Source: Clostridium sp. | GTDB taxonomy: Bacteria; Bacillota; Clostridia; Lachnospirales; Lachnospiraceae | Direction: 5' to 3' | Assembly (NCBI GenBank): GCA_023664775.1 | Contig: JAMPEW010000020.1 | Location: 1-51,502, forward strand | Length of the DNA stretch: 51,502 nt | Part shown: piece by piece, positions 1 through 51,502 of the stretch | Layout: every line of letters begins with the position of its first letter | How positions within the stretch are numbered: the first letter of the stretch is position 1 | The notes under the pieces: model-generated | Databases searched by the model: none | The model's input: only the letters and a program-made list of their open reading frames with translations | Told to the model about the DNA's origin: nothing | Made by a program: the position numbers and the translations under genes

Positions 1-69
1 AACTAACATTCCTGCCGGTCTCATGTGAATCCCCTGTTCATTTACAACCTTAATCATTTTCGTTACCAT
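1..69 (-). CDS. ptsH: HPr phosphocarrier protein, N-terminal part (cut by window edge)
   Basis: The first 23 codons read MVTKMIKVVNEQGIHMRPAG and onward, the HPr start with the active-site histidine in GIHMRPA (GIHARPA is the commoner form). HPr carries phosphate from enzyme I to sugar-specific EIIA proteins in the cytoplasm. The ATG at 69 has a GGAG ribosome site a few bases upstream. It follows fruA by about 30 bases on the same strand, so it is probably the last or a late gene of the fructose operon. The rest of the gene, including the regulatory serine region, is outside the window. Confidence 0.88.
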   Translation of the reverse strand, partial: MVTKMIKVVNEQGIHMRPAGMLV

Positions 70-100
70 AATCTTTTCTCCTTTCAACTGCAATATATTT

Positions 101-2023
101 TTATTCACTCACCTTTTTCTTTAACAGTGCCAAAAGCAGCATGCCGACCAAAGAACCAATTACAAGCGATACGATATACATAGGCCAGTTGCTTACTACA
201 GCAAACACAAACACACCGCCATGTGGAGCCATAAGCGTACAGTCAAATGCCATGGAAAGACCGCCTGCCACGGCTGCACCTACAAGACAGGAAGGGATAA
301 CCCTGAGCGGGTCTGCTGCCGCATAAGGAATTGCACCCTCCGTAATGAAGCTTAACCCCATGACATAATTTACAGGTCCATTCTTTCTCTCCTCGTCTGT
401 CCATCTGTTTTTAAAGAATGTTGTGGAAAGTGCGATTGCGATTGGAGGCACCATGCCGCCTATCATAACCGCCGCCATAATGTCATAGCTGCCTGCCGCT
501 ATTGCTGTTATGCCAAATGTATATGCCGCCTTGTTAAATGGTCCGCCCATATCAATTGACATCATACCACCGAGTATACAGCCAAGTACAATCTTACTGC
601 TGTCACCCATATTGTTGAGGAAGTTTGAAAGTCCTGTATTTATCATTCCCATAAAAGGATTAACTGCACACATAATGACTGCAATAAGCCCAAGCCCCAC
701 AAGGGGATAAATAAGCACAGGCTTAATGCCGTTAAGTGCCTTAGGCATATGGTCGCACAGCTTTTCAATTCCCAGCATAAGGTAACCGCCTACAAAACCT
801 GCGAAAAGTGCTCCCAAAAACCCTGAAGGAATGTCGCCACCCACGCTTGCAAAGGTGGAACCTGTCGTTGCAAGATAGCCGCCTACAAGACCTACAAGAA
901 ATCCCGGTCTGTCAGCAATACTCATACCGATATAGGCCGCAAGTATCGGCACCATAAAGTTAAATGCATATCCTCCAATGGTCTTTAAAAATTCTGCCGC
1001 CACCGTATGGGTTCCAAAGTTCGCATCCTGCGGTGCCCCTGCTATGGTATCAATCAGAAATGCAAGTGCTATAAATATACCACCTGCTACTACAAAAGGC
1101 AGCATATTTGATACACCGTTCATAAGCTGCTTGTATATTTTTCTTCCAAATGTCTCATCGTCACCATCACTGCCTGACACAGCCTCTCCGCTATGATGAT
1201 ATACAGGCGCGTCTCCTGCCTCAATTTTATTTATCAGCTCCTCCGGTATTTTTATTCCGTCAGAAACCTTTGTCTTGTAAACCTTTTTTCCGTCAAAACG
1301 GGACATTTCCACTGCCTTGTCAGCGGCAACTATTATTCCGTCACAGGCTGCAATTTCCTCCTTGGTAAGGACATTCTTGGCGCCACCGGAGCCGTTTGTC
1401 TCTACCTTAATCGGGATACCCATTTTCTTTCCTGCTTTTTCAAGAGCCTCAGCCGCCATGTAGGTATGTGCTATTCCTGTCGGGCAGGCCGTAACTGCAA
1501 GCACCTTGTAAGCGGCATCTGACGCACTTTTTTCTTCATTTGTCTCACTCTTTGGCTCATCAGGATACTTTTCCTTTTCCATATTATCAATAATTTTAAT
1601 AAATTCGTCCTTATCCTTTGCACCAAGAAGCTTTGCCCTGAAATCCTCATCCATCAATATTGTCATAAGCCTCGACAATACCTCCAAATGAACGTCCCCG
1701 TCATTTGGTGCAGCAATCATAAACAAAAGATTTGAAGGCTCATCGTCCAAGGCTTCATAATCAACACCCTCAGGCACTGTCATTGCCGCAAGCGAAGGGC
1801 CCTTTACAGCCTCACTTTTTGCATGGGGAATGGCAATTCCTTCTCCAACGGCAGTGGAGCCCTGCTCCTCCCTTGCAAGAATGCCTTTTCTGTAGGCTTC
1901 TTTGTCAGCTATGTTTCCGCCCTTGACCTGAAGCTCCACAAGGGTGTCAATGGCTTCTGCCTTATTTTTTGGCGTCCCGCCAAGAAGAATACTGTCCTTG
2001 CTAAGCAAGTCTACAATTCTCAT
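101..2023 (-). CDS. fruA: Fructose-specific PTS transporter, EIIABC fusion
   Basis: A membrane permease that takes up fructose and phosphorylates it to fructose-1-phosphate. Of its 640 residues, about 1-150 are an EIIA domain with the phospho-histidine at H67 (GIAIPHAKS). Residues 170-270 are an EIIB domain with the phospho-cysteine C180 in TACPTGIAHTYMAA. From about residue 290 to the end is the multi-spanning EIIC channel. The length and A-B-C order fit the FruA family of Firmicutes. The start ATG follows GGGAGGAG. It lies 20 bases downstream of fruK and just upstream of ptsH, giving a fruR-fruK-fruA-ptsH operon. Mannose-type substrates cannot be excluded, but the fruK neighbour points to fructose. 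Confidence 0.95.
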   Translation of the reverse strand: MRIVDLLSKDSILLGGTPKNKAEAIDTLVELQVKGGNIADKEAYRKGILAREEQGSTAVGEGIAIPHAKSEAVKGPSLAAMTVPEGVDYEALDDEPSNLLFMIAAPNDGDVHLEVLSRLMTILMDEDFRAKLLGAKDKDEFIKIIDNMEKEKYPDEPKSETNEEKSASDAAYKVLAVTACPTGIAHTYMAAEALEKAGKKMGIPIKVETNGSGGAKNVLTKEEIAACDGIIVAADKAVEMSRFDGKKVYKTKVSDGIKIPEELINKIEAGDAPVYHHSGEAVSGSDGDDETFGRKIYKQLMNGVSNMLPFVVAGGIFIALAFLIDTIAGAPQDANFGTHTVAAEFLKTIGGYAFNFMVPILAAYIGMSIADRPGFLVGLVGGYLATTGSTFASVGGDIPSGFLGALFAGFVGGYLMLGIEKLCDHMPKALNGIKPVLIYPLVGLGLIAVIMCAVNPFMGMINTGLSNFLNNMGDSSKIVLGCILGGMMSIDMGGPFNKAAYTFGITAIAAGSYDIMAAVMIGGMVPPIAIALSTTFFKNRWTDEERKNGPVNYVMGLSFITEGAIPYAAADPLRVIPSCLVGAAVAGGLSMAFDCTLMAPHGGVFVFAVVSNWPMYIVSLVIGSLVGMLLLALLKKKVSE

Positions 2024-2043
2024 AAAAAACTCCTCCCTTTCTT

Positions 2044-2943
2044 CTACAATTGTTTCAGCAGCTCATATACAAGCTCCTTGTTTGCAAGTCCGTCTGAAAA
2101 TGCAGTTGCCCCTCCCGCAGCAGTTCCAAGCTTCAGGGCATATTCGTAATCTCCTGCTTCGCAGCCCGCCAAAAAGCCTGCCACCATGGAATCCCCCGCA
2201 CCAACGGAATTTTTTACACTGCCCTTACATACCCCACACTTGTGAACCCTTCCGTTTTCATCAAGAAGTATGGCGCCGTCTCCTGCCATGGAAACAAGCA
2301 CATTTACCGCACCCATATCCTGAAGCTTTCCCGCGTAGGCAACTATCTCATCATCCGTTTTAAGCTCTGTTTTAAACATTTCACCAAGCTCAAAATTATT
2401 AGGCTTAATCAGAAACGGCTTATATTTCAGAACATTCATAAGCAGCTCCTTTGTTGCATCCACAACCGCCCTTACTTTTTTTGCCGCAAGCCTTTCCAAA
2501 ATTCTTTCGTATATATCAGAGGGAAGCGACCCTGGAATACTTCCCGCAAGGACAATTGTATCTCCGTCACCTATCTCATCAAGCTTTCCAAAAAGCTTAT
2601 CAAGGTCCTCCTGCAAAATGTCTGGTCCCTGACCGTTAAGCTCCGTTTCATCCTTGGCTTTAATCTTAACGTTAATTCGGGAAAAGCCCTTGTCAAGCTT
2701 TACAAAATCTGAGCAAACGCCTTTATCAGCAATTCCCTTTTCAATGGCATCTCCCGTAAAGCCTGCCACGAAGCCAAGCGCTTTTGACTTAATTCCAAGT
2801 TCTCCGAGAACCATTGATACGTTAATGCCCTTGCCTCCAAAGTAAATCTCCTCTTTTTGGGACCGGTTGACAGCGCCTACTGTCAGCTCATCAGAATGAA
2901 CGACATAATCAACTGCCGGATTAAAAGTTACGGTATAAATCAT
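2044..2943 (-). CDS. fruK: 1-phosphofructokinase
   Basis: Phosphorylates fructose-1-phosphate to fructose-1,6-bisphosphate, the step after FruA import. The 299-residue protein is a PfkB/ribokinase-fold kinase: it opens MIYTVTFNPAVDYVV, has GGKGINVS near residue 37 for sugar binding, and ends with the GAGDSMVAGF anion-hole and catalytic-Asp motif near residue 250. A longer frame reaches 2970, but AAAGGAGGTGATG lies just upstream of the ATG at 2943, so that start is chosen. It sits 7 bases after fruR, indicating one transcript. Confidence 0.95.
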   Translation of the reverse strand: MIYTVTFNPAVDYVVHSDELTVGAVNRSQKEEIYFGGKGINVSMVLGELGIKSKALGFVAGFTGDAIEKGIADKGVCSDFVKLDKGFSRINVKIKAKDETELNGQGPDILQEDLDKLFGKLDEIGDGDTIVLAGSIPGSLPSDIYERILERLAAKKVRAVVDATKELLMNVLKYKPFLIKPNNFELGEMFKTELKTDDEIVAYAGKLQDMGAVNVLVSMAGDGAILLDENGRVHKCGVCKGSVKNSVGAGDSMVAGFLAGCEAGDYEYALKLGTAAGGATAFSDGLANKELVYELLKQL

Positions 2944-2950
2944 ATCTTCA

Positions 2951-3703
2951 TCACCTCCTTTGAACAACATTAACCTTCGTCGCCTCGTTATACTTTTTAT
3001 CAGCCTCCTTATCCGTTATAATTTCCGCATCCCCAATATCTGCAAATGTTACTGAATACTTTTGGGAAAATTTTGAATGGTCAGCCAAAATGTAGCTCTT
3101 AATACTATTTTCTATCACAATGCGTTTCACAATAGCTTCACCTTCATCAGGCGTGGAATAACCACCCGATACCGATATTCCATTTACACCCATAAAAGCC
3201 TTTGTAAAATTATAGCCTTTTAAATCAAGTACACATTTAGCTCCTACAATTGCCTCTGTAGATATTTTAATCTCTCCGCCCGGAATATATACCTTATATC
3301 CTTTCGCTGCCAGCTTTTTTGCATTTATAAATGCATTTGTGACAAAAACAACATCCTTTGCAGTAATGTAGTCCGCAAGCTTCTCCGTGGTAGTTCCTGC
3401 ATCAACAAATATAAAGTCACCATCATTTATAAGCGAAGCGGCATATTTTGATATGGCATTTTTTTCCTCCGTATATAATACCTGCTTCTCCTCTACATTA
3501 TGTTCAATAAATGAAAAATTATCATTATTTGCAACAGCTCCACCATGAACCTTGACTAACTTGCCCATATGATGAAGTGCATTAAGATCACGTCTTACCG
3601 TGGAAACAGATGCATCAAGTATGCCGCAAAGCTCTGTAAGCTTTACGCTTTTTTTATCATTCACAAGCTCTAATATCTTCGAATACCTTTCCTCCGCAAG
3701 CAT
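2951..3703 (-). CDS. fruR: DeoR-family regulator of the fructose operon
   Basis: A 250-residue DeoR/GlpR-type repressor. An N-terminal winged helix (about 1-55, with STVRRDLNALHHMGKLVKVHGGA) binds DNA. The C-terminal sugar-phosphate isomerase-like sensor domain (about 75-230, with DAGTTTEKLADYI) should bind a phosphosugar, by family fructose-1-phosphate. It is the first gene of the fru operon, and a direct repeat in its own leader is a good operator candidate, so self-repression released by fructose-1-phosphate is inferred. A GGAG site precedes the ATG. Confidence 0.88.
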   Translation of the reverse strand: MLAEERYSKILELVNDKKSVKLTELCGILDASVSTVRRDLNALHHMGKLVKVHGGAVANNDNFSFIEHNVEEKQVLYTEEKNAISKYAASLINDGDFIFVDAGTTTEKLADYITAKDVVFVTNAFINAKKLAAKGYKVYIPGGEIKISTEAIVGAKCVLDLKGYNFTKAFMGVNGISVSGGYSTPDEGEAIVKRIVIENSIKSYILADHSKFSQKYSVTFADIGDAEIITDKEADKKYNEATKVNVVQRR

Positions 3704-3732
3704 ATCATCACTCCTTCAAATACATCTTGACG

Positions 3733-3752
3733 TTTTTTGAATGTTTTTGAAT
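3733..3752 (-). promoter_or_regulatory. Probable FruR operator: 10-bp direct repeat
   Basis: Two head-to-tail copies, ttttttgaat (3733-3742) and gtttttgaat (3743-3752) on the plus strand, lie right after the fru -10 box, near the start of transcription. DeoR-family repressors commonly bind short direct repeats, so this is the likely autorepression site. The function is inferred from position. Confidence 0.5.
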
Positions 3753-3762
3753 TTATATGGAG

Positions 3763-3791
3763 ATATTACCATAAAATTCCATGCAGTGCAA
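3763..3791 (-). promoter_or_regulatory. Sigma-A promoter of the fruR-fruK-fruA operon
   Basis: On the minus strand the -35 is TTGCAC (3791-3786) and the -10 is TAATAT (3768-3763), with a 17-base spacer. It is the only good match upstream of fruR and sits 60 bases before its start codon. Confidence 0.7.
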
Positions 3792-3856
3792 TAGTTTTAT
3801 GTAAAAAAATTTCAATTTGCTCCAAAATAAATCATTTTCATTCATTTTATATCTTA

Positions 3857-3923
3857 GAACAAAGTGTCTTCAGCACTCTTTACGCTGCCATAACTTTAAT
3901 GGCACTTTGGACGAATCCCAGCA
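3857..3923 (-). repeat. Dispersed ~67-bp structured repeat, copy A
   Basis: Nearly the same sequence occurs at 16351-16417 and 40247-40315, always in this orientation and always upstream of a minus-strand gene (here fruR, 154 bases away). The outer parts are inverted (CAAAGTG near the left end, GGCACTTTG near the right end). An inner short hairpin (AGTGTCTTCAGCACT) competes for the left arm. Its right end runs into the terminator of the preceding gene. Confidence 0.8.
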
Positions 3924-3952
3924 AAAAACAGGCTGTCGCAACCGACAGCCTG
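3923..3952 (-). terminator. Intrinsic terminator after the zinc-ribbon gene
   Basis: Perfect 10-bp stem CAGGCTGTCG / CGACAGCCTG with a CAAC loop, followed on the minus strand by six T residues. It ends the 4814/3967 gene pair before the fru promoter. Confidence 0.85.
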
Positions 3953-3966
3953 CTATTATTTATCTA

Positions 3967-4791
3967 TTATCTGTAATTAAAGTCAGGATTATCATATGTA
4001 TCCATATGAATAAAGTAATATTCACCGATTCCCTTTTTCAGCTTTACAAGCTGTATATCAAACTCAGTATTAACAGTCACATTGCTTCCGCCTCTGTCTG
4101 CCGTTCCTGACATCTTGACAGTAACAAGTGTTGCCCCCTTTATGTTAGCCGTTTTACCAGTCTGATATTTTATGGAATCCTGAAGCTGCTCCACTTCATT
4201 TTGTGAAAGCTCCACCGCTCTTACAACCTCACAGGTATTGATGTGTGCACCCTTCATATCATCAATCAGCTTTTGCGCTTCTGTCTGTTCGTCTAAATAT
4301 GCCGGCATAATGCTTGCCATCTTATCCACATCACCATCATTTACAGCCTCAACATAAATATCCATAAGCGCATCAGGAGTATCAGCACCCTTTTTCTGTT
4401 TCAAATATCCTGAAACAAGAATAAAAGCAAAAACACAAAGTGCAATAATAATGATAGCTCTCGTAATGAGCTTTTTTTGTTTTTGTTTCAGCTTTTTTTC
4501 CTTATATTCTGCATCATCATCTATTACATTTTGTGCATATGCAAGAGGAATGGAACCACCGCCAAGGTCATCCTCAACCTCAACATCCTCGTCCTCAGCC
4601 CGAAGCAAATCCGTAAGTCCGGAACCCGTGCTTACAGTCATTCCCATTGGATTAGATGACTTCTTTTTCTTCTGAGGCTCCTGCGGCTTTAAAGCAAATC
4701 CTCCCGTGCTTCCCACAACGGTAGCACCACAATCAGGACAAATAAGCTCCTTGTCATCAACCTGTGCCCCACACACATGACATGTTTTCAT
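3967..4791 (-). CDS. Zinc-ribbon single-pass membrane protein of unknown function
   Basis: 274 residues. The N-terminus is a zinc ribbon with two CxxC pairs (CHVCG and CPDCG). A charged, low-complexity stretch follows, including an acidic run near residue 70. After a lysine/glutamine-rich segment there is one membrane span at about 110-130, then a C-terminal domain of about 140 residues predicted outside the cytoplasm. That domain (starting near ADTPDALMDIYVEAVNDGD) resembles small NTF2/DUF4878-like folds found after zinc ribbons in Firmicutes; this is only a resemblance. A GGGAGGG site precedes the ATG. It follows the PH-like gene by 22 bases, so the two are probably cotranscribed. Confidence 0.7.
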   Translation of the reverse strand: MKTCHVCGAQVDDKELICPDCGATVVGSTGGFALKPQEPQKKKKSSNPMGMTVSTGSGLTDLLRAEDEDVEVEDDLGGGSIPLAYAQNVIDDDAEYKEKKLKQKQKKLITRAIIIIALCVFAFILVSGYLKQKKGADTPDALMDIYVEAVNDGDVDKMASIMPAYLDEQTEAQKLIDDMKGAHINTCEVVRAVELSQNEVEQLQDSIKYQTGKTANIKGATLVTVKMSGTADRGGSNVTVNTEFDIQLVKLKKGIGEYYFIHMDTYDNPDFNYR

Positions 4792-4813
4792 AAGCTAAAT
4801 TCCCTCCCTTATA

Positions 4814-5200
4814 TTATAATTCATCAACACCATCATCTTCATCAGAAACATCATCCATAATAAATTCCTTGCTTGTTACCTTCTTACGTGAACGTTCCTC
4901 CTCCACATAAGAGGAGATAAGCTCCTTTACCTCACTTGGCTTTTTTATATTGTTGATTTTAAATACGCCCATGGATTTATCCGAGGAATGGCATGTAATT
5001 GTTCCAAGTCCAAACATGCGCTGCCACAGCTTACGCTCCAATGAGACATCCATAATGCGGTAAAGCCTGACTTCATTTTCAGTCAGATTGAAAAAACCTG
5101 TCTCAACAAAAATTCTGTCCTCCGATAAACCATACTTCGTGAAGGTCCAAGGAAGCCCGAAAATTATTCTTTTTCTGTCCTTCCATACTACATCTACCAT
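4814..5200 (-). CDS. Small PH-domain-like (bPH/YdbT-type) protein
   Basis: 128 residues. The body (MVDVVWKDRKRIIFGLPWTF then TKYGLSEDRIFVETGFFNLT) looks like a bacterial pleckstrin-homology domain: successive beta strands and an arginine-rich element (VRLYRIMDVSLERKLWQRMFG) of the DUF304 kind, ending in an acidic tail. An open frame extends to 5356, but GGAGG precedes the ATG at 5200 and a strong promoter lies inside the extension, so the short form is chosen. No membrane segment is seen. The role is unknown; by family, an envelope or membrane-associated adaptor. Confidence 0.65.
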   Translation of the reverse strand: MVDVVWKDRKRIIFGLPWTFTKYGLSEDRIFVETGFFNLTENEVRLYRIMDVSLERKLWQRMFGLGTITCHSSDKSMGVFKINNIKKPSEVKELISSYVEEERSRKKVTSKEFIMDDVSDEDDGVDEL

Positions 5201-5264
5201 ATTACCCTCCAAAGCTTCTCCATAACAGTATTTATGCACTAAAAAATATACATAGAACATATAT

Positions 5265-5293
5265 ATTATACAATATTGTATATTGCTTTTCAA
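5265..5293 (-). promoter_or_regulatory. Strong sigma-A promoter of the PH-like/zinc-ribbon pair
   Basis: -35 TTGAAA (5293-5288), 17-base spacer, -10 TATAAT (5270-5265), all on the minus strand, 65 bases before the ATG at 5200. Confidence 0.8.
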
Positions 5294-5405
5294 TATAAAA
5301 ATACTATTTTTAGTGTTTTTTCGATAATATAACACAAAATATAGTGTTTCATCCATGTATTATAAATTCCGACACAATAAATATCATACTTTTTCAAAAA
5401 AAGTC

Positions 5406-5434
5406 TTGCATTTATGATAAACCTTTGTTATACT
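5406..5434 (+). promoter_or_regulatory. Promoter of tRNA-Glu
   Basis: -35 TTGCAT (5406-5411), 17-base spacer, -10 TATACT (5429-5434), with the tRNA beginning 18 bases after the -10. Confidence 0.75.
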
Positions 5435-5451
5435 TACAAAGGTTTAAAAAT

Positions 5452-5523
5452 GGTCTGTTGGTCAAGCGGCTAAGACGTCGCCCTCTCACGGCGAAAACAG
5501 GGGTTCGATTCCCCTACAGACTG
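5452..5523 (+). tRNA. tRNA-Glu (anticodon CUC)
   Basis: Full cloverleaf: acceptor GGTCTGT / ACAGACT, D-arm GTC...GAC, anticodon stem TCGCC / GGCGA around the loop CTCTCAC (anticodon CTC, reading GAG), and T-arm AGGGG-TTCGATT-CCCCT. The 3' CCA is not encoded. Confidence 0.92.
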
Positions 5524-5552
5524 CTAAAATACAAGCTATATAATCACGGAAG

Positions 5553-5590
5553 TCTGCAAGCCTTAAATACAAGGTATTGCGGATTTTTTA
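5553..5590 (+). terminator. Possible terminator after tRNA-Glu
   Basis: An imperfect hairpin (TCTGCAAGCCTT pairing with AAGGTATTGCGGA) is followed by TTTTTTATTTTT. The stem contains a mismatch, so strength is uncertain. Confidence 0.5.
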
Positions 5591-5622
5591 TTTTTCAAAA
5601 CGCTGTATTATGTTACAATCAC

Positions 5623-5820
5623 TTACTTCTTAAATTCTATTATATCATTCGGGGTACATTCTAAAATATCACACAACGTCTCTATCGTGGCAGTAGATAT
5701 ATTTTTTTCATGTTTTAGATTATATATTGTTTTAGATTGTATATTATGCTTTTTGATAAGGGCATATGTTGTTATGCCTTTTTGTTCCATCGTATTCCAA
5801 AGAGGAGCATAGGAAACCAT
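5623..5820 (-). CDS. XRE-family (Cro/CI-like) regulator
   Basis: 65 residues, essentially one helix-turn-helix domain: YALIKKHNIQSKTIYNLKH forms the first helices and TIETLCDILECTPNDIIEF is the typical C-terminal helix of small XRE regulators. The start ATG follows AAAGGCGG. It is divergent from a 62-residue membrane protein. The spacer holds a perfect inverted repeat inside the promoter of that gene, so this protein probably represses it and perhaps itself. It resembles regulators of small mobile or toxin-like modules, but no such function is shown. Confidence 0.85.
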   Translation of the reverse strand: MVSYAPLWNTMEQKGITTYALIKKHNIQSKTIYNLKHEKNISTATIETLCDILECTPNDIIEFKK

Positions 5821-5867
5821 ATATACACCGCCTTTCCTTATATTTAAGTTACCTACATAAAAGCGGT

Positions 5868-5896
5868 TTGACTATACCGATTATTTTCGGTATAAT
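5868..5896 (+). promoter_or_regulatory. Promoter with embedded operator, XRE/small-membrane-protein spacer
   Basis: -35 TTGACT (5868-5873), 17-base spacer, -10 TATAAT (5891-5896). A perfect inverted repeat ATACCGA (5874-5880) / TCGGTAT (5887-5893) fills the spacer and enters the -10, the position expected for a repressor that blocks polymerase. The divergent XRE protein is the obvious candidate. Confidence 0.75.
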
Positions 5897-5967
5897 AAAA
5901 TGACTATGTATATATTTTAAATGTTTCACACAATATTATGCTTATACCAAAGGAGAGTTGATATACG

Positions 5968-6156
5968 ATGAGAATAAATGCTTACCTATACATATTAATA
6001 GTATTAACAGAATTTATGGCAGCAATACTAATCACGGGTATTACGGCGGGACTTATTTATTTTATAATCAAAGCAGTAAAAAGGCACATCCAATATAAGA
6101 ATGAGGAGCTTCAGTTAAAACAGGACATACTCATGGAATTGAAACATAGCAAATGA
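5968..6156 (+). CDS. Small single-pass membrane protein, unknown
   Basis: 62 residues: one long hydrophobic stretch (about 5-35, possibly one kinked or two close spans), then a basic segment (KAVKRHIQYKN) and an amphipathic charged tail. AAAGGAGAG sits well upstream of the ATG. It is driven by the operator-containing promoter opposite the XRE gene and ends 12 bases before the convergent mtaB stop. No family is recognised. Size and topology would also suit a small toxin or a regulator of a membrane enzyme, but nothing proves it. Confidence 0.7.
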   Translation: MRINAYLYILIVLTEFMAAILITGITAGLIYFIIKAVKRHIQYKNEELQLKQDILMELKHSK

Positions 6157-6167
6157 AAAAAAGTATA

Positions 6168-7457
6168 TCAATACACGGTCTCCACAAGCTCATTGATATA
6201 GTTTGCGCCATCTGTCCCCTCATGCTTCATTTTAATCAGAATGTAGCGTTCTGTATGACCCTTTATATATTGTGCTCCGTTTTCCAAAACACATTCCTCC
6301 ACAAGAACAAGCTGCCTTGTCCCCTTAAATAAAGCCTCATATTCTTCCTTCTGCTTCTTTGTAAGCGCAAGAAGGGTATTGCTCCTTCTCACCTTTTCCC
6401 CATCACTTACCTGATTTGGCATTGAAGCCGCAACAGTCCCTTTTCTCCTTGAATATTGAAAGACATGTATCTCATATAATGCAAGCTCACACAAATTTTT
6501 TACCGTAATATCAAATTCTTCCTCCGTCTCACCCGGAAATCCCACGATAACATCCGTCGTAATTGCCGGCTTATCGTAGTATTTTCTTATAAGCTTACAT
6601 TTTTCCTTATACTCCTCAATTGTATATTTCCTGTTCATTCGCTTTAAGGTATCATTGCATGCACTTTGCAGCGACAGATGAAAATGAGGGCAAATCTTGT
6701 GCTCCTTACTTATCACATCCAAAAGCTCCTCAGTAATAATCCGAGGCTCCAAGGAGCCCATTCTTATCCGCTCTATGCCCTCCACGTCGTTTACTGCCAA
6801 AAGCAAATCAAGAAGTCCCATTCCACAGTCGTCATAGGAGGAAAGATTAATGCCTGTCAAAACGACCTCCTTTATACCGGAGGCTGCAAGTCTTTTTATT
6901 TCCTCAATTACCTCCGTAAGACTTCTGCTTCTTATACGTCCTCTTGTATACGGAATAATACAATAGGAGCAGAAATTATTACACCCATCCTGCACCTTTA
7001 CATAAGCCCTTGTATGCTCATTTGGCTTTACAAGCGTCATGGATTCATATTCACAGGTTTTATTTATATCTATGAAATTATCTGAAACCTTATGCTCACT
7101 GATATATTCATCAATAATCCTTACTATGTCTTTCTTTCTGTTGTTGCCTACTATGATATCTACATACCCATCACGAATGAGGCTGTCCTTATCAGCCTGA
7201 ACATAACAGCCTGTTGCAATGATAACTGCATCCTTGTTATTTTTCTTTGCCTTATGTATCATCTGCCTGGACTTTCTATCGGCAATATTTGTCACAGAGC
7301 ATGTGTTTATGATACACACATCAGCAGGCTCAGAAAAAGGCACAACAACAGCGCCTTCCGATGCAAGCATATCAGCCATGCTGTCTGATTCATACTGATT
7401 GACTTTACAGCCCAATGTATAAATTGATACTTTTATGTTATTAATATTTACAAACAT
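6168..7457 (-). CDS. mtaB: tRNA t6A37 methylthiotransferase
   Basis: A radical-SAM enzyme that converts t6A37 to ms2t6A37 in tRNAs reading ANN codons. The N-terminal UPF0004 domain holds one iron-sulfur cluster (GCKVNQYESD, CSVTNIADRKSRQ and GCYVQ supply the cysteines). The central radical-SAM domain has CNNFCSYCIIPYTRGRIRSR with the CxxxCxxC triad. A TRAM-like domain ends the protein near residue 370-430. YTLGCKVNQYES and the overall layout favour MtaB over MiaB or RimO. A frame reaches 7478, but the only ribosome site (GGGAG) fits the ATG at 7457, with a long spacing of 12 bases. Confidence 0.9.
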   Translation of the reverse strand: MFVNINNIKVSIYTLGCKVNQYESDSMADMLASEGAVVVPFSEPADVCIINTCSVTNIADRKSRQMIHKAKKNNKDAVIIATGCYVQADKDSLIRDGYVDIIVGNNRKKDIVRIIDEYISEHKVSDNFIDINKTCEYESMTLVKPNEHTRAYVKVQDGCNNFCSYCIIPYTRGRIRSRSLTEVIEEIKRLAASGIKEVVLTGINLSSYDDCGMGLLDLLLAVNDVEGIERIRMGSLEPRIITEELLDVISKEHKICPHFHLSLQSACNDTLKRMNRKYTIEEYKEKCKLIRKYYDKPAITTDVIVGFPGETEEEFDITVKNLCELALYEIHVFQYSRRKGTVAASMPNQVSDGEKVRRSNTLLALTKKQKEEYEALFKGTRQLVLVEECVLENGAQYIKGHTERYILIKMKHEGTDGANYINELVETVY

Positions 7458-7483
7458 TTTACTAAAAAACTCCCACATGATTA

Positions 7484-7512
7484 TTGACTTTTATATTCTT
7501 AGCTTATATTAT
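7484..7512 (+). promoter_or_regulatory. Promoter of the HPr-like gene
   Basis: -35 TTGACT (7484-7489), 17-base spacer, -10 TATTAT (7507-7512), 46 bases before the ATG at 7558 and just upstream of the divergent mtaB start. Confidence 0.75.
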
Positions 7513-7557
7513 AGTAACATACATATTTAATTAATGTAAACAAGGAGGTTATCTACA

Positions 7558-7791
7558 ATGATAGCAGTTCATGTATCGCTTAATTCTATTGAAAAGGTTA
7601 AAAGCTTTGTAAACGATATCAGCACATTTAACGCTGAGTTTGACTTAGTTTCAGGAAGATATGTCATAGATGCAAAGTCTATCATGGGCATTTTCAGTTT
7701 GGATATATCAAAGCCAATTGAGCTTAACATTCACACGGAAGAAAATGACGAGGATATAATGGCAGCAATCAAACCATATCTTGCAGAGTAA
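7558..7791 (+). CDS. HPr-like protein without the active-site histidine
   Basis: 77 residues with the HPr pattern: the regulatory-serine region RYVIDAKSIMGIFSLD matches HPr's Ser46 loop, and the beta strand PIELNIHTEENDED follows as in HPr. The GIHARPA active site is absent; the equivalent place reads SLNSIEKVKSF, so it cannot take phosphate from enzyme I at His15. The closest known analogue is Bacillus Crh, which also lacks His15 and acts as a CcpA co-regulator when phosphorylated on serine; that role is inferred. It is monocistronic, with its own promoter and terminator. Ribosome site AGGAGG. Confidence 0.8.
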   Translation: MIAVHVSLNSIEKVKSFVNDISTFNAEFDLVSGRYVIDAKSIMGIFSLDISKPIELNIHTEENDEDIMAAIKPYLAE

Positions 7792-7800
7792 AAGCTTAAT

Positions 7801-7855
7801 AATGGGCTGACGCAGTTAAAATTTTTCACAAACTGCAGCAGCCCATTTTTATTTA
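7801..7855 (+). terminator. Intrinsic terminator after the HPr-like gene
   Basis: Long stem AATGGGCTG / CAGCCCATT with an inner CAGTT/AACTG stem, followed by TTTTTATTT on the plus strand. Confidence 0.8.
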
Positions 7856-7859
7856 AAAT

Positions 7860-8279
7860 TCAAATTATGTATTGTATCATTCCCGGTCCTAGGTCTTCTG
7901 TAGGTCTTGCAACAAAGCCATGCTTTACGTAAAACGGCTCCCGTCCCTTTGCACACATGAGACAGAGCATCATCTCACTTCCACCCTCACACAGAGATTT
8001 TACATACGCAATCAACCTTTCAATAATAAGGGAACCAATCCCCCTTCCCTGAGCCTCAGGAACGACAATAAGGTCCTGTATATAGGATATAACCGCTCCA
8101 TCTCCCACGATTCTTCCCATGCCTAAAATGGTTCCGTTTTCATCCACTGCCTTGACATTAAACAGGCAGTTGGAAAGAGCAAGCCGTGCCTGCCTATCAG
8201 TAAGATGTTTCCAGTTCACCTGATTCCTTAAATAAAAATACTCCTCCACACTGATGTCATTTTCAACCAAATCTATCAT
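7860..8279 (-). CDS. GNAT-family N-acetyltransferase
   Basis: 139 residues with the GNAT fold: the acetyl-CoA loop VPEAQGRGIGSLIIERLIAY (motif A, Q/RxxGxG/A) near residue 75-95 and a C-terminal FYVKHGF as in motif B. The substrate cannot be read from the sequence. GGAG precedes the ATG. It starts 15 bases after hisF on the same strand and is probably cotranscribed with hisH-hisF, though no histidine-pathway role is known for such a protein. Confidence 0.85.
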   Translation of the reverse strand: MIDLVENDISVEEYFYLRNQVNWKHLTDRQARLALSNCLFNVKAVDENGTILGMGRIVGDGAVISYIQDLIVVPEAQGRGIGSLIIERLIAYVKSLCEGGSEMMLCLMCAKGREPFYVKHGFVARPTEDLGPGMIQYII

Positions 8280-8294
8280 AAAAACTCCAATCCG

Positions 8295-9056
8295 CTAAGC
8301 TCTTACGGAAAGCCCTCTATCTGCCAAATATGCTTTTAAATCCATTATTTCAAGCTCCTTGTAGTGAAACAATGATGCGGCAAGCGCAGCATCTGCCTTG
8401 CCCTCCGTAAGCGCCTCATAAAAATGCTCCTTTGTTCCTGCTCCCCCTGAGGCGATAACCGGAACAGAAACATTTTCAGATATCATTCTTGTAAGCTCTA
8501 TATCGTATCCTGCCTTTGTGCCGTCACAGTCCATACTCGTAAGCAATATTTCACCTGCCCCAAGCCTGTCAGCCTTAACTGCCCATTCTACGGCATCAAG
8601 CCCCGTGTCAACACGTCCTCCATGCTTATATATATTCCAGCCCGTACCGTCCCCGCGCCGTCTTGCATCTATGGCAACGACAACGCACTGGCTTCCAAAT
8701 TTGTCGGCAGCATCGCTTATCAGCGTCGGATTATCTATAGCGGCTGAATTAACCGAAATTTTGTCGGCACCTTCCCTGAGTATCGCCCTGAAATCCTCTA
8801 CTGTTCTGATGCCTCCTCCCACCGTAAATGGAATAAAGACCGTCTCAGCAACCCTTCTTACCATGTCAACAACGATGTTCCTTGCATCGGAGGATGCCGT
8901 TATATCCAAAAAAACAAGCTCGTCTGCACCTGCCTTATCATATGCAGCCCCAACGCTTACCGGATCACCTGCATCCTTAAGATTAACAAAATTGATACCC
9001 TTAACAACCCTGCCGTTTTTTACATCAAGACACGGTATAATTCTTTTTGTATGCAT
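8295..9056 (-). CDS. hisF: Imidazole glycerol phosphate synthase, cyclase subunit
   Basis: 253 residues, TIM barrel. Together with HisH it turns PRFAR and ammonia into imidazole glycerol phosphate and AICAR (histidine biosynthesis, with a link to purines). The catalytic aspartates are in [13 protein letters not shown] (about D11) and VVAIDARR (about D130). Phosphate-binding motifs [12 protein letters not shown] and [13 protein letters not shown] are intact. A GAGGTGATG ribosome site precedes the ATG. It follows hisH directly. No other his gene lies in the window. Confidence 0.95.
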
Positions 9057-9101
9057 GTATTCATCACCTCAAAGCCAAAAATGGAAAAAAAGATACATCC
9101 G

Positions 9102-9704
9102 TCACAAGCACAAAAAATTTTTCAAAATGGATAGTCCAGCCTCACCACTTTTTTCCGGATGAAACTGGCATGCAAAAATATTTCCTTTTTCAACCGATGC
9201 ATGTATCTCTACGGCATAATTCGTTCTTGCGGCAACCTCAGAGGCTTCCTGCGCCTTTAAGTAATATGAATGGACAAAGTATACATAGGGATGATCCGGA
9301 AGTCCCTTAAAAAGCTTTGCCCCCTCAGTTATATCAAGGCAGTTCCAGCCAATCTGTGGAACCTTAAGCCCCCTGTCAGGTATCTTTAATATTTCTCCGT
9401 CCAATATTCCAAGTCCCGAAACGCCGCTGCTTTCCTCACTGGTTTTATACAAAAGCTGAAGTCCAAGACAGATTCCCAAAAAAGGCTTTCCAGAGTCACA
9501 CACGTCATAAATAACATTTACAAGTCCATAGCCCCTTAACTTATTCATGGCATCTCCAAAGCTTCCCACACCGGGAAGTATGACCTTATCACTGCCTAAT
9601 ATAACATCCCTGTCTCTTGTAACTACTGCTTCTTCCCCCAAAAAGCCAACTGCCTTTTCCACGCTTCGTATATTGCCTGCGTCATAATCTATAACACTTA
9701 CCAT
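9102..9704 (-). CDS. hisH: Imidazole glycerol phosphate synthase, glutaminase subunit
   Basis: A class-I glutamine amidotransferase that feeds ammonia to HisF. The nucleophile cysteine lies in [12 protein letters not shown] near residue 79, and the His-Glu pair in [11 protein letters not shown] near the C-terminus. About 200 residues, the normal HisH size. A frame starts at 9716, but GGAGAACAG immediately precedes the ATG at 9704, and protein homology ([11 protein letters not shown]) begins there. It is first of the hisH-hisF-GNAT set. Confidence 0.93.
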
Positions 9705-9731
9705 ACTGTTCTCCATTCAATTGCAGTTTGA

Positions 9732-11261
9732 TTATTCGTTCACTATACCAGAGGAAATCTCCATAAGCCTTGTTGAGTATTCCTGTCCCTTCAAGGCAAT
9801 AATGCCGTATGCTTCCTCCTCTGAAATACCGTAAGTATTCCAAAGGGCTGTTACAATTTTAGCCTTACAACCGTCTATATCCTCAGCAATTCCAAGCTCT
9901 ACCGCTTCAGCATAGTGAACATCATGCTTCTCTAAGCCGCGAAGCAGTGCATCAAGCGCCTTGTCAGGACGGTTAAGCGATAAATTATTTTCATATGATT
10001 CGTACAAGCGCTCAACATACATAACAGTATAAATCCTGTCCTTAAGCTCCTGATCATCCTCTTTTATGTCAACTCCCGATACCTCATCATATGCCAGCCT
10101 ATATCTCTGCCTCTCAAAATAATCAGTAGCCTTCTTGATAACCTGAGAATAGTTAAATTTATTTGAACCAAACACAATCAAGACGCCAAGTGCAATAAAA
10201 ATTGCAAAAACAATTGCAACGGCAGGAGTTGAAAGCTTCTTTTCATCCTTTTCCGCTTCAAGCTCCGCATTTAATTCTGCAAGCTTCTCCTTTTTCTTTT
10301 GCTCCTTTTCCTTTTGCTTGTCTTGCCCCTGTTTTTTCTTTAATGCCTTTTTCTCAGCACTCTTAGCCTTCTTCTCAGCCTTAATAACATCTTTTTCAGA
10401 TTTCTTTTCTTCTTTTTCAGCCTTTTTTGCCTGAAGGCGGCGTTCCTCCTCCTCATCATCCTCATCAGGCTCTCCAAACAAAATTACGGAAAGGGATTTT
10501 TTTCCTCCATTTTCTTTTTTCCCTTTTGCACCCTTTTCTCCAATTTCCTCTATATCATCAATATCACCATGCTCAAAGTCCAATTCTGTAGCATTGTCAA
10601 ACATGCTGTCAAGCTGGTCCTGATTAGTAGTATAATCGTCCTCGTCAGATGAATTATCATCATCTATGCCAAGGGCAGAAAACAAGTCGTCAAGATTCAT
10701 ATTTTCCACGTCACTAGGTACATCCATATCTGCACCCATGGCATTCTCTGTCTCATCCATGGACATTCCAAATAGCTCCTCGTCCATACGCTGTTCCGAT
10801 TGTGCTTCACTAAACACCTCATCGTCAAAGGAAAGGCTTTGCTCTCCCATTGGTTCAGGTTCCGGCTCAGGCACATTTTCAAATTGAAGCTCCTGCGCCT
10901 CGGCTTCACTCTCCATGAAGATATCCTCCCCAGAAGAAGAATCAGAAACCTCCTGTGCCTCCGCCGTCTCAGCAATCAGTGATTCCATATCAAAATCCAC
11001 ATCGTTTGCGTTATTGCCGGCATCCGTTTTTTCACTGCTGAGCTTCGTAACATCAATGTCATCAAAATCTATGTCATCTAACTCCAATGAAGATAAATCT
11101 ATATCATCAAGTGCATCTAATTCATCCAATGAGATATCCTCCACATCGGAAAAATCTATATCAATGCCGGAGTCTTCTGACATACTTTTATCAAAGCTAT
11201 TTTGTTGTCCGTTATTTCCTGATAACTCACCTAATAAATCGTCAAGATAATTTTCGTCCAT
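9732..11261 (-). CDS. Large acidic single-pass membrane protein, unknown
   Basis: 509 residues in three parts. Residues 1-260 are very rich in Asp, Glu and Ser with repeated short acidic motifs (DIDLSSLELDDIDFDDIDV). Residues 270-345 are a Lys/Glu-rich, probably helical or coiled segment. One membrane span lies near 348-367 (AVAIVFAIFIALGVLIVFGS). The last about 140 residues are helical and TPR-like (FERQRYRLAYDEVSG... LDALLRGLEKHDVHYAEAVE) and predicted outside. A long disordered cytoplasmic tail with an external helical domain could suit a scaffold or regulator, but no family is recognised. It lies upstream of hisH. A candidate 0A box lies 100 bases upstream of its start. Confidence 0.7.
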   Translation of the reverse strand: MDENYLDDLLGELSGNNGQQNSFDKSMSEDSGIDIDFSDVEDISLDELDALDDIDLSSLELDDIDFDDIDVTKLSSEKTDAGNNANDVDFDMESLIAETAEAQEVSDSSSGEDIFMESEAEAQELQFENVPEPEPEPMGEQSLSFDDEVFSEAQSEQRMDEELFGMSMDETENAMGADMDVPSDVENMNLDDLFSALGIDDDNSSDEDDYTTNQDQLDSMFDNATELDFEHGDIDDIEEIGEKGAKGKKENGGKKSLSVILFGEPDEDDEEEERRLQAKKAEKEEKKSEKDVIKAEKKAKSAEKKALKKKQGQDKQKEKEQKKKEKLAELNAELEAEKDEKKLSTPAVAIVFAIFIALGVLIVFGSNKFNYSQVIKKATDYFERQRYRLAYDEVSGVDIKEDDQELKDRIYTVMYVERLYESYENNLSLNRPDKALDALLRGLEKHDVHYAEAVELGIAEDIDGCKAKIVTALWNTYGISEEEAYGIIALKGQEYSTRLMEISSGIVNE

Positions 11262-11360
11262 TCCGCACTCCTCATATTTATAGTAATTTTTTTTACTTTG
11301 TTACACAATTATAGTAATAATACCACATACAAATTTAATTAACAAGATTTTTGCAATCAT

Positions 11361-11367
11361 TTCGACA
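11361..11367 (-). promoter_or_regulatory. Candidate Spo0A-binding 0A box
   Basis: TGTCGAA on the minus strand within TTTTGTCGAAAT, an excellent match to the Spo0A box (TGNCGAA). It lies 12 bases upstream of the -35 of the DUF6465-like gene and about 100 bases upstream of the acidic membrane-protein gene, so either could be under Spo0A control. Confidence 0.6.
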
Positions 11368-11378
11368 AAAGCTTATTA

Positions 11379-11407
11379 TTGATTTTTTTATTATAATGTT
11401 ATATGAT
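11379..11407 (+). promoter_or_regulatory. Promoter of the DUF6465-like gene
   Basis: -35 TTGATT (11379-11384), 17-base spacer, -10 TATGAT (11402-11407). The 0A box is just upstream, a plausible activator position. Confidence 0.65.
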
Positions 11408-11470
11408 AAGGAATGTATTAATATACAAATCTGATTTTCATTTGGGAAAAATACATAAGGGGGTGTTTTT

Positions 11471-11671
11471 ATGAAATCAGCATTTTTCGTAGAATATTAC
11501 GGAAAACAGGTGGAGGAAGCAGCGCTTATCAAGACAGCAAAGGAAATATGGACAAAAAGCGGCAAGAAGGCGGCTGATTTAAAATCTTTAAATTTATATG
11601 TAAAGCCGGAAGAAAATGCAGTTTACTATGTTTTCAATGATGACGAATCCGGAAGCTTTACAATCGATTAA
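11471..11671 (+). CDS. Small conserved protein, DUF6465-like
   Basis: 66 residues: MKSAFFVEYYGKQVEEAALI, then ...KAADLKSLNLYVKPEENAVYYVFNDD. A compact alpha/beta protein of the type annotated DUF6465 in Lachnospiraceae (from memory; needs a profile search). No catalytic motif is visible. A GGGGGTG ribosome site precedes the ATG, with its own promoter, a nearby 0A box and a terminator. The function is unknown. Confidence 0.75.
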   Translation: MKSAFFVEYYGKQVEEAALIKTAKEIWTKSGKKAADLKSLNLYVKPEENAVYYVFNDDESGSFTID

Positions 11672-11675
11672 AAAC

Positions 11676-11710
11676 AAAAAAGACCGAAAGCAATCGGTCT
11701 TTTTTGTTTT
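11676..11710 (+). terminator. Intrinsic (bidirectional) terminator
   Basis: Stem GACCGA / TCGGTC flanked by A-run and T-run on both sides (AAAAAAGACCGA ... TCGGTCTTTTTT). It serves the DUF6465-like gene and, on the other strand, the convergent basic-protein gene. Confidence 0.85.
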
Positions 11711-11723
11711 GTGAGAAAACTGC

Positions 11724-12137
11724 CTACACATCAAAATAATCATCATAATCTCCATTGGCATAGGAGCGTGTATAATTGACATTATTTGCCCGTTTTACCT
11801 TAGGCTGTGGTCTGCTGCTTTCTCTCTTTTTGTTCTGCTTCTTTTTTATGGATTTTTGTTCCTTCTCCAGACGAAGCATTGTTTTATTTTTATCAGGTAT
11901 TGACACTGACGATTTATTATCCTTTGGACGAGATGGACGGCTTCTTCTTCCGTTTTCGTCCTCATCATCATCCTTATCCCTTGGCGAATATCTTGGGGTA
12001 TAGCTTTTGTTGCCATATCCGCCGCTCTTTTCACCTTTTTTTTGGTATTTCGGTCCATTTGCAGCACCTGGTTTTGTATAATCCCTTCTTGGTTTGTTTT
12101 TTCCAGAACCGGCATCATTTGTTCCTTGCGTTGCCAC
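11724..12137 (-). CDS. Basic, disordered, low-complexity protein
   Basis: About 137 residues, rich in Lys, Arg, Ser, Pro, Asn and Gly, with no hydrophobic core; a short coiled segment (MLRLEKEQKSIKKKQNKKRE) near residue 85-105 is the only regular element. A frame opens at 12173, but GGGAGGAG sits 8 bases before a GTG at 12137, giving VATQGTNDAG as the start. It could bind nucleic acid or ribosomes by its charge; that is a guess. It has its own promoter and lies downstream of spo0A. Confidence 0.6.
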   Translation of the reverse strand: MATQGTNDAGSGKNKPRRDYTKPGAANGPKYQKKGEKSGGYGNKSYTPRYSPRDKDDDEDENGRRSRPSRPKDNKSSVSIPDKNKTMLRLEKEQKSIKKKQNKKRESSRPQPKVKRANNVNYTRSYANGDYDDYFDV

Positions 12138-12178
12138 TTTTGTATCTCCTCCCAAAATAATAGAATAAATCATATATT

Positions 12179-12208
12179 ATATTACTTTAGATAATTCTTA
12201 CTCGTCAA
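12179..12208 (-). promoter_or_regulatory. Promoter of the basic-protein gene
   Basis: -35 TTGACG (12208-12203), 18-base spacer, -10 TAATAT (12184-12179) on the minus strand. Confidence 0.6.
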
Positions 12209-12252
12209 CATATATTTGTAAAAATATACAAAAATTGTATTTATATGTCACA

Positions 12253-13041
12253 TTACGCGTGCATTTTATATTCAATTCTAAGCTTATCAGCAATCAGGGC
12301 AATAAATTCAGAATTGGTTGGTTTCCCTTTTCCGGCACTTACCGTATATCCAAACATCTCCTCAATCACTTCTATTTTTCCCCTGCTCCATGCCACCTCA
12401 ATTGCATGTCGTATCGCCCGCTCAACACTGCTTGATGTCGTCTTATATTTTTTCGCTATGCTAGGATATAAAAGCTTTGTAATAAAATTCAGCATATTCA
12501 TATCATTGATTGCCATAATAATTCCTTCACGAATGTACTGATAACCCTTTATATGCGCAGGTATTCCAATCTCACGTATAATCTCCGTAACATCATTTTC
12601 AATGGAGGATGCCTGCCTCACATTTGCCTTTGCATCAAGCTCCACAAGCTCATCCTCCTTTGACAAGCCTGCAATCTGTATAATTCTCTTTGCCAATATT
12701 TCAGGGTTGCACGGCTTCATAATATAATAATCTGCCCCAAGATTAAATGCCATGCTTATGATACGTGGTGAACCCACATTCGTAATAAAAATAATGCTTG
12801 TCCCTGAAAATTCTTCATTTGCACGTAACTGCTCAACAACCTCCAGTCCGTCAACATTTGCTATAAATACATCAATCAGAAGAACATCCGGTCTGCATTC
12901 CGAAACAATGTCATACACAGCCGCTCCATCATCTGTAGTATTTACAATATCAATAGTATCTCCACTTTGAACCTGTAATTGCTTTGATAGGATTTCATAG
13001 CCTGCATCTGCAATTACAACCCGAACTTTTTGTTCAGTCAT
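12253..13041 (-). CDS. spo0A: Sporulation master regulator Spo0A
   Basis: 262 residues: a receiver (1-120) and the Spo0A-type DNA-binding domain (about 145-262, with [37 protein letters not shown] and [16 protein letters not shown]). Receiver chemistry is largely intact: D57 ([12 protein letters not shown]) as phospho-acceptor, T87, and K109 in YYIMKP. The usual acidic pair is D12-A13 rather than two acids. Phosphorylated Spo0A switches on early sporulation genes. The ATG at 13041 follows AAAGGGGAG; a longer frame to 13074 is rejected. It has its own promoter flanked by 0A boxes and follows a second Spo0A-like gene. An AT-rich weak hairpin after the stop may terminate it. Confidence 0.93.
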
Positions 13042-13092
13042 AACAATCTCCCCTTTAGCTATTCTCCATATCAATCACATAACCATATGGAG

Positions 13093-13121
13093 ATAATATA
13101 ATTTCATTTTTTCATTGTCAA
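13093..13121 (-). promoter_or_regulatory. Sigma-A promoter of spo0A
   Basis: -35 TTGACA (13121-13116), 17-base spacer, -10 TATTAT (13098-13093). A 0A-like box (GGTCGAA, 13122-13128, plus strand) abuts the -35. Confidence 0.8.
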
Positions 13122-13158
13122 GGTCGAATTTGCTTATTTTACCAATAATAATTCGACA
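13122..13158. promoter_or_regulatory. Pair of 0A boxes upstream of spo0A
   Basis: A full box TGTCGAA on the minus strand (13158-13152) and a 6-of-7 box GGTCGAA on the plus strand (13122-13128), in opposite orientation about 24 bases apart. Autoregulation by Spo0A is known in Bacillus and is the natural reading here. Confidence 0.65.
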
Positions 13159-13167
13159 TATTGTGAC

Positions 13168-13956
13168 CTATGCGCTTTTCATTTTACTATCAAGTCTTAT
13201 CTTATCGGCAATCAGCGCTATAAACTCTGAATTTGTAGGCTTTAATTTGCCTTGATTCATTGTATAACCAAACAATTCATAAATCGTATCTGTTTTTCCT
13301 CTCCCCCATGCAACCTCAATGGCATGCCTGATTGCACGCTCAACTCTTGATGAGGTTGTCCCGTACTCTTTCGCAATTGAGGGATATAGCTGCTTTGTTA
13401 TGGAATTTAAAACATCCATGTCACGTACCGCCATGATAATTGAGCTTCTTAAATACTGATAGCCCTTTATATGCGCCGGAACACCTATCTCATGTATTAT
13501 CTCAGTAACCTTCCGTTCCAGATTACTCTCATAAATTTCATCTGAGCTCTCACATATATGAATGCCTTTTTGTTTTGATTTGGACGTATTGATTATTTCC
13601 TGAAATAAATCAATTCCGTCTGCTGCTTCGTCAATTATGTTTATGTATATATTATTTAATTTTCCCTTGTATATTTTTTCCAAAAATTTTATTTGGCTCA
13701 TATTTGCCTTTACAAGAAACTTAAACGGAAGGTCCTCCTTTTTATCTATCTCATCCATTATAGCAATACCATCTAAATTAGGCAGCAATAAATCGATAAT
13801 TACAATATCAGGATTATATTTTAAAATTCCGTCCATTCCTTCCTGTCCATCCGTAAAACACCCGCAAACATAAAAGTCTTTCTTTGTCTCAAGCATGACC
13901 CTTAATTCGTTAGCACTTCTTAAATCATGCTTGATAACAAGTACCTTTATTCTCAT
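13168..13956 (-). CDS. Spo0A paralog with degenerate receiver
   Basis: 262 residues, same layout as its neighbour. The DNA-binding half is about 70% identical to Spo0A by eye, including [31 protein letters not shown] and [16 protein letters not shown]. In the receiver the acceptor-like D55 ([11 protein letters not shown]) remains, but the acidic pair is replaced by K9-H10, the conserved Thr by K83, and the conserved Lys is absent (NIYINIIDE). It therefore should not use normal phosphotransfer. It may compete with or partner Spo0A, or sense something else; this is inferred. It is upstream of spo0A in tandem, with a separate promoter. Confidence 0.88.
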
Positions 13957-13991
13957 AACATTTTCCCTCTTTTCATTTTGTTTTCACTGTC

Positions 13992-14020
13992 ATTATAGCT
14001 TTGGAAAATATTGGTAACAA
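13992..14020 (-). promoter_or_regulatory. Promoter of the Spo0A paralog
   Basis: -35 TTGTTA (14020-14015), 17-base spacer, -10 TATAAT (13997-13992), 36 bases before the start codon. Confidence 0.7.
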
Positions 14021-14030
14021 GACCAAAGAG

Positions 14031-14045
14031 GTCGCAAGTTGCGAC
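14031..14045. promoter_or_regulatory. Perfect palindrome upstream of the Spo0A paralog
   Basis: GTCGCAA-G-TTGCGAC, a 7-1-7 inverted repeat 11 bases upstream of the -35. Each half (TGTCGCA on one strand) differs from a 0A box at one base, so a Spo0A-family protein could bind it; another regulator is equally possible. Confidence 0.5.
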
Positions 14046-14071
14046 ACTAGGATTTGACAACATTTTCAGTC

Positions 14072-14121
14072 AAAAAAATAAGGACTGTAACATAGGTAAA
14101 ACCTCATGCAACAAGTCCTTT
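14072..14121 (-). terminator. Intrinsic terminator after xerD
   Basis: On the minus strand AAGGACT ... AGTCCTT closes a hairpin with further internal pairing (CAT/ATG, AGGT/ACCT), followed by ATTTTTTTG. Confidence 0.8.
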
Positions 14122-14124
14122 ATT

Positions 14125-15015
14125 TTATGTATTCATCCTTGCCCTAGGATGCGCCTTATCGTACTCCTCTTTTATTTTACTTCTTCTGCTTCTTAAATAT
14201 ATTTGTGTTGTTGAAATGTCAGAATGTCCTAACATTTCCTGCACTGCCTTTAAATCAGCTCCATTATTTACAAGATGTGACGCAAATGAATGTCTTATCA
14301 TATGCGGTGTAATTTCCTTGTCAATTCCCGCTTTTTTTGCATAGGATTTTATAAGCTTCCAAAATCCCTGCCTTGTCATCTGCGCACCCTTTAAATTTGT
14401 AAACAGATACTCGCTTCCCTCACACATGCTTTCCCTTGCATTGTTTATATAATTTTCGAGAGCCAGTCTCGCAGCATTTTCTATCGGGATAACACGTTCC
14501 TTATTTGAGTCCCTACATAAAATATAACTCATGGACAAATTTACATCCTCAAGCTTAATCGAGATAAGCTCCGACACTCTCATGCCCGTGGCATATAAAA
14601 GCTCCAGCATAGCCTTATCCCTTATCTCCTTCGGTGTCTGCTTTGACGGCTGCTCAAGCAGTAAATTTATCTCCTCAATATTAAGAACCTCTGGTATCTT
14701 CTTTTCTATCTTAGGCGGTTTAATCTGCTCTGTTGGATCAGACGCTATAATGTCCTTCTTCAGCAGATACATAAAAAAAGATTTTACACTTGCAATGTTT
14801 CTTGATATTGTAGCAGACGACATTCCCTGTTTTTCAAGCGACAGTATATAGGAAGAAAGCTCTGTAGGACCGATTGCCGCTATGGATGCAGCATCCTTAT
14901 CCTCAAGGTAAACACAAAGCTTCAGCAAGTCTCTTTTGTAAGAAGCCATTGTGTTATTGCTGGAATGTTTTACTTTATTTAAATAATCAATGTAATCATC
15001 TACATATTCTCTCAT
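14125..15015 (-). CDS. xerD: Tyrosine recombinase XerD
   Basis: 296 residues: a SAM-like core-binding domain (1-90) and a catalytic domain with the tyrosine-recombinase residues: Arg in ATGMRVSELISIKLEDV, His-x-x-Arg in PHMIRHSFASHLV, His in MLGHSDISTTQIY with the nucleophile Tyr. It resolves chromosome dimers at dif with XerC. Conserved order with spoIIM and a nudix gene (as in Bacillus nudF...spoIIM-fur-ripX) supports the chromosomal XerD role rather than a mobile integrase. A GAGGGG site precedes the ATG. Confidence 0.9.
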   Translation of the reverse strand: MREYVDDYIDYLNKVKHSSNNTMASYKRDLLKLCVYLEDKDAASIAAIGPTELSSYILSLEKQGMSSATISRNIASVKSFFMYLLKKDIIASDPTEQIKPPKIEKKIPEVLNIEEINLLLEQPSKQTPKEIRDKAMLELLYATGMRVSELISIKLEDVNLSMSYILCRDSNKERVIPIENAARLALENYINNARESMCEGSEYLFTNLKGAQMTRQGFWKLIKSYAKKAGIDKEITPHMIRHSFASHLVNNGADLKAVQEMLGHSDISTTQIYLRSRRSKIKEEYDKAHPRARMNT

Positions 15016-15048
15016 GAGTAACCCCTCTTAGTCCTAACGCACAAGAAC

Positions 15049-15077
15049 ATTATAATGGTTAATTTACATAAAATCAA
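15049..15077 (-). promoter_or_regulatory. Promoter of xerD
   Basis: -35 TTGATT (15077-15072), 17-base spacer, -10 TATAAT (15054-15049). Confidence 0.75.
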
Positions 15078-15115
15078 ACACAATTTTCTGCGAAAAATGA
15101 CGATTTTAAGCCATT

Positions 15116-15122
15116 TTCGACA
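15116..15122 (-). promoter_or_regulatory. Candidate 0A box between spoIIM-like gene and xerD
   Basis: TGTCGAA on the minus strand (within ATATGTCGAAAATGG), 38 bases upstream of the xerD -35. The consensus match is exact, but one 7-base match is weak evidence. Confidence 0.4.
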
Positions 15123-15148
15123 TATAATACAATATAGCCGATTTTAAA

Positions 15149-15694
15149 TTAACCAAGCACCATATATTGATAGTATTTAAATAAAAAAAATCTCGAAAAA
15201 AATCCCTCACACATGACTCCAATTGAAAATAATATGGCGAAAAGTATTAAAATTTTTGTTTTTTCGTACCCGCCTCCTCCATAATAATCATACAAAAATT
15301 TTATAATCAAAAAATAAACAATATAATGGGGCAGTAAAAAAATAAGAAGCGTCAGCATACCGTTCAAACCCAGATAATAGCATTGGACCGTTGCCATAAT
15401 TCCAAACATGCCGCTCATGATTACAAGCAGGGTATTATAAACATATTCCGTCTTTAGCACCTTCATCAGCATCCATATAATGGCAAGCTGCTTTCCACGC
15501 TTAAATATAATATAGATGATAGACGGCGCCATCCTTGAGGAAAGCACATCTCTCATATCATAAGCTGACAGTGTAAGATATTCAAAGCTAAGTCCCCTCC
15601 TTATAAAAAGATTTATCAAAAAGCTTGATAAAAATATTGTGACAAGAAGCAACACCCTTCTTCCACCCTTGTAAATATAACTGCTCGTTTCCAC
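15149..15694 (-). CDS. SpoIIM-like sporulation membrane protein (candidate)
   Basis: 181 residues with five or six hydrophobic segments (LLLVTIFLSSFLINLF, LAIIWMLMKVL, LLVIMSGMFGIMATV, MLTLLIFLLPHYIVYFLIIKF, ILILFAILFSIGVM), the topology of SpoIIM. SpoIIM, with SpoIID and SpoIIP, drives septal peptidoglycan hydrolysis in engulfment. The position between xerD and an ADP-ribose pyrophosphatase matches the Bacillus order. The sequence motif match is modest, so the call rests on topology and synteny. It starts with GTG at 15694; the GGGAGG site is only 2 bases away, an unusually short spacing. Confidence 0.6.
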   Translation of the reverse strand: METSSYIYKGGRRVLLLVTIFLSSFLINLFIRRGLSFEYLTLSAYDMRDVLSSRMAPSIIYIIFKRGKQLAIIWMLMKVLKTEYVYNTLLVIMSGMFGIMATVQCYYLGLNGMLTLLIFLLPHYIVYFLIIKFLYDYYGGGGYEKTKILILFAILFSIGVMCEGFFSRFFLFKYYQYMVLG

Positions 15695-15705
15695 CGCCTC
15701 CCAAA

Positions 15706-15740
15706 TAAAAATAGAGAGTAAAAATACTCTCTATTTTTTA
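15706..15740 (-). terminator. Intrinsic terminator after the nudix gene
   Basis: Stem AATAGAGAGT / ACTCTCTATT with short loop, flanked by A-rich and T-rich runs. On the minus strand it ends in TATTTTTATTT, between the nudix stop and the SpoIIM-like start. Confidence 0.75.
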
Positions 15741-15743
15741 TGA

Positions 15744-16304
15744 TTATATACTATTTATTATTCCACTATTTCGCATGTGTTTGTAAGCAAAAAGCGCTAA
15801 AATAGTTTTGCTGTCCACAATCGTCCCGTCAAACACAAGCCCTAATGCCTCGTCTACGGATAGCTTAACCACGTCAATAAACTCATCCGGATCAAGCTTT
15901 ATTTTTCCACGTTTCAGTCCCGTCCCTATATATATATCCGTTTTCTCGTCAAATGTTCCTATGGCTGACACGGCATTGGTAACATGAAACAGCTTTGTGG
16001 GAACAAACCCGGTTTCCTCCTCCGCCTCGCGAACCGCACAAGCATCTCCCGGCTCTCCCATATAGGAATATCCGCCTGCCGGAATTTCCATGTCAACAGC
16101 ATTTATAGCGTTTCTATACTGTTTTACCAAATAGGTATTTTCCTCACTGTCAACCAAAAGCACCCCTGCGCCTCCACAGGATTTGTGCTTTATAAAATCA
16201 TAACATACCGTTTTTCCGTCAGGAGTTTCAAGATAATCCTTATAAAGTGCAACTATTTTGGCATCACATGCAAGCTCTAATTTTTTTCTTTTAAATTCTA
16301 CCAT
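15744..16304 (-). CDS. Nudix hydrolase, ADP-ribose pyrophosphatase type
   Basis: 186 residues. The Nudix box is complete: G-YSYMG-E-PGDACAV-REAEEETGF (Gx5Ex7REUxEExGU), preceded by the substrate-binding strands (ENTYLVKQYRNAINAVDMEI) typical of the NudF/YqkG class that splits ADP-ribose to AMP and ribose-5-phosphate. The last part (DPDEFIDVVKLSVDEALGLV) is the usual C-terminal element. AGAGG precedes the ATG. A dispersed repeat copy lies 47 bases upstream. Confidence 0.88.
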   Translation of the reverse strand: MVEFKRKKLELACDAKIVALYKDYLETPDGKTVCYDFIKHKSCGGAGVLLVDSEENTYLVKQYRNAINAVDMEIPAGGYSYMGEPGDACAVREAEEETGFVPTKLFHVTNAVSAIGTFDEKTDIYIGTGLKRGKIKLDPDEFIDVVKLSVDEALGLVFDGTIVDSKTILALFAYKHMRNSGIINSI

Positions 16305-16350
16305 AACAACCTCTTACATAACAAAGCGGCTCAGCCGCCGTAATTAAAAA

Positions 16351-16417
16351 GAACAAAGTGCATTTGGCGCTCTTTATGCTGCCACAACTTTAAATGGCAC
16401 TTTGGTCGAATCCTGCC
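16351..16417 (-). repeat. Dispersed ~67-bp structured repeat, copy B
   Basis: Second copy of the family at 3857 and 40247, with a few substitutions and one inserted A. It lies between the rny terminator and the nudix gene, in the same orientation relative to the downstream gene as the other copies. A further small hairpin (GCGGC-TCA-GCCGC, 16326-16338) lies between it and the nudix start. Confidence 0.82.
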
Positions 16418-16420
16418 TAT

Positions 16421-16455
16421 AAAATAAGAAAAGGGTGTGGAAACATCCACACCCC
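16421..16455 (-). terminator. Intrinsic terminator after rny
   Basis: Stem GGGTGTGG / CCACACCC (8 bp) with loop AAACAT; on the minus strand it is followed by TTTTCTTATTTT. Confidence 0.85.
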
Positions 16456-16460
16456 AAAAC

Positions 16461-18005
16461 TTATTTTGCATAATCCGTAACACGCGATTCTCTGATAAGA
16501 TTTACCTTTATCTGACCCGGATATTCAAGCTGATCTTCAATCTGCTTTGAAATATCTCTTGCCAAAAGTACCATGTCGGCATCACTTATCTGCTCTGGAA
16601 CTACCATAACCCGAATCTCTCTACCAGCCTGAATAGCAAAAGTCTTATCAACACCCTTAAATCCATTTGCAATATCCTCAAGTGATTTAAGACGTGTGGT
16701 GTAAGTCTCCAACGTCTCACGTCTCGCTCCCGGTCTTGCAGCCGAAATCGTATCTGCCGCCTGAACGATACATGCGATTAAACTTTGTGGTTCAACATCT
16801 CCATGGTGCGATTCAACTGCATTTATAACAGTTGCCGATTCCTTATATTTTCTACATAAGTCAACGCCAATGGATACATGGGAACCTTCCATTTCATGAT
16901 CAATTGATTTTCCAATATCGTGCAACAAGCCTGCACGTTTAGCCAAACGAACATCAAGTCCAAGTTCGCCGGCAAGGAGCCCCGAAAGCTGGGCAACCTC
17001 AATAGAATGTTTTAACGCATTCTGTCCATAGCTTGTCCTGAATTTCATCTTTCCTAACAAACGAACCAACTCCGGATGAATACCGTGCACTCCTACCTCA
17101 AGAGTGGCAGCCTCACCCTCCTCTTTCATCATGGTTTCGACCTCTTTTTGAGCCTTCTCAACCATTTCTTCAATCCTTGCCGGATGAATTCTTCCATCGA
17201 TAATAAGCTTCTCAAGGGCTATCCTTGCAACCTCTCTCCTTACAGGGTCAAAGCTTGATAGGATAACTGCCTCCGGAGTATCATCTATAATAAGATCAAC
17301 GCCTGTCATAGTTTCAAGGGTTCTGATATTTCTACCCTCCCTGCCTATGATTCTTCCTTTCATCTCATCATTCGGCAACTGCACCAAGGATATGGTTGTC
17401 TCAGAAACATGGTCTGCCGCACATTTTTGTATAGCGGTCACAACATAATCCTTAGCCTTCTTGTCTGCTTCTTCCTTTGCTCGTGTTTCTAATTCTTTGA
17501 TCATGACTGCAGCTTCGTGTTTAACTTCGTCTTCAACAGTCTTTAATAAGTATTCCTTTGCTTGTTCAGAGGTAAGTCCGGAGATTCTCTCCAGTTCCTG
17601 AGTTCTTTTTGCTTCCAAATCAGCAATCTCACTTTTGATGGCGTTAAGCTCATTTTCACGCTTATTAAGAGCAGCTTCTTTCTTTTCTACAGCCTCGCTC
17701 TTACGGTCAAGATTTTCCTCCCTTGAAAGGACTCTCTTTTCCAGGCGCTGAAGTTCATTACGACGATCCTTGACCTCTTTATCGATTTCATTTTTCGTCT
17801 TAAGAGACTCCTCCTTCGCCTCAAGAAGTATCTCGCGTTTTTTTGCCTCAGCACTTTTCAGTGCTTCATCTATAATCTCTCTAGCCTTGTCCTCAGCCTT
17901 ACCCACTTTTGCTTCAGCAATATTCTTTCGATATGCAACGGCAATAAACCAAGTGGCAACTACAGCAACAACCAGAGCTATTCCAAAGATTATATATAAC
18001 AGCAT
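16461..18005 (-). CDS. rny: Ribonuclease Y
   Basis: A membrane-anchored endoribonuclease that starts decay of many mRNAs. 514 residues: N-terminal membrane helix ([20 protein letters not shown]), a long coiled coil (about 25-200, Glu/Lys-rich), KH domain ([18 protein letters not shown]), HD domain with the metal site LLHDIGKS and the downstream ESHHGDVEP, and the C-terminal region ([12 protein letters not shown]). The frame starts at 18017 with a GTG that is part of the ribosome site AGGAGGTG, so the ATG at 18005 is used. It is single-gene, with its own promoter and terminator. Confidence 0.96.
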
Positions 18006-18058
18006 ACTCAGGAGCACCTCCTTATTTAATTTTTAATGTACAAGCGTACAACAGTTAA

Positions 18059-18087
18059 ATATTATACTTTTTTTATAGGTGTGTCAA
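18059..18087 (-). promoter_or_regulatory. Promoter of rny
   Basis: -35 TTGACA (18087-18082), 17-base spacer, -10 TAATAT (18064-18059). A TATAAT two bases nearer would give a 15-base spacer. Confidence 0.7.
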
Positions 18088-18122
18088 GAAATAATATTGT
18101 TTTTTATGCAAAAATAACAAAA

Positions 18123-18587
18123 CTAAAAAAAATCAGCTTCTTTTATAAGTGAATTTATGGCATTTGCTATATCCTCATAGGCATATCCACGTCTTGCCAT
18201 GTACCCCTGTGCCTTTCTTCTTATAGTTAAATCGGATAAATCACTGTAGCGTGCCGAAAGCACTTTTTTAATATCAGAATATTCGTCAAAATCTGCCATA
18301 TCAAGCTTACGCTCTATGATATCCCTTGCTATTCCTTTTTGTGAGAGTTTAAGGGCGATAAGCCTTGCACCCATTTTCCCTTTTTTGCTCCTGATATAGG
18401 AAAGGGCATAGCCCTCATCATCAATGTAGCCATAACAGGCAAGCCTGTCTATGGCAGCATCAATCTCCTTTAAGCTATACCCCTTTTCAGACAGCTTATC
18501 CCTTAGCTCTTTTTCTGTGCGTGCCTTGTATGTAAGATAATAAACTGCCGTATCAAAAGCACTGTATCTTGCTTTTGCATTACTCAT
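18123..18587 (-). CDS. recX: RecA regulatory protein RecX
   Basis: 154 residues made of three-helix repeats typical of RecX (AVYYLTYKARTEKELRDKLSEKGY, AIDRLACYGYIDDEGYA, then ...RRKAQGYMARRGYAYEDI). It modulates RecA filaments in the cytoplasm. It begins 2 bases after the recA stop with no clear ribosome site of its own, so translational coupling to recA is likely. Confidence 0.9.
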   Translation of the reverse strand: MSNAKARYSAFDTAVYYLTYKARTEKELRDKLSEKGYSLKEIDAAIDRLACYGYIDDEGYALSYIRSKKGKMGARLIALKLSQKGIARDIIERKLDMADFDEYSDIKKVLSARYSDLSDLTIRRKAQGYMARRGYAYEDIANAINSLIKEADFF

Positions 18588-18589
18588 AA

Positions 18590-19651
18590 TTACTGTTCGC
18601 CGTCTCCTGTTTTATCGTTATTCTTTTTACTGTTTTTTTCACTGTCATCCGTGTCTTTGCCAAATCCGCACTTTGCCCTTACAAGAGCCTCAACCTCAGC
18701 CATAAATTCAGGATGCTCCGACATATAAATCTTAGTATTCTCACGTCCCTGACCGATTTTCTCTCCATTGTATGAATACCATGCTCCCGATTTTACTACA
18801 ACATCATATAACACTGCAAGGTCAAGAATGTCACCCTCTCTTGAAATACCCTTGCCGAACATAATATCAAATTCTGCTTCCTTGAACGGCGGCGCAACCT
18901 TATTCTTAACAACCTTTACCCTGGTCCTGTTGCCTACAACCTCGCCGCCGACCTTTAATGTCTCAATTCTTCTTACGTCAAGTCTGACTGAAGAATAGAA
19001 CTTCAGTGCACGTCCTCCTGTAGTTGTCTCAGGATTACCGAACATAATTCCAACCTTCTCACGAAGCTGATTAATGAATATAACTACACAATTTGACTTG
19101 CTTATGACACCTGTAAGCTTTCTTAAAGCCTGCGACATGAGTCTCGCCTGAAGTCCCACATGGGCATCTCCCATCTCGCCGTCTATCTCAGCCTTAGGAA
19201 CAAGCGCTGCAACAGAGTCAACTATAATAACGTCAACTGCACCGGAACGGACCATAGTCTCGGTTATCTCCAAAGCCTGTTCTCCGTTGTCAGGCTGTGA
19301 AATATAAAGGTTATCTATATCTACGCCTATATGTGATGCATACACAGGGTCAAGTGCATGCTCCGCATCAATAAAGCCTGCTATGCCTCCCATCTTCTGT
19401 ATCTCTGCAACAACATGTAGTGCCACTGTCGTCTTACCACTGGATTCAGGACCGTAAATCTCAACTACCCTTCCTCTCGGCATACCGCCCAGACCCAAAG
19501 CCAAATCAAGACTTAATGAACCGGTAGGGACAACTTCTATATTCATATTGGCAGATTTGTCACCCAGCTTCATAACCGAGCCCTTGCCAAACTGCTTCTC
19601 TATCTGTGCCAAGGCAGCATCCAGCGCCTTTATCTTTTCTTCACTTGCCAT
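18590..19651 (-). CDS. recA: Recombinase RecA
   Basis: 353 residues with all RecA hallmarks: GPESSGKTT Walker A near residue 66, [19 protein letters not shown] Walker [21 protein letters not shown] loop 2, and a charged C-terminal tail rich in Asp/Lys. It forms the recombination filament and triggers LexA self-cleavage. AGGAGG precedes the ATG. It is transcribed with recX from a promoter flanked by two LexA-type boxes. Confidence 0.98.
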
Positions 19652-19668
19652 ATAATACCTCCTAATTT

Positions 19669-19680
19669 GAACATATGTTT
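19669..19680. promoter_or_regulatory. LexA (SOS) box 1 of recA
   Basis: GAACATATGTTT, a close fit to the Gram-positive SOS box (CGAACRNRYGTTYG type), between the start of transcription and the ribosome site of recA. Confidence 0.8.
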
Positions 19681-19689
19681 GTTTTTTAT

Positions 19690-19718
19690 AATATAATACA
19701 CATAACTTGATTTGTCAA
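19690..19718 (-). promoter_or_regulatory. Promoter of recA-recX
   Basis: -35 TTGACA (19718-19713), 17-base spacer, -10 TATATT (19695-19690). Confidence 0.75.
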
Positions 19719-19727
19719 TACATTTAT

Positions 19728-19741
19728 CGAATTTATGTTCG
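19728..19741. promoter_or_regulatory. LexA-like box 2 of recA
   Basis: CGAACATAAATTCG on the minus strand, 10 bases upstream of the -35. The second half (ATTCG) is weaker than box 1. Confidence 0.6.
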
Positions 19742-19870
19742 ATTTTTTTTGAAAGCTATGTATTGGCGTTCGCAGCCGACATGCCGGCTTCCTGTCTTGG
19801 ATGATTTGTATGCAGGATTATTTTAACCCATATGCCGTTTATATGTAAAGCGACATTTTGTACTCTTTCG

Positions 19871-19899
19871 TTGACAATTTGTATGATTTAGATTATGTT
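19871..19899 (+). promoter_or_regulatory. Possible promoter of tmcAL
   Basis: -35 TTGACA (19871-19876), 17-base spacer, -10 TATGTT (19894-19899), 86 bases before the start codon. The rest of the 240-base spacer between recA and tmcAL shows nothing else I can name. Confidence 0.55.
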
Positions 19900-19984
19900 C
19901 ATATTAATATCCATTTTATTAAGATGCTTTTGACAACGCACATGGGCTCACGATTTTTAATTCGGAGCAAATAAGGAGATTTGC

Positions 19985-21241
19985 ATGAAAACAGCAGCCA
20001 TTATTGCAGAGTACAACCCGTTTCATAACGGACACAGCTATCAGCTTTCAGAAATCAGGGGACGTCTGAATCCCGATTACGTCATTGCCCTTATGGGTGG
20101 AAATTTTCTCCAGCGTGGACATGCCGCCATGTGGGACAAATACGAAAGGGCAAAAATTGCATGTGAAAACGGCATTGACGCCGTACTTGAGCTTCCATTT
20201 CCATATGCAACAGGAAGTGCACATGATTTTGCAATGGGTGCGGTCTCCATTCTCAACAAATTAGGCTGCATTGATTATCTTGCATTCGGAGCCGAAACCT
20301 ACGACATAACATTATTTTCCCATATCGCTGATATTTTGGGAAATGAGCCTGTGGAATTTAAGGCATTATTCAGGCAGCTTCTTTCTGAGGGCATTTCATA
20401 CCCTGCTGCAAGGCAAAAGGCACTTGCACAGTACCTCGGGGACGACACGATAACCAAGGTCATGTCGCTTCCAAATAATATTTTGGCAATTGAATATCTA
20501 AGGGCGCTAAAAACTATAAATTCAAAAATAGCGCCTGTTTTAATAAAAAGAACGTGCGACAATTATCACGATGAAACCATAACCGGTGAAATAAGCTCCG
20601 CAACTGCAATCAGGCGGTTAATCAAGCAGCCCGATTTTCATTATGATATGTATGATAAGCTTTCAGGAGATGTATCAGATGTAACTCTTAATACATTAAA
20701 AAAGTTTCACAATATGTCCGCCCCTGTTTTTACATATGATTTGGCGCCTTTTATTCAGCAGTGTCTTCTCCTTGAAACGTCAAACGACAATATATGCGAC
20801 CTTACTAAGGAAATGCTGAACAAGCTTATAAAGCTGGACCCTGCCTCCTCATATGACGAGATCATCTGCTTCTTAAAATCAAAGGAAATTACCGCATCAA
20901 GAATCAGCAGGGTTCTTGTCCACCTCCTTTTAAATTATACAGAAAGCGACCGTGATGCCTTTGCATCGGAGGAGTATGGCTATTATGCCAATCTTTTGGC
21001 TTTTCGTGAGGCTTCCTCTGAGATTTTAAGGTGTATGGCTTCTACAGGTGAAATACCAATCATTACGAAGAAGGCTGATTTTTACAGTAAGCTTTTAAAG
21101 CATCCCCATATTAACAGTATTGCGGCAAAACGGATGTGGGAGCTTGATACAAAGGCAACAAGGCTTTATAACTGCATGGTATTTAACAGATATGGAACAC
21201 GGCTTCCAAACGACTTTAACGTAAGCCTGCCTATCGTTTGA
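19985..21241 (+). CDS. tmcAL: tRNA(Met) cytidine acetate ligase
   Basis: 418 residues. The N-terminal nucleotidyltransferase fold carries IIAEYNPFHNGHSYQ (HxGH-type site) and ALMGGNFLQRGHAAMWDKYERA, and VLELPFPYATGSAHDF follows; these are signatures of the YlbM/TmcAL family. It uses acetate and ATP to make N4-acetylcytidine at the wobble base of elongator tRNA-Met. AAGGAGA precedes the ATG. It is followed by ylbJ, as in Bacillus where ylbJ and ylbM are neighbours. Confidence 0.92.
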   Translation: MKTAAIIAEYNPFHNGHSYQLSEIRGRLNPDYVIALMGGNFLQRGHAAMWDKYERAKIACENGIDAVLELPFPYATGSAHDFAMGAVSILNKLGCIDYLAFGAETYDITLFSHIADILGNEPVEFKALFRQLLSEGISYPAARQKALAQYLGDDTITKVMSLPNNILAIEYLRALKTINSKIAPVLIKRTCDNYHDETITGEISSATAIRRLIKQPDFHYDMYDKLSGDVSDVTLNTLKKFHNMSAPVFTYDLAPFIQQCLLLETSNDNICDLTKEMLNKLIKLDPASSYDEIICFLKSKEITASRISRVLVHLLLNYTESDRDAFASEEYGYYANLLAFREASSEILRCMASTGEIPIITKKADFYSKLLKHPHINSIAAKRMWELDTKATRLYNCMVFNRYGTRLPNDFNVSLPIV

Positions 21242-21277
21242 CGTATATTTTTACAGATTGTAAAATACTATATACAA

Positions 21278-22165
21278 ATGGAAATTTTTATTTACACATC
21301 TATGTCCGTTTTTGTATATATTATAATTCTTTGTTTATTAATAGCTGACAGTGAAACTGTTATAAGCGGCGCCTCCTACGGTCTTATGCTTTGGTATAAG
21401 AATGTTGTGCCTATTTTACTTCCCTTTATGCTTATATCCTCTCTTGTTGTAGCGAGGACTGCCTCAGGGAAAAGCAGGCGCACAGCTCTTTTTTCCACAA
21501 TTTTTCTAGGCGTGCTCTGTGGTTACCCAATCGGTGCAAGAGTTACTGATGAATATGTCACATTAGGTATGTACGAAAAGAGAATAGGCAATATCATTCT
21601 GCCCCTATGCAACAACTCCTCCCCCATGTTTATATCAGGATATATTGTAAGCTGTATTTTAAAAAACAAAATCAGCTTTTTCACAGCAATGCTCATCATA
21701 TATGCGCCTTATATTTTTGTCACGCTGATTTCTCTGCTGCTACTCAAATCAAAACCAAAGACAGCCTCCGTCAATACTAAATCAAAGTCACAGAATATGC
21801 AGAAAACAAACGACGCGATGTTAAGCAGCATTATTCAAATAACCTATGTAGGCATCTATATTATGATATGCTCGATTATCATGCAGTTTATTTTAAAAAT
21901 TGATTTTATCCCCTACGACCTAAAAATATATTTATCGTCTGTGGTAGAGCTTACAAGAGGAGCAGATATGGTATATCAATATGCACCTGTGCCTGAAAAT
22001 ATAAAAACAGCCCTGCTGCTTGCCCTTACGTCATTCGGCGGGGTATCAGCAATACTCCAGACAAATAAGGTAATTGCAAATGCAAGGCTGTCCATAATCC
22101 GTTATATATTTATGAAAGTACTATGTGCTGCAATGAGCTTTTTTTTGGGTGCTTTAATCATCTAA
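21278..22165 (+). CDS. ylbJ: Sporulation integral membrane protein YlbJ-like
   Basis: 295 residues with about eight hydrophobic segments. LWYKNVVPILLPFMLISSLV and IFLGVLCGYPIGARVTDEYV match the nucleoside-recognition (Gate) domain of YlbJ, a protein needed for spore cortex formation in Bacillus; PLCNNSSPMFISGYIV is another family segment. No convincing ribosome site precedes the ATG at 21278, so the start is uncertain (an ATG at 21302 is an alternative) and translation may be coupled or weak. Its last 12 bases overlap the end of the convergent coiled-coil gene. Confidence 0.85.
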   Translation: MEIFIYTSMSVFVYIIILCLLIADSETVISGASYGLMLWYKNVVPILLPFMLISSLVVARTASGKSRRTALFSTIFLGVLCGYPIGARVTDEYVTLGMYEKRIGNIILPLCNNSSPMFISGYIVSCILKNKISFFTAMLIIYAPYIFVTLISLLLLKSKPKTASVNTKSKSQNMQKTNDAMLSSIIQITYVGIYIMICSIIMQFILKIDFIPYDLKIYLSSVVELTRGADMVYQYAPVPENIKTALLLALTSFGGVSAILQTNKVIANARLSIIRYIFMKVLCAAMSFFLGALII

Positions 22166-22915
22166 GAAATCATCGTCATCAACAAAATCCTCATCATCTT
22201 CATCCTCGCCATACACATCGATGTCATCATCATAGTCATCCTCATCATCCTCTGCCCCAGGCTGGTTTCTTACAGTCTCCTGTGGTTTAGCAGCAGGTGA
22301 CTCTGCAAATGCACTGTCAAGATCATCCTCCTGTGATGAATACGTTTTGTTTGTAGAAGCAGCAAGCAGATTAATGTTTGCCTCCATCTCGCTTAGGTTT
22401 GTCTCGACAATATAGGTATCGTTTTCAAGGGACTCAATCAGAGTTCTGTAATTTTCCTTTTCAAGGTCATGTATTTTATGGAAAATGTCACGCATTTCCG
22501 TAAGCTTATCCTTCGTGTAATACATAGCGCCAAGTCTGACCTCGTTTGCTTCCTCCGCTGCCTGATCGACAATCTGCTGTGCCTGGTTTCTTGCCATTTC
22601 CAGTATTTCATTTGCCCTTACATTTGCAAGCTCAGTAATCTGATGCTGATCCACAAGACGGTTAGCCTCATTGACCGATTCCGTTATAATTGCATCAGAA
22701 CGGGTCCTTGCATCAGCAAGTATTGCTTCCTTGTTGCGCATAATTTTTTTACATCTTTCAATTTCACTTGGAAGCTTAAGCTTAAGCTCATTAATCATAG
22801 ACTCAAGCTCGTCCTTGTGAACGACAATCTTATTTTGTGAGAGCGGCTGATATTTACAGTTATCTATAAATATCTCAATCTGCTCTATCATTTCTTCCAC
22901 ACCTTTTTTACCCAT
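22154..22915 (-). CDS. Coiled-coil protein, DivIVA/V-ATPase-subunit-H-like
   Basis: 253 residues. After a short start (MIEQIEIFIDNCKYQPLSQN) there is a long helical region (about 30-180) with regular charged heptads (EAILADARTRSDAIITESVN, QAQQIVDQAAEEANEVRLGA), then a disordered and finally very acidic tail (mostly Asp/Glu over the last 35 residues). This layout is seen in DivIVA-like proteins encoded next to coaD in Clostridia; the exact role is unknown, a polar or division scaffold being an inference. AGGAGG precedes the ATG. It follows coaD by 13 bases. Confidence 0.65.
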   Translation of the reverse strand: MGKKGVEEMIEQIEIFIDNCKYQPLSQNKIVVHKDELESMINELKLKLPSEIERCKKIMRNKEAILADARTRSDAIITESVNEANRLVDQHQITELANVRANEILEMARNQAQQIVDQAAEEANEVRLGAMYYTKDKLTEMRDIFHKIHDLEKENYRTLIESLENDTYIVETNLSEMEANINLLAASTNKTYSSQEDDLDSAFAESPAAKPQETVRNQPGAEDDEDDYDDDIDVYGEDEDDEDFVDDDDFLDD

Positions 22916-22928
22916 CTTATAGTTCCTC

Positions 22929-23411
22929 CTATAGTCCTTTCATCTTATCTATAAGCTTAGAAATTACACAATCAGGTACAAAGTCACTGACGTCAACATC
23001 ATATCTTGCATATTCCTTTACAACACTTGAGCTTAAGTAAGAATACTTTACACTAGTTGAAAGAAACACCGTATCCACATCAGGGGCAACCATTCGATTG
23101 CTTTGTGCCATCTGCATCTCGAGGTCGAAATCAGTCAACGCTCTCAGTCCCCTAATAATCACGTTAGTATTTTTCTGTTTGACGAAATCAACAAGCAGAC
23201 CTTCAAATGCCTCTACGGACACATTATCAAAACCTGATACTGCATCCTGCAACATTTTAACACGTTCTTCCAAAGAAAACAATGGTGTTTTTGAAGTATT
23301 ATTCAAAACTCCTATTATTACATGGTCAAATATCTTTGCAGACCGTTCAATTATATCATAATGTCCAAGTGTAACCGGATCAAAGCTTCCGGGATAAATT
23401 GCTTTATTCAT
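22929..23411 (-). CDS. coaD: Phosphopantetheine adenylyltransferase
   Basis: 160 residues; makes dephospho-CoA from 4'-phosphopantetheine and ATP. The T/HxGH motif is in [16 protein letters not shown], and [19 protein letters not shown] and [16 protein letters not shown] are the other family signatures. A frame begins at 23438, but homology starts at [12 protein letters not shown] (23411), where GAAAGG is placed correctly. It begins directly after the rsmD stop, as in Bacillus (ylbH-coaD). Confidence 0.95.
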
Positions 23412-23412
23412 A

Positions 23413-23961
23413 CTAGCCTTTCTTCCCAATAAACACATGCTTATTGGTCTTGTAAATTTTTTCCTTTATCATATCATACCCCATGCTGTCAAGATAACCA
23501 AAATCTTCATCCAATCTTGCCTCAACAACGATGAGCGTATCGGTATCAAAGTGTTTGCCTGAAAGTGCCGAAAGAACCGCCTTCTCCAAGCCCATGCCGT
23601 AAGGGGGATCCATAAAAATAACGTCATAGCTTACAGTGGAAAGGCCATTTACAAAGCTTACCGCATCCCGCCTTAAAACCGTTGCCCTGTCAGACAGCCT
23701 TGTAAATACAAGGTTATCCTTGATACATGCTATGGCTTTTACATTCTGTTCAATAAACGTACAATCAGATGCGCCCCTGCTCAATGCCTCTATGCCTATA
23801 CCACCGCTTCCCGCAAACAAATCAAGAAAGCTGGCACCGGGAACATCACCTGTAAGCATGTTAAAAAGTGTTTCCTTTATTCTGTCTGTTGTAGGCCTTG
23901 TATCATTGCCCTCAATCGTTTTTAAATTTAACCGTCTTGCACTTCCGGCTATTACCCTCAT
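23413..23961 (-). CDS. rsmD: 16S rRNA G966 N2-methyltransferase
   Basis: 182 residues. SAM-binding loop [20 protein letters not shown] and the catalytic motif [12 protein letters not shown] (DPPY) identify RsmD/YlbH, which methylates G966 of 16S rRNA; the N-terminal [15 protein letters not shown] is typical. An in-frame GTG at 23979 is part of the ribosome-site region (GGAAGGA), so the ATG at 23961 is chosen. It is followed immediately by coaD. Confidence 0.93.
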
Positions 23962-23986
23962 TATACACTGTCCTTCCACACCGTCA

Positions 23987-25567
23987 TTATTTTCCGCTCA
24001 TCTGCTTTTTCAGCCATGTTCCTGTTTCAGACAATTCATCATCACTCCATCCGCTTGTCTTTGAACAGGAGGACTTTATCAGTGATGAAGTCTCGTCCTT
24101 ATTTGAAACATTCCATGCCGCATATGACAGATTATACTCCTCAATCAAATCAAACCATAAATCCGCCTGATTATAATCAATTGCACCATTGCCTGACGCA
24201 TCACATATGCTAAACTCACTGACAAATATTGGCAGCCCGCTTGAAAGTGCAGTTGTTGCCTTATTCCTTATATTGTCAGTATGGGTTGCCGCATAAAAAT
24301 GGATTGCATACATGACATTATCATAGGCAAGCGGGTCCTGTGCTGCTATGTCAACGTCCTGCGACCAATTAGGCGTTCCGACTATGATAATCGCATCAGG
24401 ATCATTTTCCCTTATAATAGGTATAATTTCCTCAGCATAGGATTTTACCTCTGCCCACGACGTACCACCATTTGGCTCGTTGCATATCTCATATATGATA
24501 TTGTCGTAATCCTTATATTTTGTAGTTATTTCCTCAAAAAATGCCTTTGCTTCTTCCTTGTATACATTCGGGTTAAGATCCTGAAGCACGTGCCAATCTA
24601 TGATTACATACATGCCAAGCTCCGTTGCGGACTGCACGCCTGTATCAATCAGTCCCTTCAGCTTATTCTTGTCTCCATCTGTACAATATCCCCCATTTTC
24701 ATGGGTATACATTGCAAGTCTTACAAGATTTGCACCCCATTCATCTCGGAAGGTCAAAAAGGCATCCTTGTTTACATAATCCGGAAACCAGGAAAGTCCA
24801 TGTGTGCTGACACCCTTAAGCTGATATTTATTTCCATTCTTGTCTACTATATCCGTACCCTTTACGCTTAACTTTCCATGATTGTCATACGGCGTGCCTG
24901 TTTCAGGCTCTACAACCTCCTGCGGCTTTGTTTCCTCCGCCTCCTCTGTCGTAGTGTCCTCCTTAACGGGTGCAGATGTTCCCGAATAAAGCGTTCCGCC
25001 TATGTATAGCTGTCCGTTACCGAGAAGTGTATCAATATCTGACTTGTTTGATACGACTACGATAACTCCAATATCACCCACCTTTGATGATGCAGCAATA
25101 ACGCCGTTATACTCCACAGGCTTAATTTTTATTACATCACCCTCCATTGTACAGTTACCATTCCAAAAACTGTCAATGGCTGTTCCCGATGGTACACTTA
25201 TCTGAATTTCCCAATCCTTTTTTTCACTGCCGCTGTCATTTACAATCTGTGCGTCTATCTGTGCATAGTATTTTCCGCTGCCCTCCCAGCTATTTGTGGA
25301 ATTAAGGACAACATAGCAGTCAGCCTTCTGCTCCTCCTTTGTTTCAGTCGTTTCTTCCGTATCAGATGCCGTATCAACCTGTGCATCTGTGGAAGATGCC
25401 TCTGTGGATACAGCTTCAACTGTCTTTTCCTCCTTGTCCTTTTTGCCCCCTGCAAAAAGAATGATACCCAACGCTATAATCGCAACAGATAAAACTGCAA
25501 TGACAGCGATGAGAATTTTATTTGTCTTTTTGCCATTTTCCGTCTTGTTTCCTGCTTCCTCACTCAT
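23987..25567 (-). CDS. Membrane-anchored GH5 endoglucanase with N-terminal carbohydrate-binding-like domain
   Basis: 526 residues. A cytoplasmic tail of about 15 residues and one membrane helix (KILIAVIAVLSVAIIALGII) anchor it as type II. A Ser/Thr/Glu-rich linker is followed by a beta-rich module (about 85-200; YYAQIDAQIVNDSGSEKKDW) that resembles family-2-type cellulose-binding modules, then a second acidic linker. The GH5 catalytic domain spans about 235-525: GVSTHGLSW, IIDWHV, acid/base Glu in IIYEICNEPNG, nucleophile Glu in IFVSEFSICD. It should cut beta-1,4-glucans at the cell surface. It starts 18 bases after a small membrane-protein gene and runs into rsmD, an odd place for a cellulase. 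Ribosome site AGGAGA. Confidence 0.9.
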   Translation of the reverse strand: MSEEAGNKTENGKKTNKILIAVIAVLSVAIIALGIILFAGGKKDKEEKTVEAVSTEASSTDAQVDTASDTEETTETKEEQKADCYVVLNSTNSWEGSGKYYAQIDAQIVNDSGSEKKDWEIQISVPSGTAIDSFWNGNCTMEGDVIKIKPVEYNGVIAASSKVGDIGVIVVVSNKSDIDTLLGNGQLYIGGTLYSGTSAPVKEDTTTEEAEETKPQEVVEPETGTPYDNHGKLSVKGTDIVDKNGNKYQLKGVSTHGLSWFPDYVNKDAFLTFRDEWGANLVRLAMYTHENGGYCTDGDKNKLKGLIDTGVQSATELGMYVIIDWHVLQDLNPNVYKEEAKAFFEEITTKYKDYDNIIYEICNEPNGGTSWAEVKSYAEEIIPIIRENDPDAIIIVGTPNWSQDVDIAAQDPLAYDNVMYAIHFYAATHTDNIRNKATTALSSGLPIFVSEFSICDASGNGAIDYNQADLWFDLIEEYNLSYAAWNVSNKDETSSLIKSSCSKTSGWSDDELSETGTWLKKQMSGK

Positions 25568-25585
25568 TTGCCTTCTCCTTTCATT

Positions 25586-26059
25586 TTAAACATTTTCCTG
25601 TAAATACAGGTACAGCTTATATAAATCGACCTCGTCGTATTTTCTTCCCTTTGCCCTGTCTGATTCAATGTAATACTTCTTTTTTCCTGTGTCAATAACA
25701 ATATGAAACGCCAGCAGCGCCTTTTCATTTTGTCCGAAATATATCGGCTTTATATCAATGCTTTTTATGTTCTCCCGCTTAATGTTAAAGCTTCTCTTTT
25801 TATCCTGATAACAAATTTGCTCTGCCGTTATTTCAAGTACTCCCTGTCCCTCATATATGCCCTTTGGATCTGCAACAATAAGAATAACAAATACGATTCC
25901 AACAAGCAGTGCAAAAACACCAACAATATTTCTTATAAGCACTGTTTCCACATATGCCTGCATAATTGTATTGGCAAGTCCAAAAAAGATTATTGCGGCG
26001 ACAAGGCTGAAAAATATTCCTCGCCGCCATGCAGTAATATAACCGACCTCTGCTTTCAT
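25586..26059 (-). CDS. Two-span membrane protein with PH-like C-terminus, unknown
   Basis: 157 residues: two hydrophobic segments (IFFSLVAAIIFFGLANTIMQ and IVGVFALLVGIVFVILIVAD), then an 80-residue beta-rich part (VLEITAEQICYQDKKRSFNI... KYYIESDRAKGRKYDEVDLY) resembling bacterial PH-like domains. It follows recG by 9 bases with AGGAGG before the ATG and precedes the cellulase gene by 18 bases. The function is unknown. Confidence 0.7.
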   Translation of the reverse strand: MKAEVGYITAWRRGIFFSLVAAIIFFGLANTIMQAYVETVLIRNIVGVFALLVGIVFVILIVADPKGIYEGQGVLEITAEQICYQDKKRSFNIKRENIKSIDIKPIYFGQNEKALLAFHIVIDTGKKKYYIESDRAKGRKYDEVDLYKLYLYLQENV

Positions 26060-26068
26060 AAATGCCTC

Positions 26069-28135
26069 CTAAAGTACTGTACTGTTGTCCGTAACATGTC
26101 CCACCGCCTCATCGCCATCGAGAAGCGTTATTCCGTATTTACTCCATACCTCCTGTGCAAGCTTCAGCATATCCGCATGATTATATATATCTGCGAGTGA
26201 AAAAAGCACATCCCCGCTCTGTCTTATGCCAAAGAAATCTCCCGGTCCCCGAAGCTTTAAATCCTCATTTGCAATAAAGAAGCCGTCGTTTGAGTTTTCA
26301 AGAACCTTGAGCCTTTCCTGTGATTCCCTTGACTCTTTTCCGTCAATAAAAATACAGTAGGACTGCTTTTTGCCCCTTCCCACACGTCCTCTAAGCTGAT
26401 GGAGCTGTGCAAGTCCGAAGCGTTCTGCATTTTCAACCATCATAACAGTTGCATTCGGATTGTTGATGCCAACCTCAATCACAGTTGTAGATACAAGAAC
26501 ATCTATATCCCCCTTGAGGAAATGCTCCATAATATCATTTTTTTCATCAGCCTTCATCTGCCCGTGGAGCATTTCAACCCTGACACTGTTTCCAAGTGCC
26601 TGTTTTAGTGTATCAGTATAATCCGTTACATTTGTAACGTCAAGTGTTTCGCTTTCAGAAACCATAGGACATATCACATACGCCTGTCCTCCTTCTTTTA
26701 CCTGCGAGGCAATAAAATTGTGTGCCGTCTGTCTATAGCCCGTACCCACAACACAGTTCTTAATTGGTTTTCTTCCCTTTGGAAGCTGGGAAATGACCGA
26801 TATATCCAAATCTGCATACATGATAATTGCAAGTGTTCTTGGAATAGGCGTTGCACTCATAACAAGAACATGTGGAAATGTCCCCTTATTTGCCAATTTT
26901 CTTCTTTGCTCTACGCCAAATCTATGCTGCTCGTCCGTAATAACAAGCCCTAAATTGTTAAATTCCACCTTATCCTCAATAAGTGCATGTGTTCCAATAA
27001 TAATATCTGTCAGTCCATGACTTATATTTTCATATATTCGTCTTTTATCCTTTAATGAGGTAGAGCCTACAAGACATTCCACCCTTATTCCATATTGCCG
27101 AAAGGTATTTGAAAGCTCCTCGAAGTGCTGCTTGGCAAGCACCTCTGTCGGCACCATCAATGTTCCCTGCCAGCCTGCCCTGACACATGCAAAAAGTGCT
27201 GCCTCGGCAACAACCGTCTTGCCTGAGCCGACATCTCCCTGAACGAGGCGGTTCATGACATTTTCACTTCCCATATCCTTTAGTATATCGTCTATTGCCT
27301 CTGCCTGCCCCTTTGTAAGCTGATACGGCAATGCCTCCACAAACTCTGCAACTGATTTTCCCTGCACGATTTTGTGAAGGTTCTCCTGCTTTATATTCTC
27401 AACACGAAGTCTGCCCATGTCTGCCAAAAACTTATAAAATTCATCAAAAGCAAGCCTCTTTATGGCATTTCTGAGAGCCTCCTCATTTTCAGGGTAATGT
27501 ACCGTCTCGTAGGCTGCGGAAAGCGTTTCCAAATGATAGCTGCTCCGTATCTCGTCAGGCATATAATCGTGAATTTGCCCCATAAGCCCCCTGACAGAGG
27601 CTATTGCTTTCATAACGGTTTTATTTGATAAGCCCTGCGTCAGCGGATAAATGGGCTGCATAACCCTTCTCATACCCTGATAGACCTCAGGTCTGTAATA
27701 TTCAGGCATATCCATGACACGCATATTATTTTTTATTTTAATTGTACCGACAAAAACATATGTATCTCCCTTGTGCAGTACATTTTTTAAAAAAGGGGAA
27801 TTGAACCATGTGATTTTTAAGGTGCCCGTAGAATCCTTTACGGTTATATTTGTAAGCTTTAGGCTTCTCACTGTCCTTGTGTCAACATAGGACGATATTA
27901 CAGCCAATACGGCTGTTCTCTCACCCAGTTTGGTTTCTGCTATGTCAACAGTTTCATCATAGGTCAGATAATTTCTCGGAAATGTATGTATAAGGTCATT
28001 TACCGTAGCAACCTTAATACGCTTAAAGGCTGCCGCGGTTTTGTCCCCTATTCCTTTTATGGTTGTAATATCATCATTCAAATTCATGTTGTTTACCATA
28101 GATACCACACCATGAATGATATGTGTATCACTCAT
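26069..28135 (-). CDS. recG: ATP-dependent DNA helicase RecG
   Basis: Up to 688 residues. An N-terminal wedge/OB domain (TTIKGIGDKTAAAFKRIKV near the start) is followed by a superfamily-2 helicase: QGDVGSGKTVVAEAA (Walker A), ITDEQHRFGVEQR (DEQH), VLVMSATPIPRTLA, and the C-terminal VIEVGINNPNATVM and QLHQLRGRVGRG motifs. It remodels stalled forks and Holliday junctions. The start is uncertain: the first ATG (28135) has no clear ribosome site, and family alignments suggest MNLNDDITTIKG (28087). It lies downstream of the FakA-like gene, as in Bacillus yloU-yloV-...-recG. Confidence 0.95.
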   Translation of the reverse strand: MSDTHIIHGVVSMVNNMNLNDDITTIKGIGDKTAAAFKRIKVATVNDLIHTFPRNYLTYDETVDIAETKLGERTAVLAVISSYVDTRTVRSLKLTNITVKDSTGTLKITWFNSPFLKNVLHKGDTYVFVGTIKIKNNMRVMDMPEYYRPEVYQGMRRVMQPIYPLTQGLSNKTVMKAIASVRGLMGQIHDYMPDEIRSSYHLETLSAAYETVHYPENEEALRNAIKRLAFDEFYKFLADMGRLRVENIKQENLHKIVQGKSVAEFVEALPYQLTKGQAEAIDDILKDMGSENVMNRLVQGDVGSGKTVVAEAALFACVRAGWQGTLMVPTEVLAKQHFEELSNTFRQYGIRVECLVGSTSLKDKRRIYENISHGLTDIIIGTHALIEDKVEFNNLGLVITDEQHRFGVEQRRKLANKGTFPHVLVMSATPIPRTLAIIMYADLDISVISQLPKGRKPIKNCVVGTGYRQTAHNFIASQVKEGGQAYVICPMVSESETLDVTNVTDYTDTLKQALGNSVRVEMLHGQMKADEKNDIMEHFLKGDIDVLVSTTVIEVGINNPNATVMMVENAERFGLAQLHQLRGRVGRGKKQSYCIFIDGKESRESQERLKVLENSNDGFFIANEDLKLRGPGDFFGIRQSGDVLFSLADIYNHADMLKLAQEVWSKYGITLLDGDEAVGHVTDNSTVL

Positions 28136-28204
28136 AGTGTACGTTTTCTCTACAATGAATATAATTTATAGTCTATGCCAGCCTGCGAATGGCATCATGA
28201 TTGT

Positions 28205-29878
28205 CTACTCTACCGATATGATATAATAATATACCGGCTGGCCGCCTGCATGGAATTCCATCTCATAATCAGAAAATTCTTCCTCTAATGCCTTATGCAT
28301 TTTTTCTGCATCCTCCGCCGTCACGTCACTTCCGTAATATACGCTTAAAAGCTCTGCGTCTTCGTCAGACATTTCCCGTATCAGTTCCTTTACAACCTCA
28401 GTAATGTCTGTTCCCACAGCTTTGATGCCGTCGTCATCAATTCCCATATAGTCGCCGGTTTTTATTTCTTTTCCGTCAATTGACGTATCTCTCACTGCAT
28501 AGGTTACCTGTCCTGAGTTGATTTCTGACATTGCTTCCTTCATGGCAGCCTCATTATCCGAAGCATCAGCCTCACTGTCAAAGCCAATCATTGCGCTGAT
28601 GCCCTGCGGTATGGTCTTAGATGGGATAACAACAATCTTCTTTTCCTTTTCAATGTCAGCCGCCTGATTTGCGGCAAGAATTATATTTTTGTTGTTTGGC
28701 ATGACAAATACTGTATCAGCATTTACCTTTGAGACAGCCTCAAGCACGTCCTCCGTGCTTGGATTCATGGTCTGACCGCCTTCTATTACATAATCTACGC
28801 CCAAATCCTTAAAAATCTGATTTAAGCCCTCACCCACAGAAACAGCAACGAAACCATACGGCTTTTTCGGCTCATCCTTTCGCTCCTCAGCCTGCTCTCT
28901 CTGCTTTGCAATTTCCCTATCCTGCTCCATGATGACCTTTTCACGATGCTCCTCACGCATGTTATCAATCTTCATGCTTGTAAGCTGTCCGTATTCAAGA
29001 CCCTTTTCAAATGCAAGACCCGGATGATTGGTATGCACGTGTACCTTTACAATCTCATCATCTGAAACTACAACGAGTGAATCACCGATGGAGGTAAGAT
29101 ATGCCTTAAACGCTTTTTCCGTATCCATATTAAATTCTTTTTCAAGAAGTATAATAAACTCGGTGCAATAACCAAATTTAATGTGTGAGGTATCTATATC
29201 CTCAGAGCTTACGCTTGCAGCCTTCTTCACAGGTGCAGCAACCACCTCAGGAGCAATTTCCTTGCCTAGAATTGCATTGTAAGCACCCTTTAAAAACTCC
29301 ATAAGCCCCTGTCCGCCAGAGTCTACAACTCCTGCCTCCTTAAGCACAGGAAGCAGGTCAGGGGTACCGGCAAGCACCTCATCGCCACATTCTATCACTT
29401 CCTCACAGAATTTTTCCATGCTTACCTTCTGCTCTGCAAGCTCACATGCCTTTCTTGCAACGCCCTTGGCAACAGTAAGTATGGTTCCCTCCTTCGGCTT
29501 CATAACAGCCTTATATGCAGTGTCAACACCACGCACAAAGCCGTCAGCAAGAACCGTTATGGTAATTTGCTTTTTATCCTTTATCTCCTTGCAAAAGCCT
29601 CTTAAAAGCTGTGATAAAATAACACCTGAATTTCCTCTTGCACCACGGAGTGAACCGCTAGACATTACCTTCGAAAGCTCTTCTATGGTAGGATTTTCAA
29701 GAGCAGCAACCTCCTTTGCCGCCGCCATGATTGTAAGCGACATATTTGAGCCTGTATCGCCGTCAGGAACGGGAAATACATTAAGCTCATTGATATAGTC
29801 CTTATTTTTTTCCAAGTTATATGCACCAGCTAAAAATGCTTTTTTGAGAAGCTGCGCATCCATAATCTCAATTGCCAC
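28205..29878 (-). CDS. FakA/YloV-like kinase (DAK2-DegV-type fusion)
   Basis: 557 residues. The N-terminal DhaL (DAK2) domain (about 1-200) has the ATP/Mg motif NVFPVPDGDTGSNMSLTI and GARGNSGVILSQLLRGF; the remainder is the FakA central and C-terminal region. FakA with a FakB partner phosphorylates fatty acids for phospholipid synthesis; no FakB lies here. It starts with GTG (29878), 8 bases after AGGAGG. It sits 16 bases after the Asp23-like gene, the standard yloU-yloV pair. Confidence 0.88.
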   Translation of the reverse strand: MAIEIMDAQLLKKAFLAGAYNLEKNKDYINELNVFPVPDGDTGSNMSLTIMAAAKEVAALENPTIEELSKVMSSGSLRGARGNSGVILSQLLRGFCKEIKDKKQITITVLADGFVRGVDTAYKAVMKPKEGTILTVAKGVARKACELAEQKVSMEKFCEEVIECGDEVLAGTPDLLPVLKEAGVVDSGGQGLMEFLKGAYNAILGKEIAPEVVAAPVKKAASVSSEDIDTSHIKFGYCTEFIILLEKEFNMDTEKAFKAYLTSIGDSLVVVSDDEIVKVHVHTNHPGLAFEKGLEYGQLTSMKIDNMREEHREKVIMEQDREIAKQREQAEERKDEPKKPYGFVAVSVGEGLNQIFKDLGVDYVIEGGQTMNPSTEDVLEAVSKVNADTVFVMPNNKNIILAANQAADIEKEKKIVVIPSKTIPQGISAMIGFDSEADASDNEAAMKEAMSEINSGQVTYAVRDTSIDGKEIKTGDYMGIDDDGIKAVGTDITEVVKELIREMSDEDAELLSVYYGSDVTAEDAEKMHKALEEEFSDYEMEFHAGGQPVYYYIISVE

Positions 29879-29893
29879 TTTTTAATCCTCCTG

Positions 29894-30253
29894 TTAATCT
29901 ATAACCCTTACACCCTCAACGAAGATGTTAATATTTTTCACCTTGAGACTTGTCATTTCCTCCACAGAGTACTTTACCGTATTGATAAGGTTATCGCATA
30001 CTGTAGAAATGCTTACGCCATATGCCACTATAATATGGAAATTAATTGATAAATTACTTTCCTCATCAACAATTACGTTTACGCCCTTACTTACACTGTC
30101 ACCCTTTAAAAGCTTTGCGATACCGTCCCTGACACTTATGGTAGCCATGCCGACGATTCCAAAGCAGCCAAGCGCCGCATGTCCCGCATATTGGGCAATC
30201 ACTTCATTTTCTATAATAATATTTCCATACTCATTTGAAATACAGCTTTTCAT
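29894..30253 (-). CDS. Asp23/Gls24-family protein (YloU)
   Basis: 119 residues: NIIIENEVIAQYAGHAALGC near the start and GVNVIVDEESNLSINFHIIV in the middle define the Asp23/Gls24 family, small proteins tied to envelope stress and membrane association. It is almost always next to the yloV gene, as here. AGGAGG precedes the ATG. Confidence 0.88.
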   Translation of the reverse strand: MKSCISNEYGNIIIENEVIAQYAGHAALGCFGIVGMATISVRDGIAKLLKGDSVSKGVNVIVDEESNLSINFHIIVAYGVSISTVCDNLINTVKYSVEEMTSLKVKNINIFVEGVRVID

Positions 30254-30320
30254 AGATAATGCCTCCTTATTATATAGTTTTTAGGCAAACATAACCAAAT
30301 TTGCCACAATATTATTACTA

Positions 30321-30349
30321 ATTATACCCATTTAAATTATGTTTATCAA
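30321..30349 (-). promoter_or_regulatory. Promoter of yloU-yloV-recG
   Basis: -35 TTGATA (30349-30344), 17-base spacer, -10 TATAAT (30326-30321), just at the end of the response-regulator gene; no terminator separates them. Confidence 0.75.
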
Positions 30350-31137
30350 GACTTACTTACATTTCCTAAAACCTGCCGCACCATATCAAGCAGATCCTCC
30401 CTCTGCACCGGCTTAATCAGATAACCCGCAGGCTTCAGCTTCAGCACAGCCATAATCCTTGCCTTTTCCTTTACGCCTGTCACAAACACAACAGGAACGT
30501 CCTTGCCATTTTCTTCACTTTGAATCAGCTCAAAGGTTTCTTTTCCGTCACAGCCCGGCATATCGTAATCCAATAAAATCAAATCAGGTCTATTGCCTTT
30601 TATGATTTCAATTGCCATATCGCCCGATGTTGCCATTTTGACATCATATTTTTGTTTCAGTATCGTTTCCATGGCACGAAGCTGTACAGCAGCATCATCA
30701 ACCAAAAGGATTGTCTTTTTCTTTTCCTCCTTTTCAAGCTTCTCATGATTCTCAAGCGTCTCATCATTTTCCTTTTTTGGCACGCCGAGAATTTCATGTA
30801 TCTCATTAACCACATCCCTGACCAAAGCCGGTCTTGCAATCTTCTTTATCCTTTCGCTTCCAGGAAAATCTTTGATAACATCGAGATCCTCCTTGTTTCC
30901 GATACACAAAACAGGCGTATTTTCATGCGTTTTATTCAAATAGGAAAACAGCTCCCTATGCTCCTCCTGAAGCTCATTTGCAGCAATGATAATCAAGCTC
31001 GGTCTGCTCATTTTCATAATACCCTTTAACAGCTCCAAATTGTCCGAGCAAAGCTGCATTGAAAAATAGCGTGATAATACACTTTGTAAATCATTAAAAA
31101 ATTTATTAAACTTTCCCACTAATATTATTTGTTTCAT
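30346..31137 (-). CDS. Two-domain response regulator, no output domain
   Basis: 263 residues. The C-terminal domain (about 140-260) is a normal CheY-like receiver: acidic pair in TILLVDDAAVQ, phospho-Asp in LILLDYDMPGCDG, Thr in VFVTGVKE, Lys in YLIKPV. The N-terminal 110 residues look like a second receiver (IILVGKFNKFFNDLQSVLSR, SLIIIAANELQ) but lack the acidic pair and acceptor, so it is a pseudo-receiver. A lysine/glutamate linker joins them. It begins 1 base after the hybrid kinase stop, so they form one system. Output must be through protein contacts. Confidence 0.85.
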   Translation of the reverse strand: MKQIILVGKFNKFFNDLQSVLSRYFSMQLCSDNLELLKGIMKMSRPSLIIIAANELQEEHRELFSYLNKTHENTPVLCIGNKEDLDVIKDFPGSERIKKIARPALVRDVVNEIHEILGVPKKENDETLENHEKLEKEEKKKTILLVDDAAVQLRAMETILKQKYDVKMATSGDMAIEIIKGNRPDLILLDYDMPGCDGKETFELIQSEENGKDVPVVFVTGVKEKARIMAVLKLKPAGYLIKPVQREDLLDMVRQVLGNVSKS

Positions 31138-31138
31138 T

Positions 31139-33979
31139 TTACCCCTCTTCCTTTCTTAACGCTCTCACAAGCTCCTGTATCGTCTGCACAGCCTCCTTTG
31201 GCTGCAAATTCAACACCTGACTACCCAGCTTTTCCATCATTTTCGTTATCTCTCCTTCATAGATAAACATATTCAGACGTTCCATAAGCTCATCCGCCAT
31301 ACTGTAATCAAACTCCTCAAGGCTTTGCTTTAGAAAATCCAACGTCGCAAGAACCTCATATACATTTAACTCCTTTCCTCCGCTTTCTTCAAACAGAACC
31401 GCCATTCTTTCTTTATGTATCTGCATCTCCTCCAAAAATACAGGATGTATCTGTCCTATTCTTCCGAGATTGCCTTCTAACGCCGCCACCTCCAAAATTC
31501 TGGCAAGCTTAGATACAAGCAGTGCACCAACCATTGCCATGTTGCTTTTTATTGCATGAACTGTTATCCTATAATTTTCAAGAGCCGTTTCTGCCTGCTT
31601 GGACTGGGTTTTTGTCATAAATTCTTCATGCCAAGCCTGCAGCCGTTCCATGTCAGAATCCATAGATATATAAATATCATGTAATGTCTGCTTTAATGTT
31701 TTATCATCGGAAAAATATTGTTTTGCAAAGCTCCAGTCAAACTCATCCAAATCAGGCAGTGCCTGTCCCTCAGAAGCATCTGCTTCTACCTCCGTCAAGG
31801 TATTCTCCTGTATCAAATGTGCAGGCAGATACTTTTGCAGCAGATTTTCAAGCTTTTGCGTATTAACCGGCTTTGATAAATAATCAGAAAAGCCTTCCCT
31901 AAGATATTCCTCCTTTGCCCCGGCAACTGCATTTGCCGTAAGAATAATAACCGGTGCCTCTTTGCTTTTATGCTCCAATTCCTGCATATGATGGAAGGTT
32001 TCAATACCATCCATTTCCGGCATCATATGATCCATAAAAATAATATCATAGCTTTTTTGTTGAATACGCTCCAAGCATGCAAAGCCTGAAGCAACGTCAT
32101 CAATCTGAAGCTTGGTTTCCTTTAACAGATTACAAAATACCTTTCGGTTGACATCATTGTCATCAACCAACAGCACCTTCGCCTGCGGCGCAACAAACGC
32201 CGCTTTATATGTATACTCCTTGTACAGCTCTTTACTTCTTTCTGCCAAATCGCCAATCGGCTCGCTGCTATATACACTTTGCTTTAAATCAAAGGAAAAG
32301 ACCGAGCCCACCCCGTATGTACTGGAAATTTTAAGCTCCGTTCCCATAAGTCTTAATAAATCAAAGACAATATTCATTCCAAGTCCGGTTCCCTCAATAT
32401 TCCTGTTCTTTGACTCCTCTATTCTCTCAAATGCGGCAAACAGCTTTGGTAAGTCTTCTTCCTTAATTCCGATGCCTGTATCACGAACCTCAAAATGCAT
32501 CAGCAAAAAATCTGCCTCAAGATGTCCTGTCACATGAAGCGCAACCTTTCCACTTTGTGTATATTTTACGGAATTATTTAAAAGGTTCACAAGAATCTGC
32601 CGAATCCTTATATCATCTCCCACCAAGCCGTTTGGCAATGCATGGTCCACAGAAACCTCAAACTCCAAATCTTTTTTCTTTGCCTTAACATAAATCATGG
32701 TAATAATGTCATTTAGCAGACTGTCCAGCTCATATTGTACCGGTATAATTTCCATTTTCCCCGATTCTATCTTTGAGGTATCTAAAATATCATTAATCAA
32801 GCCAAGCAGTGTATTTGCGGAATTTTGCACATCTATGGCATAATGTCGGATAGCCTCCTCCCCGCTTTCCCGCAAAATAAGCTCATTCATGCCCAAAACC
32901 GCATTAATCGGCGTCCTGATTTCATGGGACATCTTCGCAAGGAAATCAGATTTTGCCTGATTTGCCTTTTTCGCAATTTCGGTTTGCTTTTTCAGCTCCA
33001 CCGCATGGTTATGGCTCTCCGTCACATCCCTGACAACAAACATGCTTCCATATAGTCTGTCATCCTTAATGATTTCTTTTTCGTATATTTCATAAATATT
33101 ATTCTCAACCACTAATTTTTGGTCTGACGCACAAAAATCATGCAGTTGCTCTTTGGCTCTCTGAAACTCTCCTTCCTTCAGTTCAGGAAAAATCGCCTGC
33201 ACCTTCGTGTTGGCATATAACAGTTTATCATTCTGATCCGTGACGAGAAGCCCCTCGGCAAATTCATCCATCACATTTTCCTTAACCAAAGCAAGCGTGT
33301 CCAAAAGGTCAAATTTGGTTATCAGCACTAACAGTAAAACCGTAGAAATTAAATATGCGGGAATTGTCGTATCATACCCTCCGCTCACACCACTGAAAAA
33401 GATTAACAAGCCAAGGACAGATACCGCCGCTATTGCACTCAGACATATAATCTGCACTTTCTCCCTTTTGTCCTTGGTATGCCGAAGGGCTTTCATTCCC
33501 GCCACAAACATAAAAACAAAATACGATAGAACAATAATATGGTAAAGCAGATAAAATGCACTATGCCCCAGCACAAGATGCGGAAACAGACCGTTTTCCT
33601 CATCATAGCCAATGCTGCTGTAAAACAATGTATGATGCTCACAGGTAAGCACCATGGCACTTACCGTCATATGCAAAGCGCCAAGCACAGGGTACAAAAA
33701 CCCCGGCGTCTGAATCTCCATGCGTTCCAAAAAGAAAATCAGGATAAACAGAATAATAAACGGCTTACCAAGGTAAATCATTTTAACTGCCTGCAATGCC
33801 ATTGTCTGGGTTGTCGCCTGCATTTCAAACAGATACCCAACAAAGTTAATCAGGGTAGACACTAAAACAACTAATAAAATATTTTGAAGCTTTGTACTTT
33901 TTCGGCATAATACAAATATAATTTCCAGCACCAATGTCAATATGCCGGCATATTGCACAGCCAACAGAAACGAATACAT
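31139..33979 (-). CDS. Hybrid sensor histidine kinase (7TM-PAS-HisKA-HATPase-REC-HPt)
   Basis: 946 residues with a full phosphorelay in one chain: seven membrane helices (1-225), a PAS-like domain (about 235-325), HisKA with the phospho-His in FLAKMSHEIRTPINAVLGMN (about residue 352), HATPase (DIRIRQILVNLLNNSVKYTQ; DTGIGIKEEDLPKLF; EGTGLGMNIVFDLL), a receiver (VLLVDDNDVNRKVF; IIFMDHMMPEMDG) and an HPt domain with YRITVHAIKSNMAMVGA. The seven-helix part is of the HisKA_7TM type; its signal is unknown. GAGAGG precedes the ATG at 33979; an in-frame TTG lies 15 bases earlier. It is cotranscribed with the response regulator. Confidence 0.93.
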   Translation of the reverse strand: MYSFLLAVQYAGILTLVLEIIFVLCRKSTKLQNILLVVLVSTLINFVGYLFEMQATTQTMALQAVKMIYLGKPFIILFILIFFLERMEIQTPGFLYPVLGALHMTVSAMVLTCEHHTLFYSSIGYDEENGLFPHLVLGHSAFYLLYHIIVLSYFVFMFVAGMKALRHTKDKREKVQIICLSAIAAVSVLGLLIFFSGVSGGYDTTIPAYLISTVLLLVLITKFDLLDTLALVKENVMDEFAEGLLVTDQNDKLLYANTKVQAIFPELKEGEFQRAKEQLHDFCASDQKLVVENNIYEIYEKEIIKDDRLYGSMFVVRDVTESHNHAVELKKQTEIAKKANQAKSDFLAKMSHEIRTPINAVLGMNELILRESGEEAIRHYAIDVQNSANTLLGLINDILDTSKIESGKMEIIPVQYELDSLLNDIITMIYVKAKKKDLEFEVSVDHALPNGLVGDDIRIRQILVNLLNNSVKYTQSGKVALHVTGHLEADFLLMHFEVRDTGIGIKEEDLPKLFAAFERIEESKNRNIEGTGLGMNIVFDLLRLMGTELKISSTYGVGSVFSFDLKQSVYSSEPIGDLAERSKELYKEYTYKAAFVAPQAKVLLVDDNDVNRKVFCNLLKETKLQIDDVASGFACLERIQQKSYDIIFMDHMMPEMDGIETFHHMQELEHKSKEAPVIILTANAVAGAKEEYLREGFSDYLSKPVNTQKLENLLQKYLPAHLIQENTLTEVEADASEGQALPDLDEFDWSFAKQYFSDDKTLKQTLHDIYISMDSDMERLQAWHEEFMTKTQSKQAETALENYRITVHAIKSNMAMVGALLVSKLARILEVAALEGNLGRIGQIHPVFLEEMQIHKERMAVLFEESGGKELNVYEVLATLDFLKQSLEEFDYSMADELMERLNMFIYEGEITKMMEKLGSQVLNLQPKEAVQTIQELVRALRKEEG

Positions 33980-34122
33980 AAAAAAACCTCTCAAATCTTA
34001 TCATGCTAGCATCATAACATAAATATCCTTAAATATCCATCTGTTTTCCAGCCAATTTCCAGTTTCTTTCCAAAAATCCATATAGATGCCCAAAGAAAAG
34101 TTTATTTTTTTTTAAATTTTTC

Positions 34123-34151
34123 TTGCATATTGTAGCTTTTTTTGTTAGAAT
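34123..34151 (+). promoter_or_regulatory. Promoter of rpmB
   Basis: -35 TTGCAT (34123-34128), 17-base spacer, -10 TAGAAT (34146-34151). Confidence 0.75.
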
Positions 34152-34218
34152 ATGCGTGTTGCAAATTTGCGAGGGTATTTAAGGTCGCAGTTTAATAGGT
34201 ATCAAGGAGGTGCTAACA

Positions 34219-34404
34219 GTGGCAAAGTGCAGTATTTGTGAAAAAAGTGTTCATTTTGGAAACAATGTGAGCCATTCTCATAGAAGATCAAACAGAATTT
34301 GGAAATCTAACATCAAGTCGGTTAAGGCTATCGTTGACGGATCTCCAAAGAAAATTTATGTTTGTACAAATTGCTTAAAGTCAGGAAAAGTTGTAAGAGC
34401 TTAA
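34219..34404 (+). CDS. rpmB: 50S ribosomal protein L28
   Basis: 61 residues: AKCSICEKSVHFGNNVSHSH at the start and KKIYVCTNCLKSGKVVRA at the end, with two CxxC pairs (the zinc-binding form of L28). It starts with GTG at 34219, 6 bases after AAGGAGGTG; the GTG at 34210 belongs to the ribosome site. Divergent from the kinase gene, with yloU-yloV-recG beyond it, as in Bacillus but with a two-component system between. A strong terminator follows. Confidence 0.96.
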   Translation: MAKCSICEKSVHFGNNVSHSHRRSNRIWKSNIKSVKAIVDGSPKKIYVCTNCLKSGKVVRA

Positions 34405-34418
34405 TACTGATTTGCTTT

Positions 34419-34444
34419 GGACTGTCGTGCGGCAGTCCTTTTTT
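34419..34444 (+). terminator. Intrinsic terminator of rpmB
   Basis: Stem GGACTG / CAGTCC with loop TCGTGCGG, followed by TTTTTT. Confidence 0.88.
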
Positions 34445-34491
34445 ACGTTTTGCCAATTTTAAAATTTAAACTATCTATAGAGGAGTTTACC

Positions 34492-34983
34492 ATGGGCATT
34501 TTAATAAGAGAATTTACTGCTTCTGATATAGAGGAAGCTGCGTCCATATGGAATACTGTTGTTGCTGACGGCGTTGCATTCCCACAGCTTGATTTGTTAG
34601 ATGAGGAAACGGGACTTGACTTTTTTATGCAGCAGTCCTTTACCGGTGTTGCCTATAACGAAGAAAACAATCAAATTATGGGGCTCTATATTTTGCATCC
34701 AAATAATATAGGAAGATGCGGGCATATATGCAATGCAAGCTATGCCGTAGCAAAAAATATGCGTGGACATCACATTGGGGAGGTACTTGTCAGACATTGC
34801 ATGGCAAAAGCCCTTACGCTTGGATTTAAAATACTACAGTTTAACGCTGTCGTAAGTACAAATTCTGCTGCCCTTTCCCTCTATGAAAAGCTTGGGTTTA
34901 CTAGGCTTGGTGTTATCCCTGGCGGTTTTCTTATGAAGGACGGACACTATGAGGATATTATTCCCCACTACATTGTTCTGTAA
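34492..34983 (+). CDS. GNAT-family N-acetyltransferase
   Basis: 163 residues: ILIREFTASDIEEAASIWN at the start, the acetyl-CoA motif AVAKNMRGHHIGEVLVRHCM, and NSAALSLYEKLGFTRLGVIP (motif B) near the end; close in pattern to phosphinothricin/L-amino-acid acetyltransferase-like members. The substrate is not readable. A frame begins at 34417 but lies in the rpmB terminator; the ATG at 34492 follows GAGGAG. Confidence 0.88.
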   Translation: MGILIREFTASDIEEAASIWNTVVADGVAFPQLDLLDEETGLDFFMQQSFTGVAYNEENNQIMGLYILHPNNIGRCGHICNASYAVAKNMRGHHIGEVLVRHCMAKALTLGFKILQFNAVVSTNSAALSLYEKLGFTRLGVIPGGFLMKDGHYEDIIPHYIVL

Positions 34984-35034
34984 GATTGCTTATTGAGATA
35001 TTTTATCATTAGGGGATAAATTGTAAATTTTTTC

Positions 35035-35064
35035 TTGACAATCCCCAAAAAGTCATGTTAGTTT
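35035..35064 (+). promoter_or_regulatory. Promoter upstream of the ABC-transporter riboswitch
   Basis: -35 TTGACA (35035-35040), 18-base spacer, -10 TAGTTT (35059-35064). The -10 is weak. Confidence 0.5.
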
Positions 35065-35157
35065 AAGGGCACAACATAAAGTACCCGTGGGGGAGTAGTG
35101 GCGCAAATGTGCGTGGCAAATCAACATACCGACTTAAACGTCTGGTTTGCCTTAAAC
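35061..35157 (+). promoter_or_regulatory. Probable yybP-ykoY (manganese) riboswitch aptamer
   Basis: The two conserved loops of the yybP-ykoY class are present in order: GGGGGAGTAGTGG (35089 onward) and TCAACATACCGAC, with a helix GGCAAA/TTTGCC and a CCGAC/GTCTGG hairpin between them. GTTTAAGG (35061-35068) can pair with CCTTAAAC (35150-35157) around the core, though the best promoter -10 overlaps the left arm, so the true 5' end is unsettled. The class senses Mn2+ (established for Bacillus, E. coli and Lactococcus). It is followed by a terminator and an ABC transporter. Confidence 0.75.
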
Positions 35158-35163
35158 AACGAG

Positions 35164-35210
35164 ACTCATGTATTGCTTATTTGCCATACATGTAGTTTCT
35201 TTATTTTTTT
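35164..35210 (+). terminator. Riboswitch expression-platform terminator
   Basis: CATGTAT (35167-35173) pairs with ATACATG (35186-35192), extended by ACT/AGT, then TTCTTTATTTTTTT. It lies between the aptamer and the ABC ATPase start codon, consistent with transcriptional control. Confidence 0.7.
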
Positions 35211-35269
35211 CCGAGTATGGCATAGGCTGTATTCGGTTTTTTTGTTGAAAAAGGAAAGGACGGATATTA

Positions 35270-35968
35270 ATGTTTATTGAAATCAAAGGAATTAAAAAAG
35301 GCTTTGGCGAGGGAGAAAGCCGTGTAGAGGTACTAAAAGGCATTGATGTGGAAATTAAAAAGGGAGAATTTACCGTACTGCTTGGACCCTCAGGCTCAGG
35401 CAAATCAACCTTGCTTAACATTATCGGCGGCATTGACAATGCCGACAGCGGCTACATATCAATTGATGGTGAAAAAACCGACAACATGAACGAAAAGGCG
35501 CTTTCCCTGTACCGCAGAAAGCATCTCGGCTATATTTTTCAGATGTACAACCTAATCCCAAACCTTAACATAAAGGAAAATGTTGAGGTTGGCGCTTACC
35601 TTAGCGACAATCCCCTCGATGTTGACGAGCTTCTAAATACACTTGGACTTTACGAGCATCGTCACAAGCTTCCAAACCAGCTTTCGGGCGGGCAACAGCA
35701 AAGGACGGCAATCGGACGGGCAATCGTAAAGAATCCTGACATCCTTCTCTGCGACGAACCTACAGGTGCGCTTGACTTTAATACCTCCAAGGAAATACTC
35801 AGGCTGATTGAGGAGGTAAACCAAAAGTACGGCAACACGGTTATCATGGTTACACATAATGACGCAATAAAAAATATGGCTGACAGGGTCATCAAGCTTC
35901 GTGACGGCATTATAAAGAAAAACTACATGAATGATGTTAAGCTTACTGCCGACGAGCTTGACTGGTAG
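35270..35968 (+). CDS. ABC transporter ATP-binding protein (MacB/LolD type)
   Basis: 232 residues: Walker A LLGPSGSGKSTLLNIIGGID, Q-loop FQMYNLIPNLNIKENVE, signature LSGGQQQRTAIGRAIVKNP, Walker B ILLCDEPTGALD and H-loop VIMVTHND. This subfamily pairs with FtsX-like permeases in export or lipoprotein/peptide handling (MacB, LolD, BceA). It is followed 11 bases later by such a permease. The upstream Mn-type riboswitch suggests metal-linked regulation; the substrate is unknown. Confidence 0.93.
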   Translation: MFIEIKGIKKGFGEGESRVEVLKGIDVEIKKGEFTVLLGPSGSGKSTLLNIIGGIDNADSGYISIDGEKTDNMNEKALSLYRRKHLGYIFQMYNLIPNLNIKENVEVGAYLSDNPLDVDELLNTLGLYEHRHKLPNQLSGGQQQRTAIGRAIVKNPDILLCDEPTGALDFNTSKEILRLIEEVNQKYGNTVIMVTHNDAIKNMADRVIKLRDGIIKKNYMNDVKLTADELDW

Positions 35969-35979
35969 GAGGTGTCACT

Positions 35980-38229
35980 ATGAAAAATCCTCTTAACAAA
36001 AGGTTCCCACGGGAGTTAAAATCCGACTTTGGAAAATATGTTGCCATATTTATATTTGTAACCTTAATGACCGGCTTTGTCTCAGGCTTTCTCATTGCGG
36101 GGGACAGCATGAAAAAAAGCTACAACGAAAGCTATGAAAAATACAATATTGAAGACGGAAATTTTGAGCTTACGGACAAAGCTGAAGGCGCTTTATTTGA
36201 CGCAATGGCTGACGAAGGCATAACGCTTTATGAAAACTTTTACATTGAGGAAAAAACTACTGAGCTTGACAGCACGCTCCGTATTTTTGCAAACCGTAAC
36301 GAGGTAAATCTCATATGCCTCATGTCGGGCGAGCTTCCAAAAGCCACAGATGAAATCGCCATTGACAGGGTTTATGCCAAAAACAACAATTTATCCGTCG
36401 GCGACACAATAACGGCAGGCAGTCATGCACTTAAAATTACAGGCTTTGTTGCACTCTCCGACTATTCCACGCTATTTCAAAGTCCATCAGACATGATGTT
36501 TGACACCGTAAAATTTGGCGTGGGAATTATGACGGCTGACGGCTTTTACAATATGCCGCAAGCCCATATACATTATTCTTATTCATGGAAATATGACCAC
36601 AAACCGGAGGATGACGCCGAAGCAAAGACCATGTCAGAGGACATGCTTCCGGTTCTCGCAGCCAATGCCTCCATAAAGGAATTTATACCTGCCTACATAA
36701 ACCAGGCAATTATTTTTGCAATTGATGATATTGTCAGTGATGGTTCCATGATGCCCATTCTCTTATATATTATTCTTGTAATTATAGCCTTTATATTTGC
36801 AATTCTTACAAACAATACAATTTCAAGGGAGGCAAATGTAATCGGGACCTTACGGGCATCAGGCTACACCAGAGGCGAGCTGATACGGCATTATATCACA
36901 ATGCCAATGCTTATCACATTGATTGCCGCCATTACAGGAAATATTTTAGGCTACACTGTATTTAAGAATATGTGTGCAGATATGTACTATGGCTCATACA
37001 GCCTGACAACATATGAAACAGTGTGGAATGCAGACGCATTTGTAAAGACCACAGTTATTCCGCTTATCATCATTTGTGTAATAAATTTGTATATTCTCTG
37101 GGCAAAATTAAAGCTTTCACCGCTTAAATTTATAAGGCGTGATTTAAGCCGCAAGAAAAAGAAAAAGGCATTCCGTCTTAATACAAAAATTGGTATTATG
37201 ACAAGATTCAGAATCCGTATTATTTTTCAGAATATACCGAATTATGTCACAATAATCATAGGCATGTTCCTTGCAAATGCAATTCTTTTATTTGGTATGG
37301 GGCTTACGCCGATGATGGACCACTACCAGCAGGAAATTATCGACAACATGATTGCCAGGCATCAGTACATACTTAAAATGCCTGTTGAAACGACAAGCAC
37401 AGAAGCGGAAAAATATTGCTCAACCACACTGAAAACGGTTGACGACAATTTAAAGGCTGAGGATGCAACTATTTTCGGAATATCCACAGACAGCAGCCAT
37501 GTTGATATCAGCTTTAAGAATGGTGTATACATTTCCAACGCTTACGCTGAAAAATATAAGCTTAAAGCAGGGGACACGGTTTCACTTTTTAACAGCTATG
37601 AAAACAAAACATACAGCTTTGCCATAGACGGAATATACGATTATCCCGCAGGCATTACGGTTTTTATGGACATGGAGCAGTTCAATGACGCCTTTGATAT
37701 GCAGGAGGGTTATTTCACCGGATATTTTTCAGATGAGGAAATAACGGATATTGACGATACACTGATTGCCGCTGAAATTACTGAGGATGAGCTGACAAAG
37801 ACCAGCAGGCAGCTTACGACAACCTTCAGAGAAATGGCAGGAATGGTTCAGGCTTTTGGAATTGTCTTTTTCATGCTTGTGATATATCTTCTCTCAAGGA
37901 TTATCATTGAGAAAAATGCACAGTCCATCTCCATGACAAAAATACTCGGCTATTCCAATGCTGAAATAAACGGACTTTATATCGCCTCAACAGCAATAGT
38001 GGTCGTGCTTTCAATCATCGTTACGATACCTGTTGTAAACATAGCGATAGCAAAACTAATTCCAATTGCAATGAAAGACTTTTCAGGATATTTCTTCTAT
38101 TACGTTCCATTTGACATTTTTGTTAAAATGGCATTGCTTGGATTTTTGTGCTATGGCATTATTGCATGGTTTCAAACAAAGAAGGTTAAGAAAATTCCGC
38201 TTGACATTGCACTGAAAAATGTAGAGTAG
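35980..38229 (+). CDS. FtsX/MacB-type ABC transporter permease
   Basis: 749 residues with one N-terminal span (YVAIFIFVTLMTGFVSGFLI), a large outside domain (about 55-250), three spans (MMPILLYIILVIIAFIFAIL and two more before residue 380), a further span (ITIIIGMFLANAILLFGMG region), a second outside domain, and a last three-span FtsX unit (about 625-740). Two FtsX-like units in one chain fit the long permeases of Firmicutes. AGGAGG precedes the ATG; it forms an operon with the ATPase. The giant foldback begins 10 bases after the stop and may also act as its terminator. Confidence 0.9.
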   Translation: MKNPLNKRFPRELKSDFGKYVAIFIFVTLMTGFVSGFLIAGDSMKKSYNESYEKYNIEDGNFELTDKAEGALFDAMADEGITLYENFYIEEKTTELDSTLRIFANRNEVNLICLMSGELPKATDEIAIDRVYAKNNNLSVGDTITAGSHALKITGFVALSDYSTLFQSPSDMMFDTVKFGVGIMTADGFYNMPQAHIHYSYSWKYDHKPEDDAEAKTMSEDMLPVLAANASIKEFIPAYINQAIIFAIDDIVSDGSMMPILLYIILVIIAFIFAILTNNTISREANVIGTLRASGYTRGELIRHYITMPMLITLIAAITGNILGYTVFKNMCADMYYGSYSLTTYETVWNADAFVKTTVIPLIIICVINLYILWAKLKLSPLKFIRRDLSRKKKKKAFRLNTKIGIMTRFRIRIIFQNIPNYVTIIIGMFLANAILLFGMGLTPMMDHYQQEIIDNMIARHQYILKMPVETTSTEAEKYCSTTLKTVDDNLKAEDATIFGISTDSSHVDISFKNGVYISNAYAEKYKLKAGDTVSLFNSYENKTYSFAIDGIYDYPAGITVFMDMEQFNDAFDMQEGYFTGYFSDEEITDIDDTLIAAEITEDELTKTSRQLTTTFREMAGMVQAFGIVFFMLVIYLLSRIIIEKNAQSISMTKILGYSNAEINGLYIASTAIVVVLSIIVTIPVVNIAIAKLIPIAMKDFSGYFFYYVPFDIFVKMALLGFLCYGIIAWFQTKKVKKIPLDIALKNVE

Positions 38230-38239
38230 CTTTTATTAG

Positions 38240-38702
38240 AGGGCTGTCGCACTTGCAGGCAGCATAGACTGCTATATGCACGACCTCGTCTCAGTAACAG
38301 TGATGCTAAGAATTGCATGTACGGATAGATATACAGTAGCAAAAAACCGTTTGAAGACGTCGGTACTTGAGTTGGTGCAGGGAATGTCTTATACAGGCAA
38401 CCAAAACACGCTTTCGCTCGTCTCCGACGTAACGGTACTAAAAATTGCCGGTCTAGGCTATCCCTATATAAAAAGGAGTTGCTGGGACCGGCAATTTAAG
38501 TACCGACATCTCCAAACGGTTTTGGTTGCCCGTATAAACATTCTCATGCACCAACTCTTAGTACCGTTACGTCGGAGATGAGCGAAAGCGTGTTTTTTGT
38601 TACTGTATCATCTAATCCGTACAAGGCAATTCAAGCAGCAAAATATACAAATGAGGTTACGTACATATAGCAGTCTATACTGCCTGCAAGTGCGGCAGCC
38701 CT
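38240..38702. repeat. 463-bp giant foldback (long imperfect inverted repeat)
   Basis: The two halves are inverted copies along almost their whole length around a 32-base centre (38454-38485). The outer arms AGGGCTGTCGCACTTGCAGG and CCTGCAAGTGCGGCAGCCCT match nearly perfectly and continue through CAGCATAGACTGCTATATG. Inner arms include GGCAACCAAAAC / GTTTTGGTTGCC and TTGCCGGTC / GACCGGCAA. Inside, two segments are swapped between the arms: a CGCTTTCGCT...CGTAACGGTACT block on one arm faces a shorter ACCG..TC...GGTACTT block on the other, once in each orientation. No long protein frame spans it. It fills the gap between the ABC permease and a convergent small gene. Confidence 0.88.
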
Positions 38703-38724
38703 TTCTTAGTGTGATGCAAAAATT

Positions 38725-38955
38725 TTAATGATGATACCCTTCCATTCTTTTTGTAAAGTCATCAAGCTTGGCTTTCAGCTTTTGGTAATCCTTATCCTTT
38801 AGCTCCCCTTTTTCTTTTAGCTCAGACAGCTTAAGCTCGGCATCTTTCCTTGCCTTAATCGCCAAATCCTTGTAATTATTTTCAAGGTTAATCTGTATAT
38901 CATTAAATAATGCTTCAATTTCCCTGCGTGCCTGTTTTGCATTTTTATCAAACAT
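38725..38955 (-). CDS. Small charged helical protein, unknown
   Basis: 76 residues, nearly all predicted helix with Lys/Glu heptads (RREIEALFNDIQINLENNYK ... KLSELKEKGELKDKDYQKLK), no membrane segment. GGAG precedes the ATG. It lies between the giant foldback and the multi-hairpin element, which ends 19 bases upstream of its start. No family is recognised. Confidence 0.65.
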   Translation of the reverse strand: MFDKNAKQARREIEALFNDIQINLENNYKDLAIKARKDAELKLSELKEKGELKDKDYQKLKAKLDDFTKRMEGYHH

Positions 38956-38973
38956 ATCAAAACTCCTTACTAT

Positions 38974-39114
38974 GGAACATCAGCCCATTCCAAATTTGCT
39001 TTCAGCAAATGTTCCGATTTACTTTGTAAATCGAGAACTCATGGGCTGACTACGAGTCTCAGTGGCTTTGCCACTGGACATACTACATGTCAAGTTTTCA
39101 TAGAAAACTTGACA
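38974..39114. repeat. Multi-hairpin element with crossing pairings
   Basis: Within 141 bases: GGAACAT (38974) can pair with ATGTTCC (39009-39015) and CAGCCCAT (38981-38988) with ATGGGCTG (39041-39048); these cross, as in a pseudoknot. Separate small hairpins are ATTTGC-T..-GCAAAT, GATTTAC-TTT-GTAAATC (39016-39032), CAGTGGC-TTT-GCCACTG (39060-39076), and a perfect 12-bp stem TGTCAAGTTTTC-ATA-GAAAACTTGACA (39088-39114). It lies between the rhomboid gene stop and the small helical gene. Confidence 0.8.
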
Positions 39115-39119
39115 CAATA

Positions 39120-40229
39120 CTAATTCCCATAAAAATTAAATTTCATTCCATGCTTTTCTCCGTAAGCGGTATATACCTCAATAATGGTATCACTTTTTTC
39201 CCTATCATTTGTCAGTACATTGTCACGGTAAATATTTAAAATTACAATTGTGCTGTTTTTCGTATCGACCACAAATCTAAAACGAAGCTCCACTGTATTT
39301 CCCCCTGAGATACAGGTACCCGAAAAATCCACATAATCCTTGCCCTCCTCATCGGTAGGAATTAACGTCCATTTTTCATTGACACAATATTCCTCCAGCA
39401 CCTCTCCAAGCTCTACATCGGGCGCAAATGTAAGGGAACAGCCTTTTACATAATTTATCTTTGTTTCAGGCAGTATAGCCGCTTCGCCGCCAAGATTGGC
39501 AAAATTGATTGCTATTACAGAGATTAAAATTGTTACTGCAACGGCAATCCATTTTTCCATCTGACCTTCCATTTTATCGGCATGAAAAAATTTTGCCATA
39601 ATTACGACAGCGATAAAGCCTGTTATGCCGCCGCCAAAGTGCCCGAAATTATCCACATGCATATTTCTTGCCATTACAGCGTCAATCACAACATAGATTA
39701 TAACGGAAGCGACTGTTATAACTGCCGCATTGCTTCTTGTTATACTGCTTCTCGCAAGATAAAAATTAGAAATATATAAATAAGCTGCTATAATTCCAAA
39801 TATGGCGCCTGACGCACCAATTGAAAAATGGAGACGGTCAGGGTCTATCAAATGAAAACCGAATACTGATAATGCGCCTGAGCCTATGCCTGATAAAAAG
39901 TATATGATTATCATTTTCAATGAGCCGATATATTTTTCAACATCATGTCCAAACAGCCACAGAGAAATCATGTTCATAAGCAGATGTTCAAAATTAAGGT
40001 GCAAAAACATACTGGAAAGAAGCCGTCCGTACTCTCCCATTTCTACCACATATTCATAATTTGCACCGCCGGTTCTTGAAACATTATTCTTTGTGACGCA
40101 TGCCACAAAAACGATAACATTGATAACGATAAGAAAAATTGTGCATATAGGCAGGGTTTCCCAAACGCTCCTGTGATACGTTTTATATGTATTGTCAATG
40201 TCCCGATTGCCGCTTTCAAACTCCTCCAT
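39120..40229 (-). CDS. Rhomboid-family intramembrane serine protease with C-terminal soluble domain
   Basis: 369 residues. The six-helix rhomboid core (about 25-215) has EHLLMNMISLWLFGHDVEK, the catalytic Ser in IGASGAIFGIIAAYLY and the catalytic His in HVDNFGHFGGGITGFI, so the enzyme should be active and cut substrates within the membrane. Unlike minimal rhomboids it carries a further about 130 residues after a last hydrophobic segment (WIAVAVTILISVIAINFANL), beta-rich and probably extracytoplasmic. A frame extends to 40295 into repeat copy C, but GGAGGA precedes the ATG at 40229. Confidence 0.88.
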   Translation of the reverse strand: MEEFESGNRDIDNTYKTYHRSVWETLPICTIFLIVINVIVFVACVTKNNVSRTGGANYEYVVEMGEYGRLLSSMFLHLNFEHLLMNMISLWLFGHDVEKYIGSLKMIIIYFLSGIGSGALSVFGFHLIDPDRLHFSIGASGAIFGIIAAYLYISNFYLARSSITRSNAAVITVASVIIYVVIDAVMARNMHVDNFGHFGGGITGFIAVVIMAKFFHADKMEGQMEKWIAVAVTILISVIAINFANLGGEAAILPETKINYVKGCSLTFAPDVELGEVLEEYCVNEKWTLIPTDEEGKDYVDFSGTCISGGNTVELRFRFVVDTKNSTIVILNIYRDNVLTNDREKSDTIIEVYTAYGEKHGMKFNFYGN

Positions 40230-40246
40230 ACATCCTCCTTCATGAT

Positions 40247-40315
40247 GAACAAAGTGCCTTCGGCACTCTTTATGCTGCCACAACTTTAATGGCACTTTGG
40301 GCGAATCCTAGCAGG
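40247..40315 (-). repeat. Dispersed ~67-bp structured repeat, copy C
   Basis: Best-formed copy of the family (others at 3857 and 16351). CAAAGTGCC (40250-40258) can pair with the adjacent GGCACT (40262-40267, TTC loop) or with GGCACTTTG (40291-40299), giving two mutually exclusive hairpins. It ends 18 bases upstream of the rhomboid start codon. The same gap (40230-40550, 321 bases) also holds two more hairpins and otherwise only the start region of the ABC-F gene. Confidence 0.85.
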
Positions 40316-40361
40316 ATTTTTAATCCTGCCTTATAAGGAAGTTCGGAGAACTTTCTTATAA
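40311..40361. repeat. Two further hairpins next to repeat copy C
   Basis: GCAGGAT-TTTTA-ATCCTGC (40311-40329) and TTATAAGGAAGTTC-GGA-GAACTTTCTTATAA (40331-40361, 13 of 14 pairs). Neither is followed by a strong T-run, so they are not typical terminators. Confidence 0.7.
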
Positions 40362-40550
40362 AAGAACAAAATCTGCCACATAACCACATTTGGGTAATAA
40401 TATGTTTTGTTCAAGTCTATACACCTTAATATAACAGAAATAATAGGAAATGGAAAGAAATTTTACAGTGGCAGGGTTAAGCATTGCAAACAACCCATTT
40501 ATTTGTTAGAATAACCAACGAAATCATTATTTGCAAGGGAGGAAGCTGCC

Positions 40551-42530
40551 ATGCTTCTTGCGTGTCAGAACATAAGTAAATCCTATGGTACAAATCAGAT
40601 TTTATCTGACGTATCATTTCATATAGAGGCAAGAGAAAAAATAGCTATCGTTGGAATAAACGGATGTGGAAAAACCACGCTGCTTAAAATTATCATGGGT
40701 GAGGAAGCCGCAGATAACGGTCAGGTCGTTATCTCAAAGGAGGCAGCCATTGGCTATCTCTCCCAGCATCAGGACATTTCCTTTGACAATACCGTATACG
40801 ATGAAATGCTTGAAACGAAAAAATATATTATTGACATGGAAGCAAAGCTGCGAAGCCTTGAGCACGACATGAAGGAATGTGAGGGCGACAGGCTTGCACA
40901 GATTATGAATACCTACAACAGGGTACAGTCGGAATATGACAGACTGAACGGATATGCCTACAAAAGTGAGATAACCGGCGTATTAAAGGGACTTGGATTT
41001 TCAGAGACGGATTACGGCAGGCATATCAGCACCCTTTCAGGGGGACAAAAGATGCGTATTGCCCTCGGCAGACTCCTTCTTACAAAGCCTGATATTATAA
41101 TACTTGACGAGCCTACCAATCATCTTGATATGCTCTCAACTGCATGGCTTGAGACATTTCTTTCGTCATATGACGGAAGTGTAATTATCGTAAGCCATGA
41201 CAGATATTTCATTGATAAAATTGCAACAAAGCTTGTTGAGATAGATAATACAAAGGCAGCCATTTATCATGGAAACTACTCCTACTATGCAAAAAAACGT
41301 GCCGAGATAAGAGCCTCCCTCATGAAGGCTTACCTAAATCAGCAGCAGGAAATAAAGCATCAGGAGGAGGTTATAACAAAGCTCAAGCAGTTCAACAGGG
41401 AAAAATCTATAAAGCGTGCCGAGAGCAGGGAAAAAATGCTTGCCAAAATAGATGTTTTGGAAAAGCCTGTGGAGGCTGCCTCGGAAATGCGCCTTGCCCT
41501 CACCCCATCCGTTGAAAGTGGAAATGATGTTCTTACAATAAGGGAGCTTTCAAAATCCTTTGGCAGCCACAATTTATTTTCAGCGCTTGACATGGATATA
41601 AAACGAGGGGAACGGGTTTCTCTTATCGGCGGAAACGGAACAGGAAAAACAACAATACTTAAAATAATAAACCGTGTCATACCGAAAGATACCGGAACCG
41701 TAACACTCGGCTCCCGTGTTCGCATCGGCTACTACGACCAGGAGCATCAGGTTTTGTCACTTCACAAAACGATATTTGAGGAAATATCCGATGCGTACCC
41801 TGACATGAACAACACAAAAATAAGAAATGTTCTCGCTGCATTTTTATTTACAGGCGAGGACGTCTTTAAAAAAATTGGAGATTTAAGCGGCGGCGAACGC
41901 GGCCGTGTTTCCCTGGCAAAGCTTATGCTTTCCCCTGCAAATTTCCTTATACTTGACGAGCCTACAAACCACTTAGATATACAGTCCAAGGAAATACTTG
42001 AGGAAGCCCTGAAAAGCTATACGGGAACAGTGCTTGTGGTAAGCCATGACAGATATTTTATCAATTCCGTTTCAACAAGAATTATTGAGTTGAAGGATAA
42101 AAGGCTTTACTCCTTTATCGGCAACTATGATTATTACGAAGCACATAGGGATATTGTTTACGGTTCATCCCCAGAAAATGATATTGCAGCAAAAAGCAAT
42201 ATGACACAAATGCCTTCCATGAAAGCAGCGTTTACGGCAATTACGGATGATGTCATGCCGCAGACAAAAGGCACATCCTCCTCTAAAGAAGAATACCTGA
42301 AAAACAAGGAGGAGCAGGCACGTATCAGAAAGCTCGCAAATGACCTGAAAAGGACGGAAGCAAAAATCGAAGAATTGGAACAAGCAATATCCGACATTGA
42401 TAGTGAGATAAACAATCCTGAAAATGCCACAAACTCCTTTAAACTCGGAGAGCTTTCCTCCCAAAGGGAAAAAATGGACAGCGAGCTTATGGAATTATAT
42501 GAAAAATGGGAGACGCTTAGCAATGAGTAA
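40551..42530 (+). CDS. ABC-F family ATPase
   Basis: 659 residues, two ABC domains in one chain and no membrane segment: Walker A GINGCGKTTLL and GGNGTGKTTIL, signatures LSGGQKMRIALGRLLL and LSGGERGRVSLAKLML, Walker B IIILDEPTNHLD and FLILDEPTNHLD. The linker of about 80 residues (AEIRASLMKAYLNQQQEIKH...) is the tRNA-interaction segment of ABC-F proteins, and the C-terminus (from about 580) is a coiled coil. ABC-F proteins act on the ribosome; some protect against antibiotics, others are housekeeping. The length and tail suggest the YdiF/Uup type, but resistance cannot be excluded. GGGAGG precedes the ATG. Confidence 0.9.
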   Translation: MLLACQNISKSYGTNQILSDVSFHIEAREKIAIVGINGCGKTTLLKIIMGEEAADNGQVVISKEAAIGYLSQHQDISFDNTVYDEMLETKKYIIDMEAKLRSLEHDMKECEGDRLAQIMNTYNRVQSEYDRLNGYAYKSEITGVLKGLGFSETDYGRHISTLSGGQKMRIALGRLLLTKPDIIILDEPTNHLDMLSTAWLETFLSSYDGSVIIVSHDRYFIDKIATKLVEIDNTKAAIYHGNYSYYAKKRAEIRASLMKAYLNQQQEIKHQEEVITKLKQFNREKSIKRAESREKMLAKIDVLEKPVEAASEMRLALTPSVESGNDVLTIRELSKSFGSHNLFSALDMDIKRGERVSLIGGNGTGKTTILKIINRVIPKDTGTVTLGSRVRIGYYDQEHQVLSLHKTIFEEISDAYPDMNNTKIRNVLAAFLFTGEDVFKKIGDLSGGERGRVSLAKLMLSPANFLILDEPTNHLDIQSKEILEEALKSYTGTVLVVSHDRYFINSVSTRIIELKDKRLYSFIGNYDYYEAHRDIVYGSSPENDIAAKSNMTQMPSMKAAFTAITDDVMPQTKGTSSSKEEYLKNKEEQARIRKLANDLKRTEAKIEELEQAISDIDSEINNPENATNSFKLGELSSQREKMDSELMELYEKWETLSNE

Positions 42531-42539
42531 ACAAGCTTG

Positions 42540-43091
42540 CTAAACATCTCCCTGAAACATAAGTGTAAGTATCATTTGTGCTGTTTCGACCATATTTGTG
42601 CTATTGTCCATGCTGCACTTTTGAATGTAACGGAATGCCTCCTCCTCGGATAAGTGATTTCTTTCCATAAGGAGGTATTTTGCATTGCTTATATAATTTT
42701 CTTCCTGCCAGGTCCGCTTGACGGGTTTTTTATTTTTCTTATATCTTCTCTCAACCTGCCTTAGCACCATATCAACGGTACTTATCAGGTCGCCTAATTT
42801 AAGGGGCGTTGAAAGGGACAGTATTCCCGTCCCTGCCGCAGCGACCGCAACCTGTGAGCCAATGAGCACAAGCTCAAAGTTTTTCGGCAGACTTTCCTTT
42901 AAATCAAGATAAAACATATCGCTTAATTTGTATGCACTTAAAACCACTCCCGCATCCATGTTTCCCACTGCCTGCAATGTCATGGCGGCAGTTGAATAGG
43001 CAAACACTTCGTCATAGCCGTGGTTATTAAGTATTCTCTGTATTTTTTTTGCTTCCTCAAGCTTTGGCAGGACTACAATAATTGAACTCAT
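42540..43091 (-). CDS. ANTAR-domain regulator linked to glnA
   Basis: 183 residues. The first about 115 look like a receiver (IIVVLPKLEEAKKIQRILNN) but the acceptor Asp position reads AGVVLSAYKL, so it is a pseudo-receiver. The C-terminal 60 residues (NYISNAKYLLMERNHLSEEE, AFRYIQKCSMDNSTNMVETA) are an ANTAR RNA-binding domain, which acts as an antiterminator. ANTAR proteins encoded beside glnA are typical of Clostridia and control nitrogen genes. GGAGG precedes the ATG; it is 18 bases after glnA. Its end nearly touches the convergent ABC-F gene. Confidence 0.88.
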   Translation of the reverse strand: MSSIIVVLPKLEEAKKIQRILNNHGYDEVFAYSTAAMTLQAVGNMDAGVVLSAYKLSDMFYLDLKESLPKNFELVLIGSQVAVAAAGTGILSLSTPLKLGDLISTVDMVLRQVERRYKKNKKPVKRTWQEENYISNAKYLLMERNHLSEEEAFRYIQKCSMDNSTNMVETAQMILTLMFQGDV

Positions 43092-43109
43092 ACGGCTGCC
43101 TCCGCTTTA

Positions 43110-44435
43110 TTATATGCGATATAAATATTTTGCTATTTCCCAATCGGAAACCTGCTCCAAGTAGCCTCTCCATTCCGTCCTTTTTGCCTTGATATATTTT
43201 TTTACAAGGTCCTCTCCGATTACATCCGTTACAAGGCTTTCATTTTTTAATGCCTCTATTGCCTCACCTAGATTTTCAGGCAGGGACACAATTCCTTTTT
43301 CTTCCTTTTCCTCCTCACTGAGCTTTCTGATATCCTCAACAAGCTCATCAGGTGCAGCTAAATGTTTTTTTATGCCATCCATTCCTGCGGCGATGCAAAG
43401 CGCAAAAACAAGATAAGGATTTGCCGCCGAATCAGGACTTCTAAGCTCAAGCCATGCCCCGCCGTCAGCCATGCTTCCTACATGAATCAGGGAATTTCTC
43501 TGTTTTCTCGACCATGTAACCTCAGACGGTGCCTCAAAGCCCGGCACAAGTCTCTTATAGGAATTGACAAGTGGATTGAACATTGCCGTCATTCCTTGAA
43601 TATGACTTAAAATTCCTGCCATAAAGGATTTTCCAATGTCACTGAGATTACCGTTTTCATCGGAAAATACATTTTGTCCGTCCTTCATAAGCCTCATTTT
43701 AAGGTGCATGCCTGAGCCGTTTTCGTCCATGCGGGGCTTTGGCATAAATGTAGCGTGAAGTCCGTATTTTTTTGCGATTGTGCCGACAGCAGTTTTAAAG
43801 GTCATTATCTTATCCGCAGTTGCAAGGGCATTTTCATATGTAAAATCTATTTCATGCTGTGCCGGTGCAATTTCATGGTGGGAAGATGTTATGACATATC
43901 CCATTTCCTCCATGGAAAGAATGATATCCCTCCTTGTATTTTCTCCCAAATCAATCGGGGAGGTATCAAGGTAGCCAGCTTTTTCATGGGTGAGCGTGGT
44001 AGGAAGTCCATTTTCGTCTGCATGGAATAAAAAGAATTCGCACTCAGGATTTATGAGAAGATTATAGCCCTCCTCCTGTGCCTTATGCACAACCTTTTTT
44101 AATATATATCTTGAGTTTGCCTCGTACTCCGTTCCATCCTCATTGATAACATCACATATAAACCTTGCAACCTTTCCCTGCTGCGGTCTCCACGGAAGGA
44201 TTGAAAATGTATCAAGGTCAGGCCTTAAATAAAGGGGAATTTCCTCCGATTGGGCAAAGCCTGCGATTGACGCAAGGTCAACCATGCATTTATTGTCCAT
44301 TGCGCTTATAACCCTAGTTGCAGGTACGGCAAGATTTTTCAGGTTACCGTACATGTCAGTAAACTGAAGCCTGATAAACTGAACGTCCTCCTCATCTATA
44401 AGCTGCATTATGTGAGCCTTACTGTAATTACTCAT
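43110..44435 (-). CDS. glnA: Glutamine synthetase, type I
   Basis: 441 residues; makes glutamine from glutamate, ammonia and ATP. Family signatures: the N-terminal beta-grasp part (QLIDEEDVQFIRLQFTDMYG), NPECEFFLF and SSHHEIAPAQHEIDFTYENA (metal and glutamate site), FMPKPRMDENGSGMHLKMRL, and ELRSPDSAANPYL. The size fits the GSI-alpha form of Gram-positives. GGAGGAG precedes the ATG. A 149-bp foldback fills the leader only 21 bases upstream. It is followed by the ANTAR regulator. Confidence 0.95.
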   Translation of the reverse strand: MSNYSKAHIMQLIDEEDVQFIRLQFTDMYGNLKNLAVPATRVISAMDNKCMVDLASIAGFAQSEEIPLYLRPDLDTFSILPWRPQQGKVARFICDVINEDGTEYEANSRYILKKVVHKAQEEGYNLLINPECEFFLFHADENGLPTTLTHEKAGYLDTSPIDLGENTRRDIILSMEEMGYVITSSHHEIAPAQHEIDFTYENALATADKIMTFKTAVGTIAKKYGLHATFMPKPRMDENGSGMHLKMRLMKDGQNVFSDENGNLSDIGKSFMAGILSHIQGMTAMFNPLVNSYKRLVPGFEAPSEVTWSRKQRNSLIHVGSMADGGAWLELRSPDSAANPYLVFALCIAAGMDGIKKHLAAPDELVEDIRKLSEEEKEEKGIVSLPENLGEAIEALKNESLVTDVIGEDLVKKYIKAKRTEWRGYLEQVSDWEIAKYLYRI

Positions 44436-44456
44436 ATTCTCCTCCTTCTTTCCATG

Positions 44457-44605
44457 TCAGTTCAGAATATACTTATACACACAACTTGAAAACCGCTTTC
44501 GCTACAGTTGAAACGTAACGGACACTAAACTCGTACTTCATACTCGTTAAGTGCCGACGTTTCAAAATGTTTTTCAAACGTGTGTATAAGTATATTCTGA
44601 ACTGA
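44457..44605. repeat. 149-bp foldback with perfect 26-bp arms in the glnA leader
   Basis: The outer arms (44457-44482 and 44580-44605) are perfect 26-bp inverted repeats beginning TCAGTTCAGAATATAC. Inside, GTTGAAACGTAACGGACACT faces AGTGCCGACGTTTCAAA with a conserved extra TAAC on one side, and CGCTTTCGCT lies on the same side. This inner motif is shared with the giant foldback at 38240. ATGG occurs on both flanks but not exactly abutting the ends, so a target duplication is uncertain. Confidence 0.88.
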
Positions 44606-44635
44606 CCATTTACGTTATCGATATATTTAAATTTT

Positions 44636-45565
44636 TTATGTTATTATGGTTCCTGTCTTTCCCATATATCCTTCATATGCCTTATCTATCTTCGTGATAA
44701 CTGCCCTTCTTCCCGCTCGCTTTTCAACAAAGGAGACAGACGCCTGCATCTTTGGAAGCATTGTATTTTCCTCAAATTCTCCACCTTCAATGTACGTTTT
44801 TGCATCTGCAAGGGAGGTAGCCTCAAGCATGAGCTCCTCCTCCGTCCCATAGTTTACAAAAACATGTTCAACGCTTGTAAGTATAAGCAGCTCGTCTGCA
44901 TCAAGCGCCTCCGCCATGATGCCGCAGGCATAATCCTTTTCTATTACTGCACTTGCTCCCTTTAGCGTTGTTCTTTGCTCAAGGACAGGAATTCCCCCGC
45001 CTCCGCAGGCGATTACGATATGTCCTGCTTCAAGGAGCGTTTTTATTGAATCAAGCTCTATTATTTTACAGGGCTTCGGTGCTGCTACAATTCTTCTGTA
45101 GGCATCTTTCTCTTTTACGACAAAGTTACCCTTTTCCTCCTCAATAGCTGCCTCCTCCTCAGACAGTTCCCTGCCGATTTTTTTAATGGGCTGCGAAAAT
45201 GCATCGTCATACGGGTCAACTACAACCTGCGTAATTACAGTACATACAGGCTTATAGATGCCCTCCTTGAGCAGCTCCGCCCTTATGGCATTCTGTAAAT
45301 CAAAGCCGATGTAGCCCTGACTCATGGCAGAGCATACGGACATAGGGGCACATGTATATTCGGGATGCACCTTTCCAAATTCATTCATTGCCGTATGTAT
45401 CATGCCAATCTGTGGCGCATTACCATGTGTTATTACAAGCTCTGCCCCCTCCTTAACAAGACTTACAATTTTCTTAGCCGTGCTTTTTACCGCCGTCTGC
45501 TGTTCGGGGAGGGTTGTGCCCATGGCTCTGTGTCCAAGAGCAATAACCACTTTCTTTTTTTCCAT
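44636..45565 (-). CDS. arcC: Carbamate kinase
   Basis: 309 residues of the amino-acid-kinase fold: VVIALGHRAM at the start, ELVITHGNAPQIGMI, VVDPYDDAFSQPIKKIGREL (carbamate-kinase hallmark), VIACGGGGIPVLE, and KDYACGIMAEALDADELLIL. It usually makes ATP and carbamate from carbamoyl phosphate in fermentative arginine or purine use, but can run in reverse. It follows carB by 40 bases on the same strand, so it may tune the carbamoyl-phosphate pool; no arcA or arcB is in the window. AAAGGG precedes the ATG. Confidence 0.93.
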   Translation of the reverse strand: MEKKKVVIALGHRAMGTTLPEQQTAVKSTAKKIVSLVKEGAELVITHGNAPQIGMIHTAMNEFGKVHPEYTCAPMSVCSAMSQGYIGFDLQNAIRAELLKEGIYKPVCTVITQVVVDPYDDAFSQPIKKIGRELSEEEAAIEEEKGNFVVKEKDAYRRIVAAPKPCKIIELDSIKTLLEAGHIVIACGGGGIPVLEQRTTLKGASAVIEKDYACGIMAEALDADELLILTSVEHVFVNYGTEEELMLEATSLADAKTYIEGGEFEENTMLPKMQASVSFVEKRAGRRAVITKIDKAYEGYMGKTGTIIT

Positions 45566-45605
45566 GTTAAATCCCTTTCTTTGAAATAAGTGTCACATGT
45601 CTTAT

Positions 45606-48600
45606 TTATATTGCCGCTATATCAATGAGACTAAGCTTATCTGCCGATATTTGGGAAGGTACCTCCTTACCCTCTGAAGCCGTACCCTGACATACATTTT
45701 CAAGGCTCGTAATAAGCGCCCTTGCAGTATCCATTGCAGTTATTACATTTACGCCTGTCTCTATTGCACTTCTCCTTATGAGAAATCCATCACCGGAATG
45801 TTCTACGCCCTGAGGCGGAATGTCTATGACAAGATCAATCCTATGACCTAAAATAAGATCCATAAGGTTCGGGGAGTCCTGCTCTATTTTGTTTGTCCTG
45901 TACGCCTTAACCCCTGCCTCGTTAAGCGCCCTTGCCGTTCCTCTTGTTGCATATATTTTGTAGCCTATGGCAGCAAATCTTCTGCCGATTTCAACAGCAG
46001 CCTCCTTTTCCTCATCACGCACTGTCATTATCATGTTCCTGTATTTTGGAAGATTGATTCCTGCACCTAAAAATGCCTTGTATAATGCCTCATTAAAATC
46101 CTTTGATATTCCGAGGCACTCGCCTGTAGACTTCATTTCAGGTCCTAAGCTTATATCAGCGCCTCTTATTTTTTCAAAGGAGAATACCGGCATCTTGATT
46201 GCATAGTATTCTGCCTCAGGCTGTAAGCCCGATGTATAACCCATATCTCTTAAATTGTAGCCCATTATGGCTTTTGCCGCAAGTAAAACAATCGGAATAC
46301 CCGTAACCTTACTTATGTACGGTACGGTACGGCTGGAGCGCGGGTTTACCTCGATGACATACACGTCATTTTCACACACAATAAACTGTATGTTTATCAT
46401 TCCGATAACATGCAGCGCTTTTGCAAGCCTTCTCGTATATTCCTCTATTTTTTCTTTTGCACTGCTGCTTATTGTCCTTGCAGGATAAACGGAAATGCTG
46501 TCGCCCGAATGTATGCCTGCTCTTTCAATATGCTCCATAATTCCCGGAATGACGATATCCTCGCCATCGCATACGGCGTCAACCTCTATCTCCTTTCCCA
46601 CAAGGTATTTATCCACAAGAATAGGATGCTCCTGTGCAATCTGATTTATTATGCCGATATACTGCTCAACGTCCTCATCATTTATCGCTATCTGCATTCC
46701 CTGACCGCCAAGCACATATGACGGTCTTACAAGAACAGGATAACCAAGCTCTGCGGCTGCCTGTTTTGCCTCCTCGGCTGTAAATACCGTTCTTCCCTTA
46801 GGTCTTTTTATATGGCACTTCTCAAGTATCTCATCAAAAAGCTCCCTATCCTCCGCTGCGTCAACATTTTCCGCAGAAGTGCCAAGTATCGGAACGCCCA
46901 TTTTAATCAGCGCCTCCGTAAGCTTTATTGCAGTCTGACCGCCAAACTGTACGACCGCCCCGTCAGGCTTTTCCACATTCACGATATTTTCAACATCCTC
47001 AGGTGTGAGAGGTTCAAAATAAAGCTTATGGGCTATGTCAAAATCCGTACTTACGGTTTCGGGATTGTTGTTTACGATGATTGTCTCATAGCCTGCCTCG
47101 GCAAACGCCCATGTACAGTGCACGCTGCAAAAGTCAAATTCGATTCCCTGTCCGATACGGATTGGTCCGGAACCAAGCACAAGCACCTTTTTGTTGTCTG
47201 TAGCCACAGCCTCGTTTTCACCATTGTAAACGGAATAATAATAAGGGGTTGCAGCCTCAAATTCTGCCGCACAGGTATCAACCATTTTGTAAACGGCAGT
47301 TATGTTGTACTCCTTCCGCAGCTCCTTAACATACTCCTCAGTCTTGCCGTTAAATCTTGCGATAATGTAATCAGGAAACTCCATTCTTTTTGCCTCACGC
47401 AGAAGCTCCTCGTCAAGCTCCTTTGTTTTAAGCTTAAATTCCATGTCGGTAAGGTTTGCTATTTTATCTATAAACCATTTGTCAATTTTTGTTATCTCAT
47501 TTATCTCCTCAGCAGTGATGCCCATGCGGAATGCCTGCGCAATTCTCCACAGTCTCATATCGTCAACAACTTTTAGTGCCTTTTTCATTTCATCCCGTGA
47601 AAGCTCCGAGAAATCATAGGAAATAAGACTATCCACATGCTGTTCCAAGGAACGTATCGCTTTCATAAGCGCACCCTCAAAATTATCGCATATGCTCATA
47701 ACCTCCCCTGTTGCCTTCATTTGGGTTGTGAGCGTTCTCTTTGCGCTTATAAATTTATCAAAGGGAAGTCTCGGAATTTTTACGACTACATAGTCAAGCA
47801 TAGGCTCAAAGCAGGCATAGGTTTTCTTTGTGATTGCATTTTTTATCTCGTCAAGGGTGTAGCCAAGGGCAATTTTTGCCGCAACCTTTGCAATCGGATA
47901 GCCCGTTGCTTTACTTGCAAGCGCAGATGACCTTGAAACTCTCGGATTGACCTCAATTACGCAATACTCAAAGCTTTTAGGATTAAGGGCATACTGCACG
48001 TTGCAGCCTCCCGTTATGCCAAGCTCCGTAATGATGTTAAGTGCCGAGGTACGGAGCATCTGATACTCCTTATCCCCAAGCGTCTGTGAAGGGGCAACAA
48101 CGATGCTGTCTCCCGTGTGAACGCCCACAGGGTCTATATTTTCCATGTTACAGACAGTAATACAGTTTCCTGCACTGTCACGCATAACCTCATATTCGAT
48201 TTCCTTCCAGCCGGCAATACACCGTTCCACAAGCACCTCGCCGACCCTTGAAAGCCTCAATCCGTTTTCAAGAATTTCCATAAGCTGCTCCTGATTATAG
48301 GCAATACCGCCTCCGCTTCCTCCCAGCGTATAGGCTGGGCGAAGTACCACAGGGTAACCGATGGTATTCGTAAATGCAATACCGTCCTCAACATTTTTTA
48401 CGACTAACGATGCTGCAATTGGCTCGCCGATTTTTTCCATGGTGTCCTTAAATGCCTGTCTGTCCTCCGCCCTTTTTATTGTAAGGGCAGTTGTGCCAAT
48501 CAGCCTTACATTATGCTCCTTTAAAAAACCGCTCTCATCAAGCTCCATTGCAAGGTTAAGACCTGCCTGCCCTCCAAGCGTAGGCAAAATGCTGTCAGGC

Positions 48601-48845
48601 TTTTCCTTCAGTATAATCTGCTCCACAACCGATGCTGTAAGAGGCTCAATGTAAACTCTGTCGGCTATATTTTTATCCGTCATGATTGTTGCAGGATTCG
48701 AGTTAAGAAGCACAACCTCAATGCCCTCCTCCTTAAGCGAACGGCATGCCTGTGTGCCCGCATAGTCAAACTCCGCAGCCTGACCGATAACGATTGGTCC
48801 CGAACCGAGCATTAAAACCTTTTTAATATCAGTATTTTTAGGCAT
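45606..48845 (-). CDS. carB: Carbamoyl-phosphate synthase, large subunit
   Basis: 1079 residues, the usual size, with the duplicated ATP-grasp architecture: VLMLGSGPIVIGQAAEFDYA (first half) and VLVLGSGPIRIGQGIEFDFC (second half), the paired VLRPAYTLGGSGGGI and VLVRPSYVLGGQGMQI, and a C-terminal allosteric MGS-like domain (from about 935; RRFAAIGYKIYATRGTARAL). With CarA it makes carbamoyl phosphate for pyrimidines and arginine. Its start overlaps the end of carA by 8 bases. Confidence 0.97.
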   Translation of the reverse strand: MPKNTDIKKVLMLGSGPIVIGQAAEFDYAGTQACRSLKEEGIEVVLLNSNPATIMTDKNIADRVYIEPLTASVVEQIILKEKPDSILPTLGGQAGLNLAMELDESGFLKEHNVRLIGTTALTIKRAEDRQAFKDTMEKIGEPIAASLVVKNVEDGIAFTNTIGYPVVLRPAYTLGGSGGGIAYNQEQLMEILENGLRLSRVGEVLVERCIAGWKEIEYEVMRDSAGNCITVCNMENIDPVGVHTGDSIVVAPSQTLGDKEYQMLRTSALNIITELGITGGCNVQYALNPKSFEYCVIEVNPRVSRSSALASKATGYPIAKVAAKIALGYTLDEIKNAITKKTYACFEPMLDYVVVKIPRLPFDKFISAKRTLTTQMKATGEVMSICDNFEGALMKAIRSLEQHVDSLISYDFSELSRDEMKKALKVVDDMRLWRIAQAFRMGITAEEINEITKIDKWFIDKIANLTDMEFKLKTKELDEELLREAKRMEFPDYIIARFNGKTEEYVKELRKEYNITAVYKMVDTCAAEFEAATPYYYSVYNGENEAVATDNKKVLVLGSGPIRIGQGIEFDFCSVHCTWAFAEAGYETIIVNNNPETVSTDFDIAHKLYFEPLTPEDVENIVNVEKPDGAVVQFGGQTAIKLTEALIKMGVPILGTSAENVDAAEDRELFDEILEKCHIKRPKGRTVFTAEEAKQAAAELGYPVLVRPSYVLGGQGMQIAINDEDVEQYIGIINQIAQEHPILVDKYLVGKEIEVDAVCDGEDIVIPGIMEHIERAGIHSGDSISVYPARTISSSAKEKIEEYTRRLAKALHVIGMINIQFIVCENDVYVIEVNPRSSRTVPYISKVTGIPIVLLAAKAIMGYNLRDMGYTSGLQPEAEYYAIKMPVFSFEKIRGADISLGPEMKSTGECLGISKDFNEALYKAFLGAGINLPKYRNMIMTVRDEEKEAAVEIGRRFAAIGYKIYATRGTARALNEAGVKAYRTNKIEQDSPNLMDLILGHRIDLVIDIPPQGVEHSGDGFLIRRSAIETGVNVITAMDTARALITSLENVCQGTASEGKEVPSQISADKLSLIDIAAI

Positions 48846-50001
48846 TTTCCTGTCCTCCCATCATATCGATAAATCTGTCGAACAAATATGCCGAGTCCTG
48901 TGGTCCCGGACACGCTTCGGGATGAAACTGCACAGTGAAAATATTTTTGCCTATATATTTTAATCCCTCGTTTGTTCCATCATTTACATTTACAAAGGCA
49001 GGCGCTGCAATATTGTTATCTATCGTGTCAGTATCTACAACATAGCCGTGGTTTTGTGAGGAAATATAAACACGCCCTGTCTCAAGGTCCTTTACAGGGT
49101 GATTGCCGCCCCTATGACCGTACTTCATTTTCTTTGTCTTTGCGCCTGTGGCAAGTGCCATAAGCTGATGCCCTAAGCATATGGCAAATATGGGTATGTC
49201 GGAGGCATACAGCTTTTTTATCTCAGCAATCATATCCGTACAGACGGCAGGATCACCGGGACCGTTTGAGAGCATGATGCCGTCAGGGTTTTTTGCAAGT
49301 ATTTCCTCCGCCTTTGTTGTTGCGGGATATATGGTTACGTTACAGCCTCTTTTTGCAAGGGATTTCGCTATATTTTTCTTTGCCCCAAGGTCTAAAAGAG
49401 CAACATTTTTGACGCTGTCCTGTTTTTTTTCTGTTGTTTGGCTATCGCCTGATTGTATCTGTGGTGCAATTGCCAAATTCTGTGCTGCATCTTCTTTTTC
49501 GGCATGCAGCATGTACTTCTCGCTGCACGTGACTTTCTCCACAACATGACCCGTAGTGTATTCCTTCAGTTTCGGCATTATGTCAACCAAATTATAATTT
49601 TCATCCATCGTTATCATGCAGTTCATTGTGCCGTTTTCACGGAGTATTTTTGTTAATTGTCTTGTGTCTATCCCGCATATTCCCGTAATGTCAAAGCGTT
49701 TTAAATAATTGGATAATGTGTCCTCACATCTGAAATTACTTGCAGTTTTTGAAAGCTCCCTTACGATGTAGGCGTCAAGCCACGGTCTTATGGATTCCTC
49801 ATCCTCATGGCATATTCCATAATTTCCTATCAGTGGATATGTCATGCATACCGCCTGACCTGCATAGGAAGGGTCAGTTAATACCTCAAGATAGCCTGTC
49901 ATGGAAGTATTAAAGACAAGCTCACTGATTATTTCTTTCCTTGCGCCAATGCTTTTTCCCTCAAATATATGACCGTCTGCAAGAATTAAAAATGCTTTCA
50001 T
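48838..50001 (-). CDS. carA: Carbamoyl-phosphate synthase, small (glutaminase) subunit
   Basis: 387 residues. The N-terminal CarA-specific domain has FNTSMTGYLEVLTDPSYAGQ. The C-terminal class-I glutaminase has the nucleophile Cys in FAICLGHQLMALA and His-Glu in QFHPEACPGPQDS. It frees ammonia from glutamine for CarB. A stretch around residues 165-195 (EKEDAAQNLAIAPQIQSGDS) is a low-complexity insertion not usual in the family. AAAGG precedes the ATG; a promoter-proximal terminator in the leader suggests attenuation. Confidence 0.96.
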   Translation of the reverse strand: MKAFLILADGHIFEGKSIGARKEIISELVFNTSMTGYLEVLTDPSYAGQAVCMTYPLIGNYGICHEDEESIRPWLDAYIVRELSKTASNFRCEDTLSNYLKRFDITGICGIDTRQLTKILRENGTMNCMITMDENYNLVDIMPKLKEYTTGHVVEKVTCSEKYMLHAEKEDAAQNLAIAPQIQSGDSQTTEKKQDSVKNVALLDLGAKKNIAKSLAKRGCNVTIYPATTKAEEILAKNPDGIMLSNGPGDPAVCTDMIAEIKKLYASDIPIFAICLGHQLMALATGAKTKKMKYGHRGGNHPVKDLETGRVYISSQNHGYVVDTDTIDNNIAAPAFVNVNDGTNEGLKYIGKNIFTVQFHPEACPGPQDSAYLFDRFIDMMGGQENA

Positions 50002-50071
50002 AGGTGTTATTCCTTTCTATTGTTACCCATACGGAAGCCGGCGTCTGTGTGGGTTTCTGTCACAGATTAAA

Positions 50072-50112
50072 ACAAAAAAGGGGTCAAAAAACTAATGCTT
50101 TCTGACCCCTTT
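50072..50112 (-). terminator. Promoter-proximal terminator in the carAB leader (putative attenuator)
   Basis: On the minus strand AAAGGGGTCA ... TTGACCCCTTTTTTTG is a strong hairpin with T-run. It begins only about 10 bases after the expected start of transcription and lies 70 bases before the carA start codon, so carAB must be read through it. Confidence 0.8.
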
Positions 50113-50127
50113 GTCACTAACAATAAC

Positions 50128-50156
50128 ATTATGATGCCTTTTTGATGATTTGTCAA
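50128..50156 (-). promoter_or_regulatory. Promoter of carAB
   Basis: -35 TTGACA (50156-50151), 17-base spacer, -10 CATAAT (50133-50128). Confidence 0.7.
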
Positions 50157-50241
50157 ATGGTTTTTCCTTGAATATATAAAATTTAAAAAGTCTTAGAATT
50201 CAATAGTAATTTGTTTTATTATTGCGAAGCAGATAACATTC

Positions 50242-50421
50242 TCAATTCCATTGTCCCAAATATGGAGGAAGCAATAGGGCGGCTGTAAAAGCAAAATCCA
50301 CAAACACAACCCACGCTATATACCACTTGTAGTCGTCGGGTTGTGTTTTCTTATAAACAATTACCCCTATTATTGATGCGACATATATAATAATAATTGC
50401 TACCAATATTTCTAGCCTCAC
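50242..50421 (-). CDS. Small two-span membrane protein, unknown
   Basis: 59 residues: two hydrophobic segments (EILVAIIIIYVASIIGVIVY and WYIAWVVFVDFAFTAALLLP) joined by a short polar loop (KKTQPDDYK). AAAGGAGG lies 7 bases before a GTG at 50421, which is preferred to the upstream ATG codons. It lies about 120 bases downstream of an XRE gene on the same strand. Function unknown. Confidence 0.6.
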   Translation of the reverse strand: MRLEILVAIIIIYVASIIGVIVYKKTQPDDYKWYIAWVVFVDFAFTAALLLPPYLGQWN

Positions 50422-50536
50422 TATCAGACCTCCTTTCATCTTCATTAACTTACTCCCTTTGGTTAAATTTCAAACAATGTATAACCGCCTGATTATCAAA
50501 TAAAAAATTATAATTGTAATAATTTTTTTCTTCTCT

Positions 50537-50770
50537 TTATACAGAGTTTACGGTATTATCGTAATGAAGGGGTAGAAAAATAATTCTGTCAAATTGAATA
50601 TCATAAACTTTTTCAATTTGCCTAATTATTGGAACATCAAGATAACTCTTTCCACGCTCATAATTTCCAAGTATATCTTTGCTTACACCAATCTTTTTTG
50701 CTGTCTCTTCTTGTGTATATCCCTTTAATTCTCTTAATTGTTTTAGTGTCATCGCAACTGGATAATTCAT
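50537..50770 (-). CDS. XRE-family regulator (Cro-like)
   Basis: 77 residues: a single helix-turn-helix domain (LKQLRELKGYTQEETAKKIG, then SKDILGNYERGKSYLDVPII), of the type in phage and ICE control regions. Divergent from an S24-type repressor, with repeated ACGGTTT motifs between, so it is probably the Cro-like partner. AGGAGA lies upstream of the ATG at a slightly long distance. Confidence 0.85.
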   Translation of the reverse strand: MNYPVAMTLKQLRELKGYTQEETAKKIGVSKDILGNYERGKSYLDVPIIRQIEKVYDIQFDRIIFLPLHYDNTVNSV

Positions 50771-50809
50771 AAATCACTTCATCTCCTTTCTTAGTTTTAA
50801 CACAAATTA

Positions 50810-50885
50810 CTACGGTTTAAGCATAGTATCAACGGTTTTTTCGTATTTTTTTTAATTTTTGTTGATTTTTTTACGTTTTAATCTT
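50810..50885. promoter_or_regulatory. Likely operator region between XRE and S24 regulators
   Basis: Three related copies on the plus strand, ACGGTTTAAGC, ACGGTTTTTTCG and ACGTTTTAATC, lie in the 146-base divergent spacer, about 20-45 bases apart. Repeated operators in such a spacer are typical of CI/Cro switches; assignment to either protein is inferred. Confidence 0.5.
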
Positions 50886-50916
50886 ATACTTAAATTTAGA
50901 AAGTGAGGTGTATGTC

Positions 50917-51502
50917 ATGAGTAATCTTGGAAATAAAGCTATAATGGCAAAGAATATCCAATATTATATGACTCTTAATCAAAAAGACAGAAATGATATG
51001 TGTAAGGCTTTAGGTGTAAAATATACAACTTTTACCGATTGGGTAAAAGGAAATTCTTACCCACGAATCGACAAAATTGAACTCATGGCTAATTATTTTG
51101 GTATTAATAAATCAGACCTCGTTGAAGAACATGACATTATATCATCAAGCAACAAAGCTTTCACTATAAAAGTCCTTGGACGTGTTGCAACAGGTATACC
51201 TATCAATGCAGTCACTGATATTGTTGACACTGAAGAAATATCAGAAGAATTGGCACGTACTGGTAGCTATTTCGGTTTACAAATTCATGGTGATTCAATG
51301 GAGCCAAGGATTTGTGACGGTGATGTTGTAATTGTCCGACAACAAGATGATGCAAATTCAGGCGATATTGTCATAGCAATGGTTAATGGTGATGATGCCA
51401 CATGCAAACGTCTTGTAAAATATGCATCAAGTATTGCTCTTGTATCATTGAATACAAAATATGAGCCAATGATGTTTACTGAGAAAGAGATTGAAACAAA
51501 AC
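50917..51502 (+). CDS. S24/CI-type phage repressor (cut by window edge)
   Basis: At least 195 residues; the C-terminus is outside the window. Residues 1-65 are a Cro/CI helix-turn-helix (NDMCKALGVKYTTFTDWVKG), followed by a short linker and an S24 peptidase domain with the catalytic Ser in IHGDSMEP and Lys in TCKRLVKY. The cleavage site that is normally Ala-Gly reads GRVATGIPI (Thr-Gly). GTGAGGTG precedes the ATG. LexA-like self-cleavage on SOS induction is the family mechanism. It marks the left edge of a probable prophage or ICE beyond the window. Confidence 0.88.
   Translation, partial: MSNLGNKAIMAKNIQYYMTLNQKDRNDMCKALGVKYTTFTDWVKGNSYPRIDKIELMANYFGINKSDLVEEHDIISSSNKAFTIKVLGRVATGIPINAVTDIVDTEEISEELARTGSYFGLQIHGDSMEPRICDGDVVIVRQQDDANSGDIVIAMVNGDDATCKRLVKYASSIALVSLNTKYEPMMFTEKEIETK

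Follow-up and report, generated by a model that had tools for sequence, protein, structure and literature searches.

The foldback that precedes glnA in this Clostridium sp. genome is probably a non-autonomous mobile foldback of a Lachnospiraceae-wide family, whose members carry a structured core at the tip of a palindrome, and this is the explanation that, taken as a whole, we favour. One subfamily, termed here type B, would spread as DNA by means of IS1182-like ends, leaving target duplications of about 11 bp. Template switching during replication inside the hairpin would give rise to long perfect arms of unrelated sequence and could flip the core, and deletion of the tip would accompany it, as comparisons of the same site between relatives suggest. 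The core would itself be under selection, most likely as a folded RNA bound by a protein, given its asymmetry and the GNRA rule that its loops follow; and the copy before glnA would be a resident of an intergenic gap rather than a dedicated glnA switch. We word this explanation with caution, since an exact flush duplication is missing from 39 of the 54 type B copies and some copy-rich genomes encode a Y1 transposase. Throughout, the window is the whole 51,502-nt stretch of DNA analysed, G000 is its source genome, and G, L and C numbers denote genomes, loci and contigs, respectively.

The glnA-leader foldback and its neighbours

An inverted-repeat search located the foldback at 44456-44606 (151 nt), with repeats of 38 nt at 87% identity (44456-44493 and 44569-44606) whose basal parts, the glnA-proximal left arm at 44456-44482 and the right arm at 44580-44606 (both plus strand), are perfect complements over 27 bp. 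A preliminary description had given perfect arms of 26 bp, a span of 44457-44605 and a position 21 bases before glnA; the perfect pairing and the nearness to the gene stand, with arm length and span as given above and a gap of 20 nt to the ATG. Arms and fold are far beyond chance, so the foldback is real: its stability was -46.2 kcal/mol as DNA (shuffles -14.2, sd 2.8) and -72.6 kcal/mol as RNA (shuffles -31.1, sd 3.7), which corresponds to a z of about -11 in both cases, and none of 200 shuffles was equally stable in either.

The glnA gene (43110-44435, minus strand, Gln-synt_N and Gln-synt_C domains) has downstream of it, as first described, a gene with an ANTAR-domain match (42540-43091, minus strand). 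Upstream of the foldback lies a gene of the amino acid kinase family, assigned by domain match (44636-45565, minus strand), which we take to be a carbamate kinase gene. No movement signature, that is, ends or duplication, was established for the glnA-leader copy, which lacks the TAGGYAATTGCGAAACT ends found in type B and is bordered by a repeat of only 3 bp (CAT). Elsewhere in the window, at 37074-37252, there is a 24-bp inverted repeat (79% identity, 131 nt between the arms).

A core shared with a giant nested foldback

Core copies were scored with R1, a covariance model built from 47 diverse copies (alignment A1). The core of the glnA-leader copy occupies 44482-44585 on the minus strand (78.9 bits, E 2e-24), and its GNRA strand, which is that of the model, is the glnA sense strand. 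It includes the mini-hairpin AGCGAAAGCG (44494-44503, minus strand; GC-GAAA-GC, with a GNRA tetraloop) and the conserved CCGTTACG (44514-44521, minus strand) with a two-base UU bulge, AA on the plus strand.

The second foldback, at 38240-38702 (fold z of -24), is a giant palindrome that starts with AGGGCTGTCGCAC and contains two recognisable cores in opposite orientation, one inside the other. The inner core lies at 38397-38534 on the minus strand (63.0 bits, E 5e-19). Half of the outer core was matched at 38540-38602 on the plus strand, and its other half lies near 38343-38374; its low score of 17.7 bits is explained by the nested copy, which interrupts it. The window thus holds three copies of the core, the number first proposed, of which the third is weak. 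Both foldbacks have the same inner pattern, namely CGCTTTCGCT, then CGTAACGG, opposite AGTGCCGACGT, in which, of the TAAC noted earlier as unpaired, the AA is bulged. That the stems share no obvious sequence is true of these two foldbacks; elsewhere in the family, arms recur among copies of a subfamily. The proposal of a family of foldback elements, with one asymmetric module set in unrelated stems, is borne out by the results below, including transposition marks in one subfamily. Relatives of the giant foldback occur in G000 on contigs C36, C40 and C58, and C57 has one single copy.

A further repeat of interspersed kind, CAGCCCAT...AAATTTGCTTTC...GAACTCATGGGCTGA, was seen by eye at several G000 loci, at about 38975-39060 in the window, at about 1320-1400 of L012, and at L358.

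Anatomy and conservation of the core

Read on the AGCGNRAGCG strand, the core comprises a stem P1, a linker, a bulged P2, an apical hairpin of variable sequence or size termed P3, and, set between P2 and P1, a mini-hairpin. It forms a three-way junction in which P2 is split by a two-base pyrimidine bulge, CCGYUACG facing CGUCGG. In A1, which holds 47 of 49 selected sequences (L220 and L222 were left out), 91.8% of cells were paired against 77.4% after shuffling, 175 cells showed changes on both sides against 55, and the covariation score was 0.396 against 0.133 when shuffled and 0.045-0.125 when slid, thus above all slid controls. The stems therefore covary around a fixed inner core, as the preliminary description had asked. 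At one core pair 14 of 47 sequences are mismatched, in part as an effect of the search pattern, and this mismatch was excluded from the evidence. Since the patterns that yielded most of A1, and the named-genome set described below, fixed CGCTTNCGCT and CGTAACGGTNCTAA, the invariance of those columns is partly imposed; the evidence on the helices rests mainly on the non-fixed columns, and that on the GNRA loop on model matches.

Among 58 R1 matches at other loci (from 48 chosen loci, 3 of the matches being duplicates owing to the overlap of L414 and L429), the mini-hairpin loop was GNRA in 56, its third base being A in 36 and G in 20; the third base is A in all 47 training sequences of R1. Of the remaining two matches, one has an AAAA loop and the other lacks the mini-hairpin. 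Compensatory changes in the two-pair stem of the mini-hairpin were found in 3 of the 56 GNRA matches. Because these loops obey an RNA tetraloop rule, the GNRA strand is read here as the RNA strand.

A short form, which consists of P1, the mini-hairpin and TAAC (CGCTTNCGCT-TAAC) and has neither P2 nor P3, makes up a repeated subfamily of its own. Its pattern occurred in 6 of 37 genus genomes, of which the single matches in G036 and G021 are gene-like sequence; this leaves the short form in G000, G014, G034 and G028 (20 of 30 places read), with most places in G014. Short-form loci include L366, L374, L379 and L387, and in type B copies the short form has duplications, for example of 11 bp at L379 and L387.

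Copy number and spread

The preliminary description had proposed collecting genome-wide copies by the inner motif, and doing so gave further copies in G000, in the genus and in the family. The inner-motif pattern occurs at 10 places in G000; a looser pattern occurs at 14, with up to 34 in genus relatives and presence in 17 of 61 genomes searched, and it gave at least 116 stretches in a database of named genomes. Among the 80 matches listed, labels of Lachnospiraceae, Clostridia or their relatives predominate, and a few others occur, such as Bacteroides sp. and Selenomonadaceae. The other listed G000 copies lie on contigs C4, C9, C12, C29, C36, C40, C47, C57, C58 and C59. With R1, whose counts per genome are lower bounds (at most 108, 20 and 10 candidates were scored per genome at the genus, family and phylum levels, respectively), all 37 genus genomes were positive, with 1-65 copies each and at least 13 in G000. 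In the family, 86 of 200 genomes and 85 of 199 genera had matches, and 114 of the 200 genomes had none under strict filters.

An even sample of the phylum served as a negative control, in which 393 of 398 genomes were empty at E 1e-4, the own-family genome G455 among them; the five positives were four genomes of the own family and G419. This last genome, from another family of the phylum, has 9 R1 matches, and the four copies examined, at L415, L420, L425 and L430, combine mini-loops of GAGA or GCGA with an extended apical arm; they represent either a divergent branch or a horizontal transfer.

This distribution bears on the possibility that these foldbacks are ordinary transcription terminators, similar to each other by chance. 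Some copies, with GGGCTGTCGCAC bases and flanking A/T runs, do stand where relatives have short terminator-like hairpins. However, the asymmetric core is conserved, the phylum scan was nearly empty, and at the 3' base of the glnA-leader hairpin no T-run was seen by eye, the glnA strand running on as ATGGAAAGAAGG. As a sole explanation, terminators are contradicted by the covariation together with the phylum scan, and we find this reading hardly credible.

Rfam 15 gave only tRNA and T-box above the gathering score in the window with 5 loci and in 20 further loci; when 37900-45200 was scanned permissively, no hit had an E under 0.08, and those over a core were only microRNA models at E 8.8-9.8. 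No description of the core family was found in the open-access literature searched. Searches of mobile replicons with the type B query gave no match in plasmids and one weak match in phages, MT839589, and viral contigs had no exact core pattern. The phage match covers 27-100 of MT839589.1, a short human faecal 'Bacteriophage sp.' record, at 79% over 70 nt of the type B core query. The core foldbacks thus appear to be a large, widespread and apparently undescribed family of mobile palindromes in gut bacteria.

Transposition marks in the type B subfamily

Elements of type B measure about 50-290 bp and are bounded by the terminal repeats TAGGYAATTGCGAAACT; they were listed as pairs of TAGGYAATTGCGAAACT 40-320 nt apart with at most 4 mismatches per repeat. 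Exact flush duplications of 9-13 bp were found in 15 of 54 copies, compared with 12 of 5000 control pairs, and were missing in the other 39. Empty sites of two type B copies of G014, at L103 and L091, are clean in G000, and that of L103 also in G036 and G034.

Of 397 family genomes, 45 contain the TAGGYAATTGCGAAACT repeat. An ORF for a DUF772 transposase (454 residues in the examined stretch) has this repeat no more than about 150 nt away in G770 and G809, at loci L459 and L465, where one end of each insertion sequence falls within the examined stretch. The two transposases match DUF772 with 54.2 and 47.4 bits (cut-off 23.1); against the NCBIfam model of IS1182, NF033551, they score 79.7 and 72.2 bits, below the cut-off of 270, and they are therefore called only IS1182-like. 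A decayed relative of the transposase adjoins the terminal repeat of L462. The core is absent from both L459 and L465. Judged from these sequences, the most fitting view of type B would be that of a MITE which belongs to an IS1182-like insertion sequence and also carries the core, and such a transposase probably moves it in trans, a reading in which the match of the ends is observed and the action of the enzyme deduced. Core-less 52-bp type B elements exist at L391, with a 10-bp duplication, and at L408, with one of 11 bp and one mismatch; the core may thus be a passive cargo, and deletion of the tip could explain these two elements. For elements of the GGGCTGTCGCAC type or with other arm types, neither terminal repeats nor duplications were established.

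Candidates for longer, autonomous elements, whose genes were named by eye, were rejected. First, the repeat pairs 4.36 kb apart at L391 and L392 are separate type B copies or remnants that flank an ABC operon; the same ABC transporter operon stands between type B elements or remnants in two species (680-5063 of L391 and 687-5064 of L392). Second, the pair 1.43 kb apart at L013 consists of separate copies or remnants around an FtsY-like gene, with type B directly before and after this gene in G000 (212-363 and 1413-1647 of L013). An autonomous carrier of the core was also sought among the ORFs of 116 loci, where the largest recurrent group (12 loci) was that of ABC ATPases and none of the 25 recurrent groups listed was transposase-like.

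Arms and genomic position

The core stands at the centre of long palindromes whose arm sequence differs between subfamilies. Complementary flanking arms (score of at least 15) were found for 51 of 57 testable R1 matches, against 0.35% of mismatched left-right pairs. A first count of arm mismatches gave no G-U bias (181 against 163, with 478 other mismatches). When isolated mismatches were considered, G-U on the core RNA strand prevailed by 59 to 30, with 43 transversions in 150 copies, and, once redundant copies were removed (95 left), by 38 to 23 with 30 transversions, a weak bias. Selection on the arms as RNA is suggested by these mismatch counts, which are not decisive. By eye, a CGTCC-like sequence precedes the left arm and a CTAGTTTATTGG-like one follows the right arm at L156, L164, L177, L188, L224 and some type B elements, so that conserved structure may reach down to the stem base.

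Of 202 modules, 32 fell in ORFs of a crude caller and 28 had one neighbour missing; among the 142 classified, 50 lay between convergent, 79 between co-directional and 13 between divergent genes. In co-directional gaps the core strand ran along the genes in 46 cases and against them in 33, which is no clear bias. Being palindromic, high in copy number, mostly intergenic, mostly 3' of genes and without clear strand preference, the core could be purely selfish DNA, a single-stranded hairpin read by a transposase as REPINs are by RAYTs. We consider this improbable. The Y1 family (PF01797) that would be expected is absent from G000 and 28 other genus genomes, all of which bear cores (29 of 37), including G036 with 65 R1 matches, G034 with 58 and G026 with 51, and mobilisation by Y1/RAYT enzymes was rejected on these grounds; the 8 positive genomes include G035 (47 matches), G003 (42) and G031 (1). 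Moreover, the GNRA-type loop points to RNA, and the target duplications of type B are of the kind made by DDE transposases.

Comparison of the same sites between relatives

At the glnA site, G014, whose glnA is 98% identical over the compared part, has only a 28-nt hairpin, GTCAGTTCAGA-GTATAT-TCTGAACTGAC, which retains 11 bp at the outer end of each arm, plus the next six bases of the left one. Five other relatives, G036, G034, G010, G028 and G021, have neither the full element nor the short hairpin. The G014 hairpin fits better with a loss than with a state before gain, a ranking that draws on other loci.

The position 20 nt before the start, the GNRA strand in glnA sense and the adjacent ANTAR gene would suit a cis-regulatory RNA of glnA, perhaps tied to the ANTAR protein, along the lines of the effect on glnA first envisaged. 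Target RNAs of ANTAR proteins are tandem hexaloop hairpins with conserved loop bases. Nonetheless, the gene is present but nothing connects the foldback to its product, the other listed G000 copies lie elsewhere, and the full element is missing at glnA in all six close relatives compared, so that the specific link to glnA did not hold up and this reading is very improbable. With only the short hairpin at this site in the closest relative, and nothing of the element in five others, a conserved function at glnA appears unlikely from these comparisons; a local, species-specific effect on glnA may exist. Our favoured reading is that of a mobile resident, which probably stands beside glnA by chance, and it suggests that some of the intergenic 'regulatory hairpins' of these genomes are mobile residents.

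Other loci reveal how such elements change in place. First, before a gene that by eye resembles rsmG, the cores of G000 and G014 have opposite orientations (L012 and L092), with flanks that align and arms changed in step. Second, at one site in three species (L008, L050 and L082) the element is kept, with outer arms that are different yet complementary. Third, at this same site L008 of G000 and L315 of G014 have the base GGGCTTGCC/GGCAAGCCC in common and differ in inner arms and core. Fourth, the tip is lost between L105 and L331 and between L101 and L324; the L105 site has a short direct repeat, CAGGC, and the corresponding locus holds a core remnant in G034 and a nested element in G036. Lastly, in the L067, L048 and L080 groups some relatives have core-less GGGCTGTCGCAC-type hairpins at the same sites.

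Template switching between hairpin strands creates and repairs stems, as described in one paper (PMC8794818), and homogenises arms and inverts spacers, according to another (PMC8604942). Tip deletions, inversion of the core in place and arm changes that preserve complementarity are as this process predicts. Because template switching can explain the covariation of the arms, and of P1, without selection on RNA, arm covariation alone is no proof of an RNA function; conversely, the core stays asymmetric though template switching should erase asymmetry, which suggests selection on the core.

Nesting and a possible invasion of hairpin tips

In all 15 parent-child pairs found with a pattern script, including the triple nest L110, the nested core sits at the apical stem in opposite orientation; these pairs have a common apical sequence, AAGARYTG, and hence are not independent. 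Nesting of this kind raises the possibility, which we judge to be on the unlikely side, that the mobile unit consists of the core plus short arms of its own and inserts into the tips of existing palindromes, be they MITEs of type B, terminator-like GGGCTGTCGCAC hairpins or, in the case of another core, its apical stem. The central position of cores in several unrelated kinds of palindrome, the uniform polarity of the nests, the common base of L008 and L315, the retention of only the base at glnA in G014, and the core-less GGGCTGTCGCAC-type hairpins all speak for it. Against it, the differences at glnA and L105 are equally explained by tip deletion (in the latter case with the CAGGC repeat, the G034 remnant and the G036 nest), the 15 cases may amount to few events given AAGARYTG, and the recurrent ORF groups listed for the 116 loci lack a transposase-like one. 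A bolder version, which we find doubtful, makes the core a mobile element reduced to an RNA-bearing minimum, which would enter DNA hairpins at their tips and would depend for its transport on host replication or on an enzyme that reads its folded RNA. If so, a single polarity of entry would account for the orientation of all nested cores, and the core would ride transposons, terminators and itself, as a bacterial counterpart of SINEs that needs no ends of its own.

Comparison with known systems

On the reading we prefer, namely, mobile foldbacks with a selected core, type B resembles IS1182-like MITEs in its terminal repeats, its 9-13-bp duplications (15 of 54) and the ends it has in common with a DUF772 transposase gene; it differs in that the IS1182-like loci L459 and L465 are without the core, which also occurs in elements lacking TAGGYAATTGCGAAACT ends. 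The attC sites of integrons are palindromes of imperfect pairing, in which extrahelical bases are conserved and stems vary. All three traits recur in the core foldbacks; attC sites also have R and L boxes at which an integron integrase cuts, and in the core foldbacks no conserved RYYYAAC/GTTRRRY boxes were noticed by eye.

Short palindromes in many extragenic copies are also typical of REPINs and REPs with their RAYTs, and REPs lie mainly between convergent and co-directional genes, as described in PMC3116915 and PMC3733652. Unlike REPINs, however, the core foldbacks occur without Y1 in 29 of 37 core-bearing genus genomes, conserve the core at the tip rather than the ends, show duplications in type B, and nest. 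The insertion of IS1397, IS621 and ISKpn1 inside palindromic repeats, treated in PMC1525189, resembles the central position and nesting of the cores, but the core foldbacks have no ORF and the insertion of cores into tips is a candidate only. Finally, covarying structure and a tetraloop that argues for RNA over single-stranded DNA liken the core to the candidate structured RNA STAXI (PMC2864571), whereas the core foldbacks are interspersed, have palindromic arms and lack an Rfam match.

Taken together, the core foldbacks are MITE- or REP-like repeats that carry a structured, RNA-like core, a combination apparently undescribed. They join mobile DNA, RNA structure and template switching, as arms change repeatedly and the asymmetric core is kept, and so provide a natural test for the origin and persistence of perfect hairpins, as well as a probable route to an RNA-binding partner in bacteria that are abundant in the gut.
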